Both the position numbers and the translations under genes were made by a program. A model generated the notes under the pieces. The model saw only the letters and a list, made by a program, of their open reading frames with translations. It was not told the origin of the DNA and did not search any database. Source: Symbiodinium natans (lineage: Eukaryota; Sar; Dinophyceae; Suessiales; Symbiodiniaceae). From it: 64,000 nt of DNA. Below, piece by piece: positions 1 to 64,000 of this stretch. The stretch is from assembly GCA_905221605.1 (NCBI GenBank), contig CAJNDS010002143.1, positions 444,061 through 508,060 on the forward strand, written 5' to 3'. The stretch's first letter is position 1. Every line of letters begins with the position of its first letter.

Positions 1-3000
1 TTCTCTCACACTCGGGGGCCTCCAGGCTGGAGCCAATCGAAGGTTTGTTGATGCACTGGGACTTCCTGCGCAAAGCGGCTGTCCGCAAGCACCAGAAGCT
101 CCTGCCATTCGTCGATTGCATCACCGCATGATGACACATGTCATTTCGCATGCCAAGCTGGGTCATGTCTTGCCATGAATGTAAGCGTGGCAAGGGTGCC
201 AAGCCAGCCGCACCGTGGAACTCAGCGAGGCTGACCCAGAACGGGCTGTATCCCCCTACATGCCTCGCTTGCGTTCACAATCGTTTGCAGAGCACACCGC
301 GCCCATGTGGCAGCCACCACTATGATTGCCGTGTCTATGGTTCACTATGGTTCAGGCGAGAATCTCAGATACCATCGTGCGATTGATGAAAATTGCACAG
401 CGCATAGAGCAGGCATGGAAGCGTAGCAAGCTGACAGAACCGGGGAGATGGATGCGATAAGCAGCGACCCCCAGTCGTCCGAGCGCAACCTCCACTTCCG
501 GGTCGCTGCAGGTCACAACACCATGCTGACCATTGCCTGCCCACATCTACCATAATCTACCTAACTTCTACCTATCTGCGGCCACGGATCCGGGTCGCAG
601 CAGCTTCTGTCGATTTCACAGCTCTCGCCAAGGCGCGAATCGCAGCAGCGAGCGCACGGCTTTGTGGCCCACTCCGGGCACGCATGTAGAGGGCAAAGCC
701 ATTCCCTCCCAGGAAAGCTTGCCGTCAACATATGTCAAGGGCAGCGCTTCCACTCAGTGCACAGAAGCAACTTGCCTGGCATTGAAAGGATCAGGAACCC
801 AAACTTGCCGCCGTAAATCTTCTTCCCGGACCCATGCAGCAGATGCAAAAGGCACGTCACCCAGGAAAGCAAAGTCCCACGGTCCTCACAGGAAAGCGTG
901 AACGTTCTGAAGCTGCCTGGGCCTGCAACAACTGCATACTATCAAGCACTGCACCTTGACTATCTTCAGTACCACAAGCCTGTGAGGGTCTGAACGTGGC
1001 GCCCAGGATAGTGCGGGAATTGCGTCTCACCGGTCCACGAGCCAACGAGCACAGGCAAAGCAGCTGCCCATCGCATGGGGAAGCTCTCCGAGGCTCCGAG
1101 TACTCCCTAAGGGTTTGGTGCTCTGTCATGCTCACAGCATTTGGCCTCATGGACTTTCACGAGGAAAGTGTGCTGCAAGGTGGCATATGCATGGAAGCTT
1201 CAAGCTCTCGGCGGCAGTGCGGCGATTTTGGTGCATGTGTGATCATGCGTGTAACCGGCAGCGCTGAGATGTGCTGAGCGAGCCAGCCCGCTCTTCCACC
1301 ACTAGCCCAATGAACTCTTTTGTCACGTCATCCTTAGCGATGATGCGATCGCTATCAAATATGGCTCTGCGTTGCAAGTGTTACACCAGTTCGGGCGAGC
1401 ACGAGCACAAACTTTAACGGCTCGAAGAACATCACAGGGTGCTCCTGATGGCACCAGCCCGACAAAGTGAACCAAAAGCATACTCGGCCTTGGCTCTGAA
1501 ATATCTTGCAGTAGCACTTAGGACACCTGGAGGTCTTGGAGCACCTCCTGCGCTTCGTCGCTTATGCTGCCTTACACGAGGCACCAACACCCTTTCCGAG
1601 AGCATCCGATGAGCACCCAATGACCCAGGCGCCTCCCAGCCCTCCAACTGAGTCCGCCGCGCTGCTTGTCTCTGTACGAAGTCAACTCCCGGAGATAATC
1701 CCGACCTGGCCCAAGGGTGCATAGCCAGCTAAGAAACTCGGAAATGCTGAGCATCTGAGAACCAGGCGCATCAAGTTCAGCTTGCGGCTCAACCTATATG
1801 TGGCGTTTCTAACCAAACTGGCACAGCTTTCATAAGGGCTGCATCAAGCCACCTACTACACACCCCGCATCATAGTGCGGGCGCGCATTCACACAATAAA
1901 GCAGCTTCCATCAATAACCCGTGCAGCTGAGCAACTCCATGTTGGTCTGCACTAGCATTTTGACCTGACCTTGCGGCTCCTGCGTTTGTGACGTGACGGG
2001 TCGGAAAAGCAACAGACATTTCAGCTGAGTTTGTCCTTTGGCATCGGCAGGCCATTGTCATCCAACGATTCGTCGACGTTCAAGACCGCATGGAGCACGT
2101 GCCCAGTGATCTGCCAACAATGGCACATGTCTGCGAACACATCCAAAGTGCGGCTGGTAAGCTCGCGGCCCTCCACGTCATTTCACACAGGGGCTCGTAC
2201 AAAGAGTTTGGCCTGAGCCGCACTTGTTATATCGGAACCAGAAGCCATCTGTCTGTGTTGCACGCTCTCTCAACAACCGCCGCATGTTCCTTGAACTTTT
2301 ATGCCCTGCACCGGTCCAGGCATGCAAGACCTGCGAACGTTGCGCTTTTCAAGCGCTCGGAACCACCATCACGGGCACACAGTCTCAGAATCCTCGGACG
2401 TGTAGCCTGCGGATGCAACACGACGCAACCTTGCAATTTCAAGGCAGGGCATTCCGCCAGCTGCTTGACCACCACTCAGCGTCAACGAAAGAACTTGATG
2501 CCAACTGCTTTGGCTTGACATGGCGACTGCGGCAAAACTAACTCGACGGCGAAGTTTCTCAGTGCATCAGACGTCACTCTTGATCTTCAGCTTGTCGGTC
2601 CTTGTAGTAGCCGAGGCCTGACCAAGCCATTGTCTGTTTAAGCAACCGGAGGGCATGGCAGAGAAGGCGTTCCTTGCTTCAGTTGGGGGGCGGCCTTCAG
2701 TCAGTCTGGCTTGTGGTTCGGCACGCTTACATCACACACTGCCGCGTTCTTATCTGTAACACAGACCTCTTGCCACAGTTCACGCATGCCCAGCACTCGT
2801 ACACTGTTGCGTCCTTAGCCATCCCTAGTCACCAGTCTTGAAGAGCTGATTTGTAGTGCTCCCATGGCCCATGGCCAGTGCCTCTGTGGTCCAGCTTGTA
2901 AACCCAACCGGGTCGAGATCCGCAGAAGCGCGCGCTTTCTGCAAAGTCATCTTCGCTGTACCTGGGACATTACGCATCTCACGCCTCCCCACTGCGAAAA

Positions 3001-4070
3001 AACTCACCAAGCTGACTCGAATTCAAGCATCCTCGGGCAGGCACGTCTTGCGAGGGACAGGCGGTGCTGGAAGCAGCATGGCTTCGAAACGCGGCTTTGC
3101 AAACCAGTAGAAACCTCACACTGAATGAGAACTAACCCGAAACGCAGCTAAACCCAACCTGCAGCATTCTGTCCAGTTGCTGTCCCAGATTCCAAGCGCG
3201 ATTCCTCCCGTAGCGACGGCTCCAGCGACTTTCGATGCCTGTTTCCGCAGTGCGCCCGACAGATGAAGTTCAAAATGTGCCCACTCCTATTTGGCACGAC
3301 CGAGCCTGGCTAGAACCTGCCATCCTGCAGTTTCATAGGCGCTCTACACCCCATCCAAGTTTGACAGGTGCTTGAGCCGAAATTAACATGCTGTTCAGAT
3401 TTTCCGACACAAGACACGGATGGACATGTCAAGGCCGATGCGTCAAAGGGCCATTTGCTGCCATCATCCTGATGCGGTGCCAAAAACGACATGGGCTCCC
3501 TCAGATCTTCGTGCATCTGTGGCAGTCCTTGCCCGCAGACGTTTGGCAAACAGCTGCACAATGTTCACCAAGTCCTCATGTCAATTGTCGATGGAACACT
3601 AGGCACTGGCAACTGCGGCAGCGCACAAATACACGTTGGCGATTTTTCTTCGCATGCACGCTGAGATTAAGCTCAAAGATTATGCCACGGCACATGCGAC
3701 GCATTGTCTCGTCGCCTGTGCACATTTGGGTGGCCATAATTTTAAAAGGGTGGGTGCCGCACTTTTCCTACGTGAAACAAATTCGCATGGGCAGGGAGCT
3801 CAACCGTTTCCACACACAGTTGCGCAATAGCATTGTCATAAGGATCTTTACCTTACTTTTCCCTCTGTTCCGATTGCGAACTGTGTGGCCCCGGTTTGCT
3901 CATACCAACCCGACAAAACCTGCTCAGAACAGGAATGAAAGCGGCGGCCTTGCGCAAGGAAGGGAGATGAGCGAAGCTGAGAGGCTCAAGCCAGGATTGT
4001 AAAAACCATCTGGCGCATGACCGCAGAAAATATTGGGATTTGAACGGGCCCATCACGACGCCTTGTGTTT
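1..4070. other. Stretch with no recognisable gene
   Basis: Short open frames occur on both strands, but none shows a protein-family motif, a consistent exon chain or a clear repeat structure that I can recognise. Composition is ordinary for the window (mixed, about half GC). It may be intergenic DNA, long introns, or exons of a gene I cannot identify. Confidence 0.4.
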
Positions 4071-4074
4071 CTTG

Positions 4075-4900
4075 TTTTTTCCTCGTACCTTTTTCCGCCC
4101 GCAGAAGACGAGTCCAAGTCCGGGCGGAGCCTACGGACCCAGGCGGCTGGGCACGGGCTCCAGCGCCGGGAGCGGCGCGCCGGGCATGGCCCCAGCGACG
4201 TATGGTGCGCCGAGCGGTGTGCCAGCAAGCGTGCTTTGCAAGGCCACACTCAGCAAGCCCCACCCCTGCGCAGCAGCCTCTCGCAGGGCAGCTGGGGCTC
4301 GCTGGGCGCGAAGCCGGACGAGCTGGGCGACGAGACGAAAATTTGCACTCCATCGCTCACAGGCCAGGACGCAAAGCCGCTGAGGCCCGCGTAGGCGACG
4401 CGCTTTGTGCCTCTCAGCGATCGCGGCGCCGTCGCAAGTCGCACGCGTCAGGGGGGCACGAGTGTCACGTCGCTGCAAAGTTCGCCGTGCGGGGCGGCCC
4501 CATATGCCATTATTGTTATTTCTCGGTCCTGTTTCGCCTGCATGCCGTCCATCCGAAGTCTGTACGACTACCGTTTACATGTCACAAAGTCGAGGCGGCG
4601 GTCAGCAGGGTCCACGCCTGGGGCAGACGTCCTGGCCAGCCACTGCAGGACGACTTGGCCGACTACGCACCCATGCGTGCTCGAGCGGTTTGGCTCTGCG
4701 CATGAATGGCAGCGCAGCGGGGCCTGTGCGCGCCAGCCGCCGCTGTCGCATGGTTATGAGCATGCGGTCGGGCGGCAGGGCCGCTTCAGCCTCGGGACGG
4801 CACTGAGCCAGGTCGCGCGTACGGCCTGGCTGTCCGGACCCCCGGTCGTTTTTGGGCTTCCTCTCTGAACGCAGCATCATCTGAGCAGGCGATCGCAAAG
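4075..4900 (-). pseudogene. LINE fragment: C-terminal nuclease-like domain with 3' tail
   Basis: Reading the minus strand from about 4890 down, there are remnants of the LGDH/LEHAW region (about 4760-4640), then a frame with QRLCVLACE and RLRAQRAPAALREAA (about 4480-4250) typical of the C-terminal domain. The piece ends in a tail at 4104-4075 that reads GGAAAAAGGTACGAGG followed by AAAAAA on the minus strand. At least one frameshift separates the two parts. No RT palm is present, so this is a 5'-truncated copy. Several open frames on both strands here are shadows of this copy. Confidence 0.65.
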
Positions 4901-4938
4901 CAGGCAGCAATTCGGTCTGGCGGAAAAGGATAAAGCAA

Positions 4939-5056
4939 TTTTTTCCTCCACCTTTTTCAGCTGTCCTCGCGGTCCCGGCGCGCAATCTTCAGCGGGGCGA
5001 CCGCTGCGCAGGCGTATTGTGGTCAGCGCGAAAGACTAGTCGAACCATCTAGTATT

Positions 5057-5090
<34 letters not shown>

Positions 5091-5800
5091 AGGGTTGAAC
5101 AGTTCTATCAAGCAAAGCGAATGATTAGAGATTAGAATCGGGGACGCGTTGTCTTCGAACTATTCCAAAACTTCTAATGGGTAAGATCCACAGTGGTTAC
5201 TTGATTGAACTTCTGGGATAAATCAAAACTGTAAGTGGGCCGTTTTAGGTTATGCGCAAGCGTGGACGGCTGGCGATTGGGGGGGCCTCGGAGGAATCGG
5301 CGAGGAGGTCGCTGAGCAAGGGGGCCTCTCCGTCGACATTGGCGGTCCCGCGAATGTGTCTGGAGAGCAAAATGGCAGCGAAGGCTCTAGCCGCAACGAA
5401 GGCGAGGAGGGCTGACCAGCGAAGCACAAAAGCGGAGGTGCATGCGGCCCGGGTGGCAGGCGGGGCCGCGCGGGCTCGGCATCGCGCGAGCTGTCTCACA
5501 AATGAGTTTCGGCATTCCACTGGCCCCCAACTTCGATGTTTAGCCCTGCGGGCTGCGAGCAGTGTTGCACCTACCGTCCGGCCCGCGGCTCAACGAGGCT
5601 CGGCCCGCAGCTCGACGAGGAGACGAGGGTGGTGTCGACGGCGACCTGTGCCCCGCAGTGGCTGTCCGTTGGCGATGACCGGGCTCGGCGCACGAGGACA
5701 TGCTCCCGCCTCACGACAGACCCTGGCGGCAGCGCGCTCGAGAGGGCCGCCGCAGGTGGCCAGGTGGTCACCTAGCTCATCCTGGCGGGCACCACATCGG
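4939..5800 (-). pseudogene. LINE fragment with an rRNA piece between its coding end and its tail
   Basis: The minus strand from about 5775 to 5255 reads GAQVAVDTTLVS, then after frameshifts the C-terminal region (LRWSALLAFVAARAFAA, GTANVDGEAPLLSDLLAD). The coding end is at about 5250. Instead of the usual short 3' untranslated stretch there are about 230 bp of antisense large-subunit rRNA. Only then comes a tail-like motif (CTGAAAAAGGTGGAGG plus AAAAAA, minus strand, 4962-4939). Whether the rRNA piece was carried by the element or the element landed beside it cannot be decided here. Confidence 0.6.
5021..5250 (+). rRNA. Diverged large-subunit (28S) rRNA fragment, probably a pseudogene
   Basis: The plus strand contains the LSU rRNA core blocks GAAAGACTAGTCGAACC, GGTTCCCTCCGAAGTTTCCC with CAGGATAGC, AAAGCGAATGATTAGAG, TAATGGGTAAGA and AATCAAAACTGTAAGTGGGC, in the order and approximate spacing of nuclear 28S rRNA. 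I recognise the last block as close to dinoflagellate LSU. It is not a working rRNA. It is only about 230 nt long and has a 2-nt insertion in the normally invariant ATCTAGTAGCTGG block (here ATCTAGTATTGCTGG) plus many substitutions. It is flanked on both sides by retroelement DNA. Confidence 0.85.
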
Positions 5801-5879
5801 CATCGGGCAGCAACTAGGGGAAGCCTCGGCAGGCGACTGGGGCTCGCAGGGGAGCATCAAGGCTGGCTGCGACCAGTGA

Positions 5880-6060
5880 GGCGCGGGACCGCGAGGAGCC
5901 AGAGTAAGGAAGGGGGGGGGGGGGTGGGGCGGGCCTTTGCTGTAGAGCCTGGCAACGAGCTCTTCAACAAATGCCGGGTCACGGTGCTGGATCACACGGA
6001 TCGCGTCGGCCCAAGACGACCAGTACGTTGCTGGGCATGGTAAAGAGCGCGTCGCAAACC
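5880..6060 (-). pseudogene. LINE fragment: RT-downstream segment
   Basis: One minus-strand frame reads PATYWSSWADAIRVIQHRDP then AFVEELVARL, matching the AAYWASWADAL segment that follows the RT thumb in this element family. It is bordered by a G-run at 5908-5921 (plus strand) and C-runs from 6115. No other part of the element is adjacent in frame, so it is an isolated scrap. Confidence 0.55.
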
Positions 6061-6114
6061 AAGGCCGATATGGGATAGTGCGCGCCACTGTGGCCTGCGG
6101 GAACATAAGCCAGC

Positions 6115-6206
6115 CCCCCCCCCCTCTCTCGTTCAAGCCCCCCCCCCTCTCTTGTTCAAGGGCCCCCCCCCCCCCCTTGGCCAATTGACCCATTGAAGGC
6201 CCCCCC
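6115..6206. repeat. Poly-C / CT-rich homopolymer block
   Basis: Four C-runs of about 9 to 18 bases are separated by CTCTCTCGTTCAAG-like spacers. The spacer TCAAG recurs, so the block looks like a small tandem array of a C-run unit. The minus strand would be strongly G-quadruplex-forming. Run lengths in such DNA are unreliable in assemblies. Confidence 0.7.
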
Positions 6207-6393
6207 CCTTTATCAATTTTGATAACATTTCGATTTCCTTTAATAGAATTTAACAAATGCAAAATGTGGAATTTTATTTAATAGGGAGCAAGGGTTTCTA
6301 GCTTCTATTAGTGGCATTTCTATTTCTTTTAATACAAGTATTCTTAATAGGGTTTCACTTGATTTTGATTCAAGTTTTAATAGGGTTTTTTTT
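6207..6393. other. AT-rich island 1 with repeated TTAATAGGG
   Basis: An abrupt drop to AT-rich sequence inside GC-rich retroelement DNA. The string TTTAATAGGG or TTAATAGGG appears at about 6275, 6340 and 6378, and TTTAATAGA near 6240. No protein or RNA family was recognised. It ends at the T-run that marks the 3' tail of the neighbouring LINE fragment. Confidence 0.5.
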
Positions 6394-6835
6394 CACGCAC
6401 CTTTTTCCGCAGGTCGTCCCAAGCCCCGGTCCCTGCACAAGCCTATGCGTCAGCTCACGCTGCGCGCGGCGCGACTCGGCTCGTGGCGGGAGCAGCAGTC
6501 CTTGGCACTCACCGTGCAGCGGCAGCTCCAGCAACGACATTGCAAAGGCGACGGAGAGAATGCCACTCCAGCGCTGTGCACCCAGGCGCCGCAGGCGGTA
6601 GCACGTAGGGCCGCAGGCGCCCCGCCGCACGTGCGCGTGCGAGTAGGCGGACGAACTGGGCTGCCTCGCGCGACCAGCGGCCGCCTACCTCGCCCGTCCG
6701 CAACAAGGCGGCATCGGCGCGCCCCTTCCAGTTCAGGGTATGTCTGGCGGCGCTTGCGCTGGGCGGCTTGGTCGAAGGCCAGAGCCGGACGGGTATCTGC
6801 ACCGGCTCGTGGCTCGCCGGTCCTGATTCTAATCG
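6386..6835 (-). pseudogene. LINE fragment: C-terminal nuclease-like domain with 3' tail
   Basis: The minus strand contains KRRQTYPELEGARRCRLV (about 6765-6710), then a shifted frame for the EVGGRWS-like and C-terminal helices. It ends in the family tail: CCTGCGGAAAAAGGTGCGTG then AAAAAAAA (minus strand, 6412-6386). The 5' boundary at about 6835 coincides with the start of the second AT-rich island, so the copy is 5'-truncated. Confidence 0.65.
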
Positions 6836-7058
6836 GGTTAGATTTTTTCATACTTTTGAAAGATTTTAATAATATGAATGAGGTCTTTATTCCTTCTAAT
6901 AAGATTGGTATTACGTTTAACGGGATTCGTATTAAAATAATCGTTTTCCTTCTCGAATTAAGTTCAACTCCTATTACAATTGATTGAACTGCAATTTGAA
7001 ATCTTGTTTTGTTAATCGCAATCGTCTTGAAATTAAAAAGGCTTTTCTATTTTTTTTC
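6836..7058. other. AT-rich island 2
   Basis: About 220 bp of strongly AT-rich DNA between two LINE fragments. It has a short open frame but no motif I recognise. Like the first island it stops at a T-run (7050-7058) that is the A-rich tail of the next minus-strand LINE copy. It could be the original target DNA or an organelle-derived scrap; neither is shown. Confidence 0.45.
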
Positions 7059-7700
7059 CCCCGCACCTTTGTCCGCCGAATCCGCCGTCCCAAACGCCTA
7101 CTGGCCGGAAGCCCGACGACCTACGGAAGGCTCACCGTGGAGGGAGCCGACTGGGCGCCGGGTGCTCGGCGAGGTCGAGCACCGTCGGAAGCCCGACGAC
7201 CTACGGAAGGCTCACCGTAGAGGGAGCCGACTGGGCGCCGGGTGCTCACAGCGAGGTCGAGCACCGTCGCTAGAAGCTGTGCGTCAACCTGCCCTGGGAG
7301 TGGGGGCATCGTCCGCTCGCCCAGCGCGGCGCTGCACAGGGCGCGCTGCACGGCTATAGCAGCCGCTCGAAGGACGGCCGGTGCTCGGTGCGCGCGCAGT
7401 CGGATGAGCTGCTTGAGCAGACGTTGGGACTCGTCGTTCCACCGCCCTCCGACTTCGGCAGCCAACACGCACAGGCGCTGTGGCCCCCCGAGGGAAAAGT
7501 TCAGGGTAGCGCACAGGTTTGCGTCGTGCAGCTGCCTCTAGTGCGGCACCGTCGCGGTCAGCGGCGCCGCGGGTGGGTCTGCCATCCCGCCCGAGCGGGG
7601 ACACGAGCGTCGCGTCACAGCAAAGGGCTTCGCCACGCTGGGTTGCGCCATAGATGACAAGATCAAGGCGCCGTCGGTCATCCGGCCGCACACCGACAGC
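7050..7700 (-). pseudogene. LINE fragment: nuclease-like domain, second subfamily
   Basis: The minus strand from about 7690 reads VRPDDRRRLDLVIYGAT, CCDATLVSPLGRDG and RRKPVRYPEL, then shifts frame to EVGGRWNDESQRLLKQL and RLRAHRAPAVLRAAA (7460-7350). The wording differs from the neighbouring copies (LVIYGAT instead of EVVANGL), so it belongs to another subfamily. It ends in an A-rich tail (GGACAAAGGTGCGGGG plus A-run, 7076-7050) and contains an internal 80-bp duplication. Confidence 0.65.
7107..7267. repeat. Perfect-length tandem duplication, about 80-bp unit, two copies
   Basis: The unit starting GGAAGCCCGACGACC occurs at 7107-7186 and again at 7187-7267. The copies are nearly identical: G to A at one position of CACCGTGGAGG, and a two-to-three-base difference near GGTGCTCGGCG. 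It duplicates part of the degenerate C-terminal coding region of the surrounding LINE fragment. Confidence 0.9.
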
Positions 7701-7702
7701 GG

Positions 7703-9485
7703 TTTTTTTTTTTCGCGCCTTTTTGCAACTGCAGACGACGGTCAGAGGGTCGACCCTACAAGAGGCGCTCGCCCCGGGGCTGCCTAGTGCTGGGGCAGCG
7801 GCAGGCGGCTGGGTTGCGGGGGCGCCAGCCAGCGTGCGTCGGCCAGGACTTCGTGTAGGTCTGGCGTCGTTCCGCCGACGCACTCCCTGGCCAGCGGCAG
7901 CTCAAGAAGGGAGCTGGCATACGCGCGCTGCGCCGCCACCGCCAAGAACCCAGCCCAGCGCGCGACCCACGCCGCTTGCGCCGCCGGTCTGAGTGCGGCG
8001 GGGACACCGTCGGCCCGGTGCCGGGCCAAAAGGCGGAGGAAGCGGGCGGCCTCGGCACCAAAGCGGCCACTTACCTCGACCCCGACGACCACCAAGCGGC
8101 AGCGCCGGGCGCGCGCTAGCTCGGGGTACGTCTGCTGTCGCTTACAGCGCGCTGCGGCGTCGACGGCCTGGCCGGGGCGAACATCGGCGCCCGGCTGCGC
8201 CTCCCCCCTGCGGGTGACGGGGCTGACGATGGTGGCGTCAACGGCGAGCTGCGCTCCGTTCCACAGCGACAAGCCGTTGGCCACAACCTCAATGCGACGT
8301 GCGTCCGCGATGGGCACATCGACATTCATATCTGCCAGGCGCACGTTGTGGCACACCCGCCCTCCCGCTTCCCGGCACAAGGCATCCAAAAGCTGCAGCG
8401 GGAACCGCAGGCGGCGTAGGAGCAGCACCCGGAACTGGGCCGGCGGGATCCGGCGGGATGAGGAGTTCCGTGGCAGTCGGCCTTACTGTGAGGGCACGCC
8501 CGGCGTGCGGCCCGGCTTGCGATAGCACCAGCGCACGAGATGCGGTGTCAAGGTCCGAAAGGTGCATCTCGAGCGCGCGCTCATCACATACCATGGCCGC
8601 ACGCCTTTGCCACCCCCGCAAGGGGTCGTCACGTTCGCCATCGCCCGGGGGGACTGGCGAGAAGGAGTCCCACGGCGGCACCTCGAAGACGCGCCCGCGC
8701 AAGAGCGCTGCCGCAGTGCGGGCGGACACAAGCGAAGGCGGCTCGCTACCACCCTGCGCCTCAAGCCCTTGCACGAGGCGCTCCGCGACGTCCGGAGCGC
8801 GGACGCGGATGGCGGGCAGCGAGTCGAACCAAGACGCCCACCAGGCGCTCTGGGCAGCCTCAGCAGCGGAACGCAAGCCCAGGCCGCCGAAGCGCAGGGG
8901 CAAATGCAGCACACGCCAGGCCGCGGGGGGGATGGGCGCGCCTTCGTCGCCCTCAGGAGTCACCCGAGGCAGCGGGTGACTGCCGCGTCATGGGCCTCGG
9001 CGAACTCGGCCGTAAAGACGGGGGGCAACATGCGCAGGAGGAAGTTGGCCCGAGTCGCAGCGCAGAAGTGTAGGAGCAGCCACGCAGCTTGCAGGTCACC
9101 CAAACCGGGGATGCATTCCAGCAACCGGTCGTGGGCTGGACGCTTGGCCTGCAGTTGGCAGCGGACAAACTCATCACTGCCCAGCGGAGCTCCAAGCACT
9201 ACAATCCCCTGGCGTTCCCTGGGCAAGGACCACGAGCCAGTCCAAAGGGGATCTGCATCGGGAGGCTGCAGGTCAGCGATGCCCGGCGGCTCCTCCCCGG
9301 CTGCGTTCCAGATTCGCGTCTTGCCCTCGTTTAAGCGCACCCGGGCATGGTGCCACAGGGCAGCTGACAGGGCGTCGCGCGCCGGCCGGGTGCGCTCCGG
9401 ATTAGAAACGACATATGTGTCGTCAAGGAAGGCTAGGACGGCTTCTCCGGGCTGCATCTGACGAGCGAACGCCTCCAGCGCGCAC
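7703..9485 (-). pseudogene. Longest LINE fragment: RT catalytic motif through C-terminal domain
   Basis: The minus strand from about 9485 reads ALEAFARQMQPGEA, then the RT catalytic motif AFLDDTYVVS (about 9432), KTRIWNAAGEEPPG, VVLGAPLGSDEF, WLLLHFCAATRANFLLR, and the helical region LRFGGLGLRSAAEAAQ (about 8900). After a frameshift come LADMNVDVPIADARRIEVV, AQLAVDATIVSP, CKRQQTYPEL, RCRLVVVGVEVSGRF and the C-terminal helices to about 7784. The 3' tail (TTGCAAAAAGGCGCG plus A-run) lies at 7733-7703. The 5' half of the RT is missing, and one frameshift separates the RT and nuclease-like parts. It is the best preserved copy of the cluster. Confidence 0.8.
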
Positions 9486-9765
9486 AGCGGTTGTATCGGC
9501 GAGCCACTGCTGCGCTACCACTCGCCCTTCCGGGCCGACCGCCTCGCGCGCGACCTGCACCCACGCCTGCTCGAGCACGAAGCCACGTCGTGCTAAGAGA
9601 CCGGTGCGCGGACAAGCCGCGAAGTGGTCCCCCAACACATCAACTCGCCCACGCACCCTGGCAAGCCATCCCCTCCGCAGCGGGCTCGGGCAATCGGCAA
9701 GGGGAGTCGGAGGCGGCGCCGCAGGGCGAGGTGCATCAGGTCCGGCGTGAGCTCGGCAGCTGGGT
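9486..9765 (-). pseudogene. LINE fragment: LGDH region
   Basis: The minus strand carries LRRRLRLPLPIARARC (about 9715-9670) and, in another frame, VLGDHFAACPRTGLLARRGF followed by LEQAWVQVAREA (9640-9520). This is the segment between RT and nuclease-like domain in this family. It joins directly to the 5' end of the next fragment, so it comes from a different copy. Confidence 0.6.
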
Positions 9766-9769
9766 GCGC

Positions 9770-9965
9770 GGGGGATGCAGTTGAAGTCGCGGGACGTTGG
9801 GATGGTGAAGCAATACGCTTCCTGCGACTACTGGCAAAAAGCCGGGCAAGGCATGTGCCGGAATGGCTGAAGGCCACCTCCCGGCAGGCCTTGCTCGCGC
9901 GCTGGTCGGGCATTGTAGCCGTGGCCGCTCAAAAAGCGCTAGCGGCCTCATTGCTCTTTTTGCCT
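9770..9965 (+). pseudogene. Inverted LINE fragment: EVGGRW / C-terminal helices, plus strand
   Basis: A plus-strand frame reads VEVAGRWDGEAIRFLRLLAK, SRARHVPEWLKATSRQALL and ARWSGIVAVAAQKALAASLL. This is a clean piece of the C-terminal domain in the opposite direction to its neighbours. It meets the minus-strand fragment that follows at about 9965, giving a tail-to-tail arrangement. Confidence 0.7.
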
Positions 9966-10402
9966 CGGCGAATGAGGCGCACGGGGAGCCCAATAGGCCG
10001 CCGGGGCAAGGAGCTCTGCAGCGAACAGGCCCAGGCCCCCCAAGCGCGCCGGCAAGAACGCGATGTCCCGGCATGCTGGTGACTGGCGGCGTCCCCAGGA
10101 TCCAGGCCGCCCAAAACCTCGAGGAGGGTGCGCCAGACCTTATATCATCGTGTGAGCGCGCGTAGTCCGCGGCGAACTCGGGCGGGACGTTTCGCAAGAG
10201 ATACTGCGCCCGCGGCGAAGCGCAGAAGAGCAGGAGCAACCACGCGCACTGCAAGTCGGGCAGACGCGGCACGGCCTGCAGGAACTCCCGAGCCTCGCGC
10301 AGTCGTTCCCGCGCCTGCGTCCTGACGTACTCGTCGTGCCCAATGGGGAGCCCAAGCGCCAGGAAGCCGCGCTCCGGCGGCGGCTTGTTGCCACGCCACA
10401 CT
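9965..10402 (-). pseudogene. LINE fragment: RT thumb region
   Basis: The minus strand reads FLALGLPIGHDEYVRTQ, LQAVPRLPDLQCAWLLLLF and CASPRAQYLLRNVPPEFAAD (10370-10150). A shifted frame follows with LLEVLGGLDPGD and WGAWACSLQSSL (10110-9980). This corresponds to the region after the RT catalytic motif. It is cut upstream by G-rich low-complexity DNA. Confidence 0.7.
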
Positions 10403-10445
10403 TCCGATCAAAAACCATAGGAATCCTAGGCAGAGGAAATGTGGA

Positions 10446-10576
10446 ATTGAGCATGGGGGGCGGGGGGGGCGGGGGGGGGGCCCCCCCCCCATTTCTTTCG
10501 GGGGGGGGGGGGGAGAGAGGGGGAGGAGGGTCTGTTGGGTCAAGAGTCAAAAGGGGGGGGGGGGGAGGGGGGGTAC
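10446..10576. repeat. G-run / C-run low-complexity block
   Basis: Successive G-runs of 6 to 14 bases with one abutting C-run (about 10481-10490) give a near-palindromic G/C core and G-quadruplex potential. Such blocks are prone to sequencing and assembly errors, so exact lengths should not be trusted. Confidence 0.75.
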
Positions 10577-10639
10577 CTTGAATATCCGCGAGCCTCTTTT
10601 TTACGCACTCTCCGATATGGCGAGCACCGGCGAGTGGAG

Positions 10640-11000
10640 GTAAGGCATCCAGGGGCGGGTATCGGGCGCGGGGCAGCACAACGAGACGGTAGCAGCCATG
10701 CGACCTGTGCGTCACCCAGACCAAGGAGCCTGGCGAGTCAGCACGTGCTGCAGGTGGGCAGCAACGAAGGCGTCCCTGCCGAGGGGAACACCCAGGATGA
10801 CAATCTCAATGTTGAGGGCGGGATCGCCAAACCAAACTGCGAAGCCCGGGCGACATCGCTGCAACCGGGAGGGCTGATGCCGGCGGCGTTCCAAGGCAGT
10901 CTTGGCGTTGGCAGCGACGCCAGCGCGCGTCTCGATGGGACGTGACAGTGCCGAGTGTATTTAACGTCCAAGAAAGCCGCGAGACACTCGCCGGGGCGCA
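10640..11000 (-). pseudogene. LINE fragment: RT around a mutated catalytic motif
   Basis: The minus strand starts with MRPGECLAAFLDVKY (about 10997-10955), where the family has FLDD. The second catalytic aspartate is replaced by valine. It continues, with frame changes, through LPWNAAGISPPG and VILGVPLGRDAFVAAHLQ (about 10885-10740). The loss of the aspartate confirms that the copy is dead. Confidence 0.65.
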
Positions 11001-11490
11001 TTTTTGTTCGCACGATTTTTTCCGCAGCATGTTCTCGCCGGGGTCGGGGGTCGGGAGGGAGGGGCCGCACCGCCGCGGCGGCACGCGGCTGGTGGGCGGG
11101 GGGCGATGCCAGCGGCCATCGGGGATGGTGGCGGTTCGGTGGCGAGCCAGGAGGCGCAGGAAGGTTGCTTCGGCGCCGAAGCGCCGACCCACTTCCAGGC
11201 CAACGACGACCAAGCGGCACCGCCGGGCACGGAGAAGCTCGGGATACATGCCGTGTCGGTGCGCCGCGCAGCGGTGACAGAGCGCCCCGGCTCAACATCA
11301 GCCCACGGGTGGGGCTCGCCCGTACGTGTGAGCGGGGAGACGAGCGTGGCGTCAACCGCGAGCTGCGAGCCGTGCCAAGGGGACAAGCCGTTTTTTTTTT
11401 TTTTTAACGGCACGACTTCGATGCGCCTATGGTCTGCGACGAGTACGTCGATGTTCTTGTCGGCGACGCGGGCGTTCTAGCGACACGGGA
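11001..11490 (-). pseudogene. LINE fragment: nuclease-like domain interrupted by a T-run
   Basis: The minus strand reads RVADKNIDVLVADHRRIEVV (11475-11415), SQLAVDATLVSPLTRTGEP (11370-11310), YPELLRARRCRLVVVGLEV and GRRFGAEATFLRLLAR (11249-11150). A run of about 15 T (11391-11405, plus strand) interrupts the NGL position of the conserved motif. The 3' tail GCTGCGGAAAAAATCGTGCG lies at 11028-11006 and abuts the next RT fragment directly. Confidence 0.7.
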
Positions 11491-11534
11491 ACGGACGGTT
11501 TTTGCCGAACTGCACCCACAACCGACGGTCGTAT

Positions 11535-11590
11535 ACGGTCGTCAGCATGGATCGGATTGACGTCGGTCGTCAGCATGGATGGGGGTGACG
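11535..11590. repeat. Short direct repeat GTCGTCAGCATGGAT
   Basis: The string GGTCGTCAGCATGGAT occurs at about 11539 and again at about 11568, followed by CGGATTGACGT and GGGGGTGACGT respectively. It is a two-copy imperfect repeat with unit of about 29 bp between LINE fragments. Confidence 0.6.
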
Positions 11591-11889
11591 TCGCCCAAGC
11601 GGCGATGCGCCGGGACGCCCAATTGGCCGCCCGTGACGACCTGCGACCCGGGTAGGTTTGCCGTTTTAGCAGTTTGCCAAGCCGCAGAGGCATCTGAGAT
11701 ATGACGCGATGTGATTCATGGTTTTGTAAATTCAAATTCCGATTATTGCATAATTGCATGTTCTGTGATGCAGACACTTGCATATGACATGTGTTGTTTC
11801 ACTGTTCTGACAGTGACCCACGGTCGTTTCTGGGCCTTCCTCTCTCTGGACGACACGCGCGTGTCCTGTCAGCCAGACCGGGCGTGCGC

Positions 11890-12280
11890 TATTGTCCTGC
11901 TGTGCTGCCCCGCGCGCCCAGTACACGCTACGCACGGCGCTGACGGTCATGACCAGGCCAGTTATTGATGCGCGCCGCGCCCCGCAGTACCCATCACCGA
12001 CGGAGGAGTTTGCAGGCGAGCACGATGCGGAAGTCATGCTGCGTTTGCGCGAGCTCTTGGTCGATTTACCCCTTCATCTCCATGCCCTGGCAGCCAGGCG
12101 GGCCAGGCTACCCTGCAGGCTGGGAGGTCTGGTCATCCTCTCCGCCACCGATGGGCGTGCATCAGCCTTTTGTGCTTCCACGACACCCGCGCGTGGTGGC
12201 CGAAGGCGGGGTCGTACACCCACCTCATCGCCCAGGTGGAGGGTGGGGAGCAGGGGGAGAAGCTCAGGCCGGCCTTTTTC
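11890..12280 (+). pseudogene. LINE fragment: RT thumb, plus strand
   Basis: Plus-strand frames read CCAAPRAQYTLRTALT (11900-11945), EFAGEHDAEVMLRLRELL (12007-12060), and RARLPCRLGGLVILSAT (12100-12150), matching the region after the catalytic motif. The next plus-strand piece starts again upstream of this region, so the two are separate copies. Confidence 0.6.
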
Positions 12281-12299
12281 TTTCTTGCCCCTGGCAGGA

Positions 12300-12735
12300 G
12301 GAGCTAGAACCAGAAGATGAGCCAGGAGAACATGCCTTTGCTTACCTGGACGACACTTTCGTCGCGGCCTCCCAAGCTCGCGTTCACGCGCGCCTGGAAT
12401 GCCGCCGGCGTCAGCCCTCCCGGTTGGAGCGAAATCGCCTCGGACTCCGGCGATCCCGCCCTCAACACCGAGGGATTGTCGTCCTGGGTGTTCCCCTCGG
12501 CAGTGACGCCTTCGTTGCATGGGGCACAAGTCGCCGGACACCTCGCGGGCTGAGCCTCGTCGAGCCAAAGGCCGGACGGTAGGTTCAACACTGCTCGCAG
12601 CCTACCGGGCGAAAGAGCGCACCTATCCGGAGCTGTGATGAGCTGTGCGGTCCCGCCGCTGCCACCTCACCGTGCTCGCATCGATGCATGGGAGCCGATG
12701 GAATGAAGACGCGTACTGGAAGGGAGCGCAGACTG
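12300..12735 (+). pseudogene. LINE fragments: YLDD motif and nuclease-like domain, plus strand
   Basis: Plus-strand reading gives HAFAYLDDTFVAAS (12331-12372), then in a second frame WNAAGVSPPGWSEIASD, then IVVLGVPLGSDAFVAWG (12475-12525). Further on come YRAKERTYPEL followed by two stops (12605-12640), SRRCHLTVL and SRWNEDAYW (12650-12720). The segment between catalytic motif and nuclease-like domain is missing, so this is an internally deleted or composite copy. Confidence 0.65.
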
Positions 12736-13205
12736 CAATGAGACCGTTGCCAACGGCTGGGTGGCGTGACAGTTGTTCGTCAGCGGCGACGAGAGCGTCG
12801 TGCGCTGGGGCAAGCGCAGTGCCGTGTTCGCATCCCTTATGGCGCGCCGCTGGCCCGCCGCGTCCCACCAGGAGTACGTGGACTGCTGCCCATACCATCC
12901 ATACCACAAGCGCACCAAGGGCAGGAGCGCCGGAGCGACCTCTGATAGTTTGCGCAAGAACGCGGCGCGCAAGATCGTAGCGGACGCGTTGAGGCCGTCG
13001 AGCGACACGACACTGGCCGCAGAGTCGAGGTCGACAACGGCTCGCAGCATCCCGACAAGGCATCGGTGCCGGCGAGGCTGCGGGACACGAGAGTCGCGAT
13101 GCCGCGGATGCTGCCGCCAGGTTTACGGAGGGCGGCGAGGCGGGAGAGCACGAGGGCCGTGGGCACGTCGTCAGCGTCGTCAGCGTCGTCAAGCAGCATT
13201 TGGTA
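12640..13205 (-). pseudogene. LINE fragment: N-terminal half of RT
   Basis: The minus strand from 13199 reads LLDDADDADDVPTALVLSRL, AALRKPGGSIRGIATLVSR (RT start), then in shifted frames VVSLDGLNAS (catalytic region A), RAAFLRKLSEVAPALLPLVR, YSWWDAAGQRR, and GCEHGTALAPAHDALVAADE (region B, about 12830). The 5' end is cut exactly by the outer split direct repeat of the YR retrotransposon at 13206. That element may therefore have inserted into this LINE copy, though I could not find the continuation at 19515. Confidence 0.75.
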
Positions 13206-13347
13206 ATAAACATATCGGCGACTGCATGCAGATTTGGTTTTTCTGCGGCCAACAAAGCCGTACTGAATCGCATTGGCAGAATTAAGGCAAAAGTTGGCAG
13301 CTGATAATAGAACACAGACATGATAGCATCAGGAGTGTGACTCACCC
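13206..13347 (-). repeat. Split direct repeat B, outer copy
   Basis: 142 bp beginning ATAAACATATCGGCG and ending GTGTGACTCACCC on the plus strand; the other copy is at 13579-13720 and appears identical. It forms the 3' end of the YR element and directly abuts the RT remnant on its left. Confidence 0.95.
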
Positions 13348-13464
13348 CATGCACATGCCTACGCGCCCTTGCGCTATCCAGTCTCAACGTACTAGCATCC
13401 CCCTGCGGCGCACAGCTGCCGTCCCCCCCATATGCGGTCAGAAACCAGGGTGGGCCAGGGAGGG

Positions 13465-13580
13465 AGAAAAGAGTTCTGCTGGCACGACTCCCTTGGCCTG
13501 AGCTAAGATCGTCGGTGCCTGATGTCGCGCCTGTTTATGTGTGCTGCACCATGCCTGCCCTAGCCTGACAGCACAAGCAT
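13465..13580 (-). repeat. Split direct repeat A, inner copy
   Basis: 116 bp starting AGAAAAGAGTTCTGCTGG and ending CAGCACAAGCAT (plus strand). It matches 19399-19514 with one visible difference (GAGCTAAG here, GAGCCAAG there). Its last two bases AT are shared with the start of repeat B, which fits a recombination core at the A/B junction. Confidence 0.95.
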
Positions 13581-13720
13581 AAACATATCGGCGACTGCAT
13601 GCAGATTTGGTTTTTCTGCGGCCAACAAAGCCGTACTGAATCGCATTGGCAGAATTAAGGCAAAAGTTGGCAGCTGATAATAGAACACAGACATGATAGC
13701 ATCAGGAGTGTGACTCACCC
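13579..13720 (-). repeat. Split direct repeat B, inner copy
   Basis: The second 142-bp copy of repeat B, joined without gap to repeat A. Genes of the element begin just beyond its right-hand end: the RNase H frame stops at 13800. Confidence 0.95.
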
Positions 13721-13799
13721 AACGCTGCTCCGATGTATTCACACTTTTCTGCCAACGATGCTCGACTGTCCACACGGTTCGGCTGGCGCCGCATGCTCC

Positions 13800-14400
13800 T
13801 CAGACGTGACTAACTTCAAACTGCTGACAACGTTTCCACATCACCCGCAAGGGTTGGAACCACAAGGATTGCGGGCACCACATCGGCCGAAGCTCGAAGC
13901 CATGAGCTGTGCTGAAAGGATCCTTGTCCAATTCTCTGCTGATTCCATCCGAATAATTGCTGTTACTGCCCACCCACTCGAGCCAGCATCGGACGTTGAG
14001 GAAATACAAGAGCAAATGAAACACCGCAACGATGCAATCCAGCTGCGGACCCCTAGCTGTGCCCTTGACAATGGAATAGAGTGCAGTCGTGTTGTCGCAC
14101 AGCCATAAAACGTCTCTTCCTGCGAAGATATTCCGAAAATTCATGAGGGTAATTGGCAACATGCAGCACTCACACAAAGCTATGGGATTTGCTCCAGCCC
14201 GCAACGCTGCAGGAGAATCCAAGCTTCCAGAAGTTGCTGCTGAAATTGCAAGTGCCCCCCCACTTTGTGACCTGTCACAGGGTCGTAAATCAGCACACCG
14301 CCCGAAGGGTTTGAATCAGCTTGCGCATCCGAGGCCACAACCAGGAAACCAAGCGCACTGGCTGTTACTTTGACTGTTCTAGGCACATGGAACTCCAAAA
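13800..14400 (-). pseudogene. RNase H domain of the YR retrotransposon
   Basis: The first RNase H aspartate region FLVVASDAQADSNPSGG lies at the end of the RT frame (about 14340). The rest continues in another frame as GRDVLWLCDNTTALYSIVKG (about 14130-14070), LDCIVAVFHLL, and WVGSNSNYSDGISRELDKD (13980-13920). D..., the CDNT aspartate and the SDGISR aspartate give the usual catalytic set. RNase H removes the RNA strand during cDNA synthesis. One frameshift near 14200 splits the domain. The adenine methylase domain found in many DIRS elements was not seen. Confidence 0.8.
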
Positions 14401-16136
14401 GCATCAGGAGCAAATTATACGCCCTGCACAGCTCCCGCGAATTGTCCCACGGATGCTTGTCACTGTACTGCCTGCGGCGCAAGGGGCCAAATGGAGCACG
14501 ACCAACACGCCCCCACTGCGCGAGGGCAATGAAGCCGCAAACGCCTCGAATCTTGGAGGCCTGCGCAGGGGTCGTGCGGCCTGCAGCCATCCTTGCGCGA
14601 ATCAACCCAACAGCTTTGTCCACAAGGCTCTGCTTGGCATGAAAGGAGACAGTCCATGAACTGAAGGCAGCGCTGGTGTCATGAGAAATACCGTATGAAA
14701 TACCCAAAAAATCGTTTTGCAGCGCGAGGTCTTGAGCCTTGGCTTCTTTAAAGGACTGGCCGCACTCAGTGGCCAACTCTTTCCACAGAGCTTGCCCATG
14801 CCCTCCTGCACACTCCAAATCATCTAAATGGCTGTCGTCCACGTAGAGGCTCACCATGAGATGCAGGACTCGCCTCCCAGCCGCCTCCAAGAAAAAGGAA
14901 AATCTCTCAAACTGAAAAACGCTGGCGGCAAATCCAAACAACAAGGCCCAACATGGAAAGACATGAACCTCTTTTGTTTGGGGATGTTGCACAGCCACGT
15001 TGTTGTGTCTGAGATGCCGAGGATGAACTGGCAAAATGCGGTACGCCTCCGGCAGATCTTCTGCAGCTGTGAAAAGGCGGGTGCTCTGCAACATGGTCAC
15101 TGCTCCTTCACGCGCTGCCCACGCTCCAAGCGCTCGAGCAGCCACGGCAGGCATCATGGCAGAGACCATACTGAAACGTTCCGAAAAAAGCCGTGGCAAG
15201 ATTTTGCATGCCAGCTTTAGCATCATCGATGCGTCTGCGCTTCCCGTCCGGCTGAGTATGCACAAAGGCAGGCACTACAGACCAAGAGTCTTTGCCATAT
15301 TCCACATCCAGCGACTCCACGGTTACAGGCGCGCCCGCTTTGCCATTGGCCACTTCCTTCTGGCAACTGGCCCAAAGGAATTGCAGCTCATCCTGGTCAA
15401 AATGTCTCCGGCCGTACTGCTGCAACACGGCTGGGCCTGTGCCACACAAGGTGGCCTCATCGATGTCGGGAACCTCATCAACTGCTGTCCAGATGCTGAC
15501 CGTCTCAAGCTGACCAATCAACGCAAAGCCTTGCAAAAATCCCAGAGGCAGAGTCCTGTCCGGCCACTTCATGAGGATTATCAAGGCAGCAATGAGCCCA
15601 ACATGGATGTGCCCTGCCACACTGTTGATTGACGGATGCAAAAATTTTCGCAAATGGCGGGATAGGGGCTGGCAGCGGCGCGACAATTCCTGCAGCAGGT
15701 CGCGGCCTAACTTGCGGTGGTCTCGCAAAACCGGCAAGCAATGAATGGCACACCACGCCGCAAAAGAAAAATCTGCAGAGCATGCCAAATCATCAAACGG
15801 CAACCTCTCCTCATGGGATGCTTTACAGCATGCTCGGAATAGGGCTTCCTTGCTTTGGTGAGGAAGAACTTTGCTGGGCAACGCACCTTTTTGGGCCAGG
15901 ACTGTTGTCTGCAATCCCAAGCTTGGCTGAACCTTGGCAGTTGCTGTTAGGTGACTTGTGTTGACATCCACTCGATGATCGGCAGTCCATTGGTGAAACA
16001 ACGTGAAAAACGGATGGTTGAACAAATCTTGCAGCATGGGCAATGCAAAGCCATGCAGCGCTTCTCTCGGAAACATGAAGCGGAAACCACTGACAATGGC
16101 TTCCTGGCAAAACTCCAGCTGGACTGCTGGTGGCAA
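14180..16136 (-). pseudogene. Reverse transcriptase of the YR retrotransposon (frameshifted)
   Basis: Two overlapping minus-strand frames make up the RT. The first (16136-15108, 342 codons) ends with WPDRTLPLGFLQGF, WSVVPAFVHTQPDGKRRRID, the entry region of DIRS-type RTs. The second (15265-14180, 361 codons) holds region A (TAAEDLPEAYRILPV, codons 66-80), region B (FPCWALLFGFAASVFQFERF) and the catalytic YVDDSHLDDL (codons 141-150, about 14845). A single frameshift between about 15110 and 15260 is enough to join them. The first frame begins about 75 bp after the Gag stop. The order and wording of motifs match DIRS-order RT rather than the LINE RTs elsewhere in the window. Confidence 0.85.
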
Positions 16137-16208
16137 CGCGGCGGCACAACTGCCAGACTGCAGACTGGCCCCAAGCGAAGTCTCTGGCCCGCCCTCGCCT
16201 GGGCACCA

Positions 16209-17399
16209 TCAGGCCTTGCGGGCCCTTTCCGCCTGCTTGCAGTTGATGCCACGGTGGTTGCTCATGCCACAGACTCGCGCTTGCCGGGAACCTACCTGCA
16301 CATTGCACACGTGCAGCTGCTTCTTGGGGCAAGGGCCCGACTTGACACACTGGCCACGGTTCCAATCCTGGCAGATGGCTTTGCCATCCTTCAGCGCAGT
16401 AGCATAGTAAACAGTCTTGGACTTCCTGGTGCTTTCAAGCTCCGCAGCAGGCGGAGGTGGCACGTCAGCTGAGCTTGGCAAACTCCACACTGCTTGCCTC
16501 TCAGTGTAGACTTCTCGAATGACGGCGCCGATCGTGCGCTTGCTGCCCCGAAACCGCTCACACCAGAGAGCCCTGTCCTCCTCTTCTTTGGTCACGATTT
16601 CTGGCAAGCGGCTCACGGGCATTGACATGACATACTTCTGCACCCTATGAAAATGCGCCATGCAAACATCCAGCGGGCAAAAAACATAGCTGCATGGGTC
16701 AGAATGCACATCTTCAGGAGAAGTCGGGACATCAGGCGGCGCAAACGTGCCTGCTTTAGCGAAAGCCACCATCAGCATCTCCAGCTGGATCAAAAAATTG
16801 GCTACATTTTCTTCGACATGGTCCTCTACCGTTTCAGCATGGACAATGTGCACACCCTCCGTGACCTTGGTGCGCTTCTTTTCACCGCTGAGCTGTGCTG
16901 CCAACGATTTGACTTTGAGGACTTTGTGAATGGTGAGGAGTCTGCTTTTGAAAAGGCGATTGAGATTTGACACCAGCAAATCTGACGGCGTGCGAGCTGC
17001 CGGATACCTCATCCGATAGCGCCCCCAAAAGGCAACGTGAAGAGACTCAAGCTCTTCTGTGCCCAACAAAGCTTCCAGCTCAGGGGTTTCGAGACCTTTG
17101 CGCTTCTTGTCAGCTGCTTTCTGGACAGCTTCGACTACTGCCGCCCAGGCTTTGCGAACTCTAGCCGTTTGCACGCCCTTGTTCGACAAATCCTGCACTT
17201 TGTCAATCACATGGACCCTAACCTCATCGTCATTCGTGACGAACTTGGCAAAGTCTTCAAGGCTACGGCATCCCTCATTGACTAAGAAGGCGCCGACTTT
17301 TTCATTGACATTGAACTTGAGGCACAGCTCCTTGAAGAGCTCGGAAGGGTCATCCGCAGGCTGTGCTGGGGGTTGCAGGTCTGCCACTGTCAGAGCCAT
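16209..17399 (-). CDS. Gag-like protein of the YR retrotransposon
   Basis: An uninterrupted frame of 396 codons from ATG at 17399. I chose this start rather than the first ATG of the open frame (17630) because the upstream part overlaps the end of the YR frame and looks non-conserved. The N-terminus has an acidic, helical domain containing EGCRSLEDFAKFVTND, followed by a long helical middle. Near the C-terminus is a cysteine/histidine cluster (CQDWNRGQC, then CPKKQLHVC), like the CCCH-type fingers of dinoflagellate DIRS-type Gags, and a second C..H..C group (CGMSNHRGINC). Gag would package the element RNA. It is the only ORF of the element with no visible break. Confidence 0.75.
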   Translation of the reverse strand: MALTVADLQPPAQPADDPSELFKELCLKFNVNEKVGAFLVNEGCRSLEDFAKFVTNDDEVRVHVIDKVQDLSNKGVQTARVRKAWAAVVEAVQKAADKKRKGLETPELEALLGTEELESLHVAFWGRYRMRYPAARTPSDLLVSNLNRLFKSRLLTIHKVLKVKSLAAQLSGEKKRTKVTEGVHIVHAETVEDHVEENVANFLIQLEMLMVAFAKAGTFAPPDVPTSPEDVHSDPCSYVFCPLDVCMAHFHRVQKYVMSMPVSRLPEIVTKEEEDRALWCERFRGSKRTIGAVIREVYTERQAVWSLPSSADVPPPPAAELESTRKSKTVYYATALKDGKAICQDWNRGQCVKSGPCPKKQLHVCNVQVGSRQARVCGMSNHRGINCKQAERARKA

Positions 17400-17488
17400 G
17401 CTACTGGCTGAGAGCGAGCGCTGCTCAAAGAACAAGGCCACTACGAAGCTACAAGAAAAAAGGAGTCCTGACTGCGGCAACTTCAAGG

Positions 17489-19367
17489 CTAAAAACACCG
17501 CTGGCGCTCTTTGCGCGACGCAGACATGGGTGGGTAACAAGCACGCGCTTCGGTACGCTTCTTGATTTCTTGCGCTGAAACCACCTGGCTCTTTAGATGC
17601 TCTGGCAACAAGAAAACGCAAGCTGTACAAAAAGGACGATTTGCACTGACCGCCTCAGACAAGGAGTCAAACCTCAAAGCTTTTCCTTTGAAGATGCCGT
17701 TCTTCAGCTTCTGACGCCATGAGCATACAGGGCCCACAGCATCCGCGCGGCACAGATGCATGAGAGCGCCGCGTCGGCCCGCTGACACCCAACTCTGAGG
17801 ATCAAAGACACGCTTCCCACATGGTCGCGATGGCTGCAAAGAAGGCTGGCGAGGCACATACCTTCGATTTTCCATGTGTTTCAGGTGACCTGGGGCCCGT
17901 GCTGCAAACTCCGCCTTCGCAGAGAAGTCCGCGTAGGTTGCTGCCTCCTCTTGCCAGGACTGCACCGTGGCCGCTGGCTGACGTGTCCACCAAGCCCGAA
18001 AATCCTGCCAGGACGACACGTTCGCCTCCAAAGAAGCAGCGAACGTCAAAGCGTGAAGCGCCTTGCTCTGCACTTCGTTCCCCTCGCGCTGGCCACTATA
18101 GCGGAAAGGCATGGAATTTCTGGTTGCCCTGCGATCGCGAATTGCCGCCTCGTCCATCTGCCACCCTCCCACATCAAAGCGCTCAGGCCATGGGGCACCG
18201 CGGCAATCTAGCGCTGTGGGAGCGCAGCGTCGGAAGGAGTACGAAGACACGGGCGGCGAATCCGCGCACAAGACATCTGCCAGCTGTCGCTGCGCCATGT
18301 CATTGAACTGAGACAGGGACACAGCGCGACCATCAATGTGGCAAATGAAAACAGGCGGGCTTGCCTGGTAGCAAGGCAAAGCTTGCGTGCTGTGCCATCC
18401 ATCCCAGATGCAGCGCAATGACTCTTCCAGCACCGGCAATCTCGGCACGAACCAACTGAATCGCCCTACTGACCGGCACCATGCGCAAAGCATGTCGATA
18501 TCGCAGCGGCATGAACGCCAAGACCACCATCACAGACAAGACGCACGCTGATGCCAGTTGCTGAGTTCTGGCCTCTTGCGCACGGCTGCAGAGGAAACCC
18601 ACCATAAAAGGCTCCAGCGGCACAGCCTGCCCTCGCTCCCCAGAATCGCGCAGCTCCGCCTGGTGCACAGTGCGGGGCACAGGAACTGCTTCCATATCAA
18701 GAGGCGCTTGCAAGTGTCGGGCAAGCCAGGCCAAGCGATCGTAGCATGCCTTCGGCACAGATGTCCCTTTTCCTTCGGAGGAGATGTTGATGTAATCTTC
18801 TACAAGAACTGCCGGGACGCCAGCCCCGAACTGAAGAGCTGCGCTGGACGGATTTTGACTGCGGACATGGCTCCACAATCGTTGCCACTCAGCTAGCGCA
18901 GCTTTCACCGTACGCGGCTCAAATCCCAATAGACGCGCAGACAATGACTTGACACGTCGCTGCAACATGGCTTCATCGACCACTCCAGCTTTGACACCAA
19001 ATGCTGGCGCCCAGGACATTGACAACTGAATGGCTCGGTTTACTTGCAACTGGCGCTGAATGAAATCAACCTTTACAGTGAGTGGTTTGAGCATACCTTG
19101 CGTCGCTTTAGCACGCACATGAGGCTTGCGCATCCGTGGGCCGCACGCTATGTGACCGACTTGCAGCAAGTCTTTTGCAATGACATAACCATCTGATCTG
19201 CACTCTCTTGCCTGTACCCAAGCAGCCTTGAGCGGCTCTGATGTCGGCAAATGCGTGTCAGTAAAGAAGAAGGCTAAATCATCCACCGTTTCCAGGCCTT
19301 CACGCGAAGCCCAATCCAGCAAATCCGAATAGCCATGCTTCGTCAGCCACTCCTTGATGGCATCCAT
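17489..19367 (-). pseudogene. Tyrosine recombinase of the YR retrotransposon (one frameshift)
   Basis: Two overlapping minus-strand frames. The first (19367-18333, 344 codons) starts MDAIKEWLTKHGYSDLLDW and contains SEGKGTSVPKACYDRLAWL, EPFMVGFLC and the box I arginine region FMPLRYRHALRMVPVSRAI. The second (18493-17489) continues with VFICHIDGRAVSLSQF, SSYSFRRCAPT (box II, R present, the usual first H replaced by Y), RFDVGGWQMDE and MPFRYSG, whose Y is the likely nucleophile. The frameshift lies in the 160-bp overlap. The protein would join the circular cDNA into the genome. It stands before Gag in the element and shares an N-terminal motif with it. Confidence 0.7.
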
Positions 19368-19398
19368 GGCTGAAGGCTCATGGCCTTTCTCTTTTCTA

Positions 19399-19514
19399 AG
19401 AAAAGAGTTCTGCTGGCACGACTCCCTTGGCCTGAGCCAAGATCGTCGGTGCCTGATGTCGCGCCTGTTTATGTGTGCTGCACCATGCCTGCCCTAGCCT
19501 GACAGCACAAGCAT
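19399..19514 (-). repeat. Split direct repeat A, outer copy
   Basis: 116 bp matching 13465-13580. It forms the 5' end of the YR element; the YR start codon lies 32 bp inside at 19367. Confidence 0.95.
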
Positions 19515-20885
19515 GGCCGTGGGTCGCGCCCGACGGCCCGGCAACGGTGCCACGTCTGGCAGTCCGCAGACCCTGAGCCGACGGCGGCGGCATCGGTACA
19601 GGGCAGCGAAGGCGTCGTCCGTCCCAGGGCGATGGCGAGACCTCTCCCCTCCGCAGATTGACACAGGCCAGTGCCCAGCGTCGCTCGCCCCCTCCCTCAT
19701 CATAGGCATAGGCATCAGTGGTGACGTTTGCACGATGGGCAGATGCACTGCAACGACGAATGCTTCGCTGTGTGCTTGGTTGCGTGCGAGTTGCAAAAGA
19801 AGGAGGATGAAACACAGATTGATTGCAGCGTTGCACATACACCCTGTGGACACCTGGTTTCGCCAACTAGCACGACGTCAGCACAACTTCGCTTTCCAAA
19901 TGTTGCGAGTTCCCAATTGGGCCGCGGCTGTTGTCAAATGGTGTCCAGACAGTAACTGGCAAGCAAATTTTGTTTTACAACTACATCGTCGACCCGCACT
20001 GAAGGCTTCGTCGCCGGGCCGCCTCTGTTAGTGCTCGCCACGTGTCGCACTTCCCCTGAAGTTTGTCTTCGCGTTTCGCCTGACGCCTGAAGCTTGAGAT
20101 TCCTGTCTTTGCGCACGTCCCTCGAGTGTGGGCAACAGGTCACCGACAATGCCACGGACGGCGCCACCCAGCTTCTGAATGGCGACGAGGCGCCGACACC
20201 AATGGCACGCCCTATGGCCGGGGGCACGCAAGCCTGAGCAGAGAACCAACATCAACGAACGCCGGTTTGGGTATCGACGTCGCCACTGCACGGGGCTGTG
20301 GGGGAGGGCGGGCGGGGGGAAGGCCCAGAGGGCATCTCCAACACTGCCGTTTGCAGAGCATATGTTTGGTGTTGTGGGGGCGCAACCCCGTGCATTCGGC
20401 ATCTGAAGTATGTTGGCCATGTCAACAAAATAACATTGACGTCTGCAATTCCAAGATGTCTCGAGGCTAGATTCTGCGGGCAATGCATCTTGAGCGTTGA
20501 GCTCAGCCAACCCGGCAGCACCACAGGGAATTGCATGATTAGGACGGTCATGCAGCACTCACGTCCACAACCCTTCTTGCGTCTGCAGATGCCGGTCTGA
20601 AAGTCAGGGGCGGCCACATGGAGTCGCTGCTGTGTTATCTCATTGACGCCATGCCTTTAAGGGAACCTTGCAGGGCAAGGCCAAGAGGCACTCCTGCTGT
20701 CAAAGCGCCTGCAAACGCTCCAAGAAGCGGTCTGCTACAGCTACACGCAAACGCGCTCAAAGCCGAGGAAACTGTCAGCCTCGGTGACGACTTGCCCTCG
20801 CGCCCCCAGAACGAACAAATTCAGCCTCGAATGATGCGTTTGAAGTGGCAAACTCCAGTTCCAAAGACGTACAGTGATTGTTACC
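19515..20885. other. No recognisable gene
   Basis: Right flank of the YR element. Several open frames on both strands are arginine- and proline-rich without identifiable motifs. I looked for the 5' continuation of the LINE copy that ends at 13205 and did not find a convincing one, so either the target was not this LINE or the flank has diverged. Confidence 0.4.
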
Positions 20886-20889
20886 TTAC

Positions 20890-21290
20890 ACATGTGCGAA
20901 TTGCCCCAAAAAAAGGGTTGAGGCACCGGGACGCACGCTGGAGCTCGGGTTATGCGCGTGCCGAGGCGTTGCGTCGCGGCCCAAGTGGCGGCGGCAGGGT
21001 GGGAGTCACCTGCCCGCGCAAGTGGCGACACGAGCGTGGTGTCGACAGCATGCTGGGCACCCTCTGCTTAGAATGGTCAACCCGTTGCACATGCTGCGCG
21101 CGTCTCGGACAACCATCGGCAGGTGCATGTCCGCCGGCTGCACGTTGCGTGTGCCCGATGTAGGGGACGGCCCACTCGGCATGCACGGGCACCGGACGCA
21201 GCGTACGCGGCACGATGATCTCCCAGTGGATCGAGTTTTGGACATTTCAGCTCAGGTCCGAGGTCTCGGGCTTTGTCCCTGACCAAAGCC
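20890..21290 (-). pseudogene. LINE fragment: nuclease-like domain
   Basis: Minus-strand reading gives DPLGDHRAAYAASGA (about 21225), then VRDARSMCNGLTILSRG (about 21105-21055, matching the RRIEV.CNGLPLW segment) and AQHAVDTTLVSPLARAGD (about 21052-21000), in different frames. It is a further decayed copy of the family clustered at 4-13 kb. Confidence 0.6.
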
Positions 21291-21316
21291 GAAGTGACGA
21301 GGTTTTCAGTGGGTCA

Positions 21317-21870
21317 CTAAGCAATCAGCTCAGCAACGTTGCCTTCCTGTTTTCCGGGGCTTAGCCGACGTGCCCAAAACCAGCCTAGGTCACCGGCGCC
21401 CCGATGGGCAGCGTGAGAAGTGAACAGGCGTGGGCGCGGCACGCTAGGAACGACGCGAGTGCTTGCGGGCGCTGTCCACGGGGGCAAGGTAAACATGTTG
21501 CTGCTTATGCGCACCCCGACTTTGACGCCAAACATTGTCAGCCTGCATCGACCAGCATGCCGCAATCCTGGGTGTGTGGCCCATGGCGCTTGGCCAGTTT
21601 GCGGCAACGAACTCCCGGCTCCCGATGAACTCCCGGCTCCCGATGAAATGCGGATGAATCTATAGAGTCCCCTGTGTTGGTAGGGCCGAACTTCCTGTCC
21701 AGCAAGGGTTGTCGGAGCGTCGTTCCACGCTCGTTAAGTGCCCCAGACACCTGGACATTCGCGTATCGCTGGGGGGGCGCCCCGAACGAAATCCGCGTTC
21801 ACGGTTGAACTGCAGACTTGCACGAAGCGCTGCAACAAGCTTGCAGGGCATGAACGATTGTGTCCTCGGT
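21317..21870 (-). pseudogene. LINE scraps: RCRLVV motif and post-catalytic RT region
   Basis: A minus-strand frame contains RCRLTMFGVKVGVRISS (about 21545-21495), equivalent to RCRLVVFGVEVGGRFS of the nuclease-like domain. Further upstream NADFVRGAPPAIRECPGVWG (about 21800-21745) resembles the KTRVWNRAG..PPGI segment of the RT. The order is right for one decayed copy, but the link between them is not readable. Confidence 0.45.
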
Positions 21871-22139
21871 GCTTCCAGCCCTTGTGGCGATGTGACCTTA
21901 CCGGTGCAGATCGGGAGTCAACTCCCGCTGCGCCAACGGCCCACGTGCTTTGAGAAACGTCCTGATGATACCAAACGCTGGGATCTTCACAAGATGCAGC
22001 CACCATGGTTTCGCTCACGGATCTCACGGACAGGCACGTGGTCTCCTTTGAACTCAGGCTCCACGTACTCGTGAACCAGTCACCAGTCAGCCGGTTCATT
22101 GCATCACGGAGCTCTAAGCAGATTATTGCTGGCAACATG

Positions 22140-25100
22140 CCACCAAGGCCGAGCCGGGCCCCTTGCTCGGTGGGTTTAAAGACCTTCTCTGATCTTTATA
22201 CTGCAGCTGCTGGCATGATGTACAGTGGTTTGTGCGCTTCCTAGGTGGACAGAACATAAACTCACACCAACTGTGCCCGGCATGAATGCGCACACGCTCT
22301 GTTGAAGCAGATGTTCCAACTCTGGTGATATGCTGTCTCCCTGGTGGCATCTATTCTACGAGAGCAGCAATCTGCAATCAAAGCTTGTTCGGTTGCAGGC
22401 AGTATTGAAAGAATCTTCATGTGGAAACCCGCATGCTGCGACGGTCGTATGCTCGAATTCCACAGCAGATGTGCAGAAGCGCCTGCAGATCTACAATGAG
22501 ACGTCGGTCAACGGAGTTTGGAAGCAACTGACGTCGCACAGAGTTTCACCCTTTTCACCATGATCCGAAAAGCTAGAAGACAAGAACGGGCGCCCGCCGA
22601 CGATTTGGCATTGTCTTGAAAAGGTTGCACACTTTCAGGGTGATGGATCATAGATCAGCATATGAACATGCTACAGCAAAACGCTCGTGCGCGGGCACAG
22701 TTGTCGTGATCCGAGCTTTGGTTCAAGCCTCCTGTTCCCACGACGCCTTCAGCGAAATTACTGAACGAACTTCCTGGGTTAGCGCATGCACGCACCTACC
22801 CGCAGAAGGCACAGTCCCACATGCTGCAATTCTGGCACCACAGAGACTCCATGCCCCCACAAGCCCCCACAGCACCGCACGAGCAAGTGACAGCTGCGTG
22901 GTAAGTTTGGCCTGGCTGGCCCGTCGAATGGAAAAGCAGGCCTGCCAGACGCAGTGTGCATTGAGCGGCAAGCTTCTCATAAACCGCAACAAAAGGTACC
23001 GGATGTCCACATTGGTGCTGGACCACATGGTACCAAATGGTACCAAATGGTACCAAAGGGTACCAAATGGTGCCAAATGGTACCAAATGGTGCCAAAATG
23101 AATCCCAAATCGTACCCAACATGCTACCCCAATCGTACCAACATGGCAACGGAAATCCGGCCTGAGCCAGCTCGGCCCGCCGGAACCCCACAGCGGCTGC
23201 GGTTAATTGTACCACTGGACCTTGCTGGGCATTCCCTGCTTCAATCCCAACAGCTGCATTTGTCTTATGGTCTTATCGTTAGATGTTGCTTTTATCCCTA
23301 TGGCATCAGAGTATCTTCGCATTCGCATTGATTTATCGCATGGTTTATGTTGTGGTTTTTTGGTGCTTCTCAGTGTGTGGCAACCAGGGTCTTAAGGATT
23401 TCAGGGGCCCGCACGGTCTCCGCCCCGACGCGCTCACGGCCATGGGTGGAGAAGGTGGCAAACTCAGCGAGCGTCTCCCCCGACCTCAGTCACAGGCGCG
23501 TTTGCAGGGCGGCAAGCTGGCAGAGAAGTGCAGGTTCGCATGGCTGAGGGTCCAGCAGCTGCCCGGGGATCCGCACGATGAAGATGCGCCGCCCCTTTCC
23601 GCAAGCTGCGCCGTTCATGCCCGGATCCTGGTTGTGTGGTTGCGTTCACATTGAACTGAACAGCTGCTTTTCGTGGCTGTTCTGTGGAACTCGACTTCCT
23701 TCCGCACAAGTGCCAAGCGCAAGGTGATAGCATTGAAACATACAAACCTTCCAGCCTGGGCGGCACCAGGAAGCACGGAGAAGCTGTGCCTTATCTGTCA
23801 AAAAGAAACGAACCGCCTCCGGAACGCAGCAGGAAAGGCGCGAACAAGACCGCTCAGCTTGCTGGAAGCATCTTATCGCACATAGCAATAACGGGCACCG
23901 GGATGCTCCACCAAAGGTGCTATGTAGGCAGAATCCCCCGGTCGCAGGGTTGAAGCTCGCGAGCTGCCAGATCTGGTACACCACCTGGGCCACGGCACAC
24001 TACAACTCATTGCGATCTACGAAGATTCGCACTACATGTCTCAGGAAAAAAGGGGCGAATGTTCGCAGCTGGGGCATGTTTTCCGCGCTTCTGTTTGCTG
24101 CGGCTCTTCTCGCAGCTCGCATCTCCGCATCTCCGCGCCTGAGCTCCACGGGCTCGGAGCCGAAATGGTAGATGAAGGTGTGGAGGCCACAGCTGAGACC
24201 TCACTCTTTGAACCACAGATTGGGAGCAGCACAAGTAGCAGCAGTCGAGGAGAGGAGCACACTGAAACACTCCACAAAATACACAAAGAACTCTTCCAGA
24301 ATTGCAGGTCAGAGCTTCCCTCACCAGGGGTGGCGGAGCTCAGCACCTCCAGGTCAAAGGTCTTCAGGTCTGGCTGGTGCCTTGGGAAAGCGGCCAATAC
24401 ATGCCGTCAGCAGAAGCTGCACCGGAATCTCAAAACGACTCTTCTTACAAAACAACGCACCTTTTTCCCACCAGTTTCTTTGGGAGGCAGAGGCCGAGCC
24501 TTGTCCGAGCACCAGGTAGGAGGACGTAGGTCTTCATCCGACGAGCTTTTTGCCGACTTTGCTCGGAATAAGTGATCACAACCTGCCATGAGCACTTCTG
24601 CATCTTTCTACAGTGGACTCTTCAGCAGACTCTACGCTACATCCGTGTGGCCCACCTCCTCCTCCTCTTCAAGAGGGCTCACCAAAAGATCCGAGACACG
24701 TACATGAAGAACCTCTGCAAGACTCTGAAGCTCAGAGCGGCTGGCCTGACACATCGGGAAAGCACAGAAGGAGCTCTTAAAAATCAATTCAACTGCATGC
24801 CGCATGCCCACTGTGCCATGATTGCCCCTGGCCTCTGCTCCTTCTAAAAGATCCTTGGTTCGACCTCTCATATACACTCGTCAGCACATGCCGAGGAATT
24901 ACATCTGTCAAGCGTCGCGGGGTAGATGAGAAGACAAGCAAATCGGCCTTCGGGCACGCCCGGCGCCAATGCAGAGACCAACTCCGCCGGGCTCAGGCAC
25001 TCCGCAGCCAGGCACCGCCTGCAGCTTGACAGTTTAACTCGGAGGCCCCTGTCATCGAACACTCTGCTGCCTCGTATGTCGCCGTAACATGATCCCAGAC

Positions 25101-25890
25101 CAGATACCACTCTAGCGACTAGCTCACTAGCACTAGTCATCACTAGTCCAGTCTGCGGCACTTGAGAACGCATTTCCGCGCTTCCTCCGCATTGCCTTAG
25201 AGTTCGGCTCTGCATGCTGCTGCGTGCAAGTCTCAATCTAGTCATGCGACGTCGGGTTTAAGTTTAGGTACTTGGGACTACATATAGCACAGAACTTTAC
25301 TATCGACACTCCCCCGAATCTGCAGCTTTCAACCGAATGGATGGTGAGGATGCCAACCCTTATGTTGCGAGCATCACGGTTGTCCAAAAAGTTCTGGCGT
25401 GCCGCTTGCGATGCAAGCTACGAGAGTCACCGGCCAGAGCCGCAACTTGCTTTGCTCCAACGCGCGAGAGCTCGGTGAATGCTCGACGAACGGCTCCGCC
25501 GTATGTAACCTAGGTTCTTGCCAGGAACCAATCCGCTGAGGCAAGGCATCCCGAGACACGTCTCGAACGATCTGTCTTGTTGTTTTTTGTAGTTCCATCA
25601 TGAACCCCCCCCCCCGAACCCCCGAAGACAGTGCACGGCAAGCACGCTTCCGTTTTGCAACCGCATCTTTGAAGAATTGCGCAGTGACAGCTCCTCAGCT
25701 ATGAAAATTAATGATATATAGAGAGCCTGCCATGCGTGAGACAGAATTCCTTGTTGCAAGCGGCCTTCAAAATGGCCACACCACGCACAGCTACTAACGT
25801 GAGTTGGGTACCTGTCTTCCGCACGTTCAAGGAATTCGCTGTAGGTCTACAGTCGGTCTACATGCTACACAGGACTCTGCGTCACAAGCC
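22140..25890. other. Long stretch without an identified gene
   Basis: Apart from the short tandem repeat at 23025-23096 I recognise no family. A minus-strand frame at 24877-24632 (with KDLLEGAEARGNHGTVGMRH and SELQSLAEVLHVRVSDLLV) and one near 24380-24320 (PDLKTFDLEVLSSATP before a GTGAGG) have exon-like composition. They could belong to an unidentified spliced gene on the minus strand. Confidence 0.35.
23025..23096. repeat. Tandem decamer GGTACCAAAT, about seven copies
   Basis: The 10-bp unit GGTACCAAAT repeats head to tail with variants GGTACCAAAG and GGTGCCAAAT. Each GGTACC core is palindromic. Downstream, spaced CGTACC units (23112-23142) look like decayed continuations. Confidence 0.9.
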
Positions 25891-25896
25891 TCGGGT

Positions 25897-27776
<1,880 letters not shown>

Positions 27777-28298
27777 CTCAGCTCCGCACGTGTGACGAAA
27801 ACTGTTACATCGAGAGGACGCTTGGGCTGACGTCACTGCTAGGGTTTGTCAAATGATCGCGTTCGCAACTGCACACGGCCTGACATTGCTGGGCGTGTCT
27901 GTTTGATTGGCCACCCAATCTCAGCACGCTTCTTCTACGCCTTTGAGGTATCGCAACTATATTGAAATGGCATAGAGCTCTAGCCGCCAGGAACTTAGAA
28001 CAATCTTTGCATGCTAATTTAATTGAGGGACGCTGAATCGAATATTTGGTCAGGAACCTGTAGACTAGACCAGCCACACGGGACTTTGGAGACACAGTGC
28101 AGCAATGTATGCCTGTATGTCGTAGGCTTGCACATGTCGTTCTGAGGACATCCAGCGACCAAGTTTCTGTCCAAACGGCTTTGTTCATAGATGAAGCAGG
28201 CATGCACTCACACAAGTATTTTCGCATGACTCTCCTCAAATGCCGTACCCTCGTATGGCATGCTAGTGCATAATGATTTGAAATGGCTTTTTGCTCGC

Positions 28299-28329
28299 GT
28301 GAGTGAGTGAGTGAGTGAGTGAGTGAGTG
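28299..28329. repeat. (TGAG)n microsatellite
   Basis: Seven to eight copies of the tetranucleotide GTGA between TPI and the next candidate gene. Confidence 0.9.
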
Positions 28330-28733
28330 TCGGCCTAGGTTTTCTGAAAGGGTAAAGAGACCTTAGCGCACTTATGCCTCACGAGAACTACCTTAAGCAT
28401 GCTAACGGTACAAGGCCCCTGAGAAGAAAGACAAATTAGAGCCATGGCTTCACCACCGGTGCTGAAGTGCAAAAACACGCGAGGGCATGTAAACAAAAAA
28501 TCCTGTTGCTGTTTGTTCTTGTTCTTGCTGGCGAGATTGTTATCATCCTTACTGTCATGACCAGATAGATGTGTATGTTTGCGTATTCGAATTTTTGTGC
28601 TCATTCTACTCTGACATGCATGTATCCATACATGCACATATACTCACACCTATGTAGTGCAATGCGACATGTCCCAAGAATGCACGGGCGCTGCAAGCTC
28701 CCCGGCGAGAAGGCTGTTAAGGCCCCCACCAAC

Positions 28734-28860
28734 GATGAACTTCCGGCTTGCCTCCAACGCCACTCGGTCCGCCCTGGCCGCGCGCTTCGTTGGGCCAACG
28801 AAGGCGCTCCAAAGGCCGCAGGCCGCAAGTGCAAGCGCAAGGAGGGCTGCACCTGATGAA
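28734..28860 (+). CDS. Candidate first exon with a targeting-peptide-like start
   Basis: An ATG followed by NFRLASNATRSALAARFVG and TKALQRPQAASASARRAAPD, rich in A, R and S with almost no acidic residues. This looks like a mitochondrial or plastid presequence. No downstream exon was recognised on the plus strand, and the confidently identified host genes nearby are on the minus strand, so it may be chance. Confidence 0.25.
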
Positions 28861-29459
28861 CATTATGGGACGCGCTTCCTGGCTTTCATGGCCTCTGAAC
28901 ATGATACGAGTAGCCACTCGGCCCTCGTCCCTCGTGCCTGGTCGACGCGACATTGCAGGGCACGGAGGGCACTGCTTAGGCGCAGAGTGGAGGACTCGTT
29001 TGAGCAAAATCGTTTGAGCAAAACTGGCGCCGGAACACGCTTGGAGCTCAGAGAACAAAAGCCGCTAGAACTGAGTCATGAACCAACGTTTTCGAGCACA
29101 ACGTTTCAATACAACATGAGAAGCTTCGATCAAAACTTGAAGCTGGCTTTCGCCAAGGAGCTGCGATGATGATGGCTTCAGGGCTTCCCGCCCGCGCAGT
29201 GAACGAGTGCGGAACGAATGGCGATATGTAGTTGCCTTTATTGATGCTGCTGTGCGAAATGTTCACAAGGCTTGTGTACACAATATACCCATCCCCCACC
29301 CGCTGCAAGCAAGCGTCTATCGCCGGTATTCATCTCCTTGCGCTGAACGTTCCCATGCCCTTGGCCCAGCTGTTGCTAATGCTTTTCCACAGAACTCCAT
29401 GAAAGAATCTCTCCGCCGCCACTGGGCTCACACTCCGTCGAGACTCTGTCCCTGTAATA

Positions 29460-31560
29460 GAAGTCCACAGGTCCGATGAAGAGAGTGGTCTGCATCATGA
29501 GGTGCCTCATCTCATCCTATGCAACCAACATACCATCCACTAGCCTTCCGGAAAGCACGCCTGTCTCAATCGCGGGAAGGAAGTCTTTCTCTGGGACCTG
29601 CCAGGGCACCCATTGTTCATTTGAACATCGGGATCAACCGGATCGCCGGAAGTCACCTTGCGGCGGTGCGTCATACAGCTTGACAGCTTTAGGGATTTCA
29701 CCCACATCTGATGTTCCGGACATTTGTCAGTTCAGGTCCTCGTTATATAGATAAGGAAAATCGTTTGGCGGTGTGTTGTCGGCTAGTGCGTCATAGGGCC
29801 TCAACGAATGTGTTCCATCCCGGTTCCCATGGACAGAAACCATGCACTGCCAAGGCCTTTGAACCCCTCCCCCACCATGCAACGAGAGGTCCGATAGGTC
29901 AAGCCGTCTGCCCAAGCCCCTGCTTCCAAGGCACCACGCGAAGCACCTGGAACGAGAGCCATCTTCAAGGAGGGGGCACATTTCTCTGCTTGCTGGGAAA
30001 TGTGCCTAGTGCAAAATTCGATGGCTTTCAGCTGGGCCACCTTGATCCATTCTGGCCGAAACTGGCTGCAGCGGCTCATGGCAGCGTCGCGGTACTGAGC
30101 AGGCGTGTCAGATCTTCGGACAGCAGCCCAGATACTTACCAATGCCAAAGACGCCACAGGTCCACCCAGCCTCATAGTAGGGTGATCTCTGGCCTGTCTT
30201 GTCCTGCCAGAGAGCGTTCAGCAGCTCCTGTGTACCACATGTCCTCGACAACATGCTCCTTTCTGTCAAGTATTCGCGCAGACGATTCGGAAGCTTCCAT
30301 GGTGAAGACACGCACTCCAGCATCGGTGTCCTGAGCTGCGAATATGATGTTGGTCTCTTATAGCAGCCATGAAGGCTCACGCAAAAGCGGACCAAGTGTC
30401 ATCTGCATCCAACCACAGGTCATTCAAAGGCACGGCATAAACCTGAAGTCACGTCGTGCACATGAAGCCATGCAGACAAGAACTCTCCATTGTGCTTGGG
30501 CCTCGCTCATCTTGCGCATGATGTCCAGCGCGTCACTAACTTCCAGGTTTCCCTTCAACAAGCCTCAGAATGACTCTCAGAAAGAGCCTCAACAGGCAGC
30601 TGAAAACGACGGCTGAGAGGTGTGGAACGGCGAGGTCGCTACTGTTTTGCTCACAATTCTTAGCATCCAAGTCTGTTCCAAGCCACATTCAAGTCTCTCC
30701 AAGTTGACGTTCAGCTCCTGCTCACTTGTGTGTTCACAGAGCAAGCACAGGGCAACCAACCATCTCCCTCCAGCTCTCAGTGTGGTTCTGCCCCTCCTCC
30801 CGACCCCCCTTTACCCCGCGCCACAGTCCTTTGCAACAATGGGAAGCGGCCTTTTCAGGTCGTTGGCCTCGCTGAGGAGGCACGCACCCATGGCCTGGCA
30901 GAAAGGTCATCGGTGCCCAGACACTGGTGGATGGGAGCCAACCCCCTGGGAGCGGCACCTTCACTTGTGTCACTGTGTCCTCTTCTGAGAGGAACAGGGC
31001 AGTGTCGTTCCATGCCCTGCACGAGTCAAAAAAAACGGCTAACATGAGGCGTTGCATAGCCGCTTCAGGCCTCGTCAAGTCTGGCGGTGTGTTGACCTCA
31101 TGCCATCCGCCGAAGACCATGGCTAGGGAGATGCAGATGCCCTGCCAAGTGAGGAACAATGGAGGATAGCAACGGATCACGCTCTCTGGCCTCGTCGGCC
31201 ATGAGTTGGAGCAGATCGCACAAGCTGGCCCTGGCGTTGCACAGCTTTGGCAACAGTCTGGTCACACTGCTTTCCCTGTCGAACGTCTTGACGCGCTGTG
31301 GACTTGAGCTCAACACGAGCTCGGCCTGCGGACGGGTTCCAGCCACCAGGGCAAGCTCCACGCTTGGCCCGTTTGACCGGTACAGGACTCGTCCTCCTGT
31401 CACATCTGCCGGTTGTGTGCACTGCACAGAATTTCGCAGACATGCTCATTCGATGCTCCTGGAAGAGCCGACCCATCACCTCCTCCATGGTGGCCCTCCC
31501 GGACGCAGAAAACTTCATCAGCCTCGGTCCAGAACGACGAGCCCACCCCAAGAAAATACG
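29460..31560 (-). CDS. Probable multi-exon gene of unknown function
   Basis: A chain of short minus-strand frames of protein-like composition, many bounded by plausible splice sites. In order they include TMEEVMGRLFQEHRMSMSAK (about 31465), GPSVELALVAGTRPQAELVL and KLCNARASLCDLLQLMADEA (31360-31190), MVFGGWHEVNTPPDLTRPEA (about 31120), SDALDIMRKMSEAQAQW (about 30530) and DAGVRVFTMEASESSARIL (about 30320). Next come ALWQDKTGQRSPYYEAGW (about 30210, ending at a GTAAGT donor), FRPEWIKVAQLKAIEF (about 30050), and DEMRHLMMQTTLFIGPVDFY (about 29500). I do not recognise the family, and the pieces could belong to more than one gene. The exon density and orientation match the neighbouring TPI gene. 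The evidence is composition, not homology. Confidence 0.4.
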
Positions 31561-31754
31561 CAAATCAAGGACAAAAGGACCAAGCTGCGGCCAGGAAGCC
31601 CTGCAAACTCCCCAGAGCAGTCACACTCGCTCACCCGTCGCCCTTTGCCAATTCGGCGGATTGCACGATTAGGTCCAGTGCCGCTGGCAGCAACAACTTC
31701 GACCTCCAAAATGAGTGAATTTCTGTAGGGGGATCGGCTACACGGAGGCACGGA

Positions 31755-31915
31755 GCTGCAGGAAAAAGCACGAAAAAAACACGAAAAACAAAGTGCAAAG
31801 CGCGAAAACACGAAAAGAATAAACGTGAAGTGTGCGACATCACGAACGCAAAGAGTGCACAACGCATCAACTTCTTGTATTTCCGATTGGTGGGGTCTTT
31901 TGCGCTTGTACCATT
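31755..31915. repeat. CGAAAA-rich tract with unique end, first copy
   Basis: A purine-skewed tract built of GCGAAAA / CACGAAAA words is followed by CATCAACTTCTTGTATTTCCGATTGG and TTTTGCGCTTGTA. A similar tract plus the same kind of end occurs at 32160-32420. The paired structure suggests a dispersed short element or duplication. Confidence 0.6.
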
Positions 31916-31944
31916 GTATAATATACTTATCTATATATATATAG

Positions 31945-31998
31945 TCATTTAAAGATAGATAGATAGATACATATAGATAGATATGTAGATAGATTCAC
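31945..31998. repeat. GATA microsatellite
   Basis: Short runs of AGATAGATAGATAGATA with interruptions, preceded by a TATATATA stretch at about 31932. Confidence 0.85.
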
Positions 31999-32159
31999 AG
32001 GGTATACACTTTTTGTAGCATACATACTGCGTGTTTGTTTATAGTACATATGAGGATCTAAGGTTTGCTGCTACAGATACTACACATAGTACACAAACCA
32101 CATATGGTACAAAAAGTACAAAGAATGATTGTAACGTTTCAAAGCCTAAGCTTTTTACA

Positions 32160-32425
32160 GCAGCAAAAACACAAACCCGAAGAGTCCAGTTAGCGGCGGA
32201 AAGTGAGAAAAAACGAAGAACTCGAAAAGCACGAACATGCAAAACATGCGAGACATGCGAAAACTTGAAACATGCCGTTTAAAAGCACGAGAAAGGCAAA
32301 AACTGAGAAAATTGCAAGAAGCGCAACAAGCACAAAAAGCGCGAAGACGCGAAAAGCACAAACAACCCATCGGCCTCTTGCATTGTCCCGATTGTTGGAG
32401 AGCTTTTGCGCTTGTAGACTTCTCT
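32160..32425. repeat. CGAAAA-rich tract with unique end, second copy
   Basis: Repeats the composition of 31755-31915 (GCGAAGACGCGAAAAGCAC and similar). It ends in CATCGGCCTCTTGCATTGTCCCGATTG then CTTTTGCGCTTGTA, clearly related to the end of the first copy. A plus-strand frame through it encodes a lysine- and arginine-rich peptide, but this is probably incidental. Confidence 0.6.
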
Positions 32426-33361
32426 AGTGTATTGATTGTTTCGACTGTTGGTTTTTGCTTGACTTACTGCGAGCAAGGGGGTGATGCATTTCAGCATCCG
32501 ACCCAGCTTAGGTGCGAAGCTCCAGGCCTTCCTGCCTTCCTTCCCGCAGTCGCTACTCTTCATCCTCTGAACCCTCGTGCTCCGATGTACAGCCGGGCCG
32601 CATAAACCCCAAAAAAGACCAAACACCCCCCCCCCAAAAAACTTCCCCTGAAACCTCCCAGAAACCCCCGGCACAATATGTCGGCGCCTCGTGAAAACCC
32701 TTGGATTCCTTGCCGGGCGCCGCTGCGTTGACGACCGCCGCGATGCCCCCTGTGGTCTCCAGGAGTTGCCTCGCCACCTCGGAAGGCGAAGAAGACCTAA
32801 AAAAAAGCTTTGGGCGTGTGATATCTTATGTTCTACGAAGTTCACATGCTACATAGATATACGATGTGCGTAAAGGCACATGCTTCTAGGTAGGGCTCTC
32901 TATGCTCTCCTGTGCATCGGCGAAATTCACATGCAGCTGTGGCATCGGCGCTATGGCGGAAGACGATATCGCCGTAGCCTAGGCCCACACAAGGAAACAG
33001 AAGAGGCTTGCTCCCAGCAAACAAGTCTTTTGAGCGTTGGGCGCTGAAAGCACAGAGAGATAGAGAAAGAGAACATCTTCACAGAGAGCTTCCTGAAGCT
33101 TCCGAGCGGCAAACGAGCAAGGGCCCAGGTTGGATATGGGGCAGCGCGAGGCGCAAGCTCTCCAGCATGCCAGTCGTTGCAAAATCTGGGCAGTCAATCC
33201 TCAGAGCATCTCATGCAAGAGATGCAGGAGATCCCTCTCGGAGTATCTTTCTTCATCCGATTTTGTGGGCAGGCTTTGCTTGGACATGCAGCCCAAGTCT
33301 CAATTGAACTCCTTCTCCTAGAGAGCTCAAGTGCTCATCGAATACATCGCCTGCGAAGAAA

Positions 33362-33765
33362 CTAGCTGGTAGCTGACCACTCGACATTTGCAAAACCACG
33401 GAGAGCCCGCCGGCCTTTCCAGCCACGGCACAGGTAGAAGCTTTGCACCCCTTGCCGGCGTAGCGTGGAGATGGTGTGAGCTACGATGGACTTGCCACCG
33501 ATGGAGATGAGTGCCTCCCGAAAGGCAGCATCAAGACATCCACACATCCCTGCTCAATGCCACACACAACCACGTGAAAGATGAGGGAATCTGAAGTGAA
33601 GGCAGACAGGAGGGTGAGAATGAGGAAACTTAAGGAACCCCCCGCCCCCCCGGCCGTCGGGAGCGCATCCGTGTAGGGCACAAGGCGAGAGCCGCGGCCC
33701 GCCGCCAGGATCACCGCCTGCTTCGGTCGCTCCATTTCGTCCTTTCGGAGTTGCGTCGAGAGCAA
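33362..33765 (-). CDS. Nucleotidyltransferase family protein, 5' exons
   Basis: The minus strand reads MERPKQAVILAAGRGSRLVP then YTDALP (about 33738-33660). This is the nucleotide-binding signature (AAGRGSRL-P-T) of sugar-phosphate or choline-phosphate nucleotidyltransferases. A second exon (about 33525-33362) continues the family with ALISIGGKSIVAHTISTLRR, QGVQSFYLCRGWKG and a FANVEWSATS-like stretch. The two are separated by an intron of about 130 bp whose borders are unclear. The gene should continue toward lower coordinates, but I could not find later exons. The 11-residue extension before MERPK (start at 33765) is possible. Substrate cannot be told from these residues. Confidence 0.7.
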
Positions 33766-34211
33766 ATCGAGAACGAGCCAAAAGGGTTCTCCATGATATA
33801 ACGTGACATCTCATGCACACTCGTGCCTTGCAGCCATTCAGCATTGGGGTAACGTGGAGCGGAGTAGGGTGTCGGCTGAGACTTCGCTCTGCCGCTTGTA
33901 TTTACTGCTATGAACATGTGCAGATTTGCTTCTCATGCTGAGCCATGCGGTCGCTTCCGTTCGGCAGAGAGCCACAGCTGCGGCGCGGGCTAATCCAGAC
34001 ACGGCACACAAGAGCAGCTACACTGCTGCACAAGAGATCGCCAAAAACAAGCACACAGCAAGTCTTGCCACCCCATTCCTACTACATTGCCATGGTGCTA
34101 GATGTCGCCGCCACCGACATCTGCCATGGCAAACCCCGCTCGCGTGGCTCTCTTGTCCTTGTCCGTCTGCATGTAAGAGCCGTAGGCCGGGTTCATCCTG
34201 GACTTTGGGTT

Positions 34212-34436
34212 TAGGGAGCAGCTGGGTCAACTCGCGGCGCGCAAGCGTGTTCAGCGGCACTGGAGCACTTGGCGGAGGAGGAAAGCCCCAGGGTCGGGAT
34301 CCTGGCAGCAGCTGCGGCAGACCATGCAAGAGGGGGGGAGGCTGAGCTAAATGATGGGCGTATGGCATCCTACGCGACGGGGAGCTACGTGGAGGAACTC
34401 TGCGTACATACTTTAACTACTCGAAGTTGAAGCTCA
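34212..34436 (+). CDS. Candidate 3' exon, unknown protein
   Basis: After a TTTAGG that could be an acceptor, a plus-strand frame reads through AALEHLAEEESPRVGILAAA, ADHARGGEAELNDGRMASYA and ends EELCVHTLTTRS with a TGA. Composition is protein-like and acidic, but no family is recognised and it opposes the strand of the identified genes. Confidence 0.3.
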
Positions 34437-35022
34437 TCAACCCCCCCCAATGTCCACCCGCCCTGGCCTTGACTGTGTTCATCATCCATCTTTCGAGATC
34501 GGCCTTCGCAGGCCATGGCCTTCGGATTCCAATGGCTTCTTTCTGGAAACCAGCAATGGGAAACAGGCAACCGAGTCCCAGACTCGGAATCGGAATTCAT
34601 GTCATGAGATTTGCCAGGGAAGTCGCAGCTAAATGCTGGAAAACGAAGCCAGGCAGGGCAGAGGCATGTAACATCAGTAACATCCCCAAAGTGCTGCCAC
34701 TCCACTCCCCCGAGCTAGCCCATCAGCTTGGCCTCAAGAGAATGCTATGCAGCTCTAGCAGCAGCATTGGCAAAAGAATCACTGAAAAGTGCTGGTTGCG
34801 TTCGCGCGAGAAGTGCTAGAAAGAAAGTAGAACACCTCGGACCCCCCGGACCCGAAATCAAGTCAAAAACGCTCACAAACACCTCAAATACCAAACATTG
34901 TGGCAGAGCACCATTTTCTGGGTTCGTTGAAAACCGTCAAAAAAAAGGTCTAAACCGTGTGGGCTAGTATCACTTCTCAACCCCGTCTACAGCTTGCCAA
35001 GCACACATGAAACGCTGGGGGG

Positions 35023-35217
35023 GTGGCAGGGGGGGGCGTCATCTTTCTGCGGAGAAAGGTTGAAGTTCAATATTGGAATATTGAACATGGCTGGAATCGA
35101 ATTAAACAAGACACGAAGATAATAAACCTTATGATCCTACTTTGGGGGGTGGCTCTCATATCTTGTATCCGGGCCTTTATTAATCATCTTTACGGCCCGG
35201 TTACTAAGCATCAATAG
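35023..35217 (+). CDS. Small AT-rich ORF with one hydrophobic segment
   Basis: A 64-codon frame with a hydrophobic stretch (IINLMILLWGVALISCIRAF) and a short polar tail ending PVTKHQ. The surrounding 35040-35480 is more AT-rich than its neighbours. It may be a small membrane protein, an organelle-derived insert, or chance. No homology is recognised. Confidence 0.25.
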   Translation: MAGGGVIFLRRKVEVQYWNIEHGWNRIKQDTKIINLMILLWGVALISCIRAFINHLYGPVTKHQ

Positions 35218-35895
35218 GCTGGCGGCAAAAACCTTTTTCATGCATCATATTTTTTCCGGTTTGATATTCGCGTGCTCATCTTCATGTGTGGTTTTGCAAA
35301 CGATTTTATAACGGCTAGAAAGAATACTGGTGCCCTTCTATTAAAATATCCCCGAACGAACACACTGTATTCAAAGCCCCGGGAAATATTGATGCAAATA
35401 TACTTCCAAGGAAGAAGATAATATGCGGGGCAAGAGTCAAGATTCCGGGGAGAAACCTTGAGTCTTGGATCCGGCTCATTGAACTTCAAGATCGCAAATA
35501 CTGGCCAGATGACTGAAGACTCAAGGCTCTAATCCAGGAACTGCAATCCTCGAGTTCCCTACAGGCTGCCGGCCCTTACATGCCTCCCCCAAACAAAAAA
35601 ACCCCGAAAATCAAGTTTTAGGCTTCGGGCCTAGGGTTTCAGGTTTGGGAACTATGGGCGGTTTTGATATGTGGGGCTCCGGAAGGCCTGTACCGGGCCG
35701 TTTTTTTGAAGCCATCAAATCCCAGACACGAAACCTGAGCCTGCCCCAATCCCTATAAGCCCTAGACCGTAAGCTTAGGGATTAGGGTGCAGGGTGCACA
35801 AGCCAAAAGGCGCACGACTCCCGATCGCAGTCTTGAAGCAGGTTTAACTTGAAAGGTGTGGCCATCCCCAAGTGCCATTCTCTGCGTCATCATCA

Positions 35896-36013
35896 TGGGT
35901 TTAAGGTTTAGGGTTTAGGGTTTAGGGTTTAGGGTTTAGGGTTTAGGGTTTAGGGTTTAGGGTTTAGGGTTTAGGGTTTAGGGTTTAGGGTTTAGGGTTT
36001 AGGGTTTAGGGTT
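35896..36013 (+). repeat. Interstitial telomeric array (TTTAGGG)n, about 16 copies
   Basis: A near-perfect head-to-tail run of TTTAGGG, the plant and dinoflagellate telomere heptamer. DNA continues on both sides without a terminal structure, so it is interstitial. Degenerate GGGTTT-type words also occur just upstream (35620-35790). Confidence 0.95.
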
Positions 36014-36019
36014 AATTGC

Positions 36020-38820
36020 CCCAAACCTTCAAATCGTGTGGGCCTGCAAAAGCGATTTGTTCACAGAAACATCCCGGAAAAAACTCCAAGGCTTGTTGCA
36101 GCCAGATCTGCGCATTTTCACCCGACAGCCAGCAAATTTCTCCCAGGAAAACTACATGCGACGCGCTTGAAGCTTGAGTCTTGGAGCCATATGGGGGGTT
36201 TACGAAGAATGGGACCCCAGTACTGACCCCCAAATAATAGGATTCCCTTATCATATGCCAACATGTGGATGGCGGCTGTTTTGGAGAAACCTCCCTCCAG
36301 ACCCAGGTCTAGATACGAATCGCTCTGAATTTCTCTAGATCCCGTCTTTGTTCGATTGGCTAAATTCAGAACTTCAAGAATTGCAAGTAGCAATTTAACT
36401 GAAGACTGGGAAGCGAACGCGATTGATACTTCAATTCATGTAATTGTTTTGATTAGCTAGCGGTCTATTGTGAAACTGAACAAGCCAAGCTCGTAAGGGC
36501 TCATTTGCCTTATCTAGAAGGCTGCTATCTAGAAGGCTACTAAGCGCACAAGTGCGCTACAACCCATTTCGTAGATATAGAAATGCTTCAGCACTGCCTC
36601 TCCGAAAACATGTCAGAGACTCGCAGGCAGAACAGTTCGCAGGCAAAGTGCTGTTTTCTTCCCTCGCTGCAACTCAACGATCAACGGTTCAACGCGAAAT
36701 CCACGAGGAACGCAAGGATGCCTATCAATTCAATAAGATGCCATAAGGTGTCACTGGAGAATCCATACATGAACCATCATCAACATTCATCAACCTTATC
36801 GCCTAGGCCGAATGCCATGTAACGGCTTGCTACCGGGTGTGATGCGGTGCGGCGATGGTAGACTGAAACACCTCTCCACGTGAAGATGGTCCACAGTCGC
36901 AGCATGTCGCAGCACCATGCATCACCAGTGCGTGGCAACGCCACGAAGTATATGGATGGAGTCATGGAGGATGACCAAAAGATGCTGTTCAACATCAAAC
37001 ACAGTGAAGGCCACCCCCCCCTCCTCCTTGCTACAATTTGCTACACTTCTGTAACCGCTGTCAGTGGTCTGCGACCCATGCGGTGCGGGGACTGACCCTG
37101 CACAGTGAAGCAGAGCTTCTGCCTGCAGTGTCTGAGCTAGGCCTTTTTTGCAGGCACTCTAGAGAACTCACCTGCAGGTAACCCGCCTATTTGGCGAATC
37201 ACCACGATATCTCCGAGCTGAGGAGCGCTTATGACGCGGCTACAGTCGACTTTTGGTAAGGATTTCTGCCACTCTGATTGCCCCCTCACACTCTGCTGCA
37301 GTCTCCCAGCTCCTTCAGATGCGGTCAACTTAGCGGACTTAGCGTCTTCTGACTCTTCTGACTCTATGGGCTTTAAAGCGAGCCGGCTGGGAGTCTGCAA
37401 CCGGCACCTCTCAAGCCCCTTTGGGGCCACCGTCGGGGCCGGCCCCCACATCCAAATCAAAACTCAGACGAGGGACCCGCACCAACACGGGCACGTGCGG
37501 TATTGAAAATGTGATCGTTTTTGGACAATCCTGTTGAAACGCGCGCCAGCAAGCGCATCAGCGCATCAGCTGTCCACTACAGAGCCGTCACCCAAAGTAA
37601 TTGCTCAGAGGATAGCAGGCGCGAGATGCTCTTGGTTAGGACCTGCAAGTCATAGGATCCAAACCGGGGGGCCCAAGGCACTGACGGTAAGGTGTGGTGG
37701 ACCCCCCTCAGCTTCCGGCACCGGCCACGAAAAGCGTGACCATGCCTACGGAATCTCCTGAAGTATCGCTTTCGGCCTCGGATGCAACTTCTAACCCCCC
37801 CATGCCATCGAGTCAGATAAGACACAACCTCCGAATGCCGAAGGGACTAAGCGACACATAGAATACCAGCAACGACTCCAACCACAAAACCCCCGTGCAA
37901 CTGCAAAGCATCCAACAATCGACCCACCCATACTGTGCTCCATTTACTCACTTGCCAGGGCTGCCGCTGGTGCTGTAAAGCCCAGTCTCCACCTAACACC
38001 ACAGCACGAGGGCGCCGCGTGTGCCAAAAGAGAAGCCGGCAACTCTTCAAAATCTCCAAGCGGTCCAGGGAACGAAGGCCAAGGCCGGCACGATTTCAGC
38101 AGACCCGGTGAATTCGGGGTTTCCTCATCCAAACAGCCTGTCATGTATGAAAGAGTACAACGTACAGGTGATTGTGAAAACACTTCATGCCCTGTTCACA
38201 CAAACAAGCTCTAGAGGCCTACATGCTGCAGGTGCAGCAGCATTGCTGCCAGGATGACCTCGCACATGGAGGCACTACATGAGACCGTTGCCAACAAACG
38301 ACCTCTGCACCTTGCATCACCTTGCAGTGTACTTTGCAGTGTACTTCGCAGTGCTCCGAGGGCGCAGCTGAAGTCGCCAACAACAGTGTTATCCGCTTTG
38401 ACTTCTGGGCGCTGGTCGGAGATGAAGGCAAGTAAGACCACATGATATTCGATCTCAGGGTTCCCAGGCGAGGTCGCGCAAAGTTGCCAATCTTCATACA
38501 AGAGGACATGATTCCACGCACTGGCCAGGGCACTGAGCTTCTCGCATCTGATCAAGAACTTCCTCAGTCTTTCTCGCGGCAAATTGGTCCGAAGGACTGC
38601 CAATGACAGCTCTGAATGTAACTATACTTCTAGCTGTGAATACAAGCGTATGTTCAGCCCAGAAGCTTCAGTATCGGAATTGGGAGTTGGCAACTAAGTG
38701 CCGGCCAAGAACGGCCCCCTCCTCTACGGGAAGAAGGCGCTGCGGAAGATCGGAGGCTGACCGAAGCACTCATCATAGGTTCGGCAGGTGATTATTCGCA
38801 CCTCACCAGCATCGAGCAGG
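36020..38820. other. No identified gene; possible minus-strand exon
   Basis: A minus-strand frame at 37460-37137 (with RLALKPIESEESEDAKSAKL and APQLGDIVVIRQIGGLPAG) has protein-like composition and might be an exon. The rest shows only short unrelated frames. No repeats of note. Confidence 0.3.
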
Positions 38821-38827
38821 TACCTTT

Positions 38828-39211
38828 TTGCAACCGCGTCTTCCATACTGCGAAGGCTTGTCCAAGCTGCCGCGAGAAAGCAGCCGCTATTTTTATGATG
38901 TTACTGATGCTGCAGAAGACATTCTCTGGAGAACATCATATTCGGATTCATTGAAATCCCGAAGACGACAGCCACTCGGCTTGCCGGAGTTGTTGACGTT
39001 GGTCGCATCTAAGAGGGTTCTTGTTCTTCTGATAGACTTCGAAAGGGACAAGCATGGAAAAGCCATCAAGCTGCCGGAGGCTCAGGACACAACTGCCTCC
39101 GGGAGGTCCTGTCAAAACATGCACCGAGAGCCCCTCAAACTGTACCTGACTAAACCATCCCTGATGCCCAAATGCAAGGCATCAAAGCCAGCAGCACATG
39201 TAAGCGGGTGA
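38828..39211 (+). CDS. ORF of unknown function
   Basis: A 127-codon plus-strand frame with protein-like stretches YFYDVTDAAEDILWRTSYSD, LPELLTLVASKRVLVLLIDF and EPLKLYLTKPSLMPK. No family is recognised, no splice chain was resolved, and the neighbouring identified genes are on the opposite strand. Confidence 0.3.
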   Translation: MQPRLPYCEGLSKLPRESSRYFYDVTDAAEDILWRTSYSDSLKSRRRQPLGLPELLTLVASKRVLVLLIDFERDKHGKAIKLPEAQDTTASGRSCQNMHREPLKLYLTKPSLMPKCKASKPAAHVSG

Positions 39212-39599
39212 TTTTGGATCCTGGCACTCACATGAGATCATGAGCCTTGGCAGTGCATGGGCCAGCACTGGTCATGAAGGGTGACTCCTTGAAGCACACC
39301 TGGCCCCAGATTGCAGCGTTTCCATACGGAGTGCACGCACATCACGTCACGGCACCACCAGGATTACCAATCCGGGCCGGATGCGCGGTTCCCTCGGCAT
39401 CTGTTCTGAGACCTGGGGCGACCTGCGCAGAGGCGGGGGCAAACGTCGCAGAGCAGCGTGAGCAACACTGGCAATGCACCTTCTCGTAGAGCTTCTTCTT
39501 GCCAACCTAAGAACACAAGTCGTCTCCCAACAGTCCCAACTACAACTCACAACATCTCACAACTGGCCTTGTTCGGAGTGGCTGCCTGGCCATGTTCCT

Positions 39600-40690
39600 C
39601 GTCGGGCATCTCGACCTGAGAGTACTCTGGCAGCGCGACTGTGCACGGGACCATGTCCTGCTGAGCCCTGCAATGACACGCTCGCCGATTTCAGCGTCCG
39701 CCGGAGCCTGGGCGCGGGATCGTTCTGCTTTGCTTTGAACACTTGCATTGCATGTGCCTCAACCAGCTTCAGCTCGGCCAACTCCGACTCCGGATCCTCA
39801 GGATCTGCCTTCTTGGATGCCTCAGGCAGGTCAGAGAGCGCATGGGGGAAGCGGGGGGGAGCTCTGAAAGGCTCGACAAGGAGCGTTCCCCCAACTTGGG
39901 CCCGAGCGCAAAGCAGCATGCCCTCAGAGGCCTGGGTAGCTCACATCAGCCCACCCAAAAATTGTCAACTCGCCGCAAAACTGCCCCCGCCCCTCGCCCC
40001 CAGAGCAGTTCAGGACACACCGTGCCGAAACTCAGCTGCAGCCATTTGAGCGCCTGGCAGTTCCTGCCATCTTACGGGCTTTCAGATTTGACCTGCAAAG
40101 GAATTGCGGTGTGTCAAAAGGATCTTGGAAAGGGCATGAACAGCACCTCCAGGAATTCGAAGACCAGAACAACCCCTCACAAATCCTGTTGTTTCGGTCT
40201 CCTGAAAAATGTGTGCATGCTGCGACCCGCTTCACCTTTCTAAAATTTCTACCTTTCTGATAAGGATTTTGGTCCCGAACACCAGAGTTCTTGTACTGTT
40301 CTTGTGCTACGAGAAGCCTGAAGCTGCCTATCAAGACTCCACACGCTGAGGCATACAACTGGGTCCGAAGCACAATGACAACTTTCTTCCCAACAACTTG
40401 GTCTGGCTCCAAGAACCTGAGAGAAACTCAGGCCTTTCTGCTGTACATGCCCATGCCGTCACAGCATCAGACAGCATCAGACAGCAGCTTAGAACCTGGC
40501 TTGCCGATGCCTGAGCAAATCTGCCGTGGAGCCTTCGCAGCGTAGCAACTCACGCCTTGTGGACCTTATGGCCGTCTCTTAGACTCTAGATTTGAGCAGC
40601 TTGTTGCGCCTCTTCTCCCACATCAATCTGCTCCACTAGGAGCTTGTCGGAGTCCGGGTGCTTCTCGCAGCTGGCCAGCATTGCAGCAGT
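39600..40690 (-). CDS. Protein with EMAP-II / Arc1-type tRNA-binding domain, multi-exon
   Basis: Exons on the minus strand spell the EMAP-II OB-fold in order: ASCEKHPDSDKLLVEQIDVG (exon ending 40610), PRQICSGIGK (40532-~40501), FLEPDQVVGKKVVIV (40416-40372), SNLKARKMAG (from 40092), SEGMLLCARAQ and LLVEPFRAPP (about 39930-39860), then an acidic helical tail with ELAELKLVEAHAMQVFKAK (about 39740). Donors GC, GC and GC with AG acceptors keep frame across the first three junctions; the later ones are not resolved. The domain binds tRNA and occurs at the C-terminus of methionyl or tyrosyl tRNA synthetases and in Arc1/AIMP1 cofactors. Which of these this is cannot be told because the N-terminal part was not found. 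Upstream of the first exon lies a repetitive ACC/ACT stretch. Confidence 0.8.
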
Positions 40691-41051
40691 AGTAGTGGTC
40701 GTGGTAGTGGTACAGTCGGTACAGTGATAGGTGAGATAAGCCTCTTGATTTCGCCAACGCGGAAGTCGATCATGGAAACATCGCTTTGACCTTGTCAAGA
40801 AGGCAACAAGGGCACACGTAAGGCACTCATTGCTGGCTGACCCAGGTCTTGCCTTGCGAGGCTAGGCTCCCGGCCCTTTCTCACGACAGCCTGCTTCGAT
40901 GGCAACACGACTGCGCTTTTCAGCCACAAAACCGAAGCATCAAATGTCTCAACATGGCTCAAGGGCGCTCGATGCCTGAAAGCTGCGTCGCTGGGCTACC
41001 CTGCCAAAGAAAGCAGTCATTCGAGTCATAGACATCACGGAGATCCTATTA

Positions 41052-41165
41052 AAAAACCGTCCTCCCAGCCACCAGGGTTGCCATTCCCAGGCTCGCAAGG
41101 GCACCCTGAGCGACCTCAGGTGGCAGCAAATCTCCGAGCTTCTTGCGAAGGCCCCGCAAAGCCAA
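41052..41165 (-). CDS. Candidate terminal exon
   Basis: A minus-strand frame reading GLRKKLGDLLPPEVAQGALA then SLGMATLVAGRTVF and a stop. Composition is strongly protein-like. It could be the 3' end of the alpha/beta hydrolase gene upstream or the start region of the tRNA-binding-domain gene; the connection is not resolved. Confidence 0.35.
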
Positions 41166-41263
41166 CACTGTTCTGACGTTCAGCATTGTTGCTTGCTATC
41201 TTGCTCAAAGCAGCGGAGACGTGGATCCTACGCTGCGCTGGGTGATACGAGCTCTGCTGGCAC

Positions 41264-44200
41264 TCACACACGGCAATCTCGAACGAGATGCAGCGGATCT
41301 ACCCACGGACGGACCGTGCAGATCAAGACGGCATTCTTGTCCAGAGATGATGAGTCCTGTCCCCCTGGCATCAACGAGGCCTGCAGATCCTCCATCCCCA
41401 GCACTGCGACCGCGGAGAGAATGGTGGCATGTGGTGGCGATGGTCTTTTGTCGTCTTGCAGGAACTTAAGGAATACACCATCATCGGTCATTGCCATGGT
41501 TTCTGGGCCAGCCAGCCAAGCACAGCCTCGTCACAAGCCACTCAATGACAACTTGTTCTGCGCATAGATCGACCATGCATTCTGTGCATCGACAGAATAC
41601 GCAGTAGACATGAGAATGAAACCCTGCTCCTTGTTCACTGCCTCAGGGTTCTCATCGTGTGGAATATGCCCTGCAGCAACAATCTCGAAATCCACGTTGT
41701 CCCGCTCCTGCCCAAGACAGTGATGTTTTCCTGATGCCCCACCGCCAACAAACAGCAGAACACCCTTCAACAGCAATCCTTGGCCAAGCGCGTGAAGTAA
41801 GTACCTACGCCCCCCGTGATGGGCGTCAGGCCATCTTGGCTGCCCCAAACGACCTGCGAATCAAGGTGCCAATAGCACACTCAAGCTCTGAGAGCAAGTG
41901 CACAGCAGAAGCAGTGCAGCTTGCCGTGATCAAGGTGCCAATAAATGAGCAGTGGGGAGAGCCTCATTATAAGCGCGTTCATATGGAAGGCGCTGCGATG
42001 CGCTGCACTGACCATGCATTCTGGAAGCAGCGGAGGACAGTGGAATTTGCCTTGATGGGAAAGGAATCGAAGTATGGATCCTCGGCAATCTCCATCGGAG
42101 TCCTTGGAACAACGGACACTTGAGAGATGGAAAAATGTGCGCGTGTGAGAACAAAAACAATAGAAAACAGGAAACGTCCCTCGGGACCGAATCGAGCAGC
42201 GGTCCAGGGTCACCCGTGTAAATCTGGCGCAGCACCTCAACGGCCCCCGGATCCTCCGCGGGCGTCACCTGTACAACTTGTTGTTCTGTTCAGGGTTTAG
42301 GGTTTAGGGTACAGGGTTTTCACAAGGGTTTAGGGTTAGGGTCGAGGGTTCTGGGTTTTGCGTTGATTCGTGGGACAAGGTATGAGATAAAGCAGTGTGC
42401 AGGAAACAAGGTGTAGGGCCTTTTAGGTCTTAGGTCTTAGGTCTTAAGTCTTAGGTCTTAGGTTGTGATTTTGGAACACACCCTGGGATGCTCAGGTTAA
42501 TGTTTCGGATGTCACCCTCACACCCTCCAACTGCAGCTAAGTCACAAAGCTGCTGACAATCTCGGCATCCGCGGCCGATGGATTCGTGGGGTAGAGGCTT
42601 TCGAGAATGGGGCCAACCTGGGGGCAGGCGTGATCGAACCATTGACGGAAGAAGCTGCGTTCAAAGAGCTACCAAGCTGGGCCACCGTGTCGGCCGTCGC
42701 GTACTTCGAAAAGAGAAAGTCTAGAACGGGCGACTTGAAGACGAAGTCCTGAGCTGCTGCCCTGAACATGAAGCCCGACCCCCATGTCGAAAACAAATTC
42801 AGACCAGCAGCCACCAAGCTCAGCACGAGTCCAGCGAACCACTTCTGCAATCCGTCCATGGGTGCCTTGAGCCTGAAACTTGCTTGTGCGACAGCTTGAT
42901 CCCGAGGGCTTCAAGAAAGCAGACGCGAAAAACAAGATACATAAGGGAATACAACAAGAGGCCCCTTCCTGGGAACCAGGCATGTTCTTGTTGTTCATGC
43001 CGACGGCGCAGTTGAGCATGACAATCCTCAAGGAAGAACGCGCCCCCACTATGGAGAAACTGATGGGGGGTCATGAATATAAGCGCGACCGCTTGACTCG
43101 ATGTTTTTGAGTTCGGGAAACCTCGGAGCGGCTCGAGGGGGTTGTGGGGCGGAACAGTTGCGGAGCAGGGAGGCGAGTTGTGGTCTGTGGAGGCTCGGCG
43201 ATGCCCGCCAAGATTCCAGTTGGGCCTTTCGCACGCTAAAAGCTCCCCGAAAGCTCGTGAGCCTTGCGTAATGAGAACTTGGGAATGTCATATTGCTTGG
43301 TCATAGTCACCCGCTCCCCCCCGTCAAGGTTGTGCAGGCCGCTGTCGGGTGGGCTTTTAGGCAACCACGGGAAATCTGACCAGCTTCTTCATGAAAGTAC
43401 AAAAGGCGCATCCGAGTCGGAATCTGCGAATACCGAGCCTGAAGCTGCGACTGACAGCGGATGGCAAAAAGTGCTTTGGGATTGGCGGCACGCTCCACGA
43501 AACTTGAGCTGCTTGTAAAAAGTGCGGGGCTGCCATTGTTCCGGGGAGGGTCTTCACTTTCCTCTGCCGCGGGAAACCGGCAGCGCCGGGTGTGACCATT
43601 ATGACCATTAATATGCCGTCAATTCCTGAAGGGGGGTCTTTGAACCGTAAGTTTGCCTGTCCACAGTTGCAGGGCAGGCCGCCCTTTCGCTTGGCTCATC
43701 TTGCGGGCAGCCACCAAGGAGATCAAGCTGCCGAAGGAGTTTCCAACCAGCACGACCTGAGGAGTCCGGACATGCTTGGGACTCAGGTAACTGCGCGGCT
43801 CGAGGCACAAGGAGTACAAGAGGCATGAAAGGAATCAGATTTTTACTTCATCCTGGGGGCATCCGGCTTTGAACCATGTTCAAGTTCCGAGCAAAAGTCG
43901 ACAACCTGCACGAGATCAGGTCGAACAGCATACACTTGCGAAGAGCCCTGACGCGCTGCACGAGATGTGCCTGCGTAGCCCAGAGCTCGATGCTGTAGTC
44001 AATGTTTGGCTTTTCAGAGAGGCCCAACCTGTCTCAAAAGTGTTCCATGTAACATCTGCAACTTTGCGACCTCGAAGAGAATATGTTTGGGCACGTGTAG
44101 ACCGCTAACGACCAGAAAAGATGCTGCAAGTGTTTCCTGGGAGCCCTAGGAGGTCGATAGCGTGCACTGTGTAGCCCGCTGAAGTCAGAGCTGGCACGAT

Positions 44201-44429
44201 GCGGCGCCAGTACTCAATGGACCCACCAAATCCTCGGGGGGATACCCTAAACCCTACACCCTGAACCTAAACCTTAAACCCTAAACCCTAAACCCTAAGA
44301 AGGACTGGTGGAAACTCTTGGGGAGGCATTTGTGTGCACACGCTGTCCATGAACAAGGACGATGTGAGGACGACCATCGCGTGGACTTTCGTCAAAAGTC
44401 ACACGGCGGACACGATAACCATGCCAGTC
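41264..44429 (-). CDS. Alpha/beta hydrolase, multi-exon (pheophytinase-like family)
   Basis: Exons (minus): 44429-44348 (DWHGYRVRRVTFDE, HIVLVHG), 44232-44145 (FGGSIEYWRRIVPALTSAGY, AIDLLG), 44028-~43950 (SEKPNIDYSIELWATQ), about 43797-43690 (VVLVGNSFGSLISLVAA), 43026-42969 (IVMLNCAVGMNNKNMPGSQ), 42844-42686, 42268-42188 (TPAEDPGAVEVLRQIYTGDP), 41853-41779 (VVWGSQDGLTPITGG), 41707-41630 (EIVAAGHIPHDENPEAVNK), and from 41464 (FLQDD, stop near 41264). The triad is complete: Ser in GNSFGS, Asp in GSQDG, His in AGHIPHDE. Most exons keep frame with GT, GC or GA donors. The wording resembles plastid pheophytinase-type hydrolases that dephytylate chlorophyll derivatives, but substrate is inference. 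The N-terminal exon(s), which might carry a plastid leader, were not found. Confidence 0.85.
42285..42475 (-). repeat. Intronic telomere-like repeats in the hydrolase gene
   Basis: Within the intron between 42268 and 42686: GGGTTTAGGGTTTAGGGT, GGGTTTAGGGTTAGGGTC, then five copies of TTAGGTC (42423-42465). The units drift from TTTAGGG to a TTAGGTC heptamer or hexamer. They are in TTTAGGG orientation on the plus strand. Confidence 0.85.
44236..44302 (-). repeat. Intronic telomere-like repeats, CCCTAAA orientation
   Basis: Lies in the 115-bp intron 44347-44233: CCCTAAACCCTACACCCTGAA, then CCTTAAACCCTAAACCCTAAACCCTAAG. About six units occur in the orientation opposite to those at 44430-44610. 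Together they bracket exon 44348-44429 as an inverted pair. Confidence 0.9.
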
Positions 44430-44610
44430 CTCAGGCTTAGGGCTTAGGGTTTGGGGTTTGGGGTTTAGGGTTTAGGGCTTAGGGCTTAGGGCTTAGGGTT
44501 TAGGGTTTAGGGTTCAGGGTTTAGGGTTTAGGGTTTCAGGTTTAAGGTTTAGGGTTCAGGGCTTAGGTTTCAAAATTTACGGTTTAGGGTTTACGGTTTA
44601 AGGGAGCAGC
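44430..44610 (+). repeat. Intronic telomere-like repeats, TTTAGGG orientation
   Basis: Starts right at the acceptor side of exon 44348-44429. About 20 degenerate heptamers such as GGCTTAGGGCTTAGGG, GGTTTGGGGTTTAGGG, TTTACGG and TTTCAGG. It is the most degenerate of the arrays here. Confidence 0.9.
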
Positions 44611-44615
44611 ATCTC

Positions 44616-45750
44616 TTACATTCGTAAAAACAAGCAAGAGAGACCTGGACAAGGATCCATCATCTGAGCAGAACTTCCACGCACGATTCTGCGGTCTCGT
44701 TCAGCTGGGCGTCTGCGCGACCTGCAAGGCATCCCACACCGATCTGCTCTAGGAAAGTTTCTGTCTTTGAAGGCATGCTGGTAGACATGCATATAAGCAT
44801 ATACATGAATCAACGACCTGCCGATTGTGCCCGTGGCGCCGCAGGCTCCTCCTGTCCACTATTCAACACACATCCATACCTATCCCGGGAAGCCCTCACC
44901 GTGCGATGTGAAACTCGCATGTCCTGCCAGAAGCCAGGGCCATGCAGTTGAGCTGCGTTCCCCCGTTCTGACGGCTGCTTGCTCCCATGGCCGTGCCGGT
45001 GCCCTTCTGGACGAACTCTTGGTCGCGACCTGCCGCACCTTGTGATCCAGGACGTGTTCATCAGTGCCTGAAAGTACTTGAACCAAGTTTGAACCGACCC
45101 TCTTCACAACTCCGAGATCTGGGCTTCAAATGGCCAGCTGCGAGGTTCAGGCAAAAGGAGCGGAAAGCTGTCGAGACGAGTTGGCCACATGGCAGCTACA
45201 AACCCGGATCTTGGCGCCTCATAACTGAGCTACAAAGCTTGCGGCGCACACTTTGCTTATGTAGCGCAGACAGCATTGGAAAACGGCTGCTTGATAAAAC
45301 ATACACGGCACCCACTGAGGCACATGCGCTGTTGGCAGTCGCCGTTCTCTCCCAAGCCGTGGTGGCGAGGCGCGTTGCGCGCAATGGTTGTGAAACCTCG
45401 ACAGGGGAAAGGCAGGATCATAAACGATCACCGACTGACGACAAAATCTGGAAGTGAGGACGCAACCACACTGGCCGAAAGTGGTCGGCTAGCAAGAGCA
45501 AAGCATGGCAAACCTTCAAGGTGGCAAAAAGACTGCGCGTCCGCTGCGCGCATATCACGTGCCACGCCTGCGTTTTGAACGCACAGTCGCCGCAGCGTGA
45601 ACAGCGTAGTGGCCGCACAGGAGACCGCCTGGGCACCATCGTTCGGATATTTGGAACACAAACGTTCACCACAACACTGCAAGTCGCAAGCTGCACAGGG
45701 CGTGTTCTGCATAAGAATTAGGGCACTGACAAACAACAACGGCCTGCGTA
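44616..45750. other. No identified gene
   Basis: Upstream of the hydrolase exons. A 5' exon of that gene should lie here or beyond, and the arginine-rich frame 44813-44616 (ATG followed by IHVYAYMHVYQHAF) is a possible but unsupported candidate. A TAGCTCAGTT word on the minus strand near 45228 is not part of a foldable tRNA. Confidence 0.3.
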
Positions 45751-45816
45751 CGGCTACCTGAACACGAAAAGCACATGAATTCTGTACATTGCTTTAGCAA
45801 CTTTATCTTTCCCAAA

Positions 45817-45955
45817 CACGATGCCGACATCAAGGTTCCCATCGCTGGGACATTCTGTCAAATCGTGCCGAAGGTCACAACAGTTGAGGTTGAGGACCCG
45901 ACCGGCATATTGAATGTGTTGTGCATCGCTCGGCACCAAAAACTCACGTTGAGAA
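45817..45955 (-). CDS. Candidate internal exon, unknown protein
   Basis: A minus-strand frame EFLVPSDAQHIQYAGRVLNL followed by NCCDLRHDLTECPSDGNLDV and GIVFGK, bounded by GTGAG-like sequence upstream and a possible GA donor downstream. It reads like a conserved protein, but I cannot name the family. Neighbouring exons were not identified. Confidence 0.35.
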
Positions 45956-46227
45956 GGTCCCCTATGGCTGAACGTACAGCTTGCCGTGTGCCTGCGAAAG
46001 ATAGAACCCTTGTGCTGATGTGATTTGATCCGCAAAACTTACAACAGCAATAGCAAGCGCAAACCGCAACAACAAAGCTCTGGCCAATTCGCCCGTCACG
46101 ACAGAACAAAATTCAAAAAACACCTTTCGATTCCTCTGTGCTTACCCAAAAACACCGCTCTTGCCCAGGGTGCTCTCAAAAAAGCCACATGTTTTGTGTG
46201 TCTCACACAGAGCAACACGTATGCTCA

Positions 46228-46259
46228 CCCCCACCCCCCCCCCCCCCCCCCCCCCCCCC
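46228..46259. repeat. Poly-C run
   Basis: About 30 consecutive C bases after CACCCCCAC. It has no coding significance; length is uncertain in an assembly. Confidence 0.9.
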
Positions 46260-46334
46260 ACACGTGATGTAATGCGAACGTCACATTTATACTTTGGGTG
46301 AGAATCTTCGAATTCTTACTAGCCAAGAGCATTT

Positions 46335-46893
46335 TCAGTCAGCAGAAGATTTCGGGCCCCTGTCCCTAAAGTGTTTATGTATAAGGGGGTCCGATGAGAA
46401 CAATAACAGTTGACAGTTGCAAAATCCGGCTGGCTCAGGGTCCAGAATATTTCTGCCGATTGTGATCGTTTTGAGTTGCTGAGAAGTTTCTTCGTCAAAG
46501 CTGAGCAACAACTCCAGAGGCTTGGCGATAGCTGTGGCTGAGACAAAGTCGTGTTTGCTACAAAAAGCTTTGCTATCAGACATGCTGAAAAGCCGGCTGC
46601 CTTTAAGGCTTAAGATAACATTCTCTGACGCTTCAGCCTGTTCAGGTCCTGGATGTTTGGACGCTGCCAGGGAGCTCAGCGAAGCCGCTTCCTTACTTAC
46701 ATTGGTGGTCGCAGAATTGGAAACAAAGCGGCATGGCCCAGAAACCTTTCCAAAACACAAACAAACCATCTTGATACTCGCGCTCCATTGCCTGACTGTC
46801 CTCCTGCGGGCCGGAGCAGACCCGCTCTGACGGAGGAGCCTGAGTCAGGCTCGGACTAGGTGACCGTGATTCCAAAGAGGAGCTGGTGGCCAT
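46335..46893 (-). CDS. Two-exon hypothetical protein
   Basis: An ATG at 46893 begins MATSSSLESRSPSPSLTQAP, then QEDSQAM at about 46786. A short intron of about 46 bp with a GA donor (GAGCGCG) and TGGAAAG acceptor restores frame to exon 2, which starts VSGPCRFVSNSATTNVSKEA and runs uninterrupted to a stop at 46335. Exon 2 includes FVSATAIAKPLELLLSFDEE and ISTIGRN-like hydrophobic stretches (TITIGRNILDPEPAGFCN). The predicted protein is about 170 residues, serine-rich at the start, with no family recognised. It lies upstream of, and on the same strand as, the hydrolase gene. Confidence 0.5.
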
Positions 46894-46945
46894 CCTGTCG
46901 TCCTCTTTGGCCGGACTTGTTCTCTTCTTGAGCAGGTGCGAAGAG

Positions 46946-47400
46946 CTAGTTCTGGTCCAGCCAGTTGTTGCTGTCCACCAAAACCATCACGCGAACGCGA
47001 AGAACCACTCTACAGACCCTGCTCCGCCGCTGCCTGGCCGGCTTTCCACCACCCGGATATTGAAGAAAGAGGCTACTAAACTGGCTGCGGTGCCTGGTTT
47101 TGCTTCCAGATACATTGGCAACCTTCCGCGGAAGGGAAGCCATCACCGGCCTCCAAAGTTGGTGCTCCTTCTCCCCTCCTGCAGAGGGATGGCGCTGCGT
47201 TCCTTCGACGGACGACCCGGCCTTGGCGCCAGCCGGAAAGGGGTCCTGGCTATCTACCGAACCCCAGCGCAGGCATCTGCGGCAGAAGCTGCTGACGTCA
47301 TCTAGTAAGATCAGCCTGAATGTCATGCAGAGTTCCAGTGCCTTGGGAGCCGAGCGCGCGAACGCAGCTTCAAAAAAGGCACCTCCTACAATACGCAAAG
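46946..47400 (-). CDS. Candidate exons, unknown protein
   Basis: Minus-strand frames with IVGGAFFEAAFARSAPKALE (about 47390-47330) and DPFPAGAKAGSSVEGTQRHP (about 47245) look protein-like. The second starts after CCAG and ends before a GAGGGG that could be a GA donor. No family is recognised and the chain is incomplete. Confidence 0.3.
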
Positions 47401-47424
47401 GGAGTGGCGTGCTTGCCTTGTTTT

Positions 47425-47600
47425 CTTTTGAAATGGGCGCCTCTTTACCACATCAGCAGCACAGTAGGCCGTTCTTGTGGGACTCGCAACTAAGGGTGAA
47501 ACAAAGATCTACGTAGGCCAAGCAGCGACAAGGACCAAACAAACAAAAGCACAGCAACAAGCACACAAGAAAGGGAGGGAGCCTGGCGCATACTAACAGT
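47425..47600 (-). repeat. Dispersed short repeat, copy 1
   Basis: The minus strand contains GGCCTACTGTGCTGCTGATG and GTAAAGAGGCG preceded by TTTCACCCTTAGTTGCGAG and CCCACAAGAAC. The same string with few changes is found at 52655-52760, there ending in an A-run. It looks like a short non-autonomous retroposon (SINE-like). Confidence 0.6.
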
Positions 47601-48384
47601 GAGACAAAAGCCCCTCTCAGTACTCGAGGAAGACGACGCAGGATCTTTCGAAGATGCACATTGATCCCACAGCTCTGGCTCGCAAAGCCGCAAAATGCGG
47701 TGTAAGGCACACGCAGGAGTGGAAGTCACATGGTGGCCCATCAAGAGCAGGGCTTAGATCGCCGGGAGCACATCTGTACAAGCAAACCGGCATTGCAGCC
47801 ACACAGCTCGAAACAGCGTTGAGGGAAAACCAATACTTGCGCATCCTCCTAAAACAAATCCGCTTTTCCAGCAGAATTGCATGGGCAGCCTCTCCTCATT
47901 GCACCGGCCATACAGGGCTGCGTGGAAAGACGCCCACACTGCCAGGCGGGCTGCCCTGTTGGGACTCCAGGCTGGTAAACATCCGCATAAAAACGCCCTG
48001 AACTCGAGCTGGTCCCGGCTCTATTCACAGGACAAGCTATCCCACTGACGCTGACCTTGCCCATTTCAAGGATAAACACCAGGCAGGTTCAAGGCGCGAG
48101 GTTGAGCTGCAAGATAGCAAGGTTAGTAACTTGTATTCCCCTGTGCATTCCGCATCTCGCCATTCGAGGAAAAGTGGTCAACTGCTGGGCGGCGACTGTC
48201 CAAGTGACAGCATCGAACTGGTGGGTTCCATCACCCAGGCAGCAGGAGCGATGATTGAGACCTGTGAAAAGGCATTCATGTTCAGGTCCACTGCACGCCC
48301 AGACCTCAAGAAATTGCGGCGTCACTTGTGTCTCTCCTGTCCAGGCGAGTTGTAAGGCGTGGAACGCTTTTCTTCTAGGAAAGC

Positions 48385-48775
48385 GACGGGCAGCCGGAGG
48401 CACATCGTCGACCTACCTGGGAGGTCCGAGCCGGGCGTCTCAATTCTTGACATAAGTTCCGACCCCAAATTCAGTGCCGCAAAAAGCTTCTTTGCCATCT
48501 TCGCACTGCATGCCAAGATCGAAACACCTGAGTTCAAGCAATAAGCACTGAAAAAAAAAAGGAATCCGAGTTCATATGGTGGCGGAGTTTGTGGAGTTCA
48601 TGTAAGCGGAGTCGGCGGAGTCCTTCCAAGGTGGCATTCCCCTTAGAACGGCAGCGGAGTCGAGGTGAGCCCGTTTTAAATGCACAATGGTTTTTAAACC
48701 GGGGAAAACACGACTCCGCGACATGCTCCATCCCTCGTGCACCAATCCTGCAAAATCTACGCTAAGATTCTACGG
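48385..48775 (+). repeat. Inverted repeat, left arm (with insertion)
   Basis: Contains GCGTCTCAATTCTTGACATA, GCAAAAAGCTTCTTTGCC, GAACGGCAGCGGAGTCG and CATGCTCCATCCCTCGTGC. All reappear in reverse complement at 49150-49400. This arm carries an extra segment of about 90 bp starting with an A-run (48550-48640, GGAATCCGAGTTCATATGG) that the right arm lacks. Confidence 0.85.
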
Positions 48776-49149
48776 GGTGGGGGGTAGTCTTGCCTTCTGA
48801 ATTATCGTTTTAAGAGCTGCAAAGCTGCGCAAAAGTTGCTCTCCGTCTGCAAGTAACCTTAGAAATCTCACAAACGCCACCTGACATCGAGCCCATTTCA
48901 TGCGCCCCAAACTGACGCATTTCTTAAAACGTCCATCGCAGTCGCTCTAGGTTCACGATTGCTCCGTTAATCGTCAGCCGACACCGTGCCAGGTAAGGCG
49001 ACGGTCAGGCCGGACTAACGCTCAATTGTAGATGAAAGAAAGGAACGACACAAGAACTCAAACACAGAATGCCGCCTTATGAGAAGCGTCAGTAAACAGG
49101 CATAGCTTGTCACGCTTCAAAGCAATTCAGGAGGACAACTCCGCATAGA

Positions 49150-49400
49150 AACTGAGCGTCGATTTTGCAGAATTGGCGCACGAGGGATGGAGCATGTTTG
49201 AAACGCGCTTCCCGACTCCGCTGCCGTTCCACATTGCTGAACTGAGATTTCTATCTTGGCACGCAGTGCGAAGACGGCAAAGAAGCTTTTGCGGTGCTGA
49301 ATTCAGCGGAACTCATGTCAAGAATTGAGACGTGCGGCCAGGATGTCCCAGGTTGCCAGTTTGCTGGAGAAGATGCTATGGCTGCAGAAATGAGGCTTTT
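49150..49400 (-). repeat. Inverted repeat, right arm
   Basis: Reverse complement partner of 48385-48775, at roughly 85-90 percent identity judged by eye (GCACGAGGGATGGAGCATG, CGACTCCGCTGCCGTTC, GGCAAAGAAGCTTTTGCGG, TGTCAAGAATTGAGACG). The arms are separated by about 375 bp without recognised content (48776-49150). Confidence 0.85.
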
Positions 49401-49711
49401 TGTAACTTCTCGCTGGCTTGAAGCGGGGCCGCCCAGATTCAGCTCTGGCGAAATTTAGCCGATTTCCACCACTTGGATTTTTTGCCTCGGCAAAATGGGG
49501 GTGCGAAGCACTCTCCCGCTATGTCTGTAGCCTCCGAGAAAAAATTGCGCAAGAAGCAGAACAGAGACCTTACAGTTGCAGAATCCATCAGTTGCAAAAT
49601 CCATGAAACTCGACGTCTCAGCTGCAGTATAACAAAGTAAACCAAACCTCCGGTCTCTTCAGAAAACATACAAAAAGCAAAATCAGAGACCAACAAAGAG
49701 CCAGAAAAGAT

Positions 49712-50343
<632 letters not shown>

Positions 50344-50879
50344 GAACGCTGAGCGAGCGGGCTCTGCTCATTGCGGGCGTTTTGCACCGTCTGAGCACCG
50401 AAAATTGGGTTGGAGCTAATGGTTAGGAGAGGTGAAACCGAATGCAACACTGAATAGAAAGGTGAGACTGTGCAGGAATTGGGATCAGAAAGACAGAGCT
50501 AGCTAACCAATGGAAATTGTAGCTTAGCGTTCAGTTGTGAAGAGGTCTTCTCCCCGTCGTCCTAATGTGTTTCGCTGCGTCCAGCAAACACGCACCTATC
50601 TGCAATTGGGTCGTACCTGTCGGCCGTCTCCCTTAGTGTCCATCTAGCGGCGTCCCACATGGATCACTGTGCAGAAAGGTAGAGGATCGTAGGTTAATTT
50701 TTTCTCTGTGGCGATCAAGCTGTGGGTTACGCTTGTAGCTGGATTGGTAGCTGCAAGCTCTCCCGTAGAATGACTTTTCAGTTCCAGCTGCTTTTCTGCC
50801 ACACACACTCTGAGCAAGCTGTGATCCAACAGGCTGTACCATGTGTGTCTACATCAGTCTATCAGTCCAGCTCTTAGAA

Positions 50880-51010
50880 GATGAAATCGCGGAATCAAAT
50901 CGCTGCGATTTAAACACGCAGGCCCAAATCGCTTCTTATTTGGTCGTATTCAACCATTGGAAACGCAAATCGCGCGATTCGGGTTTCCAATGCCAAATCG
51001 CAGCTTGTGC
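50880..51010. repeat. Cluster of AAATCGC / GCGATTT motifs
   Basis: The heptamer AAATCGC or its complement occurs about eight times in 130 bp, including the inverted pairs AAATCGCTGCGATTT and AAATCGCGCGATTCG. Further clusters are at 51620-51660 and 52455-52510. Confidence 0.75.
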
Positions 51011-51310
51011 TGCTTTCAAGAAGCACTCGTGAGAAGTGGGTTCAATGATTTTTGCGGGTTTGGGAAAAATCATTTAGGATTTCAGAAGTTCAAGTTCAGG
51101 GGCGCTTTTAGGAAGCCTTGAATAACCGGAAATTTAGATTCAGAGAGGTGCTGGAAAGCCTTCAGTTGTTTGGAAATTCAGTTTACAGAGCCATTCGAAG
51201 GCCCTCATTGGTCTCGAAACTCGCACGTAGCGAAGTACAGATTTTCCTTCATGCATTTTTGAGTAAGAGTTTAGAGTTTAGGGAAGCTAAACACCCTCTC
51301 GCTCAACCCA

Positions 51311-51538
51311 AACTAGGCTTTTCAATGTATGAAACAATCAGGTTGAGGATTTTATCTAGAAAAGTACCATGTTCAACGACTTATTTCCGAGAGCACTGTG
51401 TGCTGTTTTGGTTTGTACCGAATCTGGTCCTTCTGATGTCAATGTGGGGGTGGGGTTGGGGGGGAGGGGGGGTGAGCACGAAATGATTTTTGCAGACCCT
51501 GGCAAAAATCATTTCTGATGTTTTCCCTTCAAGGTTTT
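51311..51538 (+). repeat. Direct duplication of a hairpin-bearing module, copy 1
   Basis: From CTAGGCTTTTCAATGTATGA to TTTTCCCTTCAAGGTTT. Copy 2 lies at 51936-52148 with scattered substitutions and a shorter G-rich middle. Each copy has a G-run (GGGGGTGGGG...) and a perfect 13-bp inverted repeat. Confidence 0.9.
51481..51517. repeat. Perfect inverted repeat AAATGATTTTTGC / GCAAAAATCATTT
   Basis: 13-bp arms with a spacer of about 9 bases (AGACCCTG). The same hairpin is at about 52091-52127 (spacer AGGCCCTG). A shorter version, AATGATTTTT and AAAAATCATT, occurs at 51046-51076. The recurrence in three places suggests a mobile or functional structure. Confidence 0.85.
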
Positions 51539-51935
51539 TGGGTTTAGGGCTAACAGGCCTTAAGATGAGGGTTTCTTAACAAACTTGTGGGCATGGTCCT
51601 TTGACTTCCAAGTTGCCCTACGATTTGCAGCGATTTGTTGGCGATTTGAAGCGATCCAAGCACAATTCAGATTCCAGGTTTCTGTCTTCCGCGACGTGTG
51701 ACAGTCTTCAGGCCTGCCGAAGCTGAACCCGTTGAGATGCAGGATTTGGTTTCTTTTGAGTTTCACGACCATGTAGGAGTGTCGGCTTTAGGTTTTACAG
51801 GGCTCCATCCATGGCACTTGTGTCTTCGTTGTGGCAGTATCATTTATGTTCGAGCTGGGTGTTTTTTTGCACGGTTTTGGGTTTAGGGGCTAGGATTGAG
51901 AGTTTAGCCTTGAGAATCTAGGCTCTAGGCTCTAA

Positions 51936-52148
51936 GCTAGGCTTTTCCATGTATGAACAGTCAGGTTGAGGAATCTATCCAGAAAAGTAGCATGTTCAAC
52001 GACTTACTTCCGAGAGCACTGTGTGTTTTTTGGTTTGTACCGAATCTGGTCCTTCTGATGTGGGGGTGGGGTGGGAGGGGGGGGTGAGCACGAAATGATT
52101 TTTGCAGGCCCTGGCAAAAATCATTTCTGATGTTTTCCCTTCAAGGTT
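51936..52148 (+). repeat. Direct duplication of a hairpin-bearing module, copy 2
   Basis: Matches 51311-51538 (CTAGGCTTTTCCATGTATGA, CATGTTCAACGACTTACTTC, CCGAGAGCACTGTGTG, TGAGCACGAAATGATTTTTG). A third, much shorter echo (CTGGTTCTTCTGAAGGG, GTCGAGCACCAAATAA) follows at 52183-52226. Confidence 0.9.
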
Positions 52149-52221
52149 TATGGGTTTAAGACTTAGGATAAGTGTTTAGAACCTGGTTCTTCTGAAGGGT
52201 GGGGGGGGGGGTCGAGCACCA

Positions 52222-52312
52222 AATAACCCTCAACCCTCAACCCTCCACCCTCGACCCTCAACCCTCAATCCTAAACTCTAAACCCTAAACCCTCAACCCT
52301 CAACCTTAAACC
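52222..52312. repeat. Degenerate CCCTCAA / CCCTAAA heptamers
   Basis: About 12 units of AACCCTC with a few AACCCTA and AACTCTA, in CCCTAAA-like orientation. Another telomere-derived array. Confidence 0.9.
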
Positions 52313-52634
52313 GGAGTCGAGGGTAGGGAAACTACGAGAGGTTTAAGCAACGGAGCTGTTCGAAAGATCTTTAATGAACCCAGAAAAATCATTTAGCTTC
52401 CCCCTTCAAGCTCTCCTTGAAGCCTCTTTCTCAACCCTCATACATACCCATTCAAATCGTGCGATTCGGGCTTTCCCCAAACGCGGCGATTTCAAAATGC
52501 TGCGATTCTAACATCTAAGGTCCAGCTTGTCGGGCTAGACAATGCCTGCTGTCCAGCTTCACACGATAATTTGCCAATCGTGAAGCGCTAACGCTCACAC
52601 AAGCCGATGCCACTGAGCATCGTAGTGCAGCGGA

Positions 52635-52860
52635 TGCCTTTTTTTTTTTTGGAGCCGTCGCCTCTTTACTACATCAGCAGCGCAGTAGGCCGTCCTTGTG
52701 GGTCTCAACACTAGAGGTGAAACAGTCGCAGGCGCGAAAACCGAAACAAGCACACACCAAAAACACCACCAAACACAACCACAAAAACCCGCAGCAACCC
52801 GCCAAAACCAAAAGCGCCAAACGTCAAACTGTACAGGCCAGCGAGTGAAAAAGAAGTCGT
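52635..52860 (-). repeat. Dispersed short repeat, copy 2, with A-tail
   Basis: The minus strand has GTGTGCTTGTTTCGG, TTTCACCTCTAGTGTTGAG, CCCACAAGGACGGCCTACTG, CTGCTGATGTAGTAAAGAGG, then CTCC and a run of 11 A (52638-52648). It is related to 47425-47600. The A-run at the expected 3' end supports retroposition. Confidence 0.65.
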
Positions 52861-53351
52861 GACTACAAAGAAGCAACCGCTAGCGCAGAGGCCCTTATTG
52901 CAAGACAACTTAACGCACGGCCAGCATGGTGAGACCAATGCAAACAAGAACCTACCTGCACCAATCACTCAGCAGCCCGTCACCCAAAGCAACGCTGCGC
53001 CACGTCTGGTACAGACATTAAGCGAAAGTATGGGTAGGCCGTAAGGCAAGGAACCTCCGTCACCTAAACTGCTCAACGCGTCCGTAGAGACAGTCCCCAC
53101 ACAAGCGCCAGGGCCGTAGCAATAGCACTCAGGACTCCATTGTGGTTGACAAGAAAGTTGCAAGCACACTAAGCACAATGCACACAGAGTGCCAGAAAAG
53201 GCGCCCCCTTCCCCCCCGACGAGCGGGGGCAGACAAGGGGCTGGTGTGGCTACACTATGCTGCAGCCTGCGCTGTGTGAGTCCGGGCGTCCTCACGTAGC
53301 TATGGCCATAGGGCAGGCCTGGAGCGCTGCTTGCAAGAGGCCATATTGTTA

Positions 53352-54150
53352 CAGCCCCGTGCAGCGGCCGATTTTTGAGACGGCGCAAGAGCCCAAAGGC
53401 TGCTGGCTGGCCCTTGGGCAGTGTGCTTCCCAGGTACCGGGAGCCTATCGGCTTGGCGTGCTTAGCCTGGTGCAGTTTAAGGCCCACAAGGCCAGCCAAC
53501 CGCGCGTCAAGTGTGAGAGTCAAGGGGCCTTAGAACTCGGAGCCCCGCGCAGCGGCCGATTTTTTGAGAGCACTTCAAGCAGGTTTACCCCGTGACTACA
53601 CCTGATGCGGGACCCACAGCAAAGTGCTAGGCCTAGTCACTTCTGGACCTGCTGGGATAGGTCGAAGCAGCAGTTCCTCACATCCCTTCTGAAGGTTCCG
53701 GCAGCCGTTTGCAGGGCTTAATCACTTCTGGGCCTTCTGGAGTAGTTTTAGGCAGCAGTTTGAGAGGCCTACTCACTGCTGGGCCTTCCGGAGAAGTTTT
53801 AGGCAGCAGTTTGAGAGGCCTAATCACTCAGAGCCCTCCAGGGAAGGTTGAGGCAACAGTTTGAGAAGCCTAATCACTTCTGGGCCTTCAGGCAACAGTT
53901 GAGACAGCAGTTTGAGAGGCCTAAGCATTTCTGGGCCTTCTGAAAATCTTGAGGCATCAGTTTGAGAGGTCTACCCACTGCTTCTGCTTGCCACAGCGCA
54001 GGAGGGCGGGCGCCCTCCTGGCCGGGCAGTGAGACTGCAGGCAAGGTGCCCAAGATGCCTGTCAATAGATGCGGCGTCCATTGCTTGGCATCCAGAAACT
54101 TAAAGATACTGTGGTCCCTCAACTGCCCCGCGCAGCGGCCGATTTTTGCG
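53352..54150 (+). repeat. Three dispersed copies of GCAGCGGCCGATTTTTG
   Basis: The 25-base phrase CCCCGCGCAGCGG plus CCGATTTTTGAGAC occurs at about 53353, 53541 (one extra T) and 54123. Spacing is irregular and the intervening DNA differs, so this is not a simple tandem array. Confidence 0.85.
53620..53990 (+). repeat. Tandem array, about 61-bp unit, six copies
   Basis: Unit reads roughly CCTAATCACTTCTGGGCC, TTCTGGAG, AGTTTTAGGCAGCAG, TTTGAGAGG. Copies begin near 53632, 53708, 53768, 53818, 53868 and 53918 with length variation. Related single units recur at 54717-54800. Confidence 0.9.
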
Positions 54151-54194
54151 ACTGCAAACCTGTCACAGAATGGGCAGTTTGCGCAAGACGATAC

Positions 54195-54670
54195 ACATCT
54201 CTGCTGCTCTCAGGTCCTGTGAGAGCCGATAGGCTCGTGATATCTCTCCGCCTTGCTCTCAGGTCCCGCAGGTCAATAAGCTTCAGGCTCGAGATCTTTC
54301 TCCCTGCTACTGCTGCTCCCGGGTCCGGAGAGCCCATAGGCTTCAGATTTGCGATTTATCTGCGTGCTGCTCACACATCTCTGCTCTCAGGTCCTGTGAG
54401 AGCCGATAGGCTTGTGATATCTCTCCGCCTTGCTCGCAGGTCCCGTAGGTCAATAAGCTTCAGGCTCGAGATCTCTCTCCCTGCAGCTCCCGGGTCCGGA
54501 GAGCCCATAGGCTTTAGGTTTGCGATTTATCTGCGTGCTGCTCCCAGGTCGCGTAGGCCCATAGGCTTCAGGTTCGCTCTTGTACTTCATGCCGGGTCCT
54601 GAAACGCGATAGGCTTCAGGTTTGCAATTTCCCTCCCTGCTGCTCCTAAGTCCCGAGGGACCACAAGCTT
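54195..54670 (+). repeat. Higher-order tandem array (about 52-bp units in a 175-bp block)
   Basis: Basic unit: CTCCCGGGTCCGGAGAGCCC, ATAGGCTTCAGGTTTGCGAT, TTATCTGCGTGCTG or variants with GAGCCGATAGGCTCGTGATA. Three different units form a block at about 54205-54375 that is repeated at 54384-54546, followed by degraded units. A continuous plus-strand frame through it gives a repetitive peptide, but this follows from unit length and is not evidence for a gene. Confidence 0.9.
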
Positions 54671-54794
54671 CGGGTGCACGACCTCCTCTTAACCTGCTCT
54701 GGGCTTCTAGTAGGGCTGAAACAGCAGATTCTGTCATCCCTTCTGGGCCTTTCTGGCGAAGGTTCCGGCAACCGTTTGCGAGTCCTAATCACAT

Positions 54795-54965
54795 TTGGGC
54801 CTTCTGAAACCTGGAACGCCTGGCACAAGACCCACGACGGTCTGTGCTGCAATAGGAACTGAGGACCTGCGGCATCTGCTGAACCTGGAACGCCTGACAA
54901 ATAAGCCCACGGTGGTATGTGCCGCAACAACCTGAGGACCTATGGCAACTACTACATTTTGCCTG
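54795..54965 (+). repeat. Two-copy tandem repeat, about 78 bp
   Basis: CCTGGAACGCCTGGCACAAG ... ACTGAGGACCTGCGGCA (54812-54885) is followed by CCTGGAACGCCTGACAAATA ... CCTGAGGACCTATGGCA (54888-54951). Confidence 0.85.
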
Positions 54966-55271
54966 GAGGGGCCTGTGCACCTTGATTGAGTGTGTCGGCA
55001 CCCGCGAGCACGTCTGGCCTGTGCACCGTAAGCCTGTGCCTTGCTGGCACCTGTAAGCACGCCTAAACCCGGAAGGGCCTGTGCTTTCTTGGCGTTCTTA
55101 CTCTTACTGACCAAGAGAAGGCACAAACAAACAAACACCCACCTTACAAGCAACATTTTGCGCCCTCAGCCAGGGGCAATGATGCACGACGTTCAAAAGG
55201 TAAACATTGAACTGCGGCAAAACATGCTTCCAAGTTAAAAGGCTTGGTAAAAGCGGATTAGCACTTGCGAC

Positions 55272-55276
<5 letters not shown>

Positions 55277-55325
<49 letters not shown>
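55277..55325. repeat. (CT)n microsatellite
   Basis: About 24 uninterrupted CT units. Confidence 0.98.
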
Positions 55326-55328
<3 letters not shown>

Positions 55329-55880
55329 CGCTGCAGAGGTAACTCCACATAGCGGCGCTGTGAGACATACAGTCTGGCACTGTGACCAAACCGGCTCATC
55401 GTGTGAGCAATTGGTGAAGGTTCCACATGACCGGCCCGAAAGGCCCAAGCATCATGTGGGGAGGCCTCATGTCTATATGCACACAAAACGGAACTACAAA
55501 AGAAGCAAAACGAGAATGCCGCATATCAAAGGTGAACCATTTGTACACAACGAAGCAAGGAAAAAGACATAGTGATAGTGAGCCGCACTTGCACATGGGG
55601 CATCAGGGGCATGCCAGTGCCCATGAGAGCATAGGCACCAGTCAGAGCCGTAACGCGCAAGCGAAGCACGTCCGTCACCCCACGCATCCCCTCGACGACC
55701 CCCACTCAGGCCTACCAATCCCAGGAGGGCGATAGACATGAGCTGCCGCGCACTCTCTGACTACTCTACAATGCCACTCAATGGTTCAGGGATTTGACGT
55801 GTCAAAAAGACAATGTAGCCTCGCTGGTCTACAAGTCCACAAAACGATGCATGGTCCTCTTCAGTCCCAACCCTGACGAG

Positions 55881-57150
55881 CTAAGGTCTTGTATCGTCAT
55901 CTTTAAGAACCCAGCCGTGTCCTGTTCGCAACAAAGCACGATAGTGGCCTTCATGACAGGAGCGCCCATCATGTATGACTATGGAGCAAACCCGATACGC
56001 ATGCCAATCAACGTGCAGAGATGTTGGAGTGGTGAAGACTGGCATGTAGACATCCTGCCTTGTCACTCGGTACGTACGACCATCCTTGTTCCAACCTGAG
56101 TCATGTCGCTTAAAGCGAGGGAGCGCCAACACAACAAATGGAGCAGGCTCCTGGAGGGCATGCATCTCTTGCTGTGAGTGCCAACATGCAATGAGCGATT
56201 GCAACGTGTTTTCGGCCGCGGCGGTGTGTGCAAGCTGATGCCCTTGTGTCCGCTTCATGCCCTCCGGCCAAAGCTGTGCTCCGATGATGGACAAAGCCGA
56301 ATGTCCACAGAGCAGTCTGACGCAGTCGTAGAGCTCGTCCGCCTTGGCCCCCCGCAGTAAGACCTCGATGAGAAACACCGTGGTCGGCTTGGTTATGTTC
56401 TCCGTGATGGCTCGGGTTGCATGGCATCGAAGAAGTGTGACCGGCTCTTGGAAGCCGGCCCTCAACTTGGCCAGGAGCTCCACTGTCCGATCGAAGTCCA
56501 TGGAAGCACGTTGCTCGTCCTTGACCAACCTTTGAAGTGCAGGGCTCCACTTCTCCATGATCCACTGGTTCTCGGCATTGAGGCGTCTGGTTCCTGACCG
56601 CAGTCATTGCCGCCGGCGTGTTCTGGAGTTCTGCGAGCCTGGCCTCCATCTCCATCAATATGCAGTCCATAACCAAGCACCTTAGAGGAAGCCGAACCTG
56701 GTCTGGGGTGGCCTCTCTTATCTTCTGCCACCTTTTCGTTACTTTGAGTAACGGGGCAATGATACCCGGGGTCTGATTGACCATGTGCAGAACAAAGGCC
56801 CGGTCGGACCGAGTGAGGTTGGAATGGTCCTCTTGCCTGATCGCCATCTGGGCTACCAAGCGAATTGCCGTCTCCAGGTCCGCGTTGGTTTGCCTCTTGG
56901 CCCTCCTCTGTGTCCTGGTGCCTCGACTGGGTGGCGTTGCCGTAGATGCCGTACCGGTAGAGCGCGTTGACCGCGGCGACTGACTTTTCCTCCTTTTGTT
57001 GGGAGGTGGTAAGAAGTGGTGCTTCTGCCGTCTCCCTGCATCCCCTCTAACTTCTCCTTTTGCCGTGCTGTGGCCACGCTGCGGAGCAAGTTCCACGATG
57101 TCGGCAAGCTGGTGGCTTTGGGCCTGCAACAGGACCTTCTTGTGTGCCAT
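55881..57150 (-). pseudogene. LINE first ORF with C-terminal USP-like segment (one frameshift)
   Basis: The minus strand from ATG 57150 reads MAHKKVLLQAQSHQLADIVE, a basic low-complexity stretch, ETAIRLVAQMAIRQEDHSNL and LPLRCLVMDCILMEMEARLA. It shifts frame at about 56590 to MEKWSPALQRLVKDEQRASM, RCHATRAITENITKPTTVFL and SALSIIGAQLWPEGMKR, wording I know from dinoflagellate LINE ORF1 proteins. The end (about 56110-55881) reads LALPRFKRHDSGWNKDGR, YRVCSIVIHDGRSCHEGHYR, GWVLKDDDTRP: the histidine box (GHYRA) and following aspartates of ubiquitin-specific proteases. The USP cysteine box is not seen. No endonuclease or RT follows on this strand, so the copy is 3'-truncated. Confidence 0.75.
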
Positions 57151-57949
57151 GTCTTGTGTGTTTGGGATGGGGATTCTTGCTGCATCATGTGCGTTACTTC
57201 ATGCTGAGCCAACCAGGCCCATTCTCGCTTGAGTTGAGTCAAGCTCGACGAAATCAACAGCCTTCTCGTGGGAGGGAGAAGGATCATGAGCAGAGTTATG
57301 ACCTGTTTGGCGCGTGCCGTTGGCAGCTCGGTGTGTTCCATCGCGCATGCGGCGCGAGCGCATCGCAAGCGGCAGTTTTGGCATATTTCCGTTTAGCTGA
57401 CTTCGGGCCATAAATTTCACCTCCAGTTTCCGAATGCCACCAAAATTCAAGGCCAATGAAGACAGTATTGCCATCATTTGCCATCAGGGCCCAATGCAGG
57501 CGTTTGCGCGCCGGCACCGATTTTTAGCCATGCACACGCACTCACAAAATTTGATAGCATGCATCCTAGGGGCTCCAAGGATACGGATCGTGTGAGATAC
57601 ATTTGCCGCTACCAAAAGTCAAAGCACAGATGTCTCAGCGATGGCCTCCATGCAAAGATTGTCTGAAGAGTGTTAAGTCGTGGGTTTGTGCATGGTCCAT
57701 CAGAAAGACGTGACTTCACCACATGGACAAATGCACGTGGGACAGTGCTGGAACTGCAGAAGCCCTTGTGTCGTCATGTGTTCATTGTTCATTGTCAGCA
57801 GATAGACATGTGCTGCGCCCCAGCCACACGCATTGCTGTCGTCTCGAAGTAGGTTCTGAATTCAACTGCGCAGCGTCAGACGTCAATGCAAGTATGTATG
57901 ACTCGGACGGAAAACTCGTCTGCATGTGAAAGTGGGGCTGCTGGATTGA

Positions 57950-58612
57950 ATGCTCGCACGATTGCACAAACAAGAAATCATGGGCATGTTTCTGCTTGGC
58001 CACCATGCAGGTTACCAACCTGCAGAACTCGGCCTTGAGCTTCTCCTGCGTATCACTCGCGTTCACTGTGGCAAACTGCAGGAGCTTGACCGACTGTCCG
58101 CGCTGCTAGACAAGCTGCAAGAGACGGTTAACAAGACAAACTGGGATGAAGCTTCGGCGTCATGTGGTTCGGTCCAAAGCTTCGAGCCCATGCTGAATGT
58201 AACTGATTTCGCTCAGGATATGGTGGACACATTCCAGTGCCTCTACGCCATGCGCGCGACTCTTCAAGGCTGCTTGGTACATGCCTGCAGCAGAACACAG
58301 ATGTTGAAAGCTTCACAAGGCGAGCGCGCCCGCCAACTCTATCTCACGATCTGGCGCAACAAAGACTTTCGATCAAACGTCTGCGCTCCTCGGTGTGGAT
58401 GGAGGTGGTTGTCTTCATTACGAGCTCCACCCGAACCTGAACCCGAACCCGAACCGGAATCCCCCCCCCCCCCCCGAAAAAAAAAAGGTTCCCGAACCGA
58501 ACCCGAACCCGAACCCGAACCCCCCCCGAACCCCCAACCCCAACCCCCAACCCCCGAACCCCCGAACCCGAACCCGAAAAACCCGAACCCCCCCCCCCCC
58601 CCAAAAAAAAAA

Positions 58613-58665
<53 letters not shown>

Positions 58666-60154
58666 ACCCCCCCCCCAGTCAGTGAAAGAGCTTGGGCACT
58701 GCCGGACCGCAGCAGAAGTTGCAACATGCATGCTTGAAAAAGCAGCTGTACACTGCCTGTTATGTCCCTTTGAAGCGACAGGACACAGACAAGCCCAGCA
58801 CGGTTCAGCTTTAGAGCACAGACTGCCAGGCTGTCAGGACCGATGTAACTTGTAGTTTGGCACCAAGGACGAGTACCTTCGTGCCCTAAATCATCTCACC
58901 CCGTGCAAGGCAGTCCCCCCAGGACATGCCTCTGTGACTGCGTGGCAGGCTGCGGGCAATATTGTTGCACCGTTGATAACAGACAGTGTCATGCAAATAC
59001 TGCCAGAGGGGCACCCGCCTATTCTGCCTGACACTTGGTGCTCAGGTCACCTGGTCTGGCTCCCCAAACCTGGCAAGCCTCCCACCACGCCGGGGTCTTT
59101 GAGGCCCATCTGTCTCTTGCCAGTGGAAGCACGCACCATGGCATGTGTTCTCAAGCACGAAATCCTCCCGTATGTGGATAGGTATGCTGCGGACGTCCCC
59201 CAGTACGCGTATACTGCCCACCAAACCATGGATTTCGCCTTATGCCGTGTTCTCCAACACTCTCTGCAAGCGCATCGGCTAGCTCAGACCGCACGAGCTC
59301 CGCTTCATAAGATGTTCGCAGGGGTTAGGCCAGACAGGGAACATGACATTGTGGGTGGACTACAAGTTAGTCTGGATTTATCCAAGGCCTTTGATTTAGC
59401 CGACCGAAGAGATGCAGGGATCTCAGAGGACATCGTAAGTGTCATGTTAGCCCTCCATGCTTCCTGCGAGTACAATCTCACTCAAGGCTCGGAGCAGGCT
59501 AGCACCCGCACGACGAACGGGATAAGGCAAGGGTGCACGTTGGCACCAACGCTTTGGATATGTTACTCCTGCTATCTGTATCGACGAATAAGCGAATACT
59601 TATCGGCTGCAACAACTGCAGGAATAACGCTATTCGCAGACGATAACCATGTGTCTTGGATGCTGACTACTGCGAAAGACCTGCACCACGCTGTCACTCA
59701 GCTGGGTGCTTTTCTTGCCCTTCTTGCAGAAATGCGACTCCAAGTCAACCCAGGCAAATCCAAGTGCCTCCTCTTGATGCACGGCCCCAAAACGCGATCC
59801 CTACGCAAGCAGTATGTCACCATCATGCAGAATAAGCCACACCTTCGCGTGCCGCATCCTGGTTTTGGAAGCTTTAAACCCTTTCTTATCCCTCTTTGCA
59901 CGTCTTTTAGGTCTCTGGGCATGGAAGTGACGTATGGTAATTTCGGCTCTCTCACCCTGCGCCATAACATTGCGCAGGCCAAAGCGCGATACTCACAAAT
60001 GTGGAAGCTGCTTGCGGGGAAACATTGCCTGACTCAGACATCACGGGTTCAGCTTTGGCGAGCATGCCTGCAGCCCGTTTTTCTCACTGGCTTACACCTC
60101 TGCTGTGCACCTCACTGTGTCCCACGGAGGCGCTGCTGCAGAAGCATGACCTAA
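57950..60154 (+). pseudogene. LINE reverse transcriptase ORF with one in-frame stop
   Basis: Two open stretches in the same frame, 57950-58855 and 58859-60154, are separated only by a TAG at 58853. The second contains EYLRALNHLTPCKAVPPGHA, LVWLPKPGKPPTTPGSLRPI (RT entry), VSLDLSKAFDLADRR (region A), TNGIRQGCTLAPTLWICY (region B), ITLFADDNH (catalytic FADD, about 59640) and LQVNPGKSKCLLL (region D). These are standard non-LTR RT motifs, all with intact aspartates. The first stretch includes a long PEPEPEP and poly-proline tract caused by the C-rich repeat at 58436-58677 and no endonuclease I can recognise. A GTG at 58934 has been read as a start, but the frame is clearly open upstream. Confidence 0.85.
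58436..58677 (+). repeat. CCCGAA repeats and long C-runs
   Basis: Repeated CCCGAA / CCCCAA hexamers grade into a run of more than 50 C broken by a single A (58611-58676), with two AAAAAAA islands. It sits inside the LINE ORF. Read lengths and base calls here are doubtful. Confidence 0.9.
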
Positions 60155-60480
60155 AAGACCCCCTTTACCTGTTAAGTCGACGATGTAACAATCTTCTTAA
60201 CAGCTACAGGTCTTTGACTCACATGCCCACTGCCAAAACCTTTCCCGATGCCTAGGTTGAGACTCATCTGCACCTTGCAAGCTCAGCATGTAACAACGGC
60301 TCTCCCCAAGCGTGTTCTGTGTGTGGCCTATACTTTCTGAATGATGGAGGTCTGCGCATACACCGTACCAAAAAGCATCAGGCCGCGCTGCTCTTGATGC
60401 GCACTCCTGCGCTGTTGCAGGCCTGCCGCAATGCCGGTTCTGCAGCAAGTTTTCGCATTAGCAATTGAATGCGCTGGCGC
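60155..60480 (+). pseudogene. LINE C-terminal part with a C2H2 zinc finger
   Basis: After the RT frame stops at 60154, another plus-strand frame continues the element: WLTPLLCTSLCPTEALLQKH, LKDPLYLLSRRC, LNSYRSLTHMPTAKTF, then beyond a stop at 60253-60255 CSVCGLYFLNDGGLRIHRTK followed by KH. That is C-x2-C-x12-H-x4-H, a classical C2H2 finger, as found downstream of RT in dinoflagellate LINEs. One frameshift (near 60090-60150) and one stop separate it from the RT. The remnant ends near ASFRISN at about 60467. Confidence 0.7.
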
Positions 60481-60489
60481 GGTTGTTTG

Positions 60490-61510
60490 CGTGCTAGTGC
60501 CCATGATCACCCTTGTGCTGGGTCTGCGCCTGCTAGACACAGTGCTCGTAGCGTTGCTTGCGAGCTTGACGACTAGTCTTGCGGAAGGTCCGAACAAGTT
60601 GCTGCAGTTTGGCCGCGTTGAGCCATTCCTTAAGAACAGCATGCCCGCGCCGAATGGTGCGTGCTCGGCGCTTGTCTCGCCTGCCAAACAGTGTGGATGG
60701 CAAGCTTTGACGTCCGGGTGGGACTCAGTCGGACGAGATCTGACGCGAACCGGGGGAGGAAAGAACTTAAGGCTGGCTTGGTAAATCAGAGTATCAAGCT
60801 GCTTTCTGTCTGTGCTCGAAGACTGCTGGATACTCTGCGCGATGTAAGCTCTTGATGGCTGCGCGCATGTCGTGCTCATCACATTTGGCGGGGGCGGGCT
60901 GTGAGCTGGAGCACGTGAGAAGGCAGGAAGGTCGAAAATCGAGGCTGGGCCAGTGCGTTAGAACTACGGGTGACAATGTAGTTTATCTACGAGGCAGCAT
61001 TTGGTGCTTTGAACGTGTACGGCGAGTCTGAGTAGGTATTTAGCGCGCACAATGAGAACTCTTGCAGGATCCGCAAAAAGAGGGTACTGTTAGTCTCTGA
61101 ACGTTTCTTCGTGGTGGGCACGGCTGTGCCGGTTCAAGCTGTATTAAAGTGGCATGAAATTACCCTTGAGAACCAACATATTGCGCTGAGGCACCGCCGC
61201 AACAGCACGCCGAAGTTCATCTCAGAAGAGGCGACCAAAAGGAGAAGGCCTGACTCAGAAACAGCGGTAGCCACTGATGGAAAATTGCCGGCCAATGCGT
61301 CTCTTGGACACTGACACTAACGACGTCTGGCTTCAGGTGCTGGGGCTGCTCTGAACCACAGTGCACAGTGCAGAGCAGGAAAGGTCCACACACGCGAAGC
61401 CAGAATTGTCTAGATTTTTTCGACCCCAGATGGCGTAATGGCAAACATGTGTGCAGCAGGAACGACTTGGTCTTCTAGGACTTGCTGAAAATCAAGCCCC
61501 AAAAACAATC
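60490..61510. other. No recognisable gene
   Basis: Between the LINE remnant and the copia-type Gag. Short frames only; no motif was identified. Confidence 0.4.
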
Positions 61511-61690
61511 TTGAAACCACAAGTTGGCCTGATGTGGCCTGAAACCCACACGGCTTGCTTTGTTGAACACGTTTGTGGCCTGTTGTGGCCTGACGTGGCC
61601 TGAAAAAACCACACGTTTGTGCCTGACATAGCCTTAGCCATGGAGACTCGGAACCCCTTTTATACTGAAAGGGTCTCCATGCAACAGCAG
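61500..61690 (+). promoter_or_regulatory. Repeated GTGGCCTG words and a hairpin with ATA-rich loop
   Basis: TGGCCTG occurs six times within 61520-61605, mixed with CCACA inverted words. Then GCCATGGAGAC (61637) and GTCTCCATGC (61673) form an inverted repeat around CCCCTTTTATACTGAAAGG. About 800 bp upstream of the Gag start this could be part of an LTR or promoter. No LTR ends or second copy were found. Confidence 0.3.
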
Positions 61691-62469
61691 ACGTAGAGTA
61701 AGTCAGAAGATCGACCAGAATTTTAATCCAGTTTTTTCCCAAGTTGCTTATCTTCTAACTGAACATTGTTACAAATGTTCAAAGACGACTAAAACTCTTA
61801 CTCTTAATTTCACCCTTACTTTCACTCTGTAGAAGTTCGAGAACTGTGCGTCATCCTGTAAGAGTGCGACGGTAAGTTTTGCAGTTTGCAGTTTTGTGTG
61901 CATAGCTTGGAGTCTGCTCAGCTTTTAAAGTTTTCCCAGTAGCGCAAGTGTGATTAGTAATGCAGGAACGTTTTGCCTTATAGGGAGCCGTTTTCGTGAC
62001 TTGAGGGTAGTTTTGGAGGTCTTTATGCCGAGCTGGCAAGTTGGAGAGCTGTGATACGTTTTCCACTTTGGTTCAAGTGACAAGCACTGGTGTAAGTGCT
62101 GCAAGCCAAAAACAGAAGAGTTGTCCGAGTGTCTGAGCTTGCTTGCTTGGTTTTGTGTAAGTTTGGCTTGGTTGTATCCTTGGTGCCTTGTTTGGTATCT
62201 TGGGTTTTTTGAACGTGGGAGCGGAGCGTGGAAGCTCTGTTGCAAAGAAAGAAAGTGAGCCCAATACGCTGACTTGGTGTGCTTGAGTTGTCTGCGTATG
62301 GAGGGCCGTGGAAGGCCATGTACAACCACATAGGCAAGGGTGAACCCGGAATGCTCGTGAAAGAGGCAGGAGAGGGGCTGAGCCTCCCTATGAGAGACCC
62401 TCAGGGTCCAGACACTCCTCAGTTCCACCAAGGAACCCCGTTGTCGGCAGTGGAGTTGCTTTCAGCCCG

Positions 62470-63702
62470 ATGTCGAACTTGTCGGGTGCAGTGCATCCCA
62501 CAGGAAGCCTGGTGGTTGGTTCTCCGACCGCCATGGGCACCCCCATGCCGGCAATGGCTTCACCCATGTCGCCGCCAGGTTTGGTGCCACCACAGCCTGC
62601 AGCAGTGGACCCCGTTGCCGTGCAGGCAGCCCTGGGATCCCAGCTTTTGGTTCAGACAGTTCAGCAGCAGCAGCAGCAGATATCTCAAATGATGTCGCTG
62701 GTGCAGCAGCTGGTCCAGGACCGGACAAGTGCTGAGAAGAAAGGCAAAGGTGCTGGTAGCTTGAGTAGCATCAGTGACAGCGTGGACCATGCCATGGAGG
62801 TTGATGATGGGAACGGCGCTCCTATCAGGAATCCTAAGGCAGACTCATATGTGCCAAAGTTGCCCATGTTGGATGGTGGACGCATGAACAAGGGTCGGCG
62901 TGCCGAGATCGAAGCATGGGTTGAGTACCTTGAAGTGTTTTTGCCATGGATTGCCCTGTTTGATGATAGGATACCGTCGGAAGTGCAGGCTTGTTTTGTG
63001 AAAGACAAGCCAATCCTGAACAAAGACTTGGCGAAAGGAGAAAGCATTAGGAGTACCAGAGTGTTCCTTTACCTTCGGCAGTCCTTTGCGAACTTTTCCC
63101 GTGGGCTTGACATTTTGAAGCAAGTTGAGCGTGAACAGCTTGGTGTTCCGGCAGGCTATGAGGCGTTGAGGCGCTTGCGTCAGGATCTGTCGGTTTGCTC
63201 GAGGATAGAAGCCTCGACCTTGCGAGAAGAGATGTTGAGATACCAACCCCCTGCCTCTACGAAAGATCGTCCTTTGGAAGTGTTCCGCAGCGTGCAGGTT
63301 GAGCTTGCAAAGTATGGTCGACTTGTTGCTGCGTTCCCAGACCTTGCGTTGAGTGAAGCGGATCAGAGCATGATTGTGTTGAAGGGTCTTGATGCGGATG
63401 TGAAGAGGTACATCTTGTTGCGTGCGAAGATTGACTCCATGAATGAGCTTGAGACTGCGATCAAGTTCTACGACGCCAACATCAAGATCCTTACCTTCGC
63501 CGATTCCGGTCGGGGTCGAGACCGCAGGAACAACAACGACATAGCGAATCCGCTGAACTTCAAGGGCGATGGAAAGGGAAAGGATAAGGGGAAGGACAAG
63601 GGAAAAGATAAAGGAAAGGACAAAGGGAAGGACAAGGGAAAGGACAAAAGTCGCTCGGGAAAGGACAAGCATGACACAGACTTGCTACTTACCACTTTTT
63701 AA
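62470..63702 (+). CDS. Gag-like protein of a Ty1/copia-type retrotransposon
   Basis: 410 codons from ATG 62470, uninterrupted. The N-terminus is a G/P/M/A-rich linker with a QQQQQ run (codons 65-70). The core (about codons 128-345) has PKLPMLDGGRMNKGRRAEIE, WVEYLEVFLPWIALFDDRIP, KGESIRSTRVFLYLRQSFAN, GLDILKQVEREQLGVPAGYE and LSVCSRIEASTLREEML, wording I know from the abundant copia-type Gags of dinoflagellates. The end is a K/D/G tail made of seven near-identical GKDK units (about codons 374-395) and a stop. The zinc knuckle, protease and polymerase that normally follow are absent before the window end, so this is either a truncated copy or a separate Gag. The intact frame suggests a young insertion. 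Confidence 0.8.
   Translation: MSNLSGAVHPTGSLVVGSPTAMGTPMPAMASPMSPPGLVPPQPAAVDPVAVQAALGSQLLVQTVQQQQQQISQMMSLVQQLVQDRTSAEKKGKGAGSLSSISDSVDHAMEVDDGNGAPIRNPKADSYVPKLPMLDGGRMNKGRRAEIEAWVEYLEVFLPWIALFDDRIPSEVQACFVKDKPILNKDLAKGESIRSTRVFLYLRQSFANFSRGLDILKQVEREQLGVPAGYEALRRLRQDLSVCSRIEASTLREEMLRYQPPASTKDRPLEVFRSVQVELAKYGRLVAAFPDLALSEADQSMIVLKGLDADVKRYILLRAKIDSMNELETAIKFYDANIKILTFADSGRGRDRRNNNDIANPLNFKGDGKGKDKGKDKGKDKGKDKGKDKGKDKSRSGKDKHDTDLLLTTF
63571..63665 (+). repeat. Minisatellite AAGGGAAAGGAC in the Gag 3' end
   Basis: About seven 12-bp units of GGAAAGGACAAA / GGGAAGGACAAG encode the GKDK tail of the Gag-like protein. The unit length keeps frame. Confidence 0.9.
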
Positions 63703-64000
63703 AAAACTTCATAGCTCGAATGAGAAGGAGCCAGAACTGGAGCGCGAAACCTTTAGGCAACAAAGCTCGATGGCCCCATTTTTGCAATTGGGCTAACAAC
63801 GATCTGAGTCAAACAAGATTGGCCTCCCGACAGCCTGAAATGTTGAACATACCCGCAAAAATCCGATCTTGGCATGTATTTTGAATTACCGGACCCCAGC
63901 TGGCCCATGGGCATTTTACGGCCTCAATTCTTCAAAGAACCTGCCAAAATCCATTTGTTGAGCTGTGAAGATGCATTTTGGTGTGTTTCTCTGAGTTCCC

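Follow-up and report, generated by a model that had tools for sequence, protein, structure and literature searches.

A split-direct-repeat tyrosine recombinase retrotransposon of Symbiodinium natans with the gene order YR-Gag-RT-RNase H

Does a retrotransposon whose tyrosine recombinase (YR) gene comes first carry a native gene order, or the scar of a rearrangement? The question is raised by a block at positions 13206-19514 of a 64,000-nucleotide stretch of S. natans DNA (the window). On the minus strand, the layout is A1 - YR - Gag - RT - RNase H - B1 - A2 - 117-bp spacer - B2, where A and B are repeats, RT is reverse transcriptase and RH below is RNase H. We read the region as a single, recently inserted split-direct-repeat YR retrotransposon to which this order is native, spread by a proposed cycle of circle formation and YR recombination, and give this reading a probability of about 0.93. 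The features are as follows.

19399..19514, minus: A1, left terminal repeat, 116 bp (repeat comparison); outer edge TGCTTG in 8/8 copies, after a variable flank base
19367-17489, minus: YR as a whole, the first gene
18333..19367, minus: tyrosine recombinase, first ORF piece, with the N-terminal part and box I Arg (ORF list)
17489..18493, minus: tyrosine recombinase, second ORF piece, with box II YxxR, GxW and the MPxRY nucleophile (ORF list, copy and family alignment)
16209..17399, minus: Gag-like protein, 396 aa, ATG 17399, stop 16209, C-terminal Cys/His-rich finger; intact in 8/8 copies
16136-13800, minus: RT/RNase H (Pol) as a whole, downstream of Gag
15108..16136, minus: Pol first piece (N-terminal extension, RT fingers region); homologue P0002 and copy L009 have it continuous with RT
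14180..15265, minus: Pol, reverse transcriptase (DLPEAYR, LLFGFAASV, YVDD) and start of RNase H, by motifs
13800..14222, minus: Pol, RNase H remainder (CDNTTAL, NYSDGISR), by motifs
13579..13720, minus: B1, internal repeat, 142 bp (repeat comparison)
13579..13580, minus: B1/A2 junction, equivalent of the proposed circle junction; two bases common to both repeats in the window
13465..13580, minus: A2, internal repeat, 116 bp (repeat comparison)
13348..13464, minus: spacer between A2 and B2, 117 bp; same length in 7/7 full copies
13206..13347, minus: B2, terminal repeat at the right end, 142 bp, finishing in GTTTAT at its outer edge

The initial annotation had described the repeats as A (116 bp) and B (142 bp) in the arrangement A - genes - B A B, with about 90 bp between the YR stop and the Gag ATG. 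Both descriptions held. A1 and A2 differ by one mismatch over 116 bp (99.1% identity), B1 and B2 are 100% identical over 142 bp, and 89 nt separate the YR stop from the Gag ATG; A1 lies 31 nt from the YR ATG. The 117-bp spacer was absent from that description. ORF lengths on the coding strand exceed chance: the element's minus strand has five ORFs of at least 340 codons, and at least one such ORF occurred in only 4 of 500 first-order random elements. Codon usage of YR correlated with that of Gag and RT/RH in frame (r 0.85 and 0.89, respectively), with out-of-frame values of 0.78-0.86 and one flanking-DNA frame equally high (0.85, 0.88). We also considered whether YR and Gag share an N-terminal domain; comparing them gave no support for this.

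The reading frames of YR and RT/RNase H are broken in the window copy, which is therefore not itself autonomous. Its YR is missing a 62-bp stretch with the catalytic-Lys segment that is present in other copies, and the YR ORF is uninterrupted (646 aa) in six of the eight copies described below. By its invariant catalytic residues and a structure model of moderate quality, the first gene is a predicted tyrosine recombinase. Seven aligned YR sequences from six families of this genome all share the R, K, R, W and Y that we take to be catalytic (motif R-K-(H)xxR-Y), and all seven have Tyr at the box II His position. The predicted structure (mean pLDDT 56.4, pTM 0.43) best matched Cre, XerH and Flp in a VIA-align comparison. 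Sequence searches with YR gave zero matches in Pfam, NCBIfam, PHROGs and PDB. Querying proteins with the first YR piece likewise gave no match, under a length limit (1.75 x 344 aa) that would miss an intact 646-aa YR. With hhalign, the YR alignments to lambda Int, Cre and XerD were not significant (probabilities 0.11, 0.33 and 0.13%), and the unrelated control DsbC scored higher (0.38%); the short alignments to Cre and XerD fall on their box II regions.

Downstream of Gag, DLPEAYR, LLFGFAASV and YVDD are presumably RT motifs, and CDNTTAL and NYSDGISR presumably RNase H motifs. The core residues (AYR, YVDD, CDN) are present and conserved in homologues, and the RT had zero matches among family models (Pfam, NCBIfam, PHROGs) or PDB sequences.

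Searching the S. natans genome itself (759 Mb), we found eight copies of the window family. Seven have the complete repeat set, and one (L015) is without A2-spacer-B2. All eight sit on different contigs with different flanks, diverge by 0.05-0.57%, and keep the order A-YR-Gag-RT-RH-B. The minus-strand order YR - Gag - RT - RNase H first noticed in the window is thus repeated in seven sister copies. The initial annotation had said that full copies with A and B repeats around Gag-RT-RH-YR, or a repeat hidden between the YR and Gag ORFs, would mark a rearranged copy; the former was found in none of the eight and the latter is absent from the window.

Every copy starts with TGCTTG and finishes with GTTTAT. 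Across the seven full copies, A1 and A2 show 0-1 differences over 115 sites, and B1 and B2 none over 142. In L011-L014 both B copies are 99.3% identical to the window's B, while in the others both are 100% identical to it. Such matched variants within each copy are what would be expected if the repeats were regenerated in every cycle, and these recent copies offer a set for testing that regeneration. The internal B1-A2 junction reads GTTTATGCTTG, and comparison of copies reduces the sequence common to B1 and A2 to a single T.

These features suggest a cycle in which the element's RNA would be copied by its own RT/RNase H inside a particle made of Gag. Being equivalent to the two element ends joined, the internal B1-A2 block would allow the cDNA to circularise with a B-A junction, and YR would then recombine this junction with a chromosomal site around the single T. 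Recombination of this kind is proposed to leave no target duplication. None was seen in any of the eight copies when 40 bases of flank on each side were compared by eye, and YR retrotransposons as a class are not known to make target-site duplications. We infer the circle intermediate, the integration chemistry, the function of Gag and the manner in which a promoter-proximal YR would be translated.

We also examined diverged YR elements in the same genome, whose proteins are 17-39% identical to those of the window family. At 41 YR places, Gag lay downstream on the same strand in 32, and never upstream or on the opposite strand. The other nine had no Gag match; of two that were retrieved, L040 does have a Gag, detected with closer Gag queries, and L042 has none. 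Conversely, no YR match lay within 6 kb of Gag at 11 of the 43 Gag places. The Gag-to-RT order outside the window family is read from the retrieved loci. Three further families have A-...-B-A-B repeats of their own; such repeats enclose YR-Gag-Pol in L021, L022, L024+L036 and L025+L035, and in L041, whose B2 is cut by the locus edge. Trees of YR, Gag and RT gave one topology across six families. An order found in all eight copies and in diverged families is not a rearrangement, and its presence in families as low as 17% identical points to an ancient heritable trait. Judged from sequence, then, the YR-first order is an old feature of this lineage.

Of the other explanations, the one that survives best is that the element is of the already published SymbioDIRS-Dnmt3 kind and has lost its methyltransferase. 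The passages of de Mendoza et al. 2018 (PMC5890265) on Symbiodinium DIRS-type elements describe A-coding-B-A-B repeats and, for SymbioDIRS-Dnmt3, two structures in which the order of integrase and Pol is shuffled. The window element shares this repeat layout and the separate YR ORF, and its putative RT, like the RT described there, is too divergent for Pfam. In addition, two families of S. natans (L025+L035 and L040) have the order YR-Gag-DNMT-RT-RH and look like the published elements. The DNA-methyltransferase-like domain of L025 matched PF00145 (E 2.1e-4; 21.3 bits, against a cut-off of 22), and that of L040 was found by tblastn with the L025 domain (E 2.3e-33). However, SymbioDIRS-Dnmt3 has a Dnmt3-type domain in Pol, whereas Pfam, with E values as high as 10 allowed, detected no methyltransferase or Dnmt3-type domain in the uninterrupted Pol of copy L009; a divergent MT might escape Pfam. 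There was likewise no DNMT match in the window's Pol pieces or in the Pol of the sister family L022, and the other copies of the window family lie within 0.57%. The window family's RT is only 27% identical to that of L025 and 23% to that of L040. The order YR-Gag-RT-RH recurs over families here, whereas the position of Gag is not stated in those passages for SymbioDIRS-Dnmt3. We consider such a loss unlikely.

A second explanation is that a Crypton-like, YR-only DNA transposon inserted itself between the A1 repeat and the Gag gene of an element whose own YR was lost or never present. A suggestion given in PMC6681497 is that YR retrotransposons unite a YR of Crypton type and an RT/RH of Gypsy type, and the YR-first order may have arisen long ago in such an event. 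Yet the YR fits compactly between its neighbours, the element shows no second YR, and for six families the YR, Gag and RT trees are concordant. The order common to diverged families rules out a recent insertion, and we find the explanation very improbable. The weakest alternative, that neighbouring copies joined or a permuted circle integrated and so changed a conventional Gag-RT-RH-YR element, has its sole support in the Ngaro order Gag, RT-RH, YR given in PMC8547959; it is refuted by the sister copies, as well as by the lack of an A or B repeat between YR and Gag and by the diverged families, so that its probability is close to nil and the initial annotation was right to discount joined neighbours.

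Returning to an insertion with a native YR-first order, we compared it with known systems. YR retrotransposon classification uses domain content, strand and repeat arrangement. Ngaro elements, such as those of Cafeteria burkhardae, share the A1-[ORFs]-B1A2B2 split direct repeats, but in PMC8547959 their ORF1 is Gag, ORF2 RT-RH and ORF3 YR, whereas YR is first in 8/8 copies here, and the window element differs in its 117-bp spacer between A2 and B2. The kinetoplastid VIPER/TATE elements, as outlined in PMC6681497, also have A1 ... B1-A2-B2 repeats, no MT domain, and YR upstream of RT/RH; their order is Gag, then YR, then RT/RH, unlike the YR-then-Gag order of all eight copies. PAT-like elements, including Kangaroo and TOC, share split direct repeats. 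The descriptions drawn from PMC4157794 and PMC3266345 list an MT domain for the DIRS/PAT group, in contrast to the L009 Pol, which has none detectable by Pfam; they give an inverted YR for Kangaroo, and contain no YR-first order.

The suggestion that this may be a new lineage fared in part: the YR-first order does recur in diverged families, and the elements in the cited passages of PMC5890265 partly pre-empt it. We see roughly even odds that split direct repeats together with the order YR-Gag-(accessory)-RT-RNase H mark an old superfamily in its own right, belonging to dinoflagellates or to a broader set of protists and distinct from DIRS, PAT, Ngaro and VIPER. Such a superfamily would have repeatedly recruited domains (DNA methyltransferase, dual-specificity phosphatase and DUF4326), with SymbioDIRS-Dnmt3 as one branch. 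The recurring order sets the elements that carry a methyltransferase within a broader family that has captured other domains as well.

One further locus in the S. natans genome, L017, is a solo A-spacer-B with part of B missing; solo AB repeats are also reported for the Cafeteria burkhardae genome in PMC8547959. We found no relatives in viral contigs or in prokaryote contigs. Other public contigs carry Gag and RT homologues at 70-77% identity, and two Gag/RT homologue pairs are probably each on one contig, given their equal contig sizes (39098 and 50618).

The YR (tyrosine recombinase) element at window positions 13206-19514, minus strand, is real and ordered as the initial annotation had said, with YR first and Gag second. 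Its parts are as follows.

Parts of the element, in the direction of its genes
19514-19399, minus strand: A1, 116-bp repeat
19367-17489, minus strand: YR, first gene
17399-16209, minus strand: Gag, second gene
16136-13800, minus strand: Pol (RT and RNase H), third gene
13720-13579, minus strand: B1, 142-bp repeat
13580-13465, minus strand: A2, 116-bp repeat
117 bp, minus strand: spacer between A2 and B2
13347-13206, minus strand: B2, 142-bp repeat

The A repeats differ by one mismatch and the B repeats by none. The genes are tightly packed: YR begins 31 nt after A1, 89 nt separate the YR stop and the Gag start (the initial annotation gave about 90 bp), and Pol stops about 80 nt short of B1. 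A hidden repeat between YR and Gag had been named as evidence against this reading, and that interval contains no third A or B. A short inverted repeat, CTCTTTTCT-T-AGAAAAGAG, spans the inner end of A1 directly ahead of the YR start (window:19389-19407); at A2 the bases following CTCTTTTCT are different.

We searched the 759-Mb assembly in which the window lies (2543 contigs) with a 261-bp query spanning the A2-B1 junction, which gives lower-bound counts. At least six places beyond the window contained the entire stretch; these and six weaker ones were fetched and compared with the window's proteins and repeats. At least seven copies (the window and loci L009-L014) are complete, each reading A-YR-Gag-RT-RH-B-A-B, in agreement with the repeat structure first proposed. 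An eighth (L015:1215-7205) is A-YR-Gag-RT-RH-B and lacks A2, spacer, and B2. Locus L017 (2096-2435) is a solo A-spacer-B with part of B missing, and L016, L018, L019, and L020 contain nothing beyond A, B, or fragments similar to A and B. The forms at L015 and L017 would be the expected leftovers of recombination between direct repeats, and have a parallel in the solo AB repeats reported for Ngaro elements of Cafeteria (PMC8547959). Copies ordered Gag-RT-RH-YR were also looked for, but YR lies upstream of Gag in all of the at least eight copies found. A genome-wide Gag search returned at least eight full-length matches at about 100%; the next full-length match was at 37%, and short fragments reached at most 44%.

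Pairwise divergence among the copies is 0.05-0.57%, and the flanks of all eight are unlike one another; the family is recently active. Every copy starts with TGCTTG after a variable base and ends with GTTTAT. Given these edges and the internal junction, GTTTATGCTTG, one T is common to both element ends. No target duplication was seen by eye in 40 bases per side of the eight copies. The repeats belonging to one full copy are nearly the same, with 0-1 mismatches in 115 sites for the A1/A2 pair and 0 in 142 for the B1/B2 pair, although both B copies of L011-L014 are only 99.3% identical to the window's B. This is the pattern expected if the repeats are copied from one another each cycle.

Gag is intact in all eight copies and the YR ORF (646 aa) in six, while two (L009 and L012) have one long Pol ORF (799 codons stop to stop). 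The window copy lacks a 62-bp stretch of YR containing the catalytic-Lys segment, and its RT and RNase H frames are broken; other copies have intact ORFs. The RT motifs DLPEAYR and YVDD and the RNase H motifs CDNTTAL and NYSDGISR are kept in public homologues at 39-75% identity. The Gag N-terminus (window:16212-17399) weakly matches the luciferase/LBP N-terminal domain PF05295, below cut-off (E 0.024), as do the homologue P0006 (E 0.0031) and the Gag of L033 (E 0.0067).

The order extends beyond this family. YR searches with two queries (split matches merged) gave 41 places, which were compared with 43 Gag places within 6 kb. Excluded from the Gag places were seven matches to the zinc-finger end of Gag inside YR ORFs, two extra fragments of the Gag on C1741, and one short match on C1736. 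Gag lies downstream on the same strand at 32 YR places, and at none upstream or on the opposite strand. Nine YR places have no Gag match. Of the two of these that were looked at further, one, on C937 (L040), has Gag, DNA methyltransferase (DNMT), and RT downstream with closer queries, and in the other, on C2537 (L042), no Gag was seen in the fetched stretch. Eleven Gag places have no YR match nearby. Since these searches score best candidates only, elements of different order with a more divergent YR could escape.

Several other loci carry their own repeats as A-YR-Gag-Pol-B-A-B: L021 (A 137 bp aligned, 92%; B 221 bp, 100%), L022 (A 54 bp; B 221 bp), L024 with L036 (171; 172), L025 with L035 (97; 165), and L041, where the fetched stretch truncates B2. 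They represent three further families, with L021 and L022 in one and L024 and L041 in another. No repeat set was established at the other L026-L034 loci, whose fetched stretches end within elements or show none.

We constructed trees without an outgroup for YR (seven families), Gag (seven), and RT (six, with L022's RT substituted for L021's); the RT motifs AYR and [FY]xDD occur in all six. Across the six common families the splits are identical: the window with L021 (support 0.999 for YR, 1.000 for RT, 0.643 for Gag), L025 with L040, and window, L021, and L024 versus L033, L025, and L040. The seventh family, L027, groups with L024 by YR (0.970); the Gag tree, which is weakly resolved, does not show this pairing. 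The three genes have mostly been inherited together, so the YR-first order is older than these families. The YR-first element marks an old lineage.

Published elements differ. Ngaro is described as Gag, RT-RH, YR, with YR last (PMC8547959), and VIPER, from its figure legend and ORF numbering, as Gag, YR, RT/RH, with Gag ahead of YR (PMC6681497). Kangaroo is described with YR inverted, whereas here it shares the strand of Gag and Pol. YR before Pol was probably already drawn for the DNMT-bearing branch by de Mendoza et al. (2018; PMC5890265); that paper's text appears not to cover a Gag located between YR and Pol, families that lack DNMT, or the order's recurrence. Among the papers listed by searches of the open-access literature, no other was evidently on YR-first order.

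Some relatives carry additional domains. L025:290-6244 with L035:700-2772 (where A/B repeats are also present) and L040:1079-9379 resemble SymbioDIRS-Dnmt3, with the order YR-Gag-DNMT-RT-RH. Together with the genome size, such SymbioDIRS-like relatives point to a dinoflagellate as the probable host. L023:4035-6359 (minus strand), L024:4532-6856 (plus strand), and L036:1-2730 form one family with a dual-specificity phosphatase domain in the YR ORF (PF00782, E 2.7e-11 in L023, the locus tested) and DUF4326 (PF14216) ahead of RT in Pol (E 8.5e-9 in L023, 1.7e-8 in L036); an open-access search on phosphatase domains in elements of this type listed a single paper, a review of Ty3/Gypsy elements. 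In L026-L032, a zinc-finger stretch resembling Gag's C-terminus (matching its residues 292-390, 293-390, or 314-390) directly follows the YR domain. Elsewhere in the window, positions 5064-5324 match part of the eukaryotic large-subunit rRNA model RF02543 of Rfam (76.7 bits).
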